A DNA stretch of 64,000 bases from Galdieria sulphuraria (taxonomy: Eukaryota > Rhodophyta > Bangiophyceae > Galdieriales > Galdieriaceae), in contig NW_005178437.1 of the NCBI RefSeq assembly GCF_000341285.1, forward strand, positions 87,822 through 151,821, written 5' to 3'. The notes under the pieces were generated by a model. The model made no database searches and was not told the origin of the DNA. It worked only from the letters and a program-made list of their open reading frames with translations. This document shows positions 1 to 64,000 of the stretch, piece by piece (position 1 is the first letter of the stretch; each line of letters opens with the position of its first letter). The translations under genes were made by a program, and so were the position numbers.

Positions 1-1
1 T

Positions 2-601
2 GAACGTCCTTTGGGTGACTGGGAAAAGCTGGGAATTGCTGCAACTGCTGGTGGTTTGAGTGCTCTTATTTCAGGCCCTGCAGAATTGATACTTATACGT
101 CAACAACGTCTGGGAAGTGCGTTGGTTCCAACGGCCAAAGATATTCTTATTCGAAAAGAAATTCTTCGAGGATTTTCGTTGGCATTTCTTAGGGACAGTA
201 TTTATGTATGTGGCTATTTAGGTTTGACACCACTATGGAAAGAACAATTAATGAAAAGTTTTCCTGACAAGTTTGGGGATAAACCATTGGCTGCTTCGAT
301 GGTTGCTAGTGTTGCAGCTGGTCTAGTAGCAGCAGTTGGTACGCAACCTTTTGATACCATCAAGACAAGATACCAAGCAATGATGCCTCCTTTGGATAAT
401 TCGAAACATTTTTCATATTCTTGGTTGTCTGTATGTAAACAGATGAAGGATCAAGCTGGAAGTTGGCGGGTTTTGTACGATGGAATGATTCCACGAGGCA
501 TGCGAATAGTTTTTGGAGTATTTATATTAAGTGAATGTCGAGATGTGATGGAGTCTTGGTTTGAGAAGAGAAAAATGAATAAAGTTGCAACGGTTTCCTA
601 A
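2..601 (+). CDS. Mitochondrial carrier family protein, C-terminal part (cut by window edge)
   Basis: This is the C-terminal part of a mitochondrial carrier (SLC25-type), an inner-membrane exchanger of small metabolites. The frame stays open to the left edge, so the N-terminus lies outside the window. Two carrier signatures are visible: GPAELILIRQQR near the start and QPFDTIKTRYQ in the middle, each following a hydrophobic helix, as in the Px[DE]xx[KR]x[KR] motif of the family. A final helix (IVFGVFILSECRD) and a basic tail follow. The substrate cannot be read from this fragment. The stop codon lies 26 bp from the stop of the convergent helicase gene. Confidence 0.9.
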   Translation, partial: ERPLGDWEKLGIAATAGGLSALISGPAELILIRQQRLGSALVPTAKDILIRKEILRGFSLAFLRDSIYVCGYLGLTPLWKEQLMKSFPDKFGDKPLAASMVASVAAGLVAAVGTQPFDTIKTRYQAMMPPLDNSKHFSYSWLSVCKQMKDQAGSWRVLYDGMIPRGMRIVFGVFILSECRDVMESWFEKRKMNKVATVS

Positions 602-627
602 TCATAACATTGATATACGCAATGGAA

Positions 628-3600
628 TTATATCTTCCATTGAGAGAACAATAGCTCCAAAGGTTCCTTTTGTTTCTTGCTTTGTTCTTTTAACCATTCT
701 TCGAGTAATACGAATACATCTTTGCGTTTCCAAACACAGATAGATTGCGAGTCTCCTGCATTTCTACAGAGAGGTGTCAAGAAGGAAGAATGTTGAGATG
801 GAGAAATTGGTGCACNTAAATGTGATGACGATATTTGATCCAATAAGGTCGTCCATTCTTGATGTTTGTGGAACACAGAATAATTGCCGAATAAATAAAT
901 TGCACATCGAGCGCGACTCGTAAGAACATTGATTCTTCTTTCATCTCTCAAGTGGCCCGTTAACAGAGAACTTGACACCAATGAGATAAGAATGATGTCC
1001 TTTTCTTTGCCTTGAAATTCGTCCGTCGTGAAGATGGATACTGGTTGATCATGCAGTGTTGTTGAATGTTGTTCATTTGAAGCAAAACTTTGAAAGTAAA
1101 CTAGAAAGACATGTTTCAGTAATTTCTTCTGTTTCCTATAAGGAGTCAACACAGCAATACGATTCCAAGAAACATTCCAATAATGCAAATAGTGCAAAAA
1201 CTGGGCAATGGCTTTGGCTTCCATGGGATTTTCATAAGGGGAATCTGAGAGAGACGATTCGTTGATGGTTGGATTGGAAACATCAAGAAATAAAACTCTA
1301 CTACAAATGCCCTGTGGCATCCAGAAATGATTATCTTGATAAATATCATTCAATACATTTTGCTTGAATGTTACTCCATCCGTATGATAAGTGGCTTCTG
1401 TTTTTTGATAACGAAATCGATACAAATCAGCAATGCAAGGAGCAGCTCGTCCTTGTTCTTCCAACTGAATAAAAGGAAACTTCAAATGAATCAATCTGGA
1501 AAATAATGAAACCTGATGTGAAGATAGCTGTTCCAAAATGTCATTGTTTGCGGAGCGATACTGGACGATAGGAGCTAACTGCAAATCATCGCCAATCAGA
1601 ATCGTTCGTATTGGTTGATATCTGGCAAATAAAATAAACTGATTCCATTCCGTAACTAGAGCAGCTTCTTCTACTATAGCAGCCACTATTTTGGTATGTC
1701 CATCAGAAGGCCAGTGTTCTGCATATTTCATTAAAGATGCAAAGGTAGTTATTACCAACTGACAATGAGAAAGCAACTCTTTGAAATAAACAGAAAAACG
1801 TGGATGAAAACTTCGTAGTAGAGAATCACATTTTGTAAGCAAAATGCAATCTCTCAGTAAAGCTATTCGCTTCCAATTTCGACTCCTTTCCATTTCTTCT
1901 TTGCTGGAGTATTTCTGAATCGTTGCTTCTAACCAAGATAAACCTATCTGATCCAAGTATTTACTCAATAGATAGGGACATGTTTCATAGTCTTCAATGG
2001 CCTCACAAAGATTGGTCAACCAATTGTCCTCTTTAGAATGCTGATATTGTCCATATTCCTTGGCAAACTCTGACAGGTGTTTCCACAATTTGTCCCGGAA
2101 CTCCTTCATCACATAATAATGACCTTCCAATGTAAGCTGTCTGATAACCTTGTCATTGGACTGCCTTCCCAATCTTAAGATGGGCTGAAGGAGAGGATGT
2201 AATGTTGTGACAGAACGATGAGTACACAAGTCTATTCCTGGGTAGCAATGTTCTTTAGGATAACATTTCTGAAGAACCTTTTTTGCCAAATGATCAGCTG
2301 CTTCATTTGATTGAGCTACGATCATCAGAACAGAAGATGAAGCATTCTTATCTTCCTGCTGCCTGTCAACAAATCTATTTTGCAAGAAGAATCGAATGAT
2401 GCAATTAGCAACTTCTGTTTTGCCAGTTCCAGGAGGTCCTCGAATAAGAACCAGTCGTTGCAACCAACTTGCACAAAGTGCTGCCTTTTGAGCCTCGTAC
2501 AAATAGGCAAATGATGTTTCATGAGGTATATGAAACTTGTCGGAAACAACAAAAGAACAAGATGTATTTGTAAAAGTATCACCTAATTTGCGTAGATAAA
2601 CGAAAGAACGAAAATTTTCATCTACCTCAAGTTGAAAGCCAGGGATAATGGAAGCAAGACTAGAAAGAAGTCCTTGTGCATCGGGTATAAACGGATACAG
2701 ACATATTTCTTGATGAGTTTCATCATTTACGAGCATATCTAATGTTTTGCTTTCCGATAACGAAAAAGAATCCTGCGTCAGAATACTGGAGAAAAACTCG
2801 GGTATTACTTCTTGGTGTTGGTCATCATCCAAATTGGCAATCGACAAAGTGTACCAATCATAAAGCTCTTCCAAAACTTCTTGATGTATATCGTTTGGAG
2901 CTTCCAAACATATCAAATACATTGCCTTTTCAGTCTCTATCCAGTCCATCCGATCATTGGAGACAAATGTAACAGAAAATTTCCGCAAAGAACTTTGGTT
3001 TCCTTGCTTGTCATTCTTCCATCTTGCAGAATAACAAAGGCCAATCCACTGAATATCATTCCAATGCAAAGAGTCGCTACTATCCAAAAAGTTATCCATT
3101 GCATTAGACAGGAATAAGGCACCCAATCTTCCAAAAGAGTTGGTTCTGGCAAGTTCATCATCACTTCCGAGGAAACGCACTTGGCCATTATAGGAAAACA
3201 GCAAATGTCCTTTCTCTATCTGACGGCTTAAAAGTCTGTTTTGCTCCAAATGAGTAACAGAAAAGATAAAACTTCGTTCTGTTCGTATCCTCTCCTTATG
3301 TACGTTCAATGCTGAGTACATTTTGTATGCCAACTCTGCTTTGCAAATAGTGAACAAAGAACAGAGATAACTTATCGTAGAAGGATAGCAGCACGAAGGA
3401 GGAATCATACAAAGATTGTTACCCATTAGAGCATTCAAGTATGAAATATCTGGAAAACAACAGTCAGTGCCAGTAAGTTTCTTCCAAAATGATAAATGTG
3501 TTAATATCAATTGACGTAAAGAAACTTCGGATGGACACGGTGGCCCTTTTCTGCGCTTTCTCATAAGCTCCAAAATTCTAAGCAAAACAAGGAAACATAA

Positions 3601-4716
3601 TTTCCAACATCTACCTAAAGATATGCTATACTTTTTACATTGGAACATCAGAAACTCTTTCAATTTTTGCAAACAATGCTTCCAAGGATCTATCGAGTCA
3701 CTGCATTCTGAATCCGAGAAGCAAATGATAAAAATGGCTAAATACAATCCCATGGCAGAGTTTTGCAAAGAAAAATAAAACCAAAGCAAATAAGTGCTCA
3801 TATTCTCCAATTCCTCTTCGTTTTCCAGAAGATTTTCCGGAGAGGCCACAGTTACTACGCCAACCAAGTCAATGAAATGAGATAATGTCAACTTGATAAA
3901 GGAATATTGATGATTCTTTGTAGCATTGGCGATGGGTATTCTATAAGTCTCCAGAAATTTATTCCATTCTTTTCGATTCGGTTCTGTTGATAGGAAAATT
4001 CTCAAGTCACTCAGTGCCACCCTTTGTAAAACTGGAGCAATAATAGAATATATGAAATCGATATTTTGATAGCACATCATGCTTCGCAATAAATTGATGA
4101 ATAAGGTCAATTTCCAAGAAGCCGGTTTTTCCAAAGCTTGTAGATGAGATGCAATTCTTTCAACAAGTTCCTTCACAATATGGAAGGCATTATTGGGACT
4201 ATAATGATCTTTCATGACGCAAATTTGGAAAGATTCTTTGTTGAACTCGATTTTATGAAGCAATACGAAGCAAGCTGGAAATAGATACACTTCTTCCAAG
4301 CACAACGAAGAAGTGTGGTTGTTTAGTTGAGACAGCAGAGGTGCAAACCAGTTTTCCCAAGCAGCTGTTTGGTTCAACCATTTACCAACTGACTGAATGT
4401 CTTTGTTCTCTTTGATCAGATAGTTTTTAAAAATATCTTCCAACTTTTCGTTTGTTTCCTTTGAAATTCGAGACACTACGTCACTCCAAACATCCTCAAG
4501 TCCTATTGTCAATAAAAATTTGCAACTTGGTTTCAACTAACTTACCTCATGACTGATAAGATAATAAAGTACACTACATACAACAAAAGTTAGTTCTTTG
4601 TCTTGAAGGTGGATTTCAGCAGTCTTTACTGTGTGCCAATATTTATGAGCAAATGTATAAAAATTCTTCATTTGGCGCCAACTTCTTTGAGCATTTTTTT
4701 TTGGAAAACAAAGCAT
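628..4716 (-). CDS. AQR: Intron-binding protein Aquarius-like SF1 RNA helicase
   Basis: Homologue of Aquarius (IBP160/EMB-4), the SF1 helicase that binds introns in the spliceosome. Visible motifs include Walker A GPPGTGKTE, an EEAA variant of the DEAD-like motif II, GDDLQLAPI (motif III), EEQGRAAPCI (motif IV region), DEFQGKEKDIILISLV (motif V) and GHLRDERRINVLTSRAR (motif VI); the last stretch is very close to the Aquarius family. I infer a 5' exon at 4546-4716 (start ATG at 4716), joined over a 51-bp intron (4495-4545) to the long exon 628-4494. That exon contains FAHKYW, matching the conserved LACKYW of Aquarius. The splice choice was made by reading frame. The product is about 1345 residues; human AQR has 1485. 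An undetermined base at 816 makes one residue unknown near the C-terminus. Confidence 0.88.
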
Positions 4717-4970
4717 TTCTTTAAGGAGATAAAGAACTCTAAACTTTTCCTCTTTTATGGGAAGTAAAATCCAACCATTGCAAACCCAACAAGTTTTATT
4801 TTGCTTGAACTAGAATTCTAAGCAAAAGTCGACCTTTTTGTTATTCTCTTTCGCACCATCCTTCAAAGAAAAACACACTCGACGTGGTGTGCTAAAGAGG
4901 AGATAAACCTGGTATGTATGGTTCCTTCGGTAACTTGTAGAAATACAAAAAGTTTATAAAAGTCAAACGT

Positions 4971-5314
4971 CTACACCGCACTCTTTTCAGTCGATAAAGT
5001 AGACATGTTGGCCAGAAACCAGGCATTGATAGTTTTCAACTTTTCTAAATCTTGGTTTGGATGTAGCATAAACTGTAAACACTATATGAAACTAAGACTT
5101 GCTGGACACTAATCGATAACGAAACTTACCTCTTGATCATCAGTTACTTTAAGCGTTATTTTTCCATCCTTGCTTCGATACTTCACAGAATATCTAGTCT
5201 ACTCTTGTTTATTGCAGCAAAGAAAGTCTCTTATTTGCGTACCTTGTTTGGTTTATTGAAATACATCCTTTGGACAGTGGACCAAAAGACTGGCCATTCT
5301 TCCAAGTAAACCAT
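4971..5314 (-). CDS. SRP9: Signal recognition particle 9 kDa subunit (SRP9), three small exons
   Basis: A small gene found by splicing. Exons are 5243-5314, 5130-5198 and 4971-5081, with introns of 44 and 48 bp that start GTACGC and GTAAGT and end in AG; all junctions are in phase. The 83-residue product has the SRP9 layout: an N-terminal W-x-x-F helix (LEEWPVFWSTVQRMYF), then TRYSVKYRSKDGKITLKVTDD, which matches the KYRxxDGxLxxKVTDD core of SRP9. A strand beginning CLQF and a C-terminal helix follow. SRP9 pairs with SRP14 in the Alu domain of the signal recognition particle and causes elongation arrest in the cytosol. The start is 57 bp from that of the divergent phosphate transporter. Length and pattern fit the family (human 86 residues). 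Confidence 0.87.
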
Positions 5315-5371
5315 TGAAGAATAGAATTGGTGATTTCGAGAGTGTGGTGGTGGGCCTTGTTGTGTCTTATT
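5315..5371. promoter_or_regulatory. Short divergent intergenic region between SRP9 and phosphate transporter
   Basis: Only 57 bp separate the start codons of SRP9 (minus) and the PHS transporter (plus). Any core promoter must be shared or lie inside the neighbouring coding exons. No clear TATA box is visible. This is positional inference only. Confidence 0.35.
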
Positions 5372-6895
5372 ATGACGGAAAGCGAAGGAAGTTCCATACA
5401 AGTTGTAGAAGAAGAACCCCCGAAGAATATCTATGATCGAGTGAACCAAAAACTTGCTTCTGCAAGGTATAGTGAAGATAATCAAGCTGAACAGTATAGA
5501 GAAGAAGAAGTTCGTCTGTATGGTGGGTTCCGTTCGCCTACTATTAGCACTATAGTGTCAGGTATAGGCTTCTTTTCTGAGGCTTATGACTTGTATGTAG
5601 TCAACGTCTTGAGTGAGTTATGGAAGAAAGAGTATCCTACTTATTTCTCTCAGAACAGTAGCATGATTTCCCGAATCGGCAACTCCGCTATAGTTGGTGC
5701 TATTATTGGTCAGCTTTTCTTTGGCCTTATTGGTGACAGAGTTGGTCGCAAGGCCGGACTTTTGGTGACTTCTACCATATTGTTTTTGGGTCCTGTTCTT
5801 AGTTCTGTTTCTTTCGGTGCAAACGGAAGTATAAATGGCTTATTTTGGATGCTTGTAGTGGTTCGTGGCTTTCTTGGAGTTGGTATAGGTGGTGAGTATC
5901 CTTGTGCTTCAGTTTCTGCTGCAGAAGCGGGGGATGACGCAAAAGTGAAGCGTGGGAAAACTGTATTATTTGTTTTCTCAATGCAGGGCGTTGGTCAAGT
6001 TGTTGGCATCGTTGTGGCTATTATAGCTTTGCTTTTTACCAAAAGTAATTTTCATGTCGACAATACCTCAGGCTTTCATGCTGTATGGCGTTTTGTTTTG
6101 GCTTTTGGTGCTCTGCCGATCATTCCTGTTTTTGTTTTGAGAACTAGAATGAGAGACTCGTTGAGGTTTCGTATTGCAGGATATAAGCGTCGGAAAGTGC
6201 CTATGTTAGTTACTTTTCGTTATTATTGGATTCGTCTAGTTGGAACTGCAGGCTGTTGGTTCTTGAATGATATAGTACAATATTCAAATGGAATATTTTC
6301 TTCCGAAATCATTACTGGTGTTGTTGCTGGTAGTGATAAAACTGTTCTAGACATTGCCATGTTTACGCTTTTAGTTGCGATTTTAACGTTACCGGGATAT
6401 TATGTCGCTGCATTGACGGTTGACAAGATTGGACATAAAAGGTTGCAGATAATTGGATTTGCTTGTGTTGGGTTATGTGGGATTCTGATTGGTGGACTTA
6501 TCAATCAGTTAGAGAATCAACCTGGAGCATTCATCCTTATGTATGGAATTTTCCTATTCTTTGTTCAATTTGGTTCGAATACAACAACTTTTCTTCTTGC
6601 CGCTGAACTTTATTCGACACCCGTTCGAACGACTTGTGCGGGCATTTCAGCTGCTTTCGGAAAGGCTGGTGCTGCTATTGGAACGCAATTCTTGGGTCCC
6701 ATTGAACATGCGTTTAGTGGGAATAATGGTGTTCGAGCAGTATTTATTATTGCTGGTGGTGTTAGTATACTCGGTGCTTTACTTACATGGTGGGTTATTC
6801 CGGAACCCAACAAGAGAACTTTGGAAGATGAGGACTTTAGTTTTGCTGAATATTGCATTCGGCATGGAGTGGATGCAAAATTATTTTCATCGTAA
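5372..6895 (+). CDS. Inorganic phosphate transporter, PHS/PHO84-type major facilitator
   Basis: A 507-residue MFS protein with about 12 membrane segments, no intron. Features typical of the phosphate:H+ symporter family are GIGFFSEAYDLYVVNVLSE in the first helix, GQLFFGLIGDRVGRKAG (the MFS GxxxDRxGRR loop), GVGIGGEYPCASVSAAE in helix 4 (PHS signature GIGGDYP), and near the end FGSNTTTFLLAAELY plus ISAAFGKAGAAIG, both close to PHO84. The first ATG in frame is at 5372; the open frame extends upstream only through non-ATG codons. The N-terminal 65 residues are acidic and cytosolic. It likely imports phosphate at the plasma membrane. Confidence 0.9.
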   Translation: MTESEGSSIQVVEEEPPKNIYDRVNQKLASARYSEDNQAEQYREEEVRLYGGFRSPTISTIVSGIGFFSEAYDLYVVNVLSELWKKEYPTYFSQNSSMISRIGNSAIVGAIIGQLFFGLIGDRVGRKAGLLVTSTILFLGPVLSSVSFGANGSINGLFWMLVVVRGFLGVGIGGEYPCASVSAAEAGDDAKVKRGKTVLFVFSMQGVGQVVGIVVAIIALLFTKSNFHVDNTSGFHAVWRFVLAFGALPIIPVFVLRTRMRDSLRFRIAGYKRRKVPMLVTFRYYWIRLVGTAGCWFLNDIVQYSNGIFSSEIITGVVAGSDKTVLDIAMFTLLVAILTLPGYYVAALTVDKIGHKRLQIIGFACVGLCGILIGGLINQLENQPGAFILMYGIFLFFVQFGSNTTTFLLAAELYSTPVRTTCAGISAAFGKAGAAIGTQFLGPIEHAFSGNNGVRAVFIIAGGVSILGALLTWWVIPEPNKRTLEDEDFSFAEYCIRHGVDAKLFSS

Positions 6896-7083
6896 TTTTA
6901 TTCTTTTTGTAGACTATTTTCCAAGTGATCAATTATATTCTTTATGAGTTGTTAGTTGACCAAAGCATTGAAAGAGCATAATTATCATCGACATATTATG
7001 TCGCAACTATAAAAATGCTTGCATAAAACGTGATTGTTTCTTCTTCTCTTTCAACATATCATTTCTAGTGAATAATAATCGAT

Positions 7084-8653
7084 TCAAGATGATTCCGACT
7101 TGACATTCAAATACAAAATAACTGGCAACTTCCAGGACTGACTGAGATCTCTTTCCGCTGCTCGTTGTATCCACTTCAAGTTGGAACCTCGAGGACCCAA
7201 CACCATTCCTATTTGAGACTTTCGTTCCAACAGCATTCGTTCTTCAATAGCAATGACTCCAGAAGATATCAGTTTACAACTCTCCAACTGAAACTTGGCA
7301 TGGTAAGGAACTTCAAAATGTACACAATGCAACAATTTTTCACGAAGTATATCTTCCATCATATCTACAAAAGAACCACCATATGGAATAGCAAGAGGTG
7401 ATAACCAAGGACCAGGTCTGCACATTTCAAAAAGAAAGTCTCGTACGTGATCGATTCCTTTATCCTTTTTGGCAGATATCATAAAGCTCATAGCAAATGG
7501 AAAAGTATCATAAAATTCCTTTGCCATATCCGGAAGATACTGGCGATTGGCTAAGTGATCTACTTTGTTCAAACCCAAAATCCAAACTTGTTTGTTGTTG
7601 CTTCTTATTTGCTCTTCTCTAACTTCATTCTTTTGAATACTCTCGGCTTCTTGTTGAGTCAATATATTCCTAATAAATTCCTTTCCTTGTTCCTCCATCC
7701 GTTGTTTCAGTTCTATTAACATTCTTTTGGTAGCTTCTCTAGCAATTCTACAACTACAATCCACAATAACAAAACATACATCAGCATTCCAAGCAGCATT
7801 CCAAGCAGCTACAAGAAATGCTCGTTCATGATGAACTTTAGCAGCATCATCACTACCAATCATCCCAGGAGTATCTCAATAACAACAATTGAATCTCACA
7901 TGGGAAATAATGAGAATCTATCTACTTACCGTAAATCAACAATTGCTTTTCATCTCTAGTCACATACACACTATGAGTTTTCCTGGTAGTATTTCTCTTT
8001 CTAGATACTGCAACTACTTTGTTTCCTAAAAGTCTATTCAACAACGTAGATTTGCCTGCATTAGGTAGTCCAATCACAGCGACACTTGCAGTCTTTTGTT
8101 GCTCTATCGGAACACTGACGATGGAAGTCTCCATAAAAGGTTCTGTAACTGCACAAGGTAATAAAAGACGTTGGTCTTTCTCTCCTGATCGAAACAATTT
8201 CCCAACGATACCTCGAAACTTGAGATATTCCTTTTCCGTCAATTGCATTATATTGTCTCCTCTGTAAAGTGTTTGATAAATCATCGAGTCTTCTTCTTCT
8301 TGGTGAACAGGTCGTTCTACATGAGACAAGTCTTCTTTGGTTTCTACATCCACAGTGTTGGCGAAATGTACCGTAAAATCGTCGTTGCTTTGCTTTCTCT
8401 TGGTGGTTACCAACATGGAAGCTTTATGAGGTTTCGTTGGTTTCTTAGTTGGTATCGGTTCATAAGTAACTTGGACTTGCTGTGATGGCTCGACTTTGGG
8501 TCGTTCTTTTGTCCACGTTATTTTCTTTAACGAATGGGAAACTATTCCACTATTATTATTATTATTATTATAACCAACTGGTTTCCAAGTAATATGTTTT
8601 CGAGAAAGAATACTCATATATCGTTTGAACACAACAGAAAGGTGACTTTTCAT
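7084..8653 (-). CDS. Era-type GTPase with KH domain (organellar ribosome assembly)
   Basis: Two exons, 7930-8653 and 7084-7874, joined over a 55-bp intron (7875-7929, GTAAGT...AG). The junction rebuilds the G3 motif DTPG, with the aspartate codon split across it. G1 is [12 protein letters not shown], switch I is TTRKTH, G4 is NKVD and G5 is SAKKDKG. The C-terminal region ends in a KH fold with [10 protein letters not shown], the Era RNA-binding loop. Era binds the 3' end of small-subunit rRNA. The long, basic N-terminus from ATG 8653 ([16 protein letters not shown]) suggests import into mitochondria or plastid. An Asn run is encoded by an ATT/TAA-type repeat around 8551-8572. Confidence 0.9.
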
Positions 8654-8733
8654 ATCGTCTTTGGTATCACAAACATCCACCAAGAAAACCAAAAACTTTG
8701 AAAGCCATTATGAAAGAAAAATGTTGAGTCCAT

Positions 8734-10131
8734 TTATTTGAATATCGATGGCAAAATATGCAACCGATCCAAATCTCCTATTAAGAGAAACCCACTTGCA
8801 ACTAGAAACAAGAATAATGCTGTCCTATTTACAGCATCTTGAACCCGCAACGGTAAAGGTACTCCTCGAATGGCTTCCCATAACAAAAATAACATTTGAC
8901 CACCATCCAAAGCAGGTATAGGAAGGGAGTTGATCAAAGCCAAATTGATAGATATGGCTGCAGCAAATGAAAAAAGGGAAGCCGCATCGTTCTTAGCCAA
9001 TTCAGCTCCCATACTTACTACTCCAATGGGTCCAGCTAAACCACTTGAAGATTGACGAAAATGAGTAACCAGACGATACAAGCCACCAAAAACTTGACCT
9101 GAAAACCGTACAAATTCCGAATGAGTCAACTCAATACTATTCCATATACTCGTGGGACGCTGTCGACTGATTTTCATGTTGGGAATCAACTCTACTCCTC
9201 CTAAAGTAGCTTCTCCATTTTTGTTACAACATTCAGGCTTCAATTCAATGGAGCGATATTCATTTCCTCTTTTGATAGTAATCTGTAATACTTTACCTCC
9301 ACTTGAACGAATATTATCAGCCAATATCTTTGCTGACATACCAGATGCAGGTATGGGTTCTCCTTGTAGCTCCACAATGACATCGTTGGGTTGTAAACCA
9401 GCTTGACTTGCTGGTCCATCCAAATTCTGAATATTCATAACAACTGCTCCAGGTGAAAAGGATGGTTCTGCCATACCGAATATACTGATGGAACTGAACA
9501 ATGAAATCCAAGCAAAAAAGATATTGGCAATTACACCCGCAGATATTACAATAGCTCGTTGTCCAACAGGTCTGTTAGAAAGAAGGTTAGGATCTGATAA
9601 CTTTTGTGTTTCTCCTGTTGACTCGTCCTTTGTGGTTTCTTCAGGAAAGGAAACAAAACCTCCCAATGGTATCATGCGCAAGGAGAATTCAGTTTCCGAG
9701 TTTTTCGGTTTGTACGAAAGAAAAGAAGGACCAAAACCTATGGAAAAGTTTTTCACTCGAATGCCTTGTAGTCTTGCAGCGAAGAAATGTCCAGCTTCAT
9801 GAACGATGATAACCAAAGCAAGCACTGCTAGTCCACTTAAACTGCTAGTAAACTGTAATAGTGATGCCGAAGGTGTATATGCCAATAGAGATTGCGTCAA
9901 ATATATCGGTTGAACATCGTTGGTAGAAAAAAGACACCGCAAAGCGCGCGCCAATTTTAGGTTGTTTGGCCACTTCTTGTTATGTCGAGAAAAGCAACTC
10001 TCGGACTTGCGAGATGCAAACTTGTAACATATTCCTTCTTTAGTGCATGTTATTCTTGGTTTGAATAACTCATTACTTTGAAAACAACACGTATGTAACC
10101 AGTGAAAAGGTTTTCTGTTAGACAGTGTCAT
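8734..10131 (-). CDS. Site-2 protease, RseP/ARASP-like, probably plastid
   Basis: A 465-residue intramembrane metalloprotease of the RseP (S2P) family, single exon. The zinc motif HEAGH is at residues 111-115 within a hydrophobic helix (VLALVIIVHEAGHFFAARL). A PDZ domain follows in the middle (GPASQAGLQPNDVIVELQG), and the second catalytic motif NSLPIPALDGGQ is near the C-terminus with the last membrane helices. About 90 residues precede the first helix and are rich in Ser, Lys and Arg, as in a transit peptide. Plant homologues (ARASP) act in the chloroplast inner envelope. Location is inferred, the family is clear. Confidence 0.9.
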   Translation of the reverse strand: MTLSNRKPFHWLHTCCFQSNELFKPRITCTKEGICYKFASRKSESCFSRHNKKWPNNLKLARALRCLFSTNDVQPIYLTQSLLAYTPSASLLQFTSSLSGLAVLALVIIVHEAGHFFAARLQGIRVKNFSIGFGPSFLSYKPKNSETEFSLRMIPLGGFVSFPEETTKDESTGETQKLSDPNLLSNRPVGQRAIVISAGVIANIFFAWISLFSSISIFGMAEPSFSPGAVVMNIQNLDGPASQAGLQPNDVIVELQGEPIPASGMSAKILADNIRSSGGKVLQITIKRGNEYRSIELKPECCNKNGEATLGGVELIPNMKISRQRPTSIWNSIELTHSEFVRFSGQVFGGLYRLVTHFRQSSSGLAGPIGVVSMGAELAKNDAASLFSFAAAISINLALINSLPIPALDGGQMLFLLWEAIRGVPLPLRVQDAVNRTALFLFLVASGFLLIGDLDRLHILPSIFK

Positions 10132-10233
10132 TCTTTCCTCTTATCCACACAACTCTTCGATTCATTATCTCTGAATGGGATTTTTATGCCTTTTGGATTT
10201 ACACCACAAACTCTTTCCTATTCTATTATCCTC

Positions 10234-10758
10234 TTATATAAACCCTGACCCTGTCATAGGATTATGAGAGTGTTGAATAGCTGCCATAATCATAGATACA
10301 GTCAACAGTGTAATTATCCAAAATCTCCAATCCTTCGCCAACAGAGACAACCTGGGAACATTGAGCGGCGGCTTCATCGGAAACTTGGCACGTTGTCCTT
10401 TCAATGTTCCCCAAAGAGTATGTGGCTTGGACTTTTTACTTTCTATTTTTCCAGTAGCCACATATTTCACCCATTCAAAGTCCCAATCCACACTGGTTGA
10501 AGGGATTTCGTGATATGAGCGTTGAGATACAAACGACTCTCCAGAGTGGTGGGGCGGTATGTTTTCAGAATGACTAGACTCATTTGGGTCTCGTTCACTG
10601 TCTCGTTGACAAGCACATACAGCCAGACTGTATTTCCTGGTTCTCACTGTAAACCAAAATGGATGAGGAATGGCCACAAACAACATCATCAAAAAATGAA
10701 CAATGAATGACAAATGGTCCCAAATGAGAATTTGTAGGCGGGCTATTCCAACTTTCAT
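10234..10758 (-). CDS. Hypothetical protein with one C-terminal membrane helix
   Basis: A 174-residue protein that I do not recognise. The N-terminus has a hydrophobic stretch ([19 protein letters not shown]) followed by Ser/Arg-rich sequence, which could be a targeting signal. The middle part [14 protein letters not shown] and the basic, Pro-rich [18 protein letters not shown] precede a single hydrophobic helix ([16 protein letters not shown]). This would suit a small plastid or mitochondrial membrane protein. It starts 43 bp from the divergent RAD51 start codon and ends 102 bp from the start of the protease gene on the same strand. Confidence 0.6.
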
Positions 10759-10801
10759 TCAAATTTGTATTTGGTCCAGCATCTCTCACAACCAAGCTGC
10801 A

Positions 10802-11871
10802 ATGAGCAAGTCCTTACTACAAGAGCCTATCAAGTCGGAGGAAGATTCTGAAGAGTTCTTAGGACCCTTGGCAATACAAAAGTTGGAACAAGTTGGAATC
10901 TCTTCAACTGATATCAAAAAGCTACAAGATGCTGGATATCATACCATAGAATCTGTTGCTTATACGACGAAAAAGACATTGCTAGACGTCAAGGGGATAA
11001 GTGAAGCCAAAGCAGAAAAGATTATCAACGAGTGTGCCAAATTAGTAAATATGGGTTTCACTACTGCCTATGAATATCACAAGACTAGACAAGAAATTAT
11101 TTCATTGACCACCGGAAGTCAGGAATTGGATAACCTGTTGGCTGGAGGAATAGAAACTGGTTCTATCACTGAACTGTTTGGAGAGTTTCGTACCGGAAAA
11201 ACACAATTATGTCATACTCTTTGTGTTACTTGTCAGTTACCTATCGAAAATGGAGGTGGAGAAGGCAAAGCGTTGTACATAGATTCGGAAGGTACATTTA
11301 GACCTGAAAGGATTGTGGCCATTTCGGAACGATATGGTTTGAATAGTGAAGATGTTTTGAACAACATTGCTGTTGCACGTGCATATAATTCCGATCATCA
11401 ACTTCAGTTGTTAACTCAAGCATGTGCATTGATGGCAGAAAGCAGGTAGGGAATGAAACTTGTTTTCTGTTTTGAATATTGCTTATATTATTTAGATATG
11501 CTCTTATTATAGTGGATTCTGCTACTGCTTTATATCGTACCGATTATTCTGGAAGAGGAGAACTTGCAGCCAGACAACAACATATGGCAAGGTTCTTACG
11601 AGCATTACAAAAACTTGCAGACGAATTTGGTGTTGCTGTAGTTATTACTAATCAAGTAGTTGCACAAGTGGATGGTGGTGCTATGTTTGCTGTTGATCCT
11701 AAAAAGCCAATTGGAGGAAATATTATTGCACATGCATCTCAAACCAGATTGTATTTGAGAAAAGGAAGAGCAGAGAATCGTATATGCAAGATATATGATT
11801 CACCTTGTTTACCTGAAGCAGAAGCCACGTTCTCCATAATGGCAGATGGTATTCGAGATGCTTCTGATTAG
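10802..11871 (+). CDS. RAD51: RAD51 recombinase
   Basis: Two exons, 10802-11445 and 11496-11871, separated by a 50-bp intron; the product is 339 residues, the same size as human RAD51. The N-terminal HhH domain ([20 protein letters not shown], then [12 protein letters not shown]) is present. Walker A is GEFRTGKTQ; Walker B is [13 protein letters not shown], with the exon junction just before it. L1/L2 region residues [14 protein letters not shown] and [13 protein letters not shown] match RAD51 closely and distinguish it from RAD51 paralogues. It forms nucleoprotein filaments in homologous recombination. The ATG at 10802 was chosen because it opens the conserved domain; the upstream in-frame sequence overlaps the divergent gene. 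Confidence 0.96.
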
Positions 11872-11992
11872 TATTCCATTGATAATGCATTAAATAGACG
11901 AACAACTATTTTATATAGAAACATGAAGAATCCATGAATGCCATTGCAACTGAATGGATTCCAGTTCTTTCTATATTATCCTTACATGAACA

Positions 11993-13929
11993 TCAATCAC
12001 CTTCACTCCATTGCACTGCATATTTGGCAGCCAAATAATCACTTTCGATTGGACCTCTTCCACCGTAATCGTACAAAATAGGTTTCCACGAATCTTGAGC
12101 CATTTCCATTTCCTTCAATGAAGGAGTAAATATATTCCAAGCCACTTCCAATTCATCATCACGAATAAACAAACTTTTCTCACCATGTATGACATCCAGA
12201 ATAAGTCTCTCATAGGCATCAGGTATATCTTTACTATCTTCCCAAGCCGTACGATAGAAGAGATTCAAACGTGCCTCTTCCAAACGCGAAGTAAAACCCG
12301 GTGCCTTGCTAAGAATACGCATATAAATGGCTTCATCTGGTTGTACTCTAATCACCAATTCATTATGTGGAAGATGTGACGAAACTACTTGAGAAAATAG
12401 TCCACCAGGAACAGATTGAAACTGAATACGTATTTCTGCCTATATATATATATATATATTCCCTTTTCATCAAATCAATAAAATAAGCTTGAATTTTCCT
12501 ATTACCTTGCGTTCATCCAATGCCTTACCAGCCTTCATAAGAAATGGTACACCTGACCATCTTCTATTATCCACTTGAAATACACAAGCAGCAAAAGTAG
12601 GAGTATGACTATCATTCATTACTCCAGGTTCCGATAAATAAGAACGTTGAGGATTCTATTCAACCAACCATCCAACATTCAACTCTATCGAAATGTATAG
12701 AAAAAGATGCAAAAAACACCCACCTGACGGTCTCTATATTGACCAAGTACAAAGTCTGATGCTTTTAAAGGACGTATAGAGCGTAGAAATTTTACCTTTT
12801 CATCTCGAATATCTTCCGCATGTAAAGTTACTGGTTGTTCCATACCCAACAATGCCATCACTTGTAATAAATGATTCTGCATAATATCTCTAATAATTCC
12901 ATATTCATCGAAATATCCAGCTCTTCCTTCCACACCAAAATTCTCTTTAAACACAATTTGAATGGAAGCTATATGGTCTCGATTCCATAAAGGCTCAAAT
13001 AGATAATTGGCAAACCGTAAAACCATCAAATTTTGTACCAACTCCTTTCCCAAATAGTGATCAATTCGGTATATTTCATCTTCAGAAATACAATTGCGAA
13101 GACTATTTCGAAGCTGTAGATAAGAAGTAATGTCTTTTCCAAATGGTTTTTCCATGACGATGCGATTCCAACCTCGTTGCGTTCTTCCGCTTTCATGAAC
13201 ATGATGTACCACATTTTCAAATACTTGAGAAGGAACAGCTAAATAATATAGTCTATCCACTCGAGTATTGGGAAATGATTGTTCAAAGTTGTTCAAAAAT
13301 TGATCCAATCGAACAAAATCTTCAGTTCTATCATACATACCTGACATATAGTGACATTTGGGTAGAAACTCATCCATCTTTCGTTGACACTGTGGGCCAT
13401 CGATAACTCTACAAGTCAATGATTCCATAATAGAGTTTCTAAACTCTTCTTGAGTCATTTGTCTTCTAGCATAACCTACAATGAGAAAGTCCTTTGGTAA
13501 CAAATCGTGATAATACAAGGAAAACAAAGCAGGAAAAGTTTTCTTCTTTGCCAAGTCTCCACTAGCACCAATAACAACAATACATAAAGGCTCTTCTTTT
13601 GCTCTCTGTTTTCGTTTCTTGACGGAGTCCATCAAACTAGGATCTAAAGTGTCTCCGAGGTGGCTGAAGTGTTGTCTTGGAATAGCTGGACGTTCATTGG
13701 TAGTTATAGGAAGAGTTGTTTCTAATGAAGAGTCGTTCCATTGAGGGGCGATATTATCCAAATCTCCTTGAACAGCTTGAATAGAAGCTAAACGAGGAGC
13801 AAAGAACGACTTGTCCACTTTAGAGAAATACAAAGGAGTTGTCCATCCCTTTGTATATTTTGTTTTCCATAAGTGAGATGAAGATGTATTGGTATTCCAA
13901 AAACCAGTTATGAATAGAGGTATCCACAT
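11993..13929 (-). CDS. Glucose-6-phosphate 1-dehydrogenase, plastid-type
   Basis: Three exons, 12724-13929, 12506-12655 and 11993-12439, with introns of 68 and 66 bp; the second intron ends in a TA-dinucleotide run. The product is about 600 residues. The NADP-binding motif is GASGDLAKKK, the substrate-binding signature is RIDHYLGKELVQN, and the last exon carries the conserved IRIQF and NELVIRVQP segments. About 100 residues precede the GASGDLA motif, longer than in cytosolic enzymes, consistent with a plastid transit peptide. It makes NADPH in the oxidative pentose phosphate pathway. The stop lies about 120 bp from the convergent RAD51 stop. Confidence 0.94.
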
Positions 13930-14274
13930 ATTGCTCTTACACGTTGAGAAGAAGAAAATAAAATGGTGAAAATGGTTCTTTCAATCTATGATGGATAGTC
14001 AGTCGTATTATGTCCAAATAAAATTTTTTTTTATTTCAATTGCTTTATATTTCTATTTCAATGACAAAAATTGATAAAGAAATATATAAGCATATCATTC
14101 CTAGAATGGATTGTTGCTATAGTTTCCATTTGAATCAGTGGATCAGTCTCTCTCCTCTTTGTCGGCCATCCGTGTGTGCTGAGGAGAGCAGAGCTCCAAA
14201 GAATGAGAGATTGTTATGTGGAGATTATGTATCATTCATTGGGGTTGTGATTCTTTTCTATTGATCATTCGTTT
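13930..14274. other. Intergenic region between G6PDH and PUF genes
   Basis: A divergent 345-bp spacer. It is AT-rich, with a T/A run near 14024-14034. A 74-codon plus-strand ORF at 14040-14264 ends just before the PUF start; its composition is not convincing as a gene and it may be 5' leader. No RNA gene is seen. Confidence 0.4.
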
Positions 14275-15690
14275 ATGGAAGAACAACATACAGAAATATT
14301 TCAAGACTTTCTAGCTTGGTCAGATTCTCCTTGTTATATGGAATATTATGATAGCACTTCATCTCAGTTAGGTTGGGAGTCTTCTTATTTCAATGACCTA
14401 CAATGGTTATCTCAGTGGAAGCCTAAAGTATCAAACCCTAGTCTTACTGATGGATATGAATATTCTTATGGAGCCAATTCCATAAGGCAAGTTTCACACC
14501 AAAACCTTTTCATTTACTCTTCCTTAAGGAAAAAGGACTCTTCTCCATCTTATGATGATATAAGACAATCATCTGACACTATTCATAGCCCTCGTTACAT
14601 ATCCAAAGAAACATATAATCTATCAAATAGGGACTTGTGTTCCCAACTGAATAACAATTCTATTCAAAACTTATCTATTCATTCATCTTCTACTCCGACT
14701 ATTACTCGTTCGGATATTTGTAAACTGGTTAAACAAAGACATGGCTGTCAATTATTATTACATCAACTACAATTGGGCTCCTCTTTGGCTTCTCAAGAAA
14801 TCATGGAAACTTGTTGTCTTCATTTTGGAATATGGATGAAACATCCTATTGCGAATTTTCTATGTCAACAAGTATGGAAATGCTTATCTGAGCAACAACG
14901 AATGGATATTCTACAACGTCATTGGGATATATTACCTAAAGCAGCATTACATACTTATAGTACTCGAGTGGTTCAAGTGATGATATCTTCTTGTGGTGAA
15001 GAAGAAAATGAGAATAGAAATGTTTGTATAAGCTATTTACAATCGATATTGTCAAGTGTAGCCAAGTTTTTGTTTAAAGATGTGAATGGAGCTCATGTCA
15101 TTCAACATTGTTTTCTTTATTGGTCAAGTGAAGATAATCAATTTCTCTATCATACTATACAAGAAAACTTTCTAGAATTGGCTACTCATCGACAAGGCTG
15201 TTGTATGATTCAAACAAGTATGGATTTTGCTTGTTCTTCTCAACTAGATGATATAGCAACCAACATTATTCAGCATATCTTTGTATTAATACACGATGCA
15301 TTTGGTAACTATGTAGTACAACATATATTGGATAGCAAAAATCCCCGATATATTCACGACATTATGAAGAAACTTCAAGGTCATTGGTATGAAATGTCTA
15401 TGGAAAAGTTTTCTTCCAACATTACTGAAAAATGTTTACAACTTGCTGAAGCTACTCAACGTTGGGAAATGATAGAGGAGCTTGCCCAAGAATGTTCCAA
15501 CATAGGTAATCTATTACATGATGCTTATGGAAATTATGTCATTCAAAGAATGTTACAAGTTGCTTCTCAACCTCAAAAGATACAACTGAAAGAATGCATT
15601 GAAAAGTATTGGAATACTCTCAGTCGTTCTCGATATGGAAAACAAATCCAATACAATTTGGAAAAGTTGATGAATTGTATCAACTATTAG
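14275..15690 (+). CDS. Pumilio/PUF RNA-binding protein
   Basis: A 471-residue single-exon protein. The N-terminal 140 residues are low in complexity and rich in Ser/Asn. The rest holds eight PUF repeats that can be recognised by their recognition helices: HGCQLLLHQ, HPIANFLCQ, YSTRVVQ, NGAHVIQH, QGCCMIQ, FGNYVVQH, a weak SSNITEKC and YGNYVIQR. PUF proteins bind 3' UTRs and control mRNA stability and translation. Several repeats deviate from the classical tripartite code, so the target is not predictable by eye. The last 11 bases of the gene overlap the 3' end of the convergent SNM1 gene. Confidence 0.9.
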   Translation: MEEQHTEIFQDFLAWSDSPCYMEYYDSTSSQLGWESSYFNDLQWLSQWKPKVSNPSLTDGYEYSYGANSIRQVSHQNLFIYSSLRKKDSSPSYDDIRQSSDTIHSPRYISKETYNLSNRDLCSQLNNNSIQNLSIHSSSTPTITRSDICKLVKQRHGCQLLLHQLQLGSSLASQEIMETCCLHFGIWMKHPIANFLCQQVWKCLSEQQRMDILQRHWDILPKAALHTYSTRVVQVMISSCGEEENENRNVCISYLQSILSSVAKFLFKDVNGAHVIQHCFLYWSSEDNQFLYHTIQENFLELATHRQGCCMIQTSMDFACSSQLDDIATNIIQHIFVLIHDAFGNYVVQHILDSKNPRYIHDIMKKLQGHWYEMSMEKFSSNITEKCLQLAEATQRWEMIEELAQECSNIGNLLHDAYGNYVIQRMLQVASQPQKIQLKECIEKYWNTLSRSRYGKQIQYNLEKLMNCINY

Positions 15691-17025
15691 ATGCTTTGAA
15701 ATAGGAAAGAATATCTCCTTTAACCAACTTGGGTTTGTTATATTGTTGTTGGGTCGATGGGTCTTCGTTATCCACTGAGTCTTTCAGCCATTTTTGTAAA
15801 AAGGCTCTTTTGACTTGTGTTTCTGCCAATAAATGATGAAAGGGATGTTTTGATCTTTTCGAAGAGAATGATACGGTTGGAATAACTTGTTTGGGTCTTA
15901 ACCAAGCAATGAAATGGTACAATTCATCATAATTGCTATGTTCACTATAAGGTATTCCATATATAGATAATCTGGAATGATCCTTTTCTTGAAAATATTC
16001 TCCGCGATTGCTATGCCAAGTCCAACCAGTAGGAACCAATGCCATTACTCTTTGTAATAAGCCATTTGGATGGAAAGAATCAGAATAATGATGATGGGAG
16101 AATACTTGTCTATTTCTACAATGATTGGCCATATATAACATTTCTTCTAAAGCTTCAAAATTGGGAAGCAATCTACCAGGCACACTTTCTGCCACTCTAT
16201 TCCATCCCACCAACCAAATAGGACTAGCAGCAGGATCTGTCGTAAAGTATTCGTTGAATATATCTTCGTTCCAAAATTCTAAACAACGTAAAACTTTCCA
16301 TTTGTCTGGACTCACATAAATACGATATCCATTTTGAATAAGAGCATCGATGATACGTTCTTTTCCGATACTATAGGTAGCTATCAAATACAAAGTATGT
16401 CTACTTGTACAATCTATTCTATTTGAGTTGGAATCTTGAAAAGGAATCCTATTCATATTCTGTATCTTATGAACGATGCGTTGAATGGTCTGTGCTTGAC
16501 TAGGAAATCGATATTTCCGATGACAATAAGTGGTATCCAAATAAACAGCATCCAGACATATATTATTCAATACTAATCACACAACTTATTCCATATCTTA
16601 TCTATAGAATAAGACAACTTACCTATCAATTCCTTTTTCAAGTCTTGTGTAAACCTCATATCACCCGTATGCAAATAGTTGCTTCCTTCTGATGTTTGAA
16701 ATAGTATCATAACAGAGCCTGGACAATGATTGGCATCAAGAAACCTTATTTGTACTTTATCTACTAGAAAAGGTTCATTATTATGCTTTGCTACGATCCA
16801 TTGGGGGTCGACTAGAGTTATTCTTTCCAATAAACGAGCAGTAATAGGTGAGCAATAAATGAAGCCCTGTTGAAAGTTGGAACCAAGTCCTCGATAGTGA
16901 TCATAGTGCCAGTGAGTTAGAAAGAATGCTGACACCTGAGTTGGTAACTTGAGAAAGTAGTCCACTAGAAAAAGAGTATGAGGTACTTGATGAGAAGTTG
17001 GAATATGATTCCAGTTTTCATTCAT
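15680..17025 (-). CDS. SNM1/DCLRE1-family metallo-beta-lactamase DNA nuclease
   Basis: Two exons, 16623-17025 and 15680-16572, over a 50-bp intron; product about 431 residues. The metal-binding motif is LTHWHYDHYRGL (HxHxDH with Trp in the second position), followed by DANHCPGSVM, LHTGDMRF and, just after the intron, YLDTTYC. These are the motifs of the beta-CASP SNM1/PSO2/Artemis group, which trims DNA at interstrand cross-links and ends. The C-terminal region contains GIPYSEHSNYDEL, the conserved SNM1 SxHS motif. The first in-frame ATG is at 17025. A PIP-like tail (DILSYF) is near the C-terminus. Which SNM1 subtype it is cannot be decided here. Confidence 0.88.
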
Positions 17026-17230
17026 GCCCAATATAAATATAAATACATATTATTATTATTATTATTCAACTGATGATGATATACTTTAGGCATTGATAAA
17101 GTATTCTTTGTTCCGTTTGATGATAAGACAACTCCATTCTTATACTAAATTCTTTTCTTTCTCTTCTTCTACTTCTTTTTTTTTAGATATGGGAATGCGG
17201 TCGTCGATATTTTATTATTCTTGATAAGAA

Positions 17231-18957
17231 ATGTCCAAAAAGTCTAAAGGAAAACAGAAAAAGTATCGTCAACCCAACAAGAAAAGAAATAAAAATACCA
17301 AACCATCCAACCTAAAACAAACAACTTGTTCCAACCACAACTCTTCTTGTCTATGTAGTGAAAACGAAAGAAAGACGAGATTGGCTGAAATTATTGCTGA
17401 AGAATGGAAAGGAAATATAATAACACCCAAAGGTTTGAAGAATTTGGGTAATACTTGGTAAGTATACTATATATATATATTAGAAGTGGGCATATAATCC
17501 TATTTCTCTTGTTAGTTTCCTCAACGCAGTATTACAAAATATTGGTCGATTGCCTGCCCTTCGAAGTTATTTTTTAGGTCAATCTATTACAAGTGGTGAA
17601 CACGGTGTGACTTTATCTTTGAGAGTATTCTTTCATACTATGTGGTTATTACAAGACCAAAGCATATTTCGACCCCATAAGTTATTGGACCATTTGGGAA
17701 AGTATTCCAGTCGCTTTCGTGGTTATGAACAACAAGATGCTCATGAAGCCTTGAGAGTATTGATGGAGTCTTTAATGGAAGAAGCAACTGTTAATATGGA
17801 TAATTCTAGCAGTGATTCAAGTAGTCATAGTGACTCCAATCATAACCACGAGTCTTGGATGGAAAAAGTATTTCTAGGAAAGTTGCAAAGTTGTGTGGAA
17901 TGTGAACAGTGTCATTCGATATCTACCGTTGAAGAACCTTTTTTAGACATTTCATTATGTTTGGAAACTCAAAATACCGATGAGACTTGTTCTGTTGCGG
18001 GAGGTTGTACGAGAAATCAGATCATTTGTGATACAGCAATGATGAGTCAACAGAGTCTATTATCTGTAGATAATGCAATGTTATCTATGGAAAGCAACTT
18101 GTCAGAACAAGTGATGGTCAACGAAGAAGAAGAGAAGAATAGTCCAGAAATGATTTCCTTATGGGAAGAAGATATCCATCAAGTTACTTTAGGGTTAGAC
18201 TCCTTATTTGAAGAATCCAATAATGTAGAATGGAGTGATTATGTAAGTAATAATGATTTGGATTTCAATGAAGAACAAAAAGGTAAGTTTTATAAGACAA
18301 AGAAATGGAATAGGATGATGATATGTATTATTGACTTGTGAAGACATAGTTGTTCATTCTTCTTCAAAGAGTCTAACCAAACCTATCTCTTCTTCATCTA
18401 CTACCACAACACTTTATGCAAGTATTCAAGACAGCTTACAAGCATTTCTTTCTCCAGAAATATTACAAGGAGAGAATGCTTACTATTGTGAGTCTTGCAA
18501 TCGACAACAACAAAGTGAGTCAACCCAAAAACATTGTAATAAGGATTCCGTTTCCTCTCAACAGAGATATATTCGTACCAAAGCAAAGAAACATTTTTTA
18601 TTTCGGAAACTTGGTCAAGTTATTATTTTCCATTTGAAGAGATTTCGACAAGTTGGTTTTCACTTTGAAAAGGTTTCAGGTAAAATGTCATTTCCATTGG
18701 AATGGAATCTCTCCAGTTATACACAAGAGCAACAAGGAGATTCCACAGAGAATGATTATTATTTGTCAGGAATAGTTGTTCATCAGGGTTCTTTAGAATG
18801 GGGTCATTATATTGCATATATTCGTGCAAGTTGTTCACCACAAGAGCATCGTTGGTATTATTGTAGTGATGAACATGTAACATTGGTACAAGATGAAGAA
18901 CAAATCTTCAATAGTGAAGCTTATATTTTGTTTTATTGTAAAAAACAACGACAATGA
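17231..18957 (+). CDS. Ubiquitin-specific protease, USP16/USP45-like
   Basis: Three exons, 17231-17457, 17516-18282 and 18344-18957, with introns of 58 and 61 bp; 535 residues. The cysteine box GLKNLGNTCFLN is formed only after splicing: the catalytic Cys codon is split TG/T by the first intron. Next come QQDAHEALRVLM, a CxxC zinc pair (CVECEQCHS), a second pair (YYCESCN) and the histidine box GHYIAYIRA near the end. The N-terminus is very lysine-rich (KKSKGKQKKYR), as in USP16/45. An acidic insert lies between the boxes. It removes ubiquitin from proteins; the nuclear substrate (histone H2A in animals) is only an analogy. Confidence 0.9.
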
Positions 18958-18968
18958 AAGTAATACTT

Positions 18969-20739
18969 TCAGTTAGATATATGAGTTATTATACTATCCA
19001 ATAGAAAACTACAAAATGCTTCAATGACTGGAACACAAAAACTATTTCCCAATAATTTCCAACGGGTACGAAAACTTGAAGAACATTCCATCACACATTC
19101 CGTATAACGATCGGGAAACCTAAAAGTCCTTATTGAATGAATGGGATGAGATTATCATAACTTACCCTAGTATTCTTTCTGCTTCAATGATATTCAATCC
19201 TCTCTTTTCTTGGTCATTATACCAAACAGTATTGAAACGATTATCAAAAGCTCGAGGTGCATAATTATTGGTAGTTATAGTATAAGCTTTAGGATATTGT
19301 GCTCTAGCATGATCCATTAAAATATCTTGTAAATAACAATTTGGTTTTTCTTCTAGTGTCCATATTCTCTTGGCATTAGGAATATTAGTCCAATAATAAC
19401 GATATCGAATACCAGCTGAGAATCTTGACGCATCTACTAAGATAGGCTCCACTCCTAAAGCATCCGTAATGATTTGTCTATCTTGAGCATTCATGGAAGC
19501 CACATTTTCTAATAAAAAGTATCGAGGCTTCAATTCTTCTAATAGACGAACATATTCAAAGAATAAGGAACTGGGACCTGATTGAATACCTCGTTGACGA
19601 CCCAATCGGGATAAACTTTGACATGGACTTCCTCCAATCATAAAGTCTACACCTTCAGGAATATCTCTTTTGCTTACTTGTCGAATATCACCCAACGAAA
19701 TGATATCTGGAAAACGAGTATGAGCCACTCGTATAGCTTTTGAATCAATTTCGGAAGCATAATAACGAACATGAACTATTCCTAGTCTTTGCAAAGCCAA
19801 ACGAGCTGCAGCTATTCCATCAAAAGCACTAAATACGATCATTTGAGGAGTAAATTCCGTTGTGTTTCGATCTTTCACTAATTGCGATAGTTGAGAAAAG
19901 ATGAGCTTCAAGGAATGATGCTCATGATTATGGTTATGATTCGATTCCTTTTTTAGGTTTCCATCAGAGCAATGATACAATAATGAAAAAGAATCGTTGA
20001 ACCAATTCCAACTGGATATTTGATATTGAATATTGACTGAAGGAGTTTGAATGATATCTAAGGAATCATGTTTCTTATTGAAGGACGATAATAATAATAA
20101 GGGAGGAATATCTCGATGAGTTTTTGTTATAGATTGATTTTGTTGTTCACATAAAGCACATAACCAAATATCTTTCAACTTGTTCTGATTCAAAGGTGGA
20201 CAGACACAAGCAAAATGTAAAGTTATTGGACACTTTTCACAACATATCAAAGTATCTCCTAACCAATCATTTTCTTCATCTGAACAACAACTTTCTGAAA
20301 AAGAATCAGAAGAAGCACTCTTATGGGTTGATCTTCTTTTGCTTTGTTTGTCTTTCCAATATTTTTGCCAACCACCTTCAGGCACTGCACAACTATCACA
20401 GTCATAATAAGAACCATCAGGTCCTATATTTCGAATACTACGAAAGGATATATTGGATCGATTACCAACCCTAGATTGGGACAATCCAATGTGTTGATGA
20501 TGGGCAGTTGTATAAACTGAAGATGGATAAGAGTTGTCTTTTCTATTCGGTTTCCAAGTCTCATCATAGTCTTCATAGTCTTTATCGGAATCACTTGGTT
20601 GACTATCAGTTGATGTGCTTATATTGGAATCCTTATTCCATAAAGTGGATGGATAAACCAAGTCTTTAATAGATATGGGAGATATATTGGCTTTCTTTCC
20701 CAATTCACTCATTCCAAAACAATATATTTTACATTCCAT
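18969..20739 (-). CDS. DNMT3-type DNA (cytosine-5) methyltransferase with zinc-finger N-terminus
   Basis: Two exons, 19166-20739 and 18969-19119, over a 46-bp intron; 574 residues. The catalytic domain shows motif I FSAFDGIAAARLAL, motif IV GGSPCQSLSR with the catalytic Cys, motif VI FLLENVASM, RYYWTNIPN (motif VIII area), and in the last exon motif X LLGNSFCVPVI. FDGIAA and ASEIDSKAI are typical of DNMT3 rather than DNMT1. N-terminal to it are clustered cysteines with CEKCPITLHFACVCPP and WLCALC, the second half of a PHD/ADD-like finger. This suggests de novo methylation guided by histone tails. The ATG at 20739 overlaps the upstream gene's stop by 11 bp; an ATG at 20712 is an alternative start. 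Confidence 0.88.
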
Positions 20740-23475
20740 TCACTATGCATTCCATACCATCCTTACCATTTCTTCGACTATATATAATCCACTGATTACA
20801 AACAAACTCTCGTTGCCAAGATTCTACAGAAGATGCAGGTTGTATAACAACTCTTTTCAAAAACCAAGAAGGAAATAATCCACTTCCTTGATGACCAACT
20901 CTTATTTTGTTGGGTATTTGTAAACTATCTGGAACAGAAATCACAAAAGTGTCTTGTCCTCGACGACAAAAATGCGAACCATCAGAATTAGAAAACAACA
21001 ATCGTTCGGTGTGATTTCCATTTTCATCAAATAGTTGAATCCATACAGAAGCATCCGTTCCTGCTCCCCAACAGTCACCAGTTTGGAAAGTAATCATCCA
21101 AGGTTTGGTACATAAATTCGTCGTTCCAGTTTCATTCTGAACAGATACTAGAGAAGAGACTCCTGTAGAATGCCAAATAGTATTGAGAGATTGATTGGCC
21201 AATCTCCATAAAGACAACGGAGTTCTTCTCATCACAAGTTGTGCTGCTTCTCTCCAATCTAAATTTTCCAATTGTCGAAATAATCGTATGGAATTATTGC
21301 TCAAAGTGTGTCTTGAGGAGTCATGGTAAGTATGAAAAGGAGAAACCAATCTTTTCTTCCAATAATCGATATCCGGTTGAATCACAAAATAATTTCCACT
21401 CCTAGTCCAAGTATAAAAACTTTCATCCTATCAACCCATTTTCAGTTTTGATCAACAACCAAATAGTGATACAAGTACTTGTAAAGTGGCTTTGAAAGTT
21501 AACCACAATCTAAGCCAACCATTGGAATGAGTATTATCCGAATGTACTATTCCATTCTTATCAATAGGAATCCAATACTCTTTAGGTTGAATATCGCCAT
21601 AATGATCGATACAAATATAAGCACGACCTAATAATGCTTCTTTAGCAAAAGGGTCTTGATCCATCACAGTCAAAGTCAAATATTCTTCTTGAATATGACA
21701 AACTGGAAATTCTGTAAATGCATTCCATACGGGACATATTTCATTTCTTAGACTAGTAAATGATGCCTTATGAGAACCCCATTCCAATAAACAACGAACA
21801 TCATTTATGAAACAATCAGGATTGTCCATATGATGCAATTGATAAGCTTCCAATAGATGAATTTGTATCCAACCTTGTGGAATAGAAGATTCTTCAAAGT
21901 CTATATGATTAGATAGGTTGTTTTCTATTTTAGGAGTTGTTTCCAATGCAGTGGGATCCCAAAGCTTTTCATAAGAATACTTTACATGAACGGAAGCTAT
22001 CGAATGAGGTTGAAAAGAAGAAGAAGAAGAATGAGACCATCTAGAAGCTATCAAAGGCAACCAAATATCCATATTCTTATCTACAGCATCTTTACATACT
22101 TCCAATGGTAACCAACCAGAACCGATCAAGATATCTTGTCCTAAGGAATTCACCATCTACAAACTCTCTTTCAATCATCATGATTATCATCCATAGTCAA
22201 TATTGATTACCTGAAATAGTCCTTGTGGAGTATGATACAGTCGAATATTGATCCATTGCTTACATTGATTGGTTATCAGAAATTCAAACTTTTCTTCAAA
22301 TATGGGTTCATTGGTTCGATAACTCTTATGTGTAGTCATCACTTGACGTCCTAATTGAATAGTTATCGATGGATTCCATTCCGAATAGTTTGCAAATAGA
22401 TCTTCCGATATCGATATTTGGGCACTTAAAATGCGTATAGTTAATACGCCATCAGTACCTGGTGGATAACTAGCATTGTCTTTCAATGTATAAAAGAAAC
22501 TCAGTAGAGATGAAGAATTGCCAGGATGACTTGTAAGACTTTGGAAGGATCGACTTGATGTTGGTTGAATAGGTACACTTATCTTATTAGGAAATAACAT
22601 CTTTTCAAATGCTTTGACTGTTAAAAGATGATAAAGCCAAGAACGAAATGCTGGAATGTCCATCAAATCTATACCACTTGCCAAAGGTACAATCTCCAAA
22701 TAAACTTTAGGCTGTTGTACAAAGGAAAACTTTAAACTTTCAATACCCCACGAACAATCATTTAAGCCCAACTCCTAATATAAGCTCCACTGTTCAGTTC
22801 CTATTTCTGATGAGAATAGATGGAAAGACTTACCAAACGTAATTTGGAGTGAATATTTATTTTTCGAACACTCAAAAGAGGAGGCTTTATACCCAACAGA
22901 GTAGCTGTGACCCGAACTTCACTACTACGAGCCATCCAATCCATATCTGCGTCCAATACAATAGTGTCTGCAGAAAAAGTTCTAAAACACTTGAGGTTAT
23001 GAAGTTCAGGTGCGTGTCTTCCAAGTGTTAAATGAGTAACCATTACATCTTTGAGGAATTGAGGTTGATGCTTCTTTGCCAATTGTTGTAATTCCTTCAT
23101 CAACAAGTCTGACCAGGTAGTCTCCAACTTTTCCCATAGTTTACCGATAATTCTATTGAGCCATAAAGCAGATTCCATATTTTCACATAAAGGATACTGT
23201 AAAGAGTTGAATGGACCTTTTCTTTCTGATAAAACATTCTTCTTTCTTTTGTTCCACTTGGATAGTAAAAAGAACAGCACACTATGGAAGAAAGATTCAC
23301 AAGTGAGAATGGACATCATCATAAAGAGGCCGTTGAATATTATACTTACCAAGAGATAGCCAAAGTAAATATTCCCGAAAAGAAACCCTTTTCTTTCAAT
23401 AAGCATATCAAATACCAACACCAACGTTTTACTTACCAACCAAAATGAAGATCGCCATACCACATCTTTCTCCAT
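20729..23475 (-). CDS. Extended-synaptotagmin-like protein: membrane anchor, SMP, two C2 and a PLAT domain
   Basis: Four exons, 22834-23475, 22211-22774, 21479-22156 and 20729-21427 (introns 59, 54 and 51 bp, all phase 0), giving 860 residues. An N-terminal hydrophobic hairpin region (FGYLLVSIIFNGLFMMMSIL) precedes an SMP domain (ESALWLNRIIGKLWEKLE, LGRHAPELHNLKCF). The first C2 domain begins GVLTIRILSAQI, the second IQIHLLEAYQLH. The last exon carries a PLAT/LH2 domain (WMITFQTGDCWGAGTDASV, then HQGSGLFPSWFLKRV). SMP-C2 proteins tether ER to plasma membrane and move lipids. The joining of the PLAT exon rests on an in-phase 51-bp intron starting GTACTT, a weaker donor; it could instead be a separate gene. 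Confidence 0.82.
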
Positions 23476-23487
23476 TTGTTTACAAAA

Positions 23488-24363
23488 ATGTTTGTGGAAT
23501 GGTTATTTCATAAGCATGGATCGATTGGATTAAGACTTGCCACTTGTGTAAAGTCATTCAAAACACGTTTATTAAGAGTGTCACAATTGCATCCCATTAT
23601 GTTTCATACAAATAGTGATTCTTCAGATAATGATATAGAGTTTGTGTCTTGCCAATCTGGTGTTGTTGGCGTGGAGAATAAGGATTCCAACTGTTCTCAT
23701 CAAAGAGAAAAGCTTACAAGAGAAGAAACTTTCCAAAGTCCATTATCAACAACAAACCAATATGAATATCAATATCGCCCAATACTTTTGATGTTGATTG
23801 GTATACCAGGTTCTGGTAAGACTACTTTTGCTAAGAAACTTGAAGCAAAAGGATGGTATGCCTATTTCTACTATGCTTTTATATAGTTGAGAATGTTTTC
23901 GAAAAGGTGTAGAGTTTGTCAAGATGAGCTATTCACTCGTCAGCAGTGCGAGAATTATACCATAACCCATCTCTTGCAAGGTAAATCAATCGTTATTGAT
24001 AGATGCAACGTCACAAAGGAACAGAGAGCAATATGGATAAGTATGTGCATAATTTGCGTTTTATAAACTAACAAAGATTGTTAAGACCTTGCAAAGAATG
24101 CAAATGCAGTCGTAGGTTGTGTTGTCTTTACAACTCCTATACATATTTGTATTTCTAGAGTAGCTCAAAGAAGTGAACATCCCAACTTGAAAGGCAACGA
24201 CCCAAAAACTGAAAACGTTATCTTCCAATTCGCACGAGAGTTTTGTGCTCCAATAGCTGAAGAAGGAATTGACTTTTGTCGTCGTATACAAACTGAACAA
24301 GATGAATATCGTATATTACAACAACTGGAAACAATATTGGATAGCAACTCACTGTCCTCTTAA
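23488..24363 (+). CDS. P-loop kinase, AAA_33/polynucleotide-kinase type
   Basis: Three exons, 23488-23855, 23907-24040 and 24086-24363, with introns of 51 and 45 bp; 259 residues. The P-loop is GIPGSGKTTFAKKL, then WCRVCQDEL, SIVIDRCNVTKEQRAIW (Walker B and lid region) and a C-terminal helical part. The RVCQD and IDRCNL-like pairs match the kinase module found in aprataxin-like and bHLH140-type plant proteins and in PNKP. A role in end-processing of nucleic acids is plausible but not shown. The ATG at 23488 is only 12 bp from the start codon of the divergent SMP gene; an internal ATG at 23599 could be the real start. The first 90 residues look like a transit peptide or linker. Confidence 0.75.
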
Positions 24364-24875
24364 CATTCTTTATCAGCTGACCACTCCAATCTAGCCAGTT
24401 GAGTCTGCAGTTGTTTTACAGTTTCTTCGATATATCTTAGTTGTGGGTTATTTTCAATCCATTTCTTTCCTCATTTTAAACTTATATCAAGTTTCAACCA
24501 GAAAGAACCTACCTGCTGCTGTTCTGGTTCAGTTCCCAATTGTTGAGTACGAACTTGCAGTTCATTATACAGTCTTTGTCGATAATTCTCCAAAGTTTCC
24601 ATCACTTCTATCAACTCTGCAGCTTTGGCTGCTTTATTATCAAATTTAGGTTGTGCTTGTTTCTTGTAGTGGTCCAAAGAGGAGGGTAAAGCTTCCTTTT
24701 CAGGAAAAGGTAACTTATCACAAGCGTAATAAGTACGAAATATTTTATGAAAGTTGAGGTGAGAAGGTCCTGAAACGATTGGTTTATGATAACCACTAGT
24801 TCTTCTTTCTTCTTTTCTAATCAAAACTGTTCCACTTGAAACTACAAACATAAGAAAGTAACTAGAAGAACCCAT
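24360..24875 (-). CDS. Hypothetical coiled-coil protein
   Basis: Two exons, 24513-24875 and 24360-24464, joined over a 48-bp phase-0 intron; 155 residues. I do not recognise the family. A short hydrophobic N-terminus (SYFLMFVVSSGTVLI) could be an anchor or signal. The C-terminal half is helical and charged (AAKAAELIEVMETLENYRQ, then EETVKQLQTQLARLEW). The acceptor was chosen because it opens this heptad-bearing frame. The stop codon shares the TTAA at 24360-24363 with the stop of the convergent kinase gene. Confidence 0.6.
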
Positions 24876-25070
24876 TTTTTACTCAATGCCTTTTGTCAAT
24901 TCACAAATTACTAAAAAGTCAGTAAAAGAAGAAACAAATGTATATGTATGTATATATTAAGTTGATGTGTGTAACTCATCTTTCCATTGGGTTGAGATAT
25001 TTTATCCTCATCGACGAATACTAACAGATAAGAGATTTTCCAAATACTCAAGTCCTATACAATATCATCC

Positions 25071-26759
25071 TTAGAAAGAAAACAAAATATCAATAGTTCC
25101 CTTACTTTCTTGTAATGCTTGCACTGTACTTCTCAATTCGTCGTTTTCTGTACAAAGTTCTTCCATACGTTTCTGATAAGCCTCTTGTTGTATCTAACAA
25201 ATTGTTCTTCATAAAAGTCTTATATGTGCAAATAAATATATTATCTCACTTTTTTTCTTTGACGAGAACGTTCCGCACTTCTACGATTTTGCATAGCTCG
25301 ATATGCTTTCCGTTCTTCTTCCGTCTATTATATTTGAACAATCAATGAAATGGAATGAAACGTGAAAACTTACCATTTCTGGATGTTTTCTCTTTCGACC
25401 TCGCCTCTTTACTGTTCTTGTTTCATGCTTTTCCATATTGGATATATGATCATCATCCAGAGTTGGATTGTTATGATTGCTGTTCGTATTGTCTGAATGG
25501 CTTCCACTATAAGTAGACTGATTGGTTGAATATTCTCCACTCTTGCATTCCAACAATTCCTCTCTATCTGAACTCGAGTCATTAGAAACAGATAAATTCT
25601 CATGCTCATCTCCACTGTTTTGAAAAGAGTCATAAACACTTGAATTGGCTTCCGTTTGTCGACTTCTCCTCTTTGGACTCTTTTCATTTCTATCTTGAGG
25701 CAAAACATTCCAATTCGAGGTAAACTCTCGAATCCAATTAGGTGCATTATCCTTGATTGCCTGAGAGCCAAGTAGAGAATGGTTATCATTTGTACCAGTT
25801 ACCCAATCAACTGGAGAAGAAACAAGAGAAGACTCTTCCATATGGAAACCAGTATCCCTTGGAGTAGTCCAAGCTCGAGGTGTAGCTCCAGAACGTAAAG
25901 AGGATAGACCTTTTGGAGTAAACAAATCTGGAAAGTAATCCGTTAAACGAGCAAATAAATCGTCATTGTTATCCACTAAAGTATTCGGTTCGTCCAATCT
26001 CTCCAAAGGTAACTTGGGACTTATTATCGAAGGTTTTGTGTCCACATTCGAAGAAGATACTGCACTATGAAACCCCACAGCTGAAGTCTGACTATTGCCT
26101 TGTTTCGTAACACTAGTAAAAGAACGAGGTGAAGTAGGAGGTTGAACTACGTTCGATTGAGCTTGTTTGGAACAACTTGACTGTTCGTGACGGTTAGCAT
26201 TACCAGTCCTTTCTCAACATAAGGAAGATTGTCACAGGGAAAGCAAATCGTGTGCACTAACCTTGCGTTAGTCTCCGTTATTTTCGAGTCTCTCTTCACT
26301 ACACTGACTAATTCTTTTGGGTCCGTTACTCCATTCTTCATGGACTCCACTACAATGCACATTCTCTCGAGAGCTTCTGGTTTCTTTTGAGGATCCAAAC
26401 CACCTAATTCAATCATACGAAGCAAAGACTCTGTTTGTTCGTATATTTCGGGAATTCCATAGTCATAGAGAGTCTTATTGTCTTGGGTACGCAGTTCAAC
26501 TGAATAAGGAAAGCCAATTACAGCAAAAACAACGTAAATACCTTGCAATTCTATATTTCCAAAGTGAAAATGAAGCATATCTATGAAGTGGAATTCTTCG
26601 CAAAGCTTCTTCTTCACGTCTCCTATAGTATCATAAACGGAAACTTGCAGTTGTCGTCGTTGTCCGTCTGGCAAGTCCTTTCATAGGTTTGTATAGCAAA
26701 CCAAAAATATATCAAGTGCTTACCAATAGCAAGGGAAAGGTTTCGTCAGACTGTCGCAT
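25071..26759 (-). CDS. bZIP transcription factor with ubiquitin-like N-terminus
   Basis: Six exons: 26724-26759, 26542-26677, 26262-26499, 25374-26208, 25250-25324 and 25071-25193. Introns are 42-56 bp. The N-terminal 65 residues (LDLPDGQRRQLQVSVYDTI, DVKKKLCEEF, then ELRTQDNKTLYDYGI) look like a beta-grasp ubiquitin-like fold. A Ser/Asn-rich, acidic middle follows, then a basic patch (KRRGRKRKHPE). The bZIP basic region NRRSAERSRQRKK is encoded by its own small exon, and the zipper begins RMEELCTENDELRS. The 3' end is uncertain: a GTAAGG at 25105 may begin a further intron, leading to slightly different tails. The ubiquitin-like call is by pattern only; the bZIP call is firm. Confidence 0.8.
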
Positions 26760-26760
26760 C

Positions 26761-26782
26761 TATATATATATATATATATATA
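26761..26782. repeat. TA dinucleotide repeat upstream of the bZIP gene
   Basis: Eleven TA units directly upstream of the bZIP start codon at 26759. It could sit in the leader or act as an AT-rich promoter element; no function is shown. Confidence 0.8.
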
Positions 26783-26897
26783 CGATATTCAAGTTTCTCT
26801 TCTTCTTCTCACTTGATCGATCGATCAATGCTCACGAAAAAAGCATTATCGATTTTTTCTTTGTTTCTAATTTGGGAAATATTGAAGAGCTTTTTCC

Positions 26898-27074
26898 TTA
26901 TTGGATAAACACACATTCGTATTCTAAAGAGTGAGAACCAAAGAATATGTATATGATCATAGAAAATACACATATCGCCAACTTGAATGCATAATAAGCC
27001 AAATTGTAGGAAATTCTATTATTCTTTGTTGAGTATTTATGAATCCAAAAAAGCTTATTATCATCGAGCGCCAT
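26898..27074 (-). CDS. Possible small membrane protein (58 codons)
   Basis: A short ORF within the 349-bp divergent spacer between the bZIP gene and APC1. From ATG 27074 it encodes MALDDNKLFWIHKY, a polar stretch, and a hydrophobic helix (LAICVFSMIIYIFFG). Codon texture is gene-like, but I recognise no family, and an intron may change the end. It would start 34 bp from the APC1 start. Low confidence. Confidence 0.3.
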   Translation of the reverse strand: MALDDNKLFWIHKYSTKNNRISYNLAYYAFKLAICVFSMIIYIFFGSHSLEYECVFIQ

Positions 27075-27108
27075 TTTTGTAAAGTTGCCCAATTTGGACG
27101 ATTTGAAA

Positions 27109-30100
27109 ATGTCGTATTGTGAAGTTTTTCTACAAAAGACAACACTCAATTCTAAATTTGTTCCGAAACCAGGAGAAAAGACTTGTGTTTATGGTACCGA
27201 AGAAAATGAACTAGTGCTTCACAAAAATGGGAAGAATATATCTATCGTATGGAAAGTAGCAGATTGGACTAAGCGAAAGTTTTCTTTTGTTGCCGAAGGA
27301 GACCGCGTTTCCTTGCCTGTGCTTTTTACCGATGGGACTTATGACTATGTGGCTGTGTGTATATCTGATCGACTAATTCTTTTTGATGAGATGGGCAACG
27401 ACAACTTTTGGCAACTTGGATATGGCTTTTCAGGCAGTGTTTGTTGTGAACTGTTGGAACTTTCTTGGGCAGTCATCTTACCATTGACTCCAAATAACAA
27501 ATACAGTTCAAAAGACACGGTTTATTTATTATTTCAAAAGAAACAAAGAAAACTTTATTTCCTTCGAGGTGTCCATCAAGGAGAACGTATCATCTATTGT
27601 AGTTCAGACTTGCCTCTGTTGGTTACTTATGACGAAGTTTTAGAAACGATGTCTCTAGTGCTCTGTAATGAAGAAAAGATAGAAAGTGAAAGAGATATTT
27701 CTGTAGATGAAACAGACTTGGACTCCTTCTTTGTAGACAGAGTAGATGAAGTATTTCACATAACACCAAAAGAGTTTAGTTTTTTTCATGATGAGTTGGG
27801 ACAGTTGTATTTGGCTATTCTAGACCAATATGCTTATTTATACATGTTACTAGTTCAAGGTGCTAGTTGGTCTGAGAGAAAACAAAACAACATGCATTTG
27901 GAGAAGCTTCATTTGAAGATGAAGTTGGAAGCTTTCATTAGCATCCAGGCAGTTGCAATAACTCGAGAAGAATTCAAAGATCTATTATGTTTAGATGCGA
28001 TGGGACTGTTTCATGTTTATATTGGATGCCAATGGATCTTTCGTTTTGAACTATTTTGGATATCGGAAGCATCAGTATCTTTTGCCTTGGTGACCAGAGC
28101 TTATGACTCTTACCAAAGGGAAGGGAATCAACTTTCATGTTTTGTGAGGTCTTTGAAGGACTCAGTCTCTTCAAGTGTTACTTTGGAATGGAATGATAAT
28201 CAGTTTTATCGCATTTCATTAGATTGTTTTCGTCCTCATTCACAACCAACGAAAGATATTTTGATATGTTCATTTGCAGCTTTGAAACCCGAATTAAGTT
28301 GTTTGTTGCGTTCTTTGTGGATTTTCTATATGCATTGTCAACACAACGATCGTTCCTTCTCAACGGCTTCACTAGAACATTGCAAAGAATGGAAGAGTTT
28401 GGAACAGTCATTAGATATTTTGAGAAATTATTTACTTCATGCATATGAAAATTCATTAGGATTGAGTTGTGTTGTTGAAGGGTTACTATCCAAATTGTTG
28501 AATGGAGGCTTGAAAGAAGAGTTGCTTAGAAATACAAAGAATGATGAGAATGCTCGGTCTCTACTTTTGTACGACTATTCTTTCAATAGTTATTTGGCTC
28601 GCAAATATTCGATATTCTACAAGAATGAGAACATATCATTTCTTCCTTGGGAAATCAGTTCTTCACAAATACAGATGGATACTCGAATACTAATTTCAAA
28701 AGCCGACTCTATTGGCCAAATAGTTTATTCAATAGCAACTGCCTTTCATCTACTTTATGAATGTTACAAGACTTGCGTCACAAATGAGAATCAGTTGGAA
28801 GCAGTTGCCAGACAAGTAAAGAAGTGGATAGCTTTATTAGGTTGTTCTAGTTGGATGGAACACTATGATCGAGACTTGTTACATCCAATTTATTATGATC
28901 ATCAACAGTTGGAAGAACTTTCTACCCCTCTTTGTTGTATTTTTGATGCATTGTCCAGTGCTGTCATAGGAAATCTCGAAGATTTGGCTTTGCTAAAGGC
29001 TACCATTCAAAAGTTTCATTTTAGAGGTCTTTATAATCCACTTGAACGACTTGAAAAGATATGTGTTGCTCTAGAAATGATTTTCCAAAATGATAATGGC
29101 TCTTTGGAAAGTATAGTCTCTATTCCTTCATTTGTACAGAATATTTTGCCTACCTTACCTCTAAGTCTATCCACACCAATCTACGACACATTGCAAAACT
29201 GCAAGTTTCTCAATGATTCATATAAGGACAATTGGATAGATGCTCAATTGAATAACTTGTATAATGATGACATTTTCAAATTGTTAGGAATGGAAGAAAT
29301 GGAGACAAGTGAATGGAATATGTCTCATAAATTAGAGATGGAGTCCATGTATATGGAAGACCTATTACTTGACTTTGATACGAGTAATTATACATCGGGA
29401 ATGGAAGTGAATGATCCTTGTATTCATATGAGGTTTGCAGCTGATCGAAGAACTATGGAAGTACAGAATTTATTGGATTCTGCTTCTCCATTATCTTTAG
29501 ACTCCCTTGACTTGAAAGCATTGTATGAAGATGATTCTGTCACTGTATCTTCAAACAAATTACTTGGAAGACTTTTAAAGAATTTAGGTGTTTGTATAGG
29601 AAGAGGTGCTTTTGCATTGGGTACCTATATTTCCTTTGATCCTACGGAACCTATTGTGATACCAAAAATTTGGTAAGCTACACAATGCCTCTCTTTCTTT
29701 TTCTTGTGTGACTTTAAAATATCTCATTTTCTATAGTTTAGCTGCCAAAGCTCCTTCTGATTCCTTACCACTTGTGAAGTTGGACATGTCTAGTGTTTCT
29801 GTTCATTACTTTGATTGGCCACGTTTTCATAATGGAGTTGCTGCAAGTTTGAGGTTCTTTCGAAGAGAACCTTGTTATGGTGATCCTAATTCTCCTGAAA
29901 CTATGTTATCTCGTTCCTGGATAGTTAGTAATAAACCACCGGAGCCTTGTGCTTCTCATGCAGGGGTGTTGCTTGGACTTGGTTTGACTGGCCATCTTCC
30001 TGTGTTGCAAACAACAGATTGGTATAGTTACTTGATAGGAAGAGATGAACTTACTTGCGTTGGATTGATTTTGGGTGTTGCCTGTAGTGGAAGAGGCACA

Positions 30101-32567
30101 ATGGACAATTCAGCAACTAAAATGTTATGTATTCATATAAGACATTTCAATCCCTTGTCATTTTCTCAACCTGAATGGGAAGTTCCTGTTTCAGTTCAGG
30201 TAAAAGTTATCCATAACATTTTGTTTCTTTTCTAATGGAATACTTTGTCAAGTCTGCTGCATGTTTTGGTTTAGGTCTTTTATATCAAGGAACTTGTCAT
30301 CGTCTTATGGTTGAAGGTTTATATGCCGAAATGACTCGAAATATGGAGCCCGATATTCCTTTGGGACAAAGACAAGGTTTTTGTTTGGCAGTTGGTTTTG
30401 GTTTGGGTTTTATTTGTTTAGGAATGGGTCCAAAAAGCGCTGCATTACAAGACCTTCATTTGGAAGAGAAACTGTATTCTTGTATTTATGGCAAGAATAC
30501 AAAAAGCACTTCACAATCAATCATTTTGGATACTCATCCAAATGTTATTTTAGAGAATTATTCTAACAACGATGTGATTACTCCGGCAGCTCTCATGGCT
30601 TTATGTCTCATGTAAGGAATATTTTTGCGTTATATATCTTACTTTTATATAATTCTGTTGTTGGTAGGTATTTACAGACCAATGATTGGAGTGTTGCCAA
30701 CATGCTTACTATTCCAGAATCGCTTTATGAATTGGAGAGTATTCGACCAGATCATTTATATTTGTTTGTATTATCACGACAGTTGATACTATGGGACTAT
30801 ATTTATGCAACCCCTTCTTATCTTATCAATTTGTTGCCGAGCCTTTGTAAGAATTCCTTACTAGTGGGAGGACAAGAGATATCTTTGGATGCATTATTAG
30901 AACAATTACGTCGAAAATTAAGCGAAGACAATCCTATGACCGATATAATTGTAGGAACTATAATGATTCTTTTGGCTGCTGCTGTAAGCATCGGCCTACG
31001 ATATGCTGGAACATTCGACTCTCAAGCCTATACTCTAGTCAAGCAATTATTTCTTAGTCTGGAGAAGATTGTGCCAACCCATATTTCCATGTATTTGGGT
31101 TTATTGCCGCTGTCTTTGTCTTTGATTATGGCAGGAAGTGGAAATTTGGAGCTACTTAGAATATTGCGTCGTTTACACAAAAGCATTCGTCACAAATCAG
31201 ATACAAGTCACTCTTCTAGATATGCCAATTATATGATGAATAGCATGTCTATTGGCTTTTTATTTCTTGGAGGTGGTAGTTGCAGTTTTCAAAGGAGTCG
31301 CTTTGCGATTGCTTCCTTATTATGTGCACTATATCCCGTTTTTCCTGCATCTCCTACTGACAATCAGTATCATCTTCAAGCATTTCGACATTTCTATATT
31401 TTAGCTACTGAGAATCGATTATTGGAAACTCGCGATATTCGAACGAACAAGCCTTGTTTTGTTCCAATAGAAATAACGTTGAAGGATAGTCGAGATTATT
31501 ATTCTAGTACTTGGAGGTTAATGTCACCTTGTTTAGTACCTGAATGGACAATTGTTGAAAAGATTCAAATAAGCGGTCCGAGATATTTACCGAGAACATT
31601 TGTAATAGATGAAAACTTTCTGGAGAAAAATAGTCTATTGGAAAGACATCGAAAGAAAGCAAAGAATCCTTCCAATTCGAATCCATTTATGAAAGTAGAA
31701 TACGGACGTATAGTTGTCTTTGTGAGACGCCGAATGGGTCAACTTGACTATTCTATGGATCCCAAAGGTACTCGAGGACTGTTATCTCGTGTCATTGCCA
31801 TATCCTTGAAAGGACGAATGTTAACTTCTTCATGGCCATTGTTTCATTCTTTTCCTATTCAAGTGGACACTCAAGATGAGATAGCAATGGAGAGTCTTAT
31901 GGAATATCCATCTTTATCCGGTTTTTTTCAATATTTTTGTGAACCCACAAAGCCTTCCATTTATGATGCTATTCTATATGAGATTCTATCACATGATAAG
32001 CCTGAAGCTTTGCAACTCTATTTAGAGATGATGAACATATGCAATTGTAGTATGGCGAAATGGTCTTTGCATTCTTTATCCATGAAACATTTGAGTATTT
32101 TATCGCAATATTTTCATTATGGTCGTTTTCTCAACAACTCTATTATGAATGACGAACATATTCCTATTCTTGAACCCACTTTTGTACAAATGTGTTTTCT
32201 TCATGTGAAAAATCAACTAGAAAGTAGTCATCTCGACTGGTCTCTCTTTCAATCAGCAATAACAATGAAACCAGAAAGATATTCTCAGCAGACTAGTCAC
32301 ATCATGAAAAAAGATGAACAAACTTTATGGAATCAAAAATGGCTATGGATGTATTTACAACTCATGCAAGTACCTCACATTCCACTCATAAGACGATTGT
32401 ATGAAGATTGGAGACAACAAATGCCCAATTGGGATGGACACTCGTCTCGGATGATAAAATGGTGGTTACTATCTCAACAACTATTTCCTAGTCGATATCA
32501 ACAAAGTATTCCTCTACTTTGTAAAATATGGACAGAATGGTTGGATAGAAATACATTTTTAGGTTAA
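27109..32567 (+). CDS. APC1: Anaphase-promoting complex subunit 1
   Basis: Four exons, 27109-29672, 29737-30199, 30253-30611 and 30668-32567, with introns of 64, 53 and 56 bp; about 1761 residues. The centre has the APC1 PC-repeat region: GVLLGLGLTGHLPVL, GLILGVACSGRGTMDNSATKM, ACFGLGLLYQGTCHRLM, and LALGL-type CLMYLQTNDWSVANML followed by LSRQLILWDYI. These match the RPN1/2-like repeats of human APC1 in order. A further repeat block (LGLLPLSLSLIMAGSGNLELL) follows. APC1 is the platform of the E3 ligase that drives chromosome separation. The N-terminal part is the usual beta-propeller region and is weakly conserved. Its stop overlaps that of the convergent cyclophilin gene through TTAA. Confidence 0.92.
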
Positions 32568-34072
32568 AAAGCGCCTTCTTTTTCCCATTTATCTATTCCA
32601 TTCAATATCCGAGTATAAGTTATTTTATCTTTGGGTGAAATTTGGGGAAGATATTCTAATCCTTGAACAATATATCCAAAAGTAGCTACATTGCCATTGA
32701 GAATATTTCCTCCTTTGTTTCTGGCTTGTTCTGATCTGGGATCCAATGTAAATATGAAGAAGCTGGAATTGGCATCGTTCTCATCTTCCGAAGAATGTAC
32801 CATAGCTATTGCTCCAAAGGCTGTCATAGGCAAAACAGGTTGCAAATCAGCTAAATCTGCAGTTTCTAAAGTCTTTCCCCAAATAGGGTAAGGATCTCCA
32901 TCTATCAAAACTTCCATAGGAATATTGCGAGGTTTCTGAGTATCTGGATCGATAAATAATTGTTTGGGTTGAATCAACAAATAGAAACCTGAATCCTTGT
33001 CCACTACTGTTGCATCTTGATATAAGTTATTCAATAAAACTTGCATAAAATTTCCACTAGTCAAAGGTGCACTATAACCATCCAATACAATTACTAAATG
33101 GATACTGTTTCCTATTGGACTGCCATTCTTATCTCTAAAAGGTGAAGAATTCAATGCAACATTGGCTTTCGTAATCGTCATTTCCACAGTGGCTCTTCCT
33201 TTCAATCGAGGTAAGGAATCATACTTGTGTGGTATTGGATAAGGAAATCCTTGAACCATCCACTCTTCTAACTGAGCAATTTTATCCAAACTTGTTTCTG
33301 TCTCGTTAGCAATGTCATTTTTCATATCTTTGACTGCCTTTTTACTATTTTTTGCAATTTGTATTTTATCTCGAATAATGCCGAGCAATTGATCGATATC
33401 TCCCAAAGCACTGGCAGCTTCATCTCTATGTTCCTTTCTACTATCCAACAATATTTCAACTTCACTTTTATGCAAGATTTGTACTGCCTTTTGTATATCC
33501 TTCCAAGCCAACGAAAGACCTGATTTTCCAGGTGAGTGCAAATCGATAAGCAATTGTTCCAAAGTTGATTGTAATACTCTTATAGGTTCATCGATAGGAA
33601 TGGGAAGAGCATAACGTAATATGGCCTTTCCATTGGTGACAATATACCTTCTAAGAAGTGTATTATCTGAGATAACGCTGGCTTGTACTTGCCAAGAATC
33701 CTTGTCCAGACCCATCAACAAAGGAGCAGTATTAATTAGCAAAGTACTAAATAAGAAAAGTGTCAAATGGACAATACAGCCATATTTTAAGTTATGTGTC
33801 GAGCAACTGATAAGCCAACTATCACGGTAGAGTTTGAGTCCTCTGTGAACACAACACCCAACTGGGTGACAAAAATTCGTTTCACTATTTATAAACTTGT
33901 TCTTGGAACCATTCGTTGATTTCTTACTCAACTTTTTCCAAGGCTTTAATATCTTTGGTTGGTTTGTAAAGTACAATAGAGATTGGAAACCCAATGTCAT
34001 ATAAGATATTATATAATCTCCTTTTCCAATCCTTTCTTTTTTTACATTCTTTTTATGATTTTCATACAACAT
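32564..34072 (-). CDS. CYP38/TLP40-like thylakoid lumen cyclophilin
   Basis: A 502-residue single-exon protein. The N-terminus is basic and long, with a hydrophobic stretch (HLTLFLFSTLLINTAPLLMGL) fitting a two-step plastid and lumen targeting signal. A helical domain follows (KSGLSLAWKDIQKAVQIL, DKIQIAKNSKKAVKDMK) as in CYP38. The C-terminal cyclophilin-like barrel contains VIVLDGYSAPLTSGNFMQVLL and NSSFFIFTLDPRSEQARNKGG, with the active-site residues degenerate as in CYP38. In plants this protein helps assemble photosystem II. The ATG at 34072 lies 2 bp downstream of the NFU1 stop, so transcription probably starts inside NFU1 or the true start is more internal. Confidence 0.9.
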   Translation of the reverse strand: MLYENHKKNVKKERIGKGDYIISYMTLGFQSLLYFTNQPKILKPWKKLSKKSTNGSKNKFINSETNFCHPVGCCVHRGLKLYRDSWLISCSTHNLKYGCIVHLTLFLFSTLLINTAPLLMGLDKDSWQVQASVISDNTLLRRYIVTNGKAILRYALPIPIDEPIRVLQSTLEQLLIDLHSPGKSGLSLAWKDIQKAVQILHKSEVEILLDSRKEHRDEAASALGDIDQLLGIIRDKIQIAKNSKKAVKDMKNDIANETETSLDKIAQLEEWMVQGFPYPIPHKYDSLPRLKGRATVEMTITKANVALNSSPFRDKNGSPIGNSIHLVIVLDGYSAPLTSGNFMQVLLNNLYQDATVVDKDSGFYLLIQPKQLFIDPDTQKPRNIPMEVLIDGDPYPIWGKTLETADLADLQPVLPMTAFGAIAMVHSSEDENDANSSFFIFTLDPRSEQARNKGGNILNGNVATFGYIVQGLEYLPQISPKDKITYTRILNGIDKWEKEGAF

Positions 34073-34074
34073 AG

Positions 34075-34974
34075 TCAACTTCTCAATACACCGGAGTCTC
34101 GAAGTCTTTGTTCTAAACTTTGCAATTGTTCTCTACTTACTTGTTCCATCTTTTGTCTTTCTTCACTTATGACTTCTCTTACACCTTTGACTTCAGGAAT
34201 ATAGTGCATAAGCATATTTTCTACTCCACTTTTCAAAGTCACTACACTAGAACTACAAGTCGTACAAGAACCTTGTAATTCCAAGTCTACAATACCAGTA
34301 TCTGGATTATATCCTCTATACAATATATTTCCTCCATCCTCTGCAACTGCAGGTTTGATTCTTGTTTCCAACAATTCCTTTATCATAGCAACTACTTCAT
34401 CGTCTTCCGGTCTTATAGTAGTATCTGACTCGGGTAAACTTCCCAAAAGAACGGGTTCTTCACTACTATAAAATTCTAGTATGGCTTCAAATATCTCAGG
34501 CCTTAACACCGACCAACTGACATCTTCCCTTTTGGTTACCGTCACAAAGTCAGGACCTAAGAAAACTGAAGATATGCCTTCAATCCGAAACAGCCTTTTT
34601 GCTAAAGGCGATATTTGAGCAGACTGAGCGTTGGGAAAGTCTACACTTGCTTCATTAGGAACTACTTCTCTACCTGGTAAAAACTTGACAGAGTCTGGGT
34701 TAGGAGTGGGTTGACTTTGTAAGAATAACGAGCGTTTGAGCGATAATAATAGTGTTGGTTGTTGGAGTACTTGTCTATGAGGGAAACCATGAGTGCCTTT
34801 GTATAATGAATGACTTGACCCAGGCAACACAGAAGTAGTATATAAGTTATGCTTTGGATAGCTGAAGAAACGAAAAGTCAAAGGGTTCTCATGAGTCAAG
34901 TTTCCAACACGACTATTAACAATAAAAATGGCAAGTGACTGAAGGCGGGTTCGAGCACTTGAAAAGAACGACAT
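34075..34974 (-). CDS. NFU1: NFU1-type iron-sulfur cluster scaffold, mitochondrial
   Basis: A 299-residue single-exon protein. The N-terminus is rich in Ser, Arg and Phe (FFSSARTRLQSL), as in a mitochondrial presequence. The Nfu_N domain starts SQPTPNPDSVKFLPG, the family signature. The C-terminal NifU-like domain has the cluster-binding CxxC as GSCTTCSSS, followed by TLKSGVENMLMHYIPEV. It delivers 4Fe-4S clusters to lipoate synthase and respiratory enzymes. The first ATG of the frame is at 34974; upstream codons lack ATG. The SAS-6-like gene starts 61 bp away on the other strand. Confidence 0.93.
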   Translation of the reverse strand: MSFFSSARTRLQSLAIFIVNSRVGNLTHENPLTFRFFSYPKHNLYTTSVLPGSSHSLYKGTHGFPHRQVLQQPTLLLSLKRSLFLQSQPTPNPDSVKFLPGREVVPNEASVDFPNAQSAQISPLAKRLFRIEGISSVFLGPDFVTVTKREDVSWSVLRPEIFEAILEFYSSEEPVLLGSLPESDTTIRPEDDEVVAMIKELLETRIKPAVAEDGGNILYRGYNPDTGIVDLELQGSCTTCSSSVVTLKSGVENMLMHYIPEVKGVREVISEERQKMEQVSREQLQSLEQRLRDSGVLRS

Positions 34975-35035
34975 GACAAGTAAGAAATGGAAAAGTCGAT
35001 TCCTTATTTGAATTGCAAAGAGAAAAGTCAAACAA

Positions 35036-36792
35036 ATGACTACGCTCTGTTATTCTTCTAACCATACTCAAACATTGTTAGTCAAGGTCATTTCTTTGAA
35101 TGGAGAACATAACAAGATAACGGTTACCATCACTACTTGTTATGAAACCCAAAATGTAGCCAACAAAATATTTCGTTTGAAACTTTTCGACGAAAAAGAC
35201 CCCTTTTTATTTTACGAATGTTATTGGGATGAAGATAGTTTTCTCGTCTTCAAACACCAACAAAACCTGTTGGTGGATTTTCAAGGTTTTGGGAGCAAAT
35301 TTCACGAGTTGTTGTCCAACTGTCGAGAGGATAAGGAAAGGTTTCAAGCCACTTTATCCATGAAAGACAAAGAATTGGCAACTTTGATAATTGAAGAAAA
35401 CACTCGATTCCGGACACTGACTTATCTATCTGTTGATTTAAATGTTGCGAGCCACGAGACGATACATAAGTAAGAGAGAGAGAGATACACGTTCTTATCA
35501 ACATATTCAAAGTGTAACAACTTGTAGTCATTTTAAATTATCGCTGAATAGACTATACGGAATGATAGAGAATATGCAGTCGCAAGTTGCTCATTTGGAA
35601 ACTCAGTTGGGACAAGAGAAGAGTAAAAATGAGCAGCTTTCCAATCAGTTGCATCAACTTGAATCAGATACTGGTAAGTTTAATGGATAAAAATTCATTT
35701 GAAAGCCAAATTCTCATTTGTTTGTTGTCTACAAAAGAACGTCAATTGGAAGATTGGAAAAGAGAAAAGGAACGACAGTTGAACCAAATTAGAGAAGAGA
35801 AGAAAGCTGAAAGAGAGAAATTATGGGAAGATTTGGAAGCACAGAAAAGAGAAGATATAAAAGTGTATCAAGATGAAGTCCTTGTTTGGAAACAAAAAGC
35901 TGAACAATGGAATACCGAAGTAACTCATTTACGAGAGTTGTTGGAACAAACTCAAAAAGAACTGAAAGGAATGCGTTCCAAAAGAGATGAACTAGAGTCA
36001 CAATTTGATCAAGCTAAAGCTGACTTGAAAACTATGAAACAAGAGAAAGAACATTACTTATTAGATTTGGAACAAAAGACTAGCCGTTTGGAAGAGTTGG
36101 AAAGACGGAATCGGGAATTGTCTACTCAAATAGAAGAATGGCAAACCCAATCAGAGTTTCAGACTCGTGAATGGGAAAAGGTAATGAAATATCAAAGGAC
36201 AGAACAGAATACTAAAGAAGCTTTCAAGGATAAAGAAGAAAAAGAAAATTTGAAGACCCAGTTGGAATTGTATCGGATGAGTCGTAGTCGTTTGGAAGAA
36301 AAACTCAAAAGTTCTATTGGAGAAATCAACAAAGGCAACAGTATCATTGAAAAACTTCAAGAAGAGTTGAAGAACGCGAGACAAAAGGCAAAAATGAAGA
36401 CAACCATTGCCAATCAACAAGAACAACTATTACAAGAGAAACAACATAAAATAGAACAACTCATACAAGAGATGCAAGTTTTGAATCAAAAAGTCTCAAG
36501 CAAAGAACGCGAGTTGGAGCATTTAAATCAATCTTTCCAGACTTGTAATGCGAAATTGGAGGAAAACCAAAAAGTATTGGAAAGTAACCAGCAATTGATC
36601 AATTGGCTTAATAAGGAATTGAATGAACTGCAGTTGTCTAGTCAGATTTTTTCGAAGCCTTTGAAGTCTTCATTTGCGACCTTTCCTTCAGCAGCAGCCT
36701 ACAATAAGAAAGATCGTTCTGCTTCCAATCCTTTGGATAACAATCCTTCTGCTGCCACAAGTAGAAAAGAAACATTAGTGGATAAAGCATGA
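35036..36792 (+). CDS. SAS-6-like protein (centriolar cartwheel family) with long coiled coil
   Basis: Three exons, 35036-35469, 35528-35673 and 35738-36792, with introns of 58 and 64 bp; 544 residues. The N-terminal globular head resembles SAS-6: FDEKDPFLFYECYW, then FLVFKHQQNLLVDFQGFGSK and FHELLSNC, and a final strand FRTLTYLSVDLN. The same order is found in SAS-6 of animals and protists. A coiled coil of about 330 residues follows, and the last 50 residues are Ser/Ala-rich and disordered. SAS-6 builds the ninefold cartwheel of centrioles. Red algae have no centrioles or flagella, so the role here must differ. The head also belongs to the XRCC4/XLF/CCDC61 superfamily, which is the main alternative. 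Confidence 0.72.
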
Positions 36793-38145
36793 AACTCATT
36801 TGACCCAAAATTGTTATGATGACTTTCTTGTATATTTGTGAATGAAATAAATAGATAAAAAATGGATTGAGGAACCCAATACTTTCTTTTATGTTCCTTA
36901 AGTGGACAAGTGATTCTGTATTTGTGAACTTCAGTCGGTTCTTAAATGAAAGCAACTAAAATGGAAATAGCAACAACTGAAGTTGTCAAATACATTTTGA
37001 AAAGAGTTGCACAACTCTTCAGTTGCATTTAAATGGATAGAAACAAGATCATCCATGGTCCTCTTACCATTTCATTTCGAACATATTCTTTACTTGATGA
37101 GAAATGAATGTCCTTTAAAAAATGCTTCATTTTGGGAACCAATCTTTATATTGTTTATCTTGATGGAGATTAAGGTTCAATGTTTGTAATCAACTTGGAA
37201 AAATAACAACTGGTTGCTCACTATTTCATTACAGTCAAAGCTTTGATCAAAATTCTTTGCTCTTATAGCCATTTCACTATTCATTATTTCATTCTGAATA
37301 TCCACAAGCTGTATGAAATAGTTGGCAATATACTTTTTACTTACAATCAACATAACTGTTATTGTAATAATAACTTCCTCTTTCAATCGTCAAGAAATAA
37401 ACAAATGCAGATGGAACCCAAGAAAGTAACTCTCATTCTCTCTCACGCATATTCCATTGCATAAAGATAGTTTTCTATGTTCTCGAATTTCTCTTCTATG
37501 TGAATAATATCTTCCTCAAAAGGTCACAACATGGGCAAACTTGACAAGCAAATCGAATGTAGCTAAGATTTTGCCAAGGAGAAATGTTATTCTGAAGAAC
37601 GTATTTCCAACGTTGGTCAGAAATAGTGTCCAAAATGGAACCAAGTTGACTACATTCTTTATATACAATTCCACACAAGTTGAAAACCTTGTCATTTTTT
37701 TGTTCTACTATTATCCAAAAAGAAAAGAAGTTACGACTGGGAATCCACTACTAAGGACATTGTTCCCATAACAACTACACAATTTTTTGTATCCAACAAA
37801 ACGATGTTGTAGAAATTCATTTAGATGATATCAGTGCTTCTCAGAAAATTTCTTATAGTTTCTCTATAGAAGAATAATCTGTTGCAGAAAGTGATCTTAG
37901 AGTTTTGATTTCAAGCGACTCAGTTCTCTATTATTTACTCTGTCTCTACCGCAGCATTTTCTGAATTTACTGAATAAACACACAAAGGATACATTGCCAT
38001 GAGCTCAAGAATTGTAGCACAAATGTAATGTTCAAACAATACCGCTCTCGCAAGTTGGAAAATAAAAAAAATTCTCAAGACTTTATTTCGATGAGGGAGA
38101 TTAGAAAAAGAAGCCTTTTGTAAGCATTTTCCAGTAAGACCAGGT
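36793..38145. other. Gene-poor spacer at the start of the right-hand region
   Basis: About 1.35 kb between the SAS-6-like and first NTPase genes. Apart from the coding-like pieces listed at 37133-37770, I see only AT-rich sequence with short unconvincing ORFs. No RNA gene or terminal repeat is visible. Confidence 0.5.
37133..37770 (-). pseudogene. Coding-like fragments, unrecognised
   Basis: Several minus-strand stretches read like protein but do not join into one frame. One has GSILDTISDQRWKYVLQN and a Cys-rich RFACQVCPCCDLL. Another has EEDIIHIEEKFENIENYL. A third has LVDIQNEIMNSEMAIRAKN after a possible 36-bp intron. They may be exons of a real small gene whose splice sites I cannot place, or a decayed gene. 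No family is recognised. Confidence 0.3.
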
Positions 38146-40630
38146 TCAGTGCTTCATCTCCTTTTCAAGAAACTCATGGATGCCACGAAGAATCAGAATG
38201 ACGTCTCCAGGCGCTACACCAAAGGTTAATAAAGTAGAGTCGTCCAAATATGGAAAGGTTTTTGGACTAAACACACGCAGTTGACGTGCATAGCGCTCAA
38301 TAAACGAAGCTTCCGTGAACCCACAATATTCTCTTAGGAAAGTATTCCAATCGAATGACGAAGAACTCGATGCTGCAACACTTTGTTCGCCTCGTGCATC
38401 TCCTCCTTCCACTTGCATAGCACTTTGAAGCTCTTCCATTTGCATCCTATTCTCCTCATTTGTTCTCGGTCTTATATTTCGAGTCACTCTTGAAGTAACA
38501 TTTGATTGCTCCGTTTCCAAAGATGAAACATATTCATTGGACATCGACTCAAAAACAGTTTCACACCATACTGAAAAGTCTTTAGAAAACTCTCCTCGGT
38601 TTGCTTCCCCAATTTTCCTCAACGTTTCGACATTATCTCTTCCCAAATACACTTCAAGGTTCCTTTGAGAAACAATTACCAATTGCAGACATGATCGACT
38701 ACTTTCATTCAAAGTTGATCCCGAAGAATGTTGAGTCACAAAACCACTTGCATCTTCAACAATATTATGTTCTTCGGTAGAGAAACCTACAGATTGATCA
38801 TATCTAGTACATACTACCACAAACTGAAAACGAAGTTGAACAGATGAAAAAGATTCGTCATTCAAAACGGAAACAACTCCCTTAAAAAATTGTTCGGCTT
38901 CCTCCTCAATATTTGTTTTCGAAAATTCAGTTTTGTGATAAAATTTGAATGAAAATCCAACAACATAACGTGTTTGTCCATTATGGAATACAACATATGC
39001 ATCAGGACCACTAGAATTGCCATCTTTCGGAACAAAAATACCACAACGTTGTAAATAATCCCCATAATAATCAGAAAATGAACCAGAGACATTTCTCAAG
39101 ATGGGTATATCATAAGATTTTGTTGATTCCATAGAATAAGAAACATTGTCCTGTTCAATAAAAGAACCCTGGAAAATTCCTGGAATAGCAGAATGTACAA
39201 TAGGCGAGGAATTAGAATGAAGAAAAGTTAATAAGCGAAAGCGAAAGATCTTCATAAATACAAATTCAAAGAAGACTCCTTTTGCTGTTGAAGTGTCGGG
39301 AATATAACTAAACGGAGATAAAGGAAAAAGTTCAGTAGCCTCACGGAAAAATTTATAGTTGCTATGAGCTCGCAATATAAACTCACAACAACCAATCTTG
39401 AATTCCTCGCCCAAAACTTCAGAGTAAAACCCAAAAGTTGCAACCAAATCCATCAAATAAGTTGTCGTTCCACATAGAGCAATTGCAAAGTTGATTGGAA
39501 AAACTGTCCCGAGCTGATAATTGAAAAGAACAAATTGATATCGAAGAAGGGTTGCAGAATCTAATATCTCCGGAACAATAAACGTTGTTGTCTTTCGTAC
39601 TACAGAGTGAAAAATATCATCTAACACACTTTCCATATTGTCATCGTTGATAACAGGTTGCGACAAGTCTGCAGCTTTCTCTGCTAGGGCTACTAAAGTA
39701 TTCTTTAAAATCAACGGAATACCTCCTGTCTTCTTTTTTAATAATTCTGCGAATCGATGTTGCAAGCCATCTGAGGGCAATAACCAGTCCTTCAAGGTCT
39801 TTCCACTATAAATTGCCAGCTCAAGATATTCATTAATATCGTTGAGGTTAAAAGGATTCAATCGCAACATATCGAGGCTCATGCTACTGGAGCGAGCATC
39901 AGACATACGGGCTGAGATTTGAGATGTCCTGCCTGCCAAATAGACAATTACCTTCCCTGTAATCAACAAATCACGTAAAAAACGGAAAAAATTCCGGAAA
40001 GGTACATATTCTGCATCGGGCTCGATAAATTGTTTCTCGGTAAGTTCACTATAGTATTTGGTGAGGTAACTCAGGTGGCTAAGTTCGTCTATCATCAAAA
40101 ATAAATATTGTTTCTGAAACTGTTCGAGAAGAAAATGAACAACTCCTACAGTATCAAAATTCTTTACCGTCCTCTGAGCCATCTGAAGAGCGTCCGTAAA
40201 TTCAACATTTTGTCGATAAGCAGCCAAAACTATGTTATACATCAAAGCCTCTAGAAAACTTGGAAAAGGAGCACCAGAAAAGCTCTCTCTTAGTTCTAAG
40301 ATAACTGACAAAGTGTTTTCCGCAAAGTGTTTCCAAGGCACTTTCAACTCACTCGGTTGGGGGTTATCGTTTGAACTGTGTAGTTGTTGAAAAGTCTGTG
40401 CATTGGGAACACTCACGCTCTGCAAAAATATTCAAATAGGCCAAAAAGTTTTGGCCTACAAATGTTTTGCCGGCTCCATAAATATGCGGCGCAAAACAGC
40501 AAGCCGGGCGATTGAACGAAGGCCCACCGTACGCCTTCTCCGAGAACTGAAAAAGAAACGTCTGTATAATTGTCCTGACGTCCTCTTCCCTGTCAATTTG
40601 TGGTTCTTTTAAGCGGTATATTGTTTGCAT
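38146..40630 (-). CDS. P-loop NTPase with PD-(D/E)XK-like nuclease and SAM-like domains (Crinkler/RHS-like), frame break
   Basis: A first ORF (from ATG 40630) has the Walker A motif CFAPHIYGAGKT. The frame then changes near 40,420; the remaining ORF runs to 38146 (759 codons). It holds Walker B YLFLMIDELSHLS, a sensor-like VIVYLAGRTSQIS and GGIPLILKNTLVALAEK. A nuclease-like core follows with GPDAYVVFHNG and VVGFSFKFY (spaced D...xK), then a C-terminal SAM-like helical domain (YLDDSTLLTFGVAPGDVIL). The join is either a 40-bp intron (40420-40459) or a frameshift in a T-run; the intron would cut the helix after the P-loop, so a frameshift is likelier. The order ATPase-nuclease recalls Crinkler and trypanosome RHS proteins. 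Paralogue of the gene at 44061-46174. Function unknown. Confidence 0.65.
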
Positions 40631-40872
40631 TATTCAAAGACTGATACAACTCGAAACTTTCAACAACGAATGACCTAAACACAAATTGTAAATTGGACAA
40701 ATTGATAATGTTTTTCAAGAGTTTCCAGGGCGGCTATACAGTTACTTTGGATATCGTTAAGTTGGTTTATGACACTTTAGCCACTTCAAACCTATCGAGG
40801 GATTAAAGTTATAAAAATGAAATTTCGGAATCTAAACCTCTCTTTGAACATATTTCAAGCTTTGAATTGTTT

Positions 40873-41110
40873 CTATTGTAACAGTCCCACCTTTTCCTTT
40901 GAGACGTTGAGCTCCACTTGGCTTGTATTGTCTTTTTGGATTGTCCAATATTGAATACCTCTGTTACCTTTATATACTCCATTCAAGAAATATCGTTGTT
41001 TAAACTCTGGTATCCCTTGGAAATTCGCTGTTTGTGTTTCGAGGAGATAACCAAGGCAATGGATTCCAAACAACTCAAGGTCGTGAACCTTTCATCTCTC
41101 TCGTAAATCA
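40873..41110 (-). pseudogene. Coding-like fragment without start codon
   Basis: A minus-strand frame lacking ATG reads LLETQTANFQGIPEFKQRYF and VYKGNRGIQYWTIQKDNTS before its stop. The amino-acid pattern is protein-like with beta-strand character. It is probably the end of a decayed or spliced gene. No family is recognised. Confidence 0.3.
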
Positions 41111-41460
41111 GCAGATTTTTATTGAATGTCGTTTTAGAATATTTTTCGTGCATACCTGCAGTCAGAATCTTGGTCCTTTAGGCTCTTGTCGATATCAGCC
41201 CTTGGGTTCACATTTTCAAGATAGTTTGTAAGAACCTTAACTAGATTCTTAGTCGAATCCTATTCCTTTTATTTTTGGGCACTTTAGTTATGTCCGTTTT
41301 CATTTAGGAAGATACTCTTTTTAAAGAGACGAATTGTAGGTTTGTGATCAGATTTGGAACATAAAAGACATTTCTCAGAATAGCATGCAGAAGAAATCCA
41401 GTGACTACTTCTGCCCATCTGTCATAGTTGTCTTCATAGATTGGCACCTTTAACAGGGTC
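41080..41460 (+). repeat. Diverged duplicated segment, copy A
   Basis: Collinear with 49190-49560 on the same strand. Shared words include CAAGATA...TGCAAGAAC-like sequence (41214-41235) and CATTTCTCAGAATAGCAT (41369-41386), about 160 bp apart in both copies. Neither copy has a clear long ORF. It may be an old dispersed repeat or a duplicated flank. Confidence 0.5.
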
Positions 41461-42824
41461 ATATTATTAGATAAGTAGGACGCTCGTTAATAAGTTGACG
41501 AAGCGTTTAAAGAAGATTCTGACCAGAGATAGATTGCTCCTTGCTATGATTGATCTTCCTAGACATTGTTGTTTTGATACACCTTGTAGATAGGTATTTA
41601 TATAGTTTGTCTCAATGTCTCATATCTATTCCCTTATGGATGATCGTTAATTCATTTATCACGAATTCTACCAAAAGAAAAATTTCAATAGTCATCTTAC
41701 CCAGTCGTTTTGTTGTATCGTTTTACATAAATGATAAAAGTATCTACTGAAAAAGCAAGGTGATGCTGACTATAGGAGTATTTTAGCTGTTAAAGAGACA
41801 TTTCCAAAAAATGGACAAATAACAAAAAGTTTAAAAAGTGTACAAACTTTCGGCTTATAAGAGTACCAAAAATCAGTAAAGTCTCTATGCCCAAAAAAAA
41901 CTATTATAACAGAAAGGAGTTTACATTTCAGTGTTTCTCATCATAGCAGAAACATCTGAGCAATCCTTTTACAATTCTTTTTATAGATGATTGTAAAACA
42001 TTCCCATTTAGCAAACTCTTGCAAGAAAAGATAACATTGCTAAAGCAAGATTGCAATCGTACACATAGCGTTGTTCAAATCGGCAGAAAGTCTCATTCTT
42101 TTCAATACTATATAATTAGGTAAGATTGCCGATGGACATTTACCTTGTTATGATGACAAGTGGTGGGTTCTTCGAATGGATAATTTTAAAACAAAAAATT
42201 AGGAAACAATGGAACTTAAGCTCTTGTAGTAGAAAGACTGCTCTGCTTCTTCTTCTTTTTTTTGGAAACTAGAAACATAAATGATCTAACAGTGCTATTA
42301 ACGAATACTCTTATAACTTTTCACTGTTGACTTTCATTCGAAGAGAACTATAGGGTTGAATCTGGAAAGGGACGATCTTTGCAACTTTCAATCTTTCAGC
42401 AACCGTTTGAGATACTCTCTCTATGAGCTCCTTGACTTTAACAGTACTCTAAACTTTACCCCGTAAATTATATCCCTATTTGTATGTTTTCTAATACTCA
42501 ATGACTCGATATAATCCTTGGCACTTGTGTGTAGACCCAGTCAATGAATGGCAAAGTTTGAGGTTATAACTTTTTGTGTTTGTTAACTATCCAAATATTG
42601 CATATATCAAAATATACCAGAGTAGCCATAGTAAAAACTCAATCTAACATTCCCTGAAGAGAGTAGTAGTCACAAGAAAGTTTCTGGATGACTCAAAGTC
42701 AGGGACGTTTGAGTGTAGAGCCAACGACTCAAAATGAAGCACTCCTATGTGGACAACATACTGCAAAGGAATTATACAATATCTTGCAACAATGTCAATG
42801 TGATAAGAATACATAACTAACTAC

Positions 42825-43470
42825 CTATTTGAATATGTGATAGTAATCTTTTGCAACAATACTATCTGCCAGGGCATTCCACATCTCAGCAAAGTTCCTA
42901 CCAAACAACATTTTCCAGGTACTAGAAACATACCTTTTGTCTAAATCATTGCGACAGATAACTGTTTGAAAACGATTGATGGTGCAGAATTTACAAAAAC
43001 TTTTCAATCTGACTACATTTCTGTCTCCTTTACAATTTGTCAAATAACCACTCCTCTAAAGGATTCAACGTATTACAAACTTACAATTCCAAACAAAAGA
43101 TTCTACTAAAATATTCCTTATTCTGTTAATATGAAAACCAAGCAGCTTTCGATCGATTCAACCAAGTTCCATCACCATTACATCTTTGAAGTTTGCACAA
43201 CAATCTACAACCTTTTGTCCGCCAACTTGTGGCTCTATCAAACCTAATCTAGTTGAAGACTCATTCTACCTTTCAGAAAGGTAAAGTTTATGCTTGGTTA
43301 TGGAAACTTGGGTGCTCACCCAATCACATCGGGTCTCTGGCTGAAGAAGGTTTGTTTTAGAACCTTCACAGTTTCCAAAGTTGAGAAGTAAAATACCATA
43401 GTTTAAGCCTTGCATTTTATTTTGAATAAAAAGTTTTTTGTTGTATAACTTTCCATTGCTCAAATTGAGT
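42825..43470 (-). pseudogene. Decayed gene, unrecognised
   Basis: Minus-strand coding-like stretches follow each other with stops and frame changes: NFGNCEGSKTNLLQPETRCD, then TRLGLIEPQVGGQKVVDCC, then KSFCKFCTINRFQTVICRND and FGRNFAEMWNALADSIVAKD. All lie in the same orientation over about 650 bp. Some breaks could be introns, but at least one stop (TGA after VMVMELG) has no obvious splice solution. Likely a pseudogene; the family is unknown. Confidence 0.4.
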
Positions 43471-44060
43471 CATTATCAACGTGTCTCAAGCTTCCATAGC
43501 GATCTATTTTGGTAAAAAACTGATCCAACAGCCTTTTGAAGTCATCCATTGTGAGACTATGCTGAAAAATCGAAACATTTCAGAAACGTTTCAATGTCAA
43601 CAAATATTCCATTCATACGTAGAAGAGAAGAAAGAATGTGAGATTCTAAAACAATTGGAGCAAAGACAAAGCGCTTTCTGGTGTCATATAGAGTTTTCTG
43701 TTTCTCCAATACGGACTTTTTCATGACTTGAGAGCCTTTCCCAACAAAGTTTTCTACAATTGCTTCAAAATAGCCAATCTATTGTCATAGACACCAAAAA
43801 TGACTCAACTTATTGAATACAATTGTCGTATATTTAGTATTGATAATATTCAGAATGTATTATGCAATTACATAGCCATGTAAAATGGCTAGATAAGAAT
43901 GAACTACTGTGAACCAGCCCTGTCAGCCAGCTAATAAACTCTTTTCGGAAAAGAATGTATGGTCTCCAAAGAGGCAAAAAACTAAGATGTAACCAAGTTT
44001 CAAACATACAAAAAATAGTTTATTTGCTCTTCAAAACAAAGAAAAGGACTGAGTTAGAAT

Positions 44061-46174
44061 CTATTGCCAACTTAAGAAACTGTTACGGATTCTATCAAGT
44101 AAATCTAATCCAAAATCCCAAAAAGTAGGATTATGAGAAACACAAAATGCTCTTTCAAGTCCATTCAAAATTTCGTCGTCAATCAGCATTTCCACATCTC
44201 TTTCACAAAGAATAACAAGTTCACAATTATCAGGTACTTTGAAAGAATCATTTCCAATAAACATTCCACTGGAATAACAACGACTCTGATTACCCAACTC
44301 ATTAGAAACATTCAATGATAACTTTGTACTAACGATAATAAGCATACAATGATGATAATCCATTGCACTGGATAAGACTTGATCATAAACAGGATCTAAA
44401 AATTTCTTGGCTTCATCTATAATATCTGACCAGCCAATTCCTTCCGACTTCCAACGTCCTTTACAAGCAACTCCAACAGTAAGAACTTTGGGTTCCACAG
44501 GAGATTGTAATTTGAATATAATATCAGGACTATGAGAAGTAGCGTCCAAAGGAATGTAAATAGTCTCTAAACAAAGTGTCTCTCGAATAATCTTATTCCA
44601 TTCAGTACTGGCAAAAGTTCTTCGACTCTTGTTCGATTCATTTCTTGTTTCTCTAGAACTAACAACAGACTTCATATAGTGAATAGGTGATATTGTACTC
44701 ATTGGAAGTTTCATTTGTTTCCATATTGGAGACAATTGACACAACAATTCCCTCAACTCATTTCGATTCTTTGAAGACAACATCAAAACTAGTCGTAAAG
44801 CAACAATTCCTTCAAATACACGACACTTTGAATAGAAGAAACAATCTACTGGTTCTACATCAAGTGATCCAAGAAGTATCTTTTCCAAAGAAGATACGGA
44901 AGGGTCCTTCTTGAAGATTCCAACAAATACTTTTGGAATTAGGACTTGAAAAGTATTCTGGTCAATAGGATATCGATATAGTCCCATTTCTGTTACGGCA
45001 TCATATAAAAAGGACTCCGAGGTCAATCTATCATCTACTTTAGACGGTATACGATAAAGAGCCATCATCAAAAGTAAATCAAAAACACTTTTTCTATCTT
45101 CGTCCAAAATCAATATTCGTTCCACAAATGGTTCAGCACAAATTATTCGGAAATCATAGTCATTCATACAAGTCAAACATTCTTCTTTCGATATGAAAGG
45201 CTGGTTTCTTGGTATTATATAATTCAAAAGCATATTCACAGCACGAGTCAACAAACCAGGAACTCCACCTGTACATTCCAACAACGAATCTGCCAATTCA
45301 TTTACTGAAAATGAAGAACTACATAAGACATCACAAACCGGTTCTTGAGTAGGTGTTTCAAGAAGAGTCTTTTCAAGGAATTCAACAATACTGGAAGCGT
45401 CCAAAGGTGATAAAAAAATAAAATGTAGTATGACTTTTGATACAGAAGAGACATCATTCTTAATACTTAAACCCTTGCTTTTCCCAACAACTATAAAAAA
45501 CAAGTCGGGTTCTTTGCACAATTGACTAATGATACCGAAAAAGTCATTGTAAGGTCGAATCACACCTTTGTCATTCTTCTCCAGTTCAAAAAAAATTCCA
45601 TTCGTATCAAAAACACCAACTTCATCAAATGCCAAAAAAAGATATTGATCGGAAGGAATCCCCAGAATATCTCCTGAAGACTCGGAACTAGAAAGCAGGG
45701 ATACAGAGCAACCATGTCGGAAGGCTTCATCAGTTTCAAAAAAGGTCAGCCCCAACTTGAGAGCAGGCAGCCTTTATTAAACAAATAGTAGACTGCCCAC
45801 TCAAGGTTGCGTTCTTTCAGGTCTGTGGGCTCCAACTCCTTTAAATCCGCAGAAAGCAATGAAGCCCTTTTCAGCTTCTCCAAAAAGGTTCTCCTCAAAG
45901 GGTCTGAAGCAAACGTCGACAGGGAAGTTTCACCAAACCTTTGCACCAACTCCAAATAGGTTCGGGCAAAGGTCGTTTTGCCCGAGCCAAAGAGATGGGG
46001 GGCAAATGGTATCGTCAAGCGATAGTCGCAACTACTTGTTACACCCCTGAGTTGCTCTCTGCCGCTATGAAGATAATACAGTTCTTCTGTCACTCGAAAA
46101 ACATCTCTTTCACGATCTACCACAACAGACTTAAACTTGTCCACAGCTTCCCACTTTTCATCCAAACTCGCCAT
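44061..46174 (-). CDS. P-loop NTPase with PD-(D/E)XK-like nuclease domain (Crinkler/RHS-like), frame break
   Basis: The first ORF from ATG 46174 has the Walker A motif FAPHLFGSGKTTFARTYL, closely like that of the gene at 38146-40630. The second ORF (to stop 44061) has Walker B QYLFLAFDEVGVFD, sensor-like LFFIVVGKSKG, TGGVPGLLTRAVNMLL and a nuclease-like core with HSPDIIFKL and TVGVACKGRW (PD...xxK). It ends with CELVILCERDVEMLI, paralogous to LQLVIVSQRNLEVYL in the other gene. No SAM domain is seen. The ORFs join either through a 38-bp intron (45756-45793, donor GTCTAC, weak) or across an indel. The family is only structurally defined; an effector or ATP-dependent nuclease role is inference. 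Confidence 0.65.
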
Positions 46175-47119
46175 CGCCAAAGAGAAATTAAACAATCTTT
46201 TGTTTATTTCGGAGTACAAATATAAATAAACGATTGACTGTTTGTCGGTCACAACAACAACAAGGAAAACAGTAAAGGATACCAATCCAACTTCTTCTCT
46301 TTATCAACTGATGACTATGTCATACCTTTTATGGCTTGGACTGAGATGACTTGAACTATGGAAGAACGATCAATATGGCTTTTTCCGCTATCGATATTCT
46401 TATTCTCGTATGCTAATATAATGCCAACTCTCATAGGGTACAAGAAGGATTAGAAGGAAGCCAATGTTTATTTCACAAGTTTTTTATGCTCTTTGAGAGT
46501 ATAAAGCTATTAAACATGGCCCATTCTCACATAGATAAGAAAGTTTCTTTCAGAATTTTCGAGAGTAGTCATGAGAGTTCCAAGCAATATAGATTGTTCA
46601 TGAAGAATTTGTTCCATAGACGTCTCTCTCTAGATTAACTGTATTTTATGGAACAGTTTTTACGTCACTTTTGCTTCATTTCGAAACACGGAACTAGAGT
46701 ATGAACCAAGTCATTCTCTTCTGTAGTCTATTCAAAAGCTCCAGTTGAAATATTATTATTTAGTAGAAATGCAGAAACCCGCAAGCACAACACTCCTTTA
46801 TTCTCAGCAATCACCAAATTCCTTTCTTACGATATCATGAACAAGCAGCATTATCACTAAAGCTACAAAAGTTGATGATAGCAAAAGACAAAACCAAAAC
46901 AAATGTGCAAAGAAGAATACAAAATATCTCGTGGTGTTATCAAATCTCAGAAACAACAATGACTCACACAAGTGTATCATCAATACTCAATTTCTGTAAG
47001 AGTCAATAACTCCTGTTTCTTTCTCCTCTAGAAAATAGTAGCATTTGATACTGTGAATTCTGTTAAGAGGAGAAAAGATATTTTCAAGAAAAATTCAATT
47101 CAATCGAATTGAGTCTATT

Positions 47120-47651
47120 CTAGCGACTCTCTTCTCGTATCTTGTCATTGCATATCATTTGAATCATAGTTGAATTCCTTCTCCTCAATAGTCGACTATA
47201 CATTTGAGGTGTTTTTGAAGGTAAACATGACTGTTTAGGTTTAAAGGCTTTTGTTGCATCCTCTTGTACGATAAACTTTGTAAAAACCACAACTTTTAAA
47301 GATATACAAGAAAGCAAACTATAAAAAGTACAAAGCTGCTTTAGAAACGAGATAACTCCAAGAGGGCTATTATCTCTTCCAATATAAAAAAAGGTAAAAC
47401 TTTTAAAAGCTCTGCAAATTCAAAGAACGATTTGTTCAGCTGCAGTTGAGTCCTACTATTTTTCTTCCATTCTCAACCATCAGCTCATTGAATAAGTGAG
47501 TCACTATACAAAAGTTCCTTGCGTTAAGCACTTGGAAGAAGACTCTTGCGAAATATAACCTGATGGGTACACTAGTAGAGGCTTCCTTTTGGATATTGGT
47601 AACGAGAATCAAAGACAACCCAACGTTTCGTTTAAAAAACGGGTCTATCAA
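47120..47651 (-). pseudogene. Coding-like fragments, unrecognised
   Basis: Two consecutive minus-strand frames look protein-like: GLSLILVTNIQKEASTSVPI with FFQVLNARNFCIVTHLFN, and further on TKFIVQEDATKAFKPKQS with PQMYSRLLRRRNSTM. Each ends in a stop; no good start or splice signals join them. They may be remains of one gene. Confidence 0.3.
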
Positions 47652-49189
47652 TAGAAGAAATGTTCATTTCTACTAGGGACAAGTCAAACTTGAAAAAGAA
47701 GAGAAACGCCTTTTTATCCAAGTTGCTCTACAGAGAATAAAAATGTCGTCAACTCGCAAGCAATATTCAGCAGAATAAGATAACACAAGTTATCTGATTC
47801 CTTTGCAGAGTCAAAACCCAAAATGATATTGTGATTGTTATCCAAACCGGTAAAGGTCTTGTTCTTTTAAATATATTGGATCAATTTCGTCTATTAGTAA
47901 AAAAGAATATAAATGTAGAAATAATGGAAAAATAAGAATCTTTCATCTCTTCTTGGCAAAGTAAAAAAGAAAGGTGAATCTTGAAATATATGTGCAAGGA
48001 GAACCAAAAGCATCACCACTTTTACTGTTCTTATAACAGTCAAAACTCTCTACAAGTTCTTTATGTAGAGAACAAAGCGTGACCCTTGTAACTTTTGAGG
48101 CTCTATCCTCCTTATCGTAAGTAGTTTGTGTACGTATTTGTGTATAGTCAAAAGTATTCCCAACCTTTGAACAGTTTTTTGTTGTAGCCTTGTCCTCTGT
48201 ATACTTTCCAATTCTAGAGTTGAATATACGATTTATTCTTCTTTATAACTCGTAATCGAACAAAGATTGTTCCTTGAGCGTAATTTGCATAAAAGGAAAG
48301 GTTCTATCTCTCACAATGCAAGCCAAACAGAGTAAATGTCAGTGAAATTGGAAAATGACCATTTTACACCTTTAAGGAGTTTTCCTTAATTTTGAGTGAC
48401 CAACAAAGAAAGGTTCTCAGATCGAGAACGAGTCAAAAGCTGGTTGTAGCAAAACCCGTTCTTGATTTGATATCAAAATAGGCTCACAAGTAGTTTGAAA
48501 TTTACCTTGCAGAGACAAGATTGATCAAACTCAACTCTGTTAAAAGGCTACAGTGTCGCTAGGGAGTTGAGAGGACCTTTGTTACGACACTGTTCTTCCC
48601 GTTTCACAACAATACTGAGACGTGAGATTGATTGTATCTAGCACACTTATTGTTCCAGAACCTTTTTAAATATCTCCAAGTGGAATATTTTCTTTCATAA
48701 AACTCACTAGTCACTCAAAATAATATATCTCCAGTGAAAGGAGACAATACAAAGCAATCCTCCTCATAACAATCCAATTAGAAATGAACACAATGGTTTG
48801 ATTGTTGGATAAAAAGGAAGGCTCAGTGAGTGTTGTCAACGCTGTGGACCTGATTCAAGTTTGCTAGTGAAACTTTTCAGACTTTAATTGCTAAAACGAA
48901 TTCGTCGTTCGTTTTAGTTGGACAAGTGAATTTCTATTATCTACGTTTCTTTTTTAAGCCCTTCAAATGTTTCTTTTAGAACAGTCCATCGATTCCTGAG
49001 CTCTGAGTTCCGTGTAGACTGTAGTTTCTTTTTAGTATGTATAAATTTTATTATCTCTTTGGAGTTTATATACTTTATGCAACACTTCTTGTTATTTCAC
49101 TTCTGGTCTTGTATGGAAATTTGAGATAAGCGTTGTCGAGAAGAGAGCAAAGACAAAGGAATTCAAGCTGTCGTTGAGTGTTGGTAGAT

Positions 49190-49560
49190 TAATCAATTAG
49201 TTGTTTCACAAGTTTGTTTATTTCTATCGATAATTGTTTCAGAGCAGTTTTGCGTATGTATTAGCAGTTGAAAGTCTAATCTTGTAGTCTGTTGTTGAGA
49301 AACAGTCTTTGGGTTGATATTTCCAAGATATTCTGCAAGAACAAGAAACCAGTCAGACTCTCAGTTGAGTCTTTTAGTCAGTACACAGAATTATATTCCG
49401 TATAGTAGTTTTTTGCCTTCTATATGACTCTTTTCACGATGGAAAACTCGGTCTGTAACTCTGCAACAGGCATTTCTCAGGATAGCATAGGAAAGTCTTG
49501 AGTCCATCATCGCTTATTTTCAATGATTGTTTGTATTGTTGTGCTTTTAGATCAATTCTC
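49190..49560 (+). repeat. Diverged duplicated segment, copy B
   Basis: Partner of 41080-41460, same order and spacing of shared words (49320-49342 and 49470-49488). See that entry. Confidence 0.5.
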
Positions 49561-49663
49561 TATTGACACGAGTATTGAAAACGAAATACCATAAGATTAG
49601 ACAGCTTGAGAAAACGAAAGCTGAATAAACTTGCTTTTTGAAAGCAAGGAAAAAGTTTTCAGT

Positions 49664-50345
49664 TCAAAATATACTCACCTTGTTGGGAACCATGAAATAA
49701 AGCAAGCAAAAGGACACTGTTGAAAACCTTGGTTGTGTCCACCTGGTTAAAAAGTTGTGACGATGGCGACTGTAGCTACTAGTCCGTTTTCGAAAAACGC
49801 CTTTGTTTTTATGAATTAATGGTTCTACCGAGGGTGAAATATGTCTAAAACGATATGTAAGTAGTAAGAGTGATAAAGTTGGAACAAGTATTGATGGTGT
49901 TTCTGAAAGGCATCTATTGCAAATCGTCATTTGGTCCTTATATAGTTGAAGAGGAGGGTAACATTAGTAGTACGGTATGAATGGGAAACAAGGCGACTTG
50001 TATGAAACAGTACTTGCCGTGCCAAGAGTGCTGCTGAACTGTTTTTTTCCAACACACTGAAAATCATGCTGTTCAAAGTAGTGGTAGTTGTAGCTGTCAA
50101 AAAGCGAAAAGGAAACTTCACATTTTGTGCAAACAGCTTGCATTTAGATAGTATACAAAGTAGCTCTGAAAGAAACTCACGAAGGATGGGGAGAACGTGA
50201 ACAATATTACACGAGTGTACATATTGATATAATCGTGTCCGACTAGAGTTTTTGGTTTGACTCTGAAGATAAAGTCCAACTTTTGGTATACAATTCCTAG
50301 AAAGCATACGCAGACGAACAAAGTAGTTTGCAAATACATTGACAC
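49664..50345 (-). other. Overlapping protein-like ORFs, possible secreted or decayed gene
   Basis: Three overlapping minus-strand ORFs. The first starts MYLQTTLFVCVCFLGIVY, which resembles a signal peptide. The second reads GLYLQSQTKNSSRTRLYQYV and FLSELLCILSKCKLFAQN. The third begins at an ATGA overlap with the second's stop and ends at a good GTGAGT donor-like site (about 49675). A TATATAAGG sequence lies just before the third ORF. A spliced gene is possible but I cannot assemble one frame. Confidence 0.25.
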
Positions 50346-50567
50346 GGACCTAAAACATTTTTCGATTATTGAGCAAAATCAAACCGTTCGTTACTACTTG
50401 AAATTCAACCAGAACAGCAACAACAACAAATATGAGCCCGAGCCTAGTACAGTATGGCATAGTCATCAATTCTACAAAGAGAATGATTCCTGCTTCTATC
50501 TTTTACTGTTTTCTTCGTTGTTGGCATGAGAGGAAAAGTCTCATTGTTTTAGTTACTTGGAATTGTA

Positions 50568-50587
50568 AACAACAACAACAACAACAA
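50568..50587. repeat. CAA trinucleotide repeat
   Basis: About six to seven CAA units in non-coding sequence. A simple microsatellite. Confidence 0.85.
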
Positions 50588-53500
50588 TTGAAAGTTATAC
50601 TGTATTACTGAGTAGTACATGGAATATTAATAATAGTTTTCGTCATAAAAGTACGAATTTGACCTATTTTTTACCATACAGGAAAATTGTATTGTTGACT
50701 CTACAAAATAAAAGGGCATTATTTGCACACTTACGACTATTCCTGTACCTTACTATTAGTAGAACTACATACGGTTCTGATTTTGAACAACAAGTAGAGT
50801 ATCGAGTTGCTTTACTTGTCGATTTTCGATTTTGCTTGTACCTGTTTGAGACTAATCTTTATCTTTTGACTCTTGAAACGAACTTGTTTGTTATCTTATG
50901 ATAGTATATGATGAAGAACTAGTCTTCATTTCTTTTCGGAAAACGTCGACGTAAAAACTTTTCAGAAGCTTTTTTCATTGGAAATCCCGATCACATAGAA
51001 TCTCTTTGTCCCGTGATAGTTGTGTTGCATTTGTAGAGATGTGTAACTCCAAGTGATCAATTCGAGACAATCTAGTCAATTGAATCAATTAATCTTTGAC
51101 AAGTGAACTTGCAGTATCATGAAAGTGTACAACATATTGTCTTATGTGATCTTGAATCTACTACTGATTTATCTTGATACATTGTAATGTTCTTATGTCG
51201 AAACTAAACCTTTTGACTATTTATGCTTCAGAACAATTCCATCTTACTTGTTTTTACCCTAAGACCAGCTTGATATAAAGTAGTCATCTAGTCGATAAGG
51301 ATAAGATAATATCTCTATTTCGTTTTTTCTCTTCTTCATCGGCGTAATTGTAGAATGGTGATAATCTTGTTTTTTAGAGTTGTAATGTGTTCGAAAAACA
51401 ATAGAATGCTCATTGTACAAGAAAAGGGATGAAGATGATAGAAAGTAGTATTCAAAGACTGCGGGATGATGTCAATTCAAAGAAAGAATCAACTATATTG
51501 CAGTCAAAGTTCTATATAAACGATCTGCTGAGAATAGAAATTGAACTTGTCTTAGTACGACCTACTGGTTGTTTTCCCTTGTTCATATGAATGAATTGTC
51601 ATAAAAGACAGATTTATGTTTTACATTGTATATACTTTTCGATTGAATAATATAGAAAGGTCATTTGAAAGAACTTCAAGGAAAAGAAGAAATGAATGCT
51701 TCCCTGGTTTCACAGGGTTAGAATATCAGACCTATGATTTACAGATTTTGAGGTTGATCCTCACAAAAAGCAGAATCAATTCTGTGATTTTTACACAAGT
51801 AGCAGCAAAACACAAACTTCTTGTCCTGTTCTAATTTCAGGATCTTTTTGTATCTCCTTTGCTGCTTGAACTTTTTAAAACCTTTGGTGGTTTTCATTCC
51901 CTCTTAATCTCGGACTATTACCACAATTGATTCAAGTGATAAATGACAATGTATTTATGCCGTACCAATACCTTGTTTCTATTGATGAGTTGAATTTGAA
52001 TCTTATTTCAGAGTGATATCCGAAACAATTCTGGTTACAGCTGTATTGAAGGAAGTAATAATCACTTGCTTTAGAGTACTACTCGAATCTTAACACTTCT
52101 AGTTAAATCTCAACGGGATATGGCACAATTATTCTAGTAGATACGTAAGAAAAGGTCTTCTCAACGTATTTAGAAGTTGGTTACTGTTTTATATTACTTG
52201 AATTGTATACTGAATTCAATGATTTACTGTTCATTGGAAAGAAAGTAAGATATTTCTTGATACTGCTCATTTAAAATGACCTTTTGTATAGGAGTTGGTC
52301 ATTTGTTGATTACTAGTCGAATATTTCATCAAGACGAAATTCTGTTTCATAAGTGAAGTGTCGTCTATGGTTGATTCAACTTTTGAATTCTTAGAGATCA
52401 TACTAAATTTATCGAACGAGTTAGTCCTTATCCCGAGAAATACGATTTTCCATATAGTATTAATAGTAGTATTATTACTAGGAATACAGAGGCGTAGCTA
52501 AATAAATACTTGGTTTGAAAAAAACGTAATAGTAGCAGAGTGTCCAATTATTCCTCCGCAATATTGGATAAGCTTTCGTTGATAATTTCATCCTAGATAG
52601 TTTTCATGAATCTACTCAAGCGATGAATTGTAATGTATCTTTGCAGTGCTACGAATATAATACTACCAGTTTATATATTTTGATATTAACTAGTTGTTTG
52701 TTTAGATATAACTACGTTAACCTGTACTTGATTCAATTGATTACTACTTGTTTTGAAGTGCTTTTAGTTATACTATTTCGTTCCAACCAAGCATCACTGG
52801 GTAAGCTATAGTCACTTCGCAGACAAGAATCTAATATCAGATTTCAATCTTTTTTCAAGATTTACATTTTAATGCGTTGATCGTTAGAAACGTTCAAAGT
52901 TGACTAGTGAAATACAGCCCTAGTAATGAATGGAGTCAATGTGTTAGACAAGATAACGGCACAACTCGATCCACAAAAAGTGGAATCAACGTTTCCATTC
53001 AAAATCAATTGTTTGATAGCAAGACTAATATACGTTGTTATCTTTTTAGGGGTATCTAAGAGAGAGTTGGTTGAATTGTCATTATGTGGACATTGGCTTA
53101 TCCAATAGAGTTTCTGTTAGATAGTGTTTTTATAGAATGGCTTCTTTAAGGTAGAATTGATACTTTATTGACTACTAGTTGTCAAGTTGATAAAGACTTT
53201 GTACCTTTGCACTTGAAATCTTGATGTTGCATGTACAGAGTCTTTATATTCGAAGCAGTGTTTTACGTGGTCTTTAGGCACCCTGTATGCTTGATTCAGC
53301 ATCGAATTGTCCAAGATTATCTCGAATTGTCTAAAATAATTTAGTCCTTACTCTAAAAGGATGATTTGCAGACTATTATTTGGATCACTTAGAATCAAGT
53401 CGAAGATCAATTCATTCGAGAATCACTAGGTAAGAATCCGAATTGCAGCAAAGCATCAATTTTTCCCTTGATATTTGCATGCTGTGTGCACTACTGGACA

Positions 53501-56500
53501 AATGGTCGACCACAATTCAATTTTGGTACATTTGTGGATTGAATTTCATATAGAGTGAAAGCGTGTTTCTAGAATATTGAGAACATGTCACTATGGATGA
53601 GCATAGATCAATCAGCATCCACCATTCTTGTATCTGTACGGAATTCAGTTGAACTTTGTTTGAATCCAATTGTTCCTATCAATATTGGTGGAGCACGTTC
53701 TCGTTTTGCTGTCTTGGTACCAAGCTCAACTTGCGTCATAGAATCATTATTTCTTTTGATAAAGTCATTGTGCTAAAAGTCTATTGCTTGTTTCTATTGA
53801 CTGGTCGGAGAGTAGTCATCATATTTTTATCTTATCTTTTCAAGAAAGTTGTAATAATTACTGAACACTAAAAACTGAACTTTAATTGAAATAAAGTATG
53901 ACAGCGATAAACTATACTATTCATAGACCACAGAATCATTTGATCTAGAAAAAGATTCAACTAGATTGTAGACGATTGCTCACAAACGAGCCGCAAAAAG
54001 AAGCAACGTAACCTTGCTGATACAAGCTATTGAATCTCTCTTGTCATGTTGAAATGTTTATGTAGTACAAGATGAAGAAAATGATTCCTTTCATTTCAAC
54101 TTTTATACAACTCGCTGAACAAAAGAATACAACAATTTGCTTTGGAAGAAAATAGATGATGAAAGATATAAGGTGAAAAAAGAAAGAAATGGCTTTCTAG
54201 TTTAATAGACTACAGAGATAGTATTATGAGCAAAAAGTCTTGACTTTGATTCTCACTAGAAACATCAACGATATTCTGGTCGTCACTAGTAGAAAAAATA
54301 TTCTCTACTATTACCTCATACTAGTAACAGTAGAACGTTTATGGTACTTTGTTTTTGTTTACCCATTCTACTGATATGCATGACCTGTATTTGAACACCA
54401 TAAGATAAAAAGTAGGTTGTTAAAACAAAATGGTTAGTGTACGTGTATTCCATGGCATCCCGTATCTTTACAAATTGCCCAATGCTTCAAAGAACCTGAT
54501 TACTTTAGGCATTCTTTATCCTTTTCACACTCACCTTATTCTTCTTCTTGCTATTCTTTTTTTATCAAAAATGAATATCATACAATTCTCACTGATAGAA
54601 GACAGTCAAATTTCTTTTCAAAAGTTACATTGTAGAATAAAGCAAGGAATATACAATCTTACTTGCAGAATCATTATTTGCATCTCTGTAGATACTATGC
54701 TTTATATAGTTGTAACTTTCTTTACTGGTTTGGAAAGTGTAGACAGCAACATTTATAGGAAGAACAATATTAAGCTTATGATTCAACTCGATCTTGATAC
54801 TAGTATTCCATGAAGAAGGAATCACTCCTCATCATACACGACGAATAGTCTTTGGCTTAGATACCAACCAATCAATCTTATGTCAATCAACAACTTGACC
54901 GGAAAAAAGCTGCTTGTATTTATTTCCATTGCAAAAATCATTGAGGCCTTGGTATAAACTGACAGAAATGATTATAAAAGCAGAATTTACTATCTGATTT
55001 GCACATTTGACGACAACAATAACAGCAACTCTTACAAGCGATAGGACAACACTTCTCACTACACCATTATTCTCGAAGAGTAATAAACATACTATTTCCT
55101 CTATAGTTCCTCATTTATTTAGAATTGTGAATGGTGTTTTACGACCACTCGCTTTGCCTATATTAAAAACTCAATACATCCCTCAATTGTGGAACGGATA
55201 CATTTTTCTATCTAATCGACAAGACCAGAGACAATAGGGATATGAGCTAGTGTCCAGGAATCAGTTTAAATTCAACTGATTTTAAAAGATCATAGTTTCG
55301 GCTATGTTGAACCAAGTTTAAACTGTACTGAATGAGAAACAAGCAATTGTACAAAATAGAGCAATCAACTATCAAACTAGTGAATAGACCAAGTCCTTTG
55401 CTTGATAGAATCAGATCGAAGTTGTTGAATGAAGAATAGTCAATTGTTTCTTAAGCACCTTTCATTCTCTCGTTCAAGGAGCCTTACCTAAAGAAACGCA
55501 CGAGTTCGTCATAAATAGAGTACCTTTGGTATTTATCATATCATTTATGCCTAGTGACAAGGTCAATTTTAAGCTACAGAAAAAGGAACTCTAATCTATC
55601 CTGGCAACTTCTCTATTGAACTTGGTGTCAAATAAAATGACTTGACCTTGTTCATATGAATTCATATTCTTCTTAAGAATACTGCATTTGAAGACTACCT
55701 ATTATATGCTATTTGAATTTACCCTTAACTCTTTTCAACTGTCTATCATACAGCACACCATGCAACTCAGTTTCATAAAAGCCTTGGTATCGTTCAGACT
55801 ATCAAGATTTATGGCTATGACTTAAATAGTTTTGATAGAATTCACTTGACTCCAATCTGTTCCATCAAAGATTGATTAGATAGTGGGACATGCATAATGC
55901 CGCAGTCAACTACAGAATCATAGACATACGAGACAATTCAACTGAATTGGACGGAACTGTATGCTCGGCAACTTTTAGAGATCATTATTATTTTAAATAG
56001 AAGAACGCAAACATTCGGTTTGATGTTGTTTGAAAGATTTGAATCCACATGACAACTTGAGAAGATTGACGAAGAAGTACTTTGATCATAACCTTTGATT
56101 GTTAGTACTTCAAGTCATGCTGAGACATATGGTTATGTCCGTTTACTTTCTTTGGTGAAAAAAAGTTGTCTCTTATCTTTGTTATATTAAGCTATTACAA
56201 AATCAAGTTGATAACCTGGTACCGCTTTTACTAGTACAGGATGCCTTTCACAGCAGACTCTTTGTTATCTTTATGGATGAAGAATTTAGTTTGGTTTGTG
56301 TTGATTCATTGATTGAATGATTGATTGTTTTGTGTCATACTAGCCTATTTATTCATCAAGTGACAAATAATTGCACTTGGGCTTGTAAAATTGACTGATT
56401 CCAGTATTTGAGGAATAGTAGTTGGTCAATTCTATTCAAAAAGGTGATCTAAGAATTCACTTTAGACAGATAGTTGATTTGCGAGTCAAAGACAAGTTAT

Positions 56501-56793
56501 AACCATAGAAAAAGATATATACCAGCTAAATGATACAAATAGGAGTAGTTTCATTGTGCATTCTCCAGTTAAATACGGACTGGATTGGACAGTGCTAATA
56601 GAATGAAATGGGTTGTTTGGACCACACTGGGTTGTCCGTCTATTATGAGAGTCTTTTAGCTCATCAAGATCCTTTATCGTGGCACTATAAAACTCTCTGT
56701 CCCATAAGAAGAGTAGTTATACCCTAGACTTTGGTTCATATAGTATTTATATATTCTCGATAGTCTATTTAATACCGATTGCTTCACGATTGT

Positions 56794-57054
56794 ATGGATT
56801 TATTGGAAGAATTTACCCAAGTAGACTTGGCAGACGAAGTACCAACGAGTACTAGTATTCTTTCATCTAAATACACAGAGGACAATCTAGTTGATAGTTT
56901 GCTTGACAAGAATCATAACGAGAGAAAATCCCCACATTCTTTCCCTGATAGCTGTAAATCACTTTCAAACTCTAAACAGATCGTTGACCAAAACTCGTTT
57001 GAATCCATTGTTTCCACAATTGACCCAATGCTGAATCATATTGGTATACTCTAA
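56794..57054 (+). CDS. Small ORF within duplicated segment, unrecognised
   Basis: An 86-residue acidic ORF beginning MDLLEEFTQVDLADEV, with DNLVDSLLDKNHNERKS. It is intact here and interrupted by a stop in the second copy of the segment. A TATTTATATATTC sequence lies about 45 bp upstream. It might be the first exon of a gene or a remnant. No family is recognised. Confidence 0.35.
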   Translation: MDLLEEFTQVDLADEVPTSTSILSSKYTEDNLVDSLLDKNHNERKSPHSFPDSCKSLSNSKQIVDQNSFESIVSTIDPMLNHIGIL

Positions 57055-57201
57055 AATGAAGATTTTGTTGTTGCCATAGGGTCGGATTCTGCATAATATG
57101 CTGAGCACCAATATACACACTTTTTACTGATTTTTCTGCTAATGAGAGAAGATGGGCAATTTGAAAAGAGTGGCCGATTGGAAATGGGCCCGCGCAATTT
57201 T

Positions 57202-57413
57202 GATTTGAAAATTGCCAATATGGGTGGGCTGGGAAAGAATGAGTAAATTGGAAATGGGAGAAAGTGGGGAAATTGCGATGGGGGAAAAATGGGTGGGGAA
57301 AGGGTCCAATTGGGGCCAACCCAAAGGTGATCGTGATTTGAAATTGCCATTATGGGTGGGGGGAAGAATGGGTAAATTGGAAATGGGGCATTTGAAATTG
57401 AGGACAGTGTGTG
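57202..57413 (+). repeat. Tandem G-rich repeat, about 132-bp unit, two copies (second partial)
   Basis: Units start GATTTGAAAATTGCC at 57202 and 57334. They are rich in GGG and GGGG runs with little C on the plus strand (GGGGAAATTGCGATGGGGG). The same unit recurs at 62682. ORFs called in this block on either strand are artefacts of the repeat. Confidence 0.88.
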
Positions 57414-57666
57414 TAAAAATCAGTAAAGCCATTTGAAACAGTAAAAGATCATTCCAAGAAAGTTAACTTTGATTTCCACAGTGATAACGAAACATTAAGA
57501 GCCAATGCTATAAAGACACATTCTATGCAAAAGAAGAGAAGAATGACAAAAAATGGTTATTTTGTTTCCTTTTTTTTTTTCAAAAATACTTGTTTTGAAT
57601 CACCACAACAAAAAAATACGTTTCAATTCAGCAAAAAAACAGTCTGTAACATGTTTAGGTTCCACC

Positions 57667-57939
57667 TCAATATTGTTTGAAATGACTCTTTAAAAATGGA
57701 CAAGTACCCTTGAGAGTAACTAGTTTGGAAAAACACAAGTGATTGAGTTGAGTAGCCAGTTGAATGATATCATCGTTTGGTTTACCAAGACATTGAACAA
57801 AGCTACAAGTAGTAAAAGTCAAAGAAAAGTTGTCCTTTTCGAACAAGTCTTTACGAAACCTTGAGACAAACGCACCCAAAAAATAAACCCTAAATAAACC
57901 CTTGAAAAGCTTTTTGTTTACCTGTTGAAGCATAACCAT
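57667..57939 (-). pseudogene. Coding-like fragment, unrecognised
   Basis: A minus-strand ORF whose C-terminal half looks protein-like (GKPNDDIIQLATQLNHLC, then LVTLKGTCPFLKSHF). No recognised domain and no good upstream exon. It is probably a remnant. Confidence 0.25.
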
Positions 57940-57949
57940 ACTTGAAGGA

Positions 57950-59960
57950 TTGGAGTACAGTCGTATCCATAGTCAAAAACTGTGTTCTAGTCGTCAACGA
58001 CAAGGGCTTGTTAAAGTCTGTACGAAAAAAAGTGCAGCAACTACAGCCTTGGAGATAGGTTTGGTTTTACTAGATTGTCTTCAAGTGATACCTATAAAAG
58101 TATGTCTCACTCTCCAAACACTGCCCCTACATCGGGACAATATTCCCCTACTATTCCCTCAAATTATCCATACAATAAGCGTATTGTACCGCTACATTTG
58201 TGAGACTTCCTTTGAACAAGTCTCCACGAAATCACCTTTACATATTCCTAAACAACTTGATACCTCCTTTTCTAAACTCAAATATCAATTCATGATGTTG
58301 CTTGACTATTCTCAATTACCAGATCCAAGAAATCACTTGCAACGAAAAAAAAGTGAATTCGCTTTATGACGCCTTTTCTTCTTTGCAACTATGTCATGGA
58401 AAATCCTTCATCAAATACAATAGAAGCTTCAATAACGTCTTTAAATACCAACTCTCTGCAAATTTGTCAATCTTTGTTGGTTGCTTTTTGGATGAGGGAA
58501 CAAGACTTGGCATTGGTTTCTCATTAGATTGCTATTACTGTAGAATTCCCTGCCTTGTTGATTCTTACCCATCATCAAGTTAAACGACAGTCTTTTCCCA
58601 TGTTTACCCAAAACCTTGATGACATTACATACCCACTCTCTCCTATAGTTTGAGAGAGTGTTGTCATCCATATCAGAGACTCGTTACCAATTGGTTGTGT
58701 CGAGTATGTTCAACGCAATACAGCTGGTTGAACATAGTGTTGCTGCTTTTTTACCCTTTTTTGGGAACTGATTGTTTCCTTGTAAAACCAATCAATCTTT
58801 CTGTCCCCTTTTTTAAAAGAATAGATGAAATTTTTTTTTGGTTTCCTTTTCTGGTTCTCAAGGTAATATCAAAACTCCACAGAAATGGATAAACACCTCA
58901 AGTTGTTTTGTAAAGATATTTTGTGATTCACTCAGTTTCTTGAAAACACAGAGACCAACATTCAAGACGTTGCAAAAAGATGCCGCGTAAAGCCAAAAAC
59001 AGCTTGTACACTTATTACCGATAACAATGGAGAGATTATCCTCAAAGGTCTAGAAGTAATCAAGGAGACTTATTCATTGTATAATACCCAACCTAATGTT
59101 CTAGCTATTGTCCCAGCTTTTCAAGAAGAGACGCAAGCCAGGTTGGACATTGTACAAGAAACATTGATGGATCACCAAGAAACCGACTCTTTCAAATGAC
59201 AAGACTCCTCCTCAACGACTCTTTCTCCAAGCCCATCTGTTTATTCTGTATCGTCACATTCATTTATTTCGACCATTTGACTCCACACACTTTTATGAAT
59301 GCGCATCGACGTGCTTTGAAAAATCCGTCCAAGAACCTATCGACTAGTTTTACAGCGACTCTGTTGCATCTTGTCTGAAAGCACAAGTCTTGGAATGTAG
59401 ATTCTATTAGGTACTACTTTGCCTTTTAAAAGTCAAGGAACGGTTAAAAAAAGATCCTCTTAAAGCCGTAGCAATGCTGTTTGAGTTTTATGAAGAGGAA
59501 TACACGTTAAACGAATATATATGTTGGAGTCAATCGAAGAAGATAAAGTAGATACATCACAGGTGAGACCCAGAAAAATTTCAAGGAATGGTTCAACATT
59601 TCTTCCAATCGATTTACAGTTACTGACATCATAGACTTGAAAACACAAGCGAGAATAACATTGAAATTCTTGAAAAGTATCTCCAATAGTTTCTGTCAAA
59701 CAATAAATGGAGAAAGTTTCTGCATATTCTTGATTTATTTATTGTTTACTACTATCTGGTTTAACGTAATGTCCACATCAAGAGACGTGGGATTGCTTGA
59801 AGACATCACCATGGAAATGATCTCACCACCAGAGGTCTATAAGAAACTTTTTGAAAAGTTCAAAAGAAAAACTAGAAAAGAACATCTGTGTTTGCATCGT
59901 TGAGAGAAGATTATACTAACCTGCTTTAGCGTATGTTGTATTTACAAAGCTCAATTTTGT
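57950..59960 (+). pseudogene. Decayed multi-kilobase gene on the plus strand
   Basis: A succession of plus-strand coding-like pieces separated by frameshifts and stops. They include SMSHSPNTAPTSGQYSPTI (Ser/Pro-rich), FEQVSTKSPLHIPKQLDTSF, QICQSLLVAFWMREQDLALV followed by a TAG, LLILTHHQVKRQSFPMFTQN, then from about 58950 NIQDVAKRCRVKPKTACTL and GEIILKGLEVIKETYSLYN, and from about 59570 NFKEWFNISSNRFTVTDI. The stops are not all removable as introns, so this reads as a pseudogene. I cannot name the ancestor. Confidence 0.5.
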
Positions 59961-61919
59961 TGCTCGAATATGAAAATGGATTGAAAAAAGGCTATATAAT
60001 AACGACAGTGTTGGATTATAGGCTCAAGACTATGGAAGAAATGAAACTTGGGAATATGAGTTGACTCTTATAAGGAGATGAAGCGTTTTGACTTTTAGAA
60101 GATGAGAAAACTCTGTGCAAAAATGAGCGAGTCAAATAAAATGTATAAAACTATATATTTATTGGAAAATGGAAAAGGTACAAAAAAATATGAACAACGT
60201 CATTCGAGTCAAAGTTGGTGTCGCAATCTTTTTTCCACTTTTTAGAAGACTTTTCTTCAAGGAAGCTATTTCAAATATAACAAGATATCGAGAGAGACGG
60301 TTGAAATGATCCATGAGATGGATATAGATAAAACTTTCATTTATTGAACGATTAGTTTTATTGTATGGAGTTTTCAAAACAAGCTCAAGTGTTATTTTTC
60401 CATTTTCGCACCATTTTATGTATGGTTCTACTCCTTTATGAACAGAGAAACACTAGGTGTCATTTTTTTTTGCAAATTTTCCTTCGATAAATGATACCTC
60501 TGTTTTGTCTGGAAAATTCAATTTTAAGTTCAATTGTTTCCTGTTAAAATATGTTTCAAATACCTACTTGAAGGTACTTATTTGTATGCCTTAACAAAGA
60601 AAACCATTTTATGAACTTTGACAAAGTCAACTTGTACTTTTTCATGTCCTAAAAGATCCTCTGATACTGTTTCATAACTTTGTGTCTATTGTAAATTTCA
60701 GTCTCGTACGACTGCGAAATAGTTTAAACTTTGGAATATAAAAGGTAAAATGGTTTTTTGTTTCCGTGAAAGAAATAAGAAAACCTTACAAAATTTGGAA
60801 AGGGTTTGATTGTCGAACAGTAGTCATTTTGAGGTGTTGTATATTTGATATGGACTTTTTTCAACTGACTAGCAGTCCTTTGGTAATTGGCAATAGGATA
60901 AGAAGCACCATAATTATTGTTTCGTTCAGAGTTGCCAACGATCTTACTTTACCTCATTCTGGATAAAAGGAATCCAATAAATAACTTTCAGTAGACCTTT
61001 CACAAATGAAAACTACATAAAGTTACATCCCATCCATTTATTCATAAAGCTTTCTATTTACTACTCGCATATTCTTATTCGTTTGAGAATGGACTGGTCC
61101 ATACATTTCACGAATTCTTTGTTCACTGGCTTTTACTCAATTGACCAACATTGCCAATTGTTTATCAAATTTCATTGACTTTTGCTTTTCATAGAGACTC
61201 CGAAATTCGTTGTTCCGACTACTTTTCCGTTTCACTCGAAAATATTCAGAGTGTTTTCAACAACTGCAAAGCTATTAGATATACATCCTATCTATCATCA
61301 TTGACTCAATTTTTGTTTCTTTTAAACTCAAAAACAAGGTGTCAAGACTATATCGCTCTAAACTACACACACACATACATATATGTATATATATTAAAGC
61401 AATCAAGTACCATATAACCAAAAAAGAGAGAGAGAAGGTTTACTTTGTAGCTCTTTGAAACTATCCAAGGAAAGCAAGGTACAAAGAAAGGAAGAAAGCA
61501 GTAGACTTGACAATCCATACTGAGAAGAAAAAAAAAACATTTCCCAAAGTGTGTACACTCAAGTTTATGAATTTTCTTCGACACCAAGATCAGATGGAAA
61601 CAGCTCTACGAACGAACGAACAAAACCTGGTCAACTTGCACTTGGAAGAGATTGTTCTAGGTACCGAAACAAATGACTTTGATGGTGTAAAGGTAGTTAT
61701 TTCAAGAAGCACGAACAATTCATATAAAACAGTACAGTATATTTGGATTGCCAGACGCAAGACTAAAGAATTGTAGTACACTATCAATTCGTTAACTCAT
61801 TACTCTTTTCTTGTTTCAACAAATAGAAAGACAAAAGAGTATTTTTTATGATGATTCAGAAGCGAACTGATAAGAAGTTGGAAAAACAATCTCACTCTTG
61901 CAGACTTTCACATCATGCC
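59961..61919. other. Gene-poor AT-rich spacer
   Basis: Nearly 2 kb with only short ORFs of low complexity. A microsatellite of AC and AT units lies at about 61361-61395 and a GA-rich stretch at about 61421-61437. An ORF at 61507-61776 (89 codons, with LVNLHLEEIVLGTETNDFD) looks somewhat protein-like but has no recognised domain. Confidence 0.5.
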
Positions 61920-62265
61920 GATGTAAGAATGCACTTTAGACAAGTTGCTGGTAGGTGAATCAAAGACAAGTTTTAACTATTGAAGAAGACTTATACAAGG
62001 CAAGTGACATAAATAGGAGTAAGTTCATTGTGCATTCTCAAGTTGAATTTGGCTTGGATAGTGTTGATAGAATGAAATGGGTTGTTTGAATTACAGTATA
62101 TTGTCTGTCCATTTTTCATAAGTCTTTTTTTCCCTCAAGTTGTTTTATACTAGCACACGAAAACTATCCCATATGTTAGTGGAGTTATTCATATCCTAGA
62201 CTTTGTCTCATATAGTATTTATATATCGTCGATAGTCTCTTTAACAGCAAATACAAAATGATCAT

Positions 62266-62343
62266 ATGGATTTATTAAAAGAATTTACCCAAATAGGTTT
62301 GACAAACAAAACACCAACTAGTACTAGTAGTCAGTTATCTTAA
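62266..62343 (+). pseudogene. Interrupted copy of the small ORF at 56794
   Basis: Begins MDLLKEFTQIGLTNKT, clearly the counterpart of the intact ORF in copy 1, but meets a TAA stop after about 25 codons. Downstream similarity continues (GAATCATAATGAGAGAAAAT), showing decay after duplication. Confidence 0.65.
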
Positions 62344-62681
62344 CGCAAAAAGGATAACCTAGCTGATAGTTTCCTTGGCAAGAATCATAATGAGAGAAAA
62401 TCCCTACATTCTCTTTTCATAGCTGCAGATAGCTTTTACTATATAACAAGTCGTCGACCACAGCTCATTGGAGTGCATTCTTTTTACAAATTACTAAATA
62501 ATGGATCATATTGCTATTCTATTCTGTGAGACGAGAGTTTTGATTTTGTTATAGGGTGTGATTCTGCAAAATATGATGAGCGCCAGTATACAATACACAA
62601 TTTTTAGTGATTTTTTCTGCTAATGGGAAAGATGGGCAATTTGAAAAGAGAGGCCGATTGAAAATGGGCCCGCGCAATTTT

Positions 62682-63040
62682 GATTTGAAAATTGCCATTC
62701 TGGGTGTGGGGTGGGAAAGAATGGGTAAATTGGAAATGGGAGAGAGTGGGGAAATTGCGATGGGGGAAAATGAGTGGGGAAAGGGGCCAATTGGGGCCAA
62801 CCCCAAGGTGATCGTGATTTGAAAATTGCCATTGTGGCGGGCTGGGAAAGAATGGGTAATTGGAAATGGGAAAGAGTGGGGAAATTGCAATGGGGGAAAA
62901 TGAGTGGGGAAAGGGGGTGAGGAAATTGGAGAAGAGGGGCCAACCCAAAGGCGATTGTGTTGATTTGAAAATTGCCATTATGGATGCGGGGAAGAATGGG
63001 TAAATTAGAAATGGGGGCATTTGAAATTGAGGACAGTGTG
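62682..63040 (+). repeat. Tandem G-rich repeat, three units of about 134-146 bp
   Basis: Units start at 62682, 62816 and 62962 with GATTTGAAAATTGCCATT. Each has runs of G (GATGGGGGAAAATGAGTGGGG). The G-rich strand is the plus strand, pointing to the right end of the window. Related to 57202-57413. Confidence 0.88.
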
Positions 63041-63779
63041 CAAAGAGGACTGAGTGTGAATTGAAAATCTTGGGATAATACATACAGGAAGGGTGTTTGA
63101 AAAATTCCAATTCGAAAAGCAAAAGATTGAAATTTGAACTTTAGTTATATTTTATGAGATAGTAGTAGTAGAAAGTTCAATTACATGCTGTTCACATAAT
63201 GTTTCCATGCTTTCATAATACATTTTTACTCTAAAATAATCTTCATATTAAATTTCTAAAGACAATATAATAACAATTTGATATAATTGATTGAAACATT
63301 GACAACATTATTAAAAAATTTTATAATTGACTTAATTTTCAACTGTTACAATTAAATGTTTAAAGTAAATATTATATAAACACAAAAAACTCAACAAAGC
63401 AAAAAAGAATTAATTTTAATGAGAGTATATTTATACAGTATCCATTTTATTGACAAAAATAAATAATTTTTAGTTTAGTTCGACAATATTTACTAAAAAT
63501 ATACACAACAAAAAAAACGATCAGCAAAATTTGATAGCAACCTTGACATGCTATACTACAGACACGCCATAAACGCAAGGATTATTTTTTTAAAAAATTA
63601 ATAACATCAAAAGTGACAGCTAACCTATAAAAAAAGAGGACATAGTCGTAGTATGTATAGAAAGAAAAGTTTTTTATTCAAAGAAATAGACATATTGAAA
63701 AGGATCAAGTAGAAGATTCAAAAAAAAGTAACTGGAAAAAACAAAGAATTGCATCTGGTAAATTGTCATTTGATGAGAG

Positions 63780-64000
63780 AATATGTATGGGGGAATGAAA
63801 TGGTCAATTGCGGGTAAAGGATGGTAGTGCAACTTTGGTTTGAAAATTGTCATGGGGGAGTGTTGATGGAGGAAAGAAGGGGTAAATTAATTGGGAGAGG
63901 GTTTGGAGCAAATGTAAATTGGAAAATGCCGTGGGGAAAATGAGTGGGGGAAAGGATTGGGGCCAAATTGGAGAGGGGGCAATTCGAAATGGGATGGACG
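63780..64000 (+). repeat. Degenerate G-rich repeat at the window edge
   Basis: Contains TTTGAAAATTGTCATGGGGG, GGGGAAAATGAGTGGGGG and GGATTGGGGCCAAATTGG, which are recognisable but diverged pieces of the same unit. The block continues past the right edge. Between 63041 and 63780 the sequence is very AT-rich with no gene seen. Confidence 0.7.

Follow-up and report, generated by a model that had tools for sequence, protein, structure and literature searches.

The two genes considered here belong to a group that reportedly entered the literature with Schoenknecht 2013 as the Galdieria 'archaeal (STAND) ATPases'. In the excerpts available, as cited by PMC6629376, these same genes form a large subtelomeric family that adjoins every telomere, and they stand as the best-known cited case of gene transfer adapting a eukaryote to heat, with their function left open. 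The excerpts treat them as ATPases and mention neither a C-terminal nuclease-like domain, nor the A, A' and B classes, nor the exchange of cassettes and tails described below.

The yeast Y' subtelomeric elements are likewise polar, telomere-adjacent and spread by recombination, and they encode a nucleic-acid ATPase; this is a helicase, not a nuclease, and we know of no comparable cassette exchange in them. STAND receptors (CED-4, plant NLR and Avs-type defence proteins) have in common with A and B the NTPase fold, a GxP-type motif and the fusion to an effector, whereas A and B show no repeat sensor domain and have as variable part a short cassette inside the NTPase. Cfr10I, NgoMIV, Ecl18kI, SsoII and PspGI are prokaryotic restriction enzymes. 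Their PD-xxK-E motif (PMC551604), with PD, a lysine on the next strand and an acid in the following helix, resembles the site predicted in A and B, but in Galdieria, a eukaryote, the domain forms one protein with an NTPase and gave no sequence match. Trypanosome RHS genes occur as many mosaic, partly subtelomeric copies, according to the parts available of PMC5289972 and PMC7563717.

The locus and its chromosome-end family

The window, i.e. the whole stretch of 64,000 nucleotides that was analysed, forms the end of a scaffold of Galdieria sulphuraria and carries genes A and B (Table 1). The annotated product of gene B, P0053, is encoded on a contig of 151,821 bp and is named 'archaeal ATPase [Galdieria sulphuraria]', and the family found with A and B is that of the annotated archaeal ATPases with many subtelomeric copies. 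Both genes are thus members of the published family, as a reading made earlier from the sequence only had supposed, and the published excerpts agree with this. The family was counted and mapped, as that reading had proposed, with the proteins of A and B spliced at GT-AG sites as queries, a gene model that was later dropped. At least 44 A, 3 A' and 60 B loci were found in the genome. On contigs of known length of at least 50 kb, 86 of the 92 family loci lie within 35 kb of a contig end, in agreement with the proposed position of the pair near a chromosome end; the six others are interior and belong to three classes of copies.

Table 1. Positions of the features of genes A and B and of the neighbouring repeat in the window.
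Feature	Position	Strand	Remark
Gene A: NTPase, predicted PD-xxK-E nuclease, SAM tail	38146..40630	-	frame broken near 40407
A, SAM tail, exchangeable C-terminal module	38149..38355	-	type T1
A, predicted nuclease core (FFEF helix, SSGPD, GFSFK, EEEAEQF)	38884..39273	-	
A, PD / xK sites	38989-39015 / 38941-38967	-	
A, TGG[IV]P motif	39715-39735	-	
A, strand ending in GR/GK	39928-39951	-	
A, Walker B, LFLMIDELS	40078..40113	-	with DE
A, stretch directly before Walker B	40142..40222	-	several copies unalignable at DNA level; same place as B cassette
A, Walker A, FAPHIYGAGKT	40463..40495	-	
Gene B: NTPase, predicted PD-xxK-E nuclease	44061..46174	-	frame broken inside cassette
B, predicted nuclease core (RVFEG helix, SHSPDIIF, VGVACK, IIDEAKKF, MLIIVSTKL)	44319..44822	-	
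B, PD / xK sites	44514-44537 / 44451-44477	-	
B, TGG[IV]P motif	45258-45275	-	
B, tract matching B2-type paralogues (L054, L059)	45463..45886	-	78-79% DNA identity
B, strand ending in GR/GK	45480-45500	-	
B, Walker B, YLFLAFDEVG	45615..45644	-	with DE
B, cassette region (NLEWAVYY ... IPSDQY), exchangeable module	45642..45808	-	contains frame break
B, Walker A, FAPHLFGSGKT	45974..46006	-	
Subtelomeric repeat block, telomere side of gene B	47200..49200	+	

The NTPase and the predicted nuclease domain

Profile-profile alignment of the A and B families with hhalign (E 9.9e-35, 624 columns, 21% identity) indicates homology over most of both proteins, which share the NTPase and the C-terminal domain. 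The relation therefore extends far beyond the P-loop, and the motifs named in the sequence-only reading are all present at their places in both genes; its paralogous ATPase-nuclease pair is upheld, the nuclease part as a prediction. A and B have the Walker A, the Walker B with DE and the GxP-type motif expected of STAND/AAA+ proteins, and the structure search gave the NTPase fold as well. Outside Galdieria, no relative was present among the matches listed in the sequence searches or in pattern scans of phage records, genome contigs and IMG/VR; for prokaryotes, the scan of genome contigs reached fairly close relatives only. A viral origin was discarded, as no relative by pattern occurred in IMG/VR or the phage records, and in a Foldseek search of a family protein against viral models the rows shown were all AAA+ ATPases. 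No credible hit came from PDB sequence searches with A, with B or with the nuclease part, and Rfam had no match within the window. The Pfam ATPase_2 profile hits three places of the genome, none above the cut-off and all unrelated to the A/B family; going by their reading frames, we take them to be ClpB-, Rad17- and MutS-like genes.

In the C-terminal domain of B, the predicted order of elements fits the alpha-beta-beta-beta-alpha-beta core of PD-(D/E)xK enzymes. With gaps scored as misses, the residues expected of such a site are nearly invariant in B (E455 in 49/49 rows, D551, K572 and E588 in 47/49 each) and in A (E, D and the last E in 33/34 each, K in 29/34, the five replacements being four T and one N). 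PD, K and the third acid are conserved in register, as in the PD-xxK-E variant, and the catalytic columns have been kept since A, A' and B diverged. The domain is thus probably a PD-xxK-E variant of the PD-(D/E)xK nucleases, its fold being predicted from topology and residues, and the conserved D, E and K sought in a nuclease core are in place. The predicted topology of B likewise speaks against the absence of a restriction-endonuclease fold, which would have undone the earlier proposal. No profile library, PADLOC and Pfam included, recognises the domain, and the lack of a PADLOC match also set aside a known defence family. The fold-search lists, the one against viral models included, contain no structure match over the nuclease fold because the NTPase part filled them, so that the missing row is uninformative. 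The model of gene A is poor overall (pLDDT 49.2), also in the region of the nuclease core, and its fold search was left out of account.

The same earlier reading had assigned to the pair the header-NTPase-REase plan of Crinkler and RHS proteins. The order of an NTPase and then a REase-type domain, predicted here, is retained, but the header is not: when the B NTPase is aligned to a stand-alone archaeal ATPase, the match starts near residue 12, which leaves no room for such a domain, and the conserved DRE motif has only about 11-20 residues ahead of it. A and B also differ from Crinkler-RHS proteins by their PD-xxK-E site and by the location of their polymorphic parts, between Walker A and Walker B and in the SAM tail. 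No sequence relation was found: the Pfam scans of the family gave no RHS match at E<=10, and the PF07999 (RHS) profile matched nowhere, its controls being equally silent. The likeness is one of architecture alone.

Exchangeable modules and broken frames

B proteins carry a cassette of about 50 residues between Walker A and Walker B, which is small for a receptor. This cassette, and the SAM tail of A, are common to paralogues and to Galdieria species with little dependence on the conserved body that carries them: cassettes (B) and SAM tails (A) have been reshuffled between paralogues and occur in more than one species. The independence is not complete, since cassette and body distances are correlated (Mantel r 0.17, p 0.002) and the members of class c1 group together on the body tree beyond chance (4 changes vs 6.6, a value as low in 3/500). 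In gene B of the window, no blastn match to the B2-type paralogues L054 and L059 was detected outside the tract listed in Table 1. The SAM-like domain which had been noticed on one of the genes is confirmed for A, where Pfam SAM_1 was found at the C-terminus at E<=0.1 in 5/34 members (best 5.1e-4) and the structure model reaches pLDDT 83-91 over residues 761-819; the other A tail types are not recognised by Pfam. In our literature search no report of a nuclease domain or of cassette exchange was found for the family, though the 2013 Science supplement may say more. The combinatorial module structure is new here, as is the probable nuclease.

The reading frame is broken in both window copies, and intact copies are common elsewhere. 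GT-AG splicing of both genes was first adopted and then dropped: the C52 copy (L055), a single open frame, matches gene B at 94.1% identity across an alignment of 2104 bases, and the C92 copy (L006), a single open frame of 819 residues, matches gene A at 95.1% across 2417 bases. Because copies 94-95% identical are single open frames, the frame changes look like damage rather than introns. The idea of intron shuffling fell together with the intron reading; the N-terminal types of A remain. Of the region first described as decaying, the description is apt for the two gene copies, but the 2 kb of telomere-side DNA that were examined (47200-49200) are a conserved subtelomeric repeat. Whole-gene dN/dS of the A loci is below 1, and it is near 1 at residues 96-135 (dN>dS in 131/235 pairs), which relaxed selection fits as well as diversifying selection.

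Possible roles of the family

These data suggest that A and B probably carry exchangeable recognition modules on an NTP-switched nuclease used in genomic conflict. For the complete reading, of a Galdieria family of such nucleases in polar chromosome-end arrays with a role in conflict, we put the chances at about even. The cassette and the SAM tail would set the choice of target and partner, and their engagement would lead the NTPase, predicted to be of the STAND/AAA+ sort, to assemble on meeting its target and release the nuclease on DNA. The conflict may be intragenomic or antiviral, and subtelomeric recombination would be the engine that spreads the copies and mixes their modules. A more specific form is offered tentatively: a combinatorial repertoire at chromosome ends, in which the cassettes and SAM tails would be ancient alleles retained by different paralogues and species, in contrast to a catalytic body that is homogenised. 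It would be a eukaryotic recognition system (antiviral, non-self or self-homing drive) with a nuclease effector, mistaken for heat-adaptation ATPases.

The family could also be a selfish homing element, whose nuclease breaks subtelomeres that lack a matching array and whose array is then copied from another end out to the telomere by break-induced replication, giving a single polarity and a shared telomere side but no shared centromere side. Orientation and flanks are compatible with this. Transcription is directed away from the contig end in 86/86 near-end loci, 10 further B copies keep an uninterrupted telomere-side (5') flank over about 800 bp, and in nine copies the other (3') flank diverges soon past the stop codon, forming at least three classes unrelated to each other. 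The repeat block on the telomere side recurs at no fewer than 39 other places of the genome with 84-98% identity (79% for one 581-bp piece). A simple DNA transposon was rejected, as no constant ends surround the B copies. Ordinary exchange between subtelomeres, however, yields the same polarity and flanks without a nuclease; the 86 loci are not 86 events, because copies inherit polarity; and the model does not require old shared cassettes. We consider homing unlikely.

The published reading, in which ATPases of archaeal origin were amplified as an adaptation to heat and acid and the C-terminal domain has no nuclease role, agrees with an NTPase fold nearest to archaeal 2qen in the structure search and with ATPase_2 at E<=0.1 in 26/49 B rows (best 2.5e-4). 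It appears improbable in view of the conserved E, PD, K and E, of a first B row that scores 18.4 bits on ATPase_2, below the cut-off of 33.2, and of the searches and scans outside Galdieria described above. In the excerpts available, the 2019 authors contest the origin and report that only a patchy subset responds to temperature.

Very little probability is likewise given to a dedicated factor of telomere or subtelomere processing, kept by telomeres for dosage or recombination: fixed position and polarity and the published adjacency to every telomere suit it, but a housekeeping end factor is not expected to exist in dozens of copies whose cassettes are ancient and shuffled, and three classes of copies lie inside contigs.

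Mostly inert subtelomeric litter, homogenised by gene conversion into functionless mosaics, would explain the many broken or partial copies, both window copies included, and the concerted evolution seen in body trees that group by species (4 species changes), yet it is very unlikely given long open frames in 23/29 A loci examined with dN/dS below 1, 17/64 B rows of nearly full query length without a stop, and catalytic columns that survived the divergence of the classes.

The swapping of modules in the A/B family resembles the habit of recognition or conflict genes. If these proteins are nucleases with exchangeable recognition modules, genome conflict at chromosome ends would replace heat adaptation as their story, and a free-living organism, Galdieria, would hold proteins related in plan to the Crinkler and trypanosome RHS families, for which the roles are not settled either.

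Genes A and B: identity, reading frames and constraint

The motifs described in the sequence-only reading were found in both gene A and gene B. The gene B product, P0053, is annotated 'archaeal ATPase [Galdieria sulphuraria]' and is 98% identical to gene B as read here; the A/B family is thus the published Galdieria 'archaeal ATPase' family, as had been guessed. Profile-profile comparison aligned the A and B families over 624 columns (E 9.9e-35, 21% identity), a relation extending beyond the P-loop. A third class, A', is ~25% identical to A. Aligning 13 rows of A, A' and B gave invariant columns that include R and E of the DRE motif, two G and the K of Walker A, D and E of Walker B, and TGG.P. 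In the C-terminal half, E455, D551, K572 and E588 (numbering of protein P0054) are invariant.

Both window genes carry a frame shift within the reading frame. Introns were rejected, as near-identical copies elsewhere are single open frames: L006 on contig C92, 95% identical to gene A, is a single frame of 819 aa and L055 on C52, 94% identical to gene B, is likewise uninterrupted. Gene A differs from its C92 relative by 1 base in a short C run near 40407, and the break in gene B falls inside the cassette at about 45,750. These breaks may stem from sequencing error. Overall the family is not defunct: 23 of the 29 readable A loci hold open frames of 780 aa or more, and 17 of the 64 B rows listed in the six-frame search cover nearly the whole query with no stop. 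Among 23 open A loci (252 pairs), the pooled dN/dS of 0.59 (NTPase 0.44, predicted nuclease 0.66) shows moderately strong constraint. Residues 96-135 of A, where dN/dS is ~1.1 and dN exceeds dS in 131 of 235 pairs, form one permissive or diversifying segment.

Position and spread of the copies

Six-frame searches of the genome gave at least 96 rows for A/A' and at least 64 for B, merged by hand into at least 44 A, 3 A' and at least 60 B loci. Positions were analyzed for 92 loci, after setting aside 15 of 107 on contigs shorter than 50 kb or of unknown extent. No more than 35 kb separates 86 of the 92 from a contig end, which is not necessarily a chromosome end (the fraction expected from length is ~0.40). 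Transcription of all 86 runs away from that end; because polarity is retained when ends duplicate, these are not 86 independent events. The window covers bases 87,822-151,821 of a 151,821-bp contig, and its right end is therefore the end of that contig; genes B and A lie ~18 and ~23 kb from it, and the near-end placing first noticed for this pair is borne out. Earlier publications likewise state a subtelomeric position. The gene orders telomere-B-A and telomere-B1-B2-A' recur. In G. phlegrea, the 1156-aa gene model P0128 joins a B protein to the N-terminal part of A', which suggests that the B-A' neighbourhood is present there too. The other 6 loci are internal; the internal C1 copies are possibly the relic of an end fusion or an assembly join.

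The DNA described as gene-poor is at least partly conserved subtelomeric repeat, since two of its segments recur in the genome. The first, non-coding, is a conserved subtelomeric repeat found at no fewer than 39 other places with 84-98% identity apart from one short piece; the second, the final 2.2 kb, recurs in 88 rows. A telomere-side flank of ~800 bp is common to window B and at least 10 further B copies, and the opposite flank, among the 9 copies listed, falls into at least 3 classes diverging soon after the stop codon. The gene A body is matched by all 29 other A loci, its 5' part beyond 40337 by just 6 of them. These patterns fit subtelomere exchange with breakpoints at genes; they do not fit a transposon with fixed ends.

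Features of the window and further sites in the genome
Feature	Position	Strand	Remark
Gene A	38146-40630	-	NTPase, predicted PD-xxK-E nuclease, SAM tail
Gene B	44061-46174	-	NTPase, predicted PD-xxK-E nuclease
Subtelomeric repeat	47200-49200		non-coding
Window end	61800-64000		G-rich, partly tandem repeats
Open frame	19162-20739	-	C-5 DNA methylase (E 3e-29); PHD finger (2.3e-4, slightly below its cut-off)
Open frame, 1302 aa	628-4536	-	AAA_11/AAA_12 helicase domains
B-A-B cluster	C1:182713-191899		internal, far from any contig end
B copy	C1:54002-56017		far from any contig end
SAM-tail matches beyond the listed loci	C47:2323, C1:53010, C38:149372, C38:61, C64:12683		further or broken family members

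Cassettes and SAM tails compared with protein bodies

Two modules reassort among protein bodies: the cassette of B and the SAM tail of A and A'. The B cassette (residues ~123-178, lying between the two Walker motifs) occurs in four classes, c1-c4, all found in B1 and B2 bodies alike. Classes c2, c3 and c4 are common to G. sulphuraria and G. partita; c1 occurs in G. sulphuraria and, less surely, in G. phlegrea, whose c1 rows stand apart in the cassette tree. In pairs of proteins that share a class while differing in subfamily and species (n = 55), identity is 57% for the cassette and 47% for the nuclease region; pairs from one subfamily and species that differ in class (n = 121) show 44% and 91%, respectively. 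Because motifs defined the classes, the cassette value is in part built in, which does not apply to the contrast with the nuclease region. With 12 of 49 rows left out for unclassed or damaged cassettes, the classes require 3 changes on the cassette tree and 18 on the B body tree (shuffled mean 19.7; as low in 42/200). There are two exceptions: c1 is clustered on the body tree, with 4 changes vs 6.6, and a weak cassette-body correlation persists (Mantel r 0.17, p 0.002). Body trees, unlike cassettes, sort by species with 4 changes, the outcome expected under concerted evolution. In DNA comparisons, B2 genes match the window copy of B across 45463-45886 only, and the A stretch just before Walker B is likewise hard to align.

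For the SAM tails, body and tail identity are uncorrelated across A and A' proteins (r 0.02 in 561 pairwise comparisons). The A' protein P0049 and the A protein P0008 have identical tails on bodies 27% identical, and P0052, a G. partita A' protein, shares 74% of the tail and 27% of the body with P0006, an A protein of G. sulphuraria. On the A body tree (31 of 34 rows), six tail types require 18 changes (shuffled mean 20.2; as low in 26/200).

Relation to known systems and probable function

Both genes had been likened to Crinkler-RHS proteins. The likeness holds for the working plan, but the tests made do not support membership: the A/B family has no header, and Pfam scans at E<=10 gave no RHS hit. 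A search with the PF07999 profile was silent, as were its controls. All matches listed in the protein searches (52; 120 of 137; 24) came from Galdieria; neither a phage search nor pattern scans of contigs from bacteria, archaea and viruses revealed relatives, though remote ones could be missed. The lichen-alga paper reports other 'archaeal ATPases' in eukaryotes.

The family combines a predicted assembly-type NTPase and effector nuclease, short exchanged modules retained across species and subtelomeric amplification, a plan like that of conflict or recognition systems. The strongest alternative is a subtelomeric nuclease that spreads itself; the genes could also be heat-adaptation ATPases, a factor for end maintenance or inert litter. 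We give most weight to a predicted NTP-switched nuclease in which cassette and tail would select target and partner.
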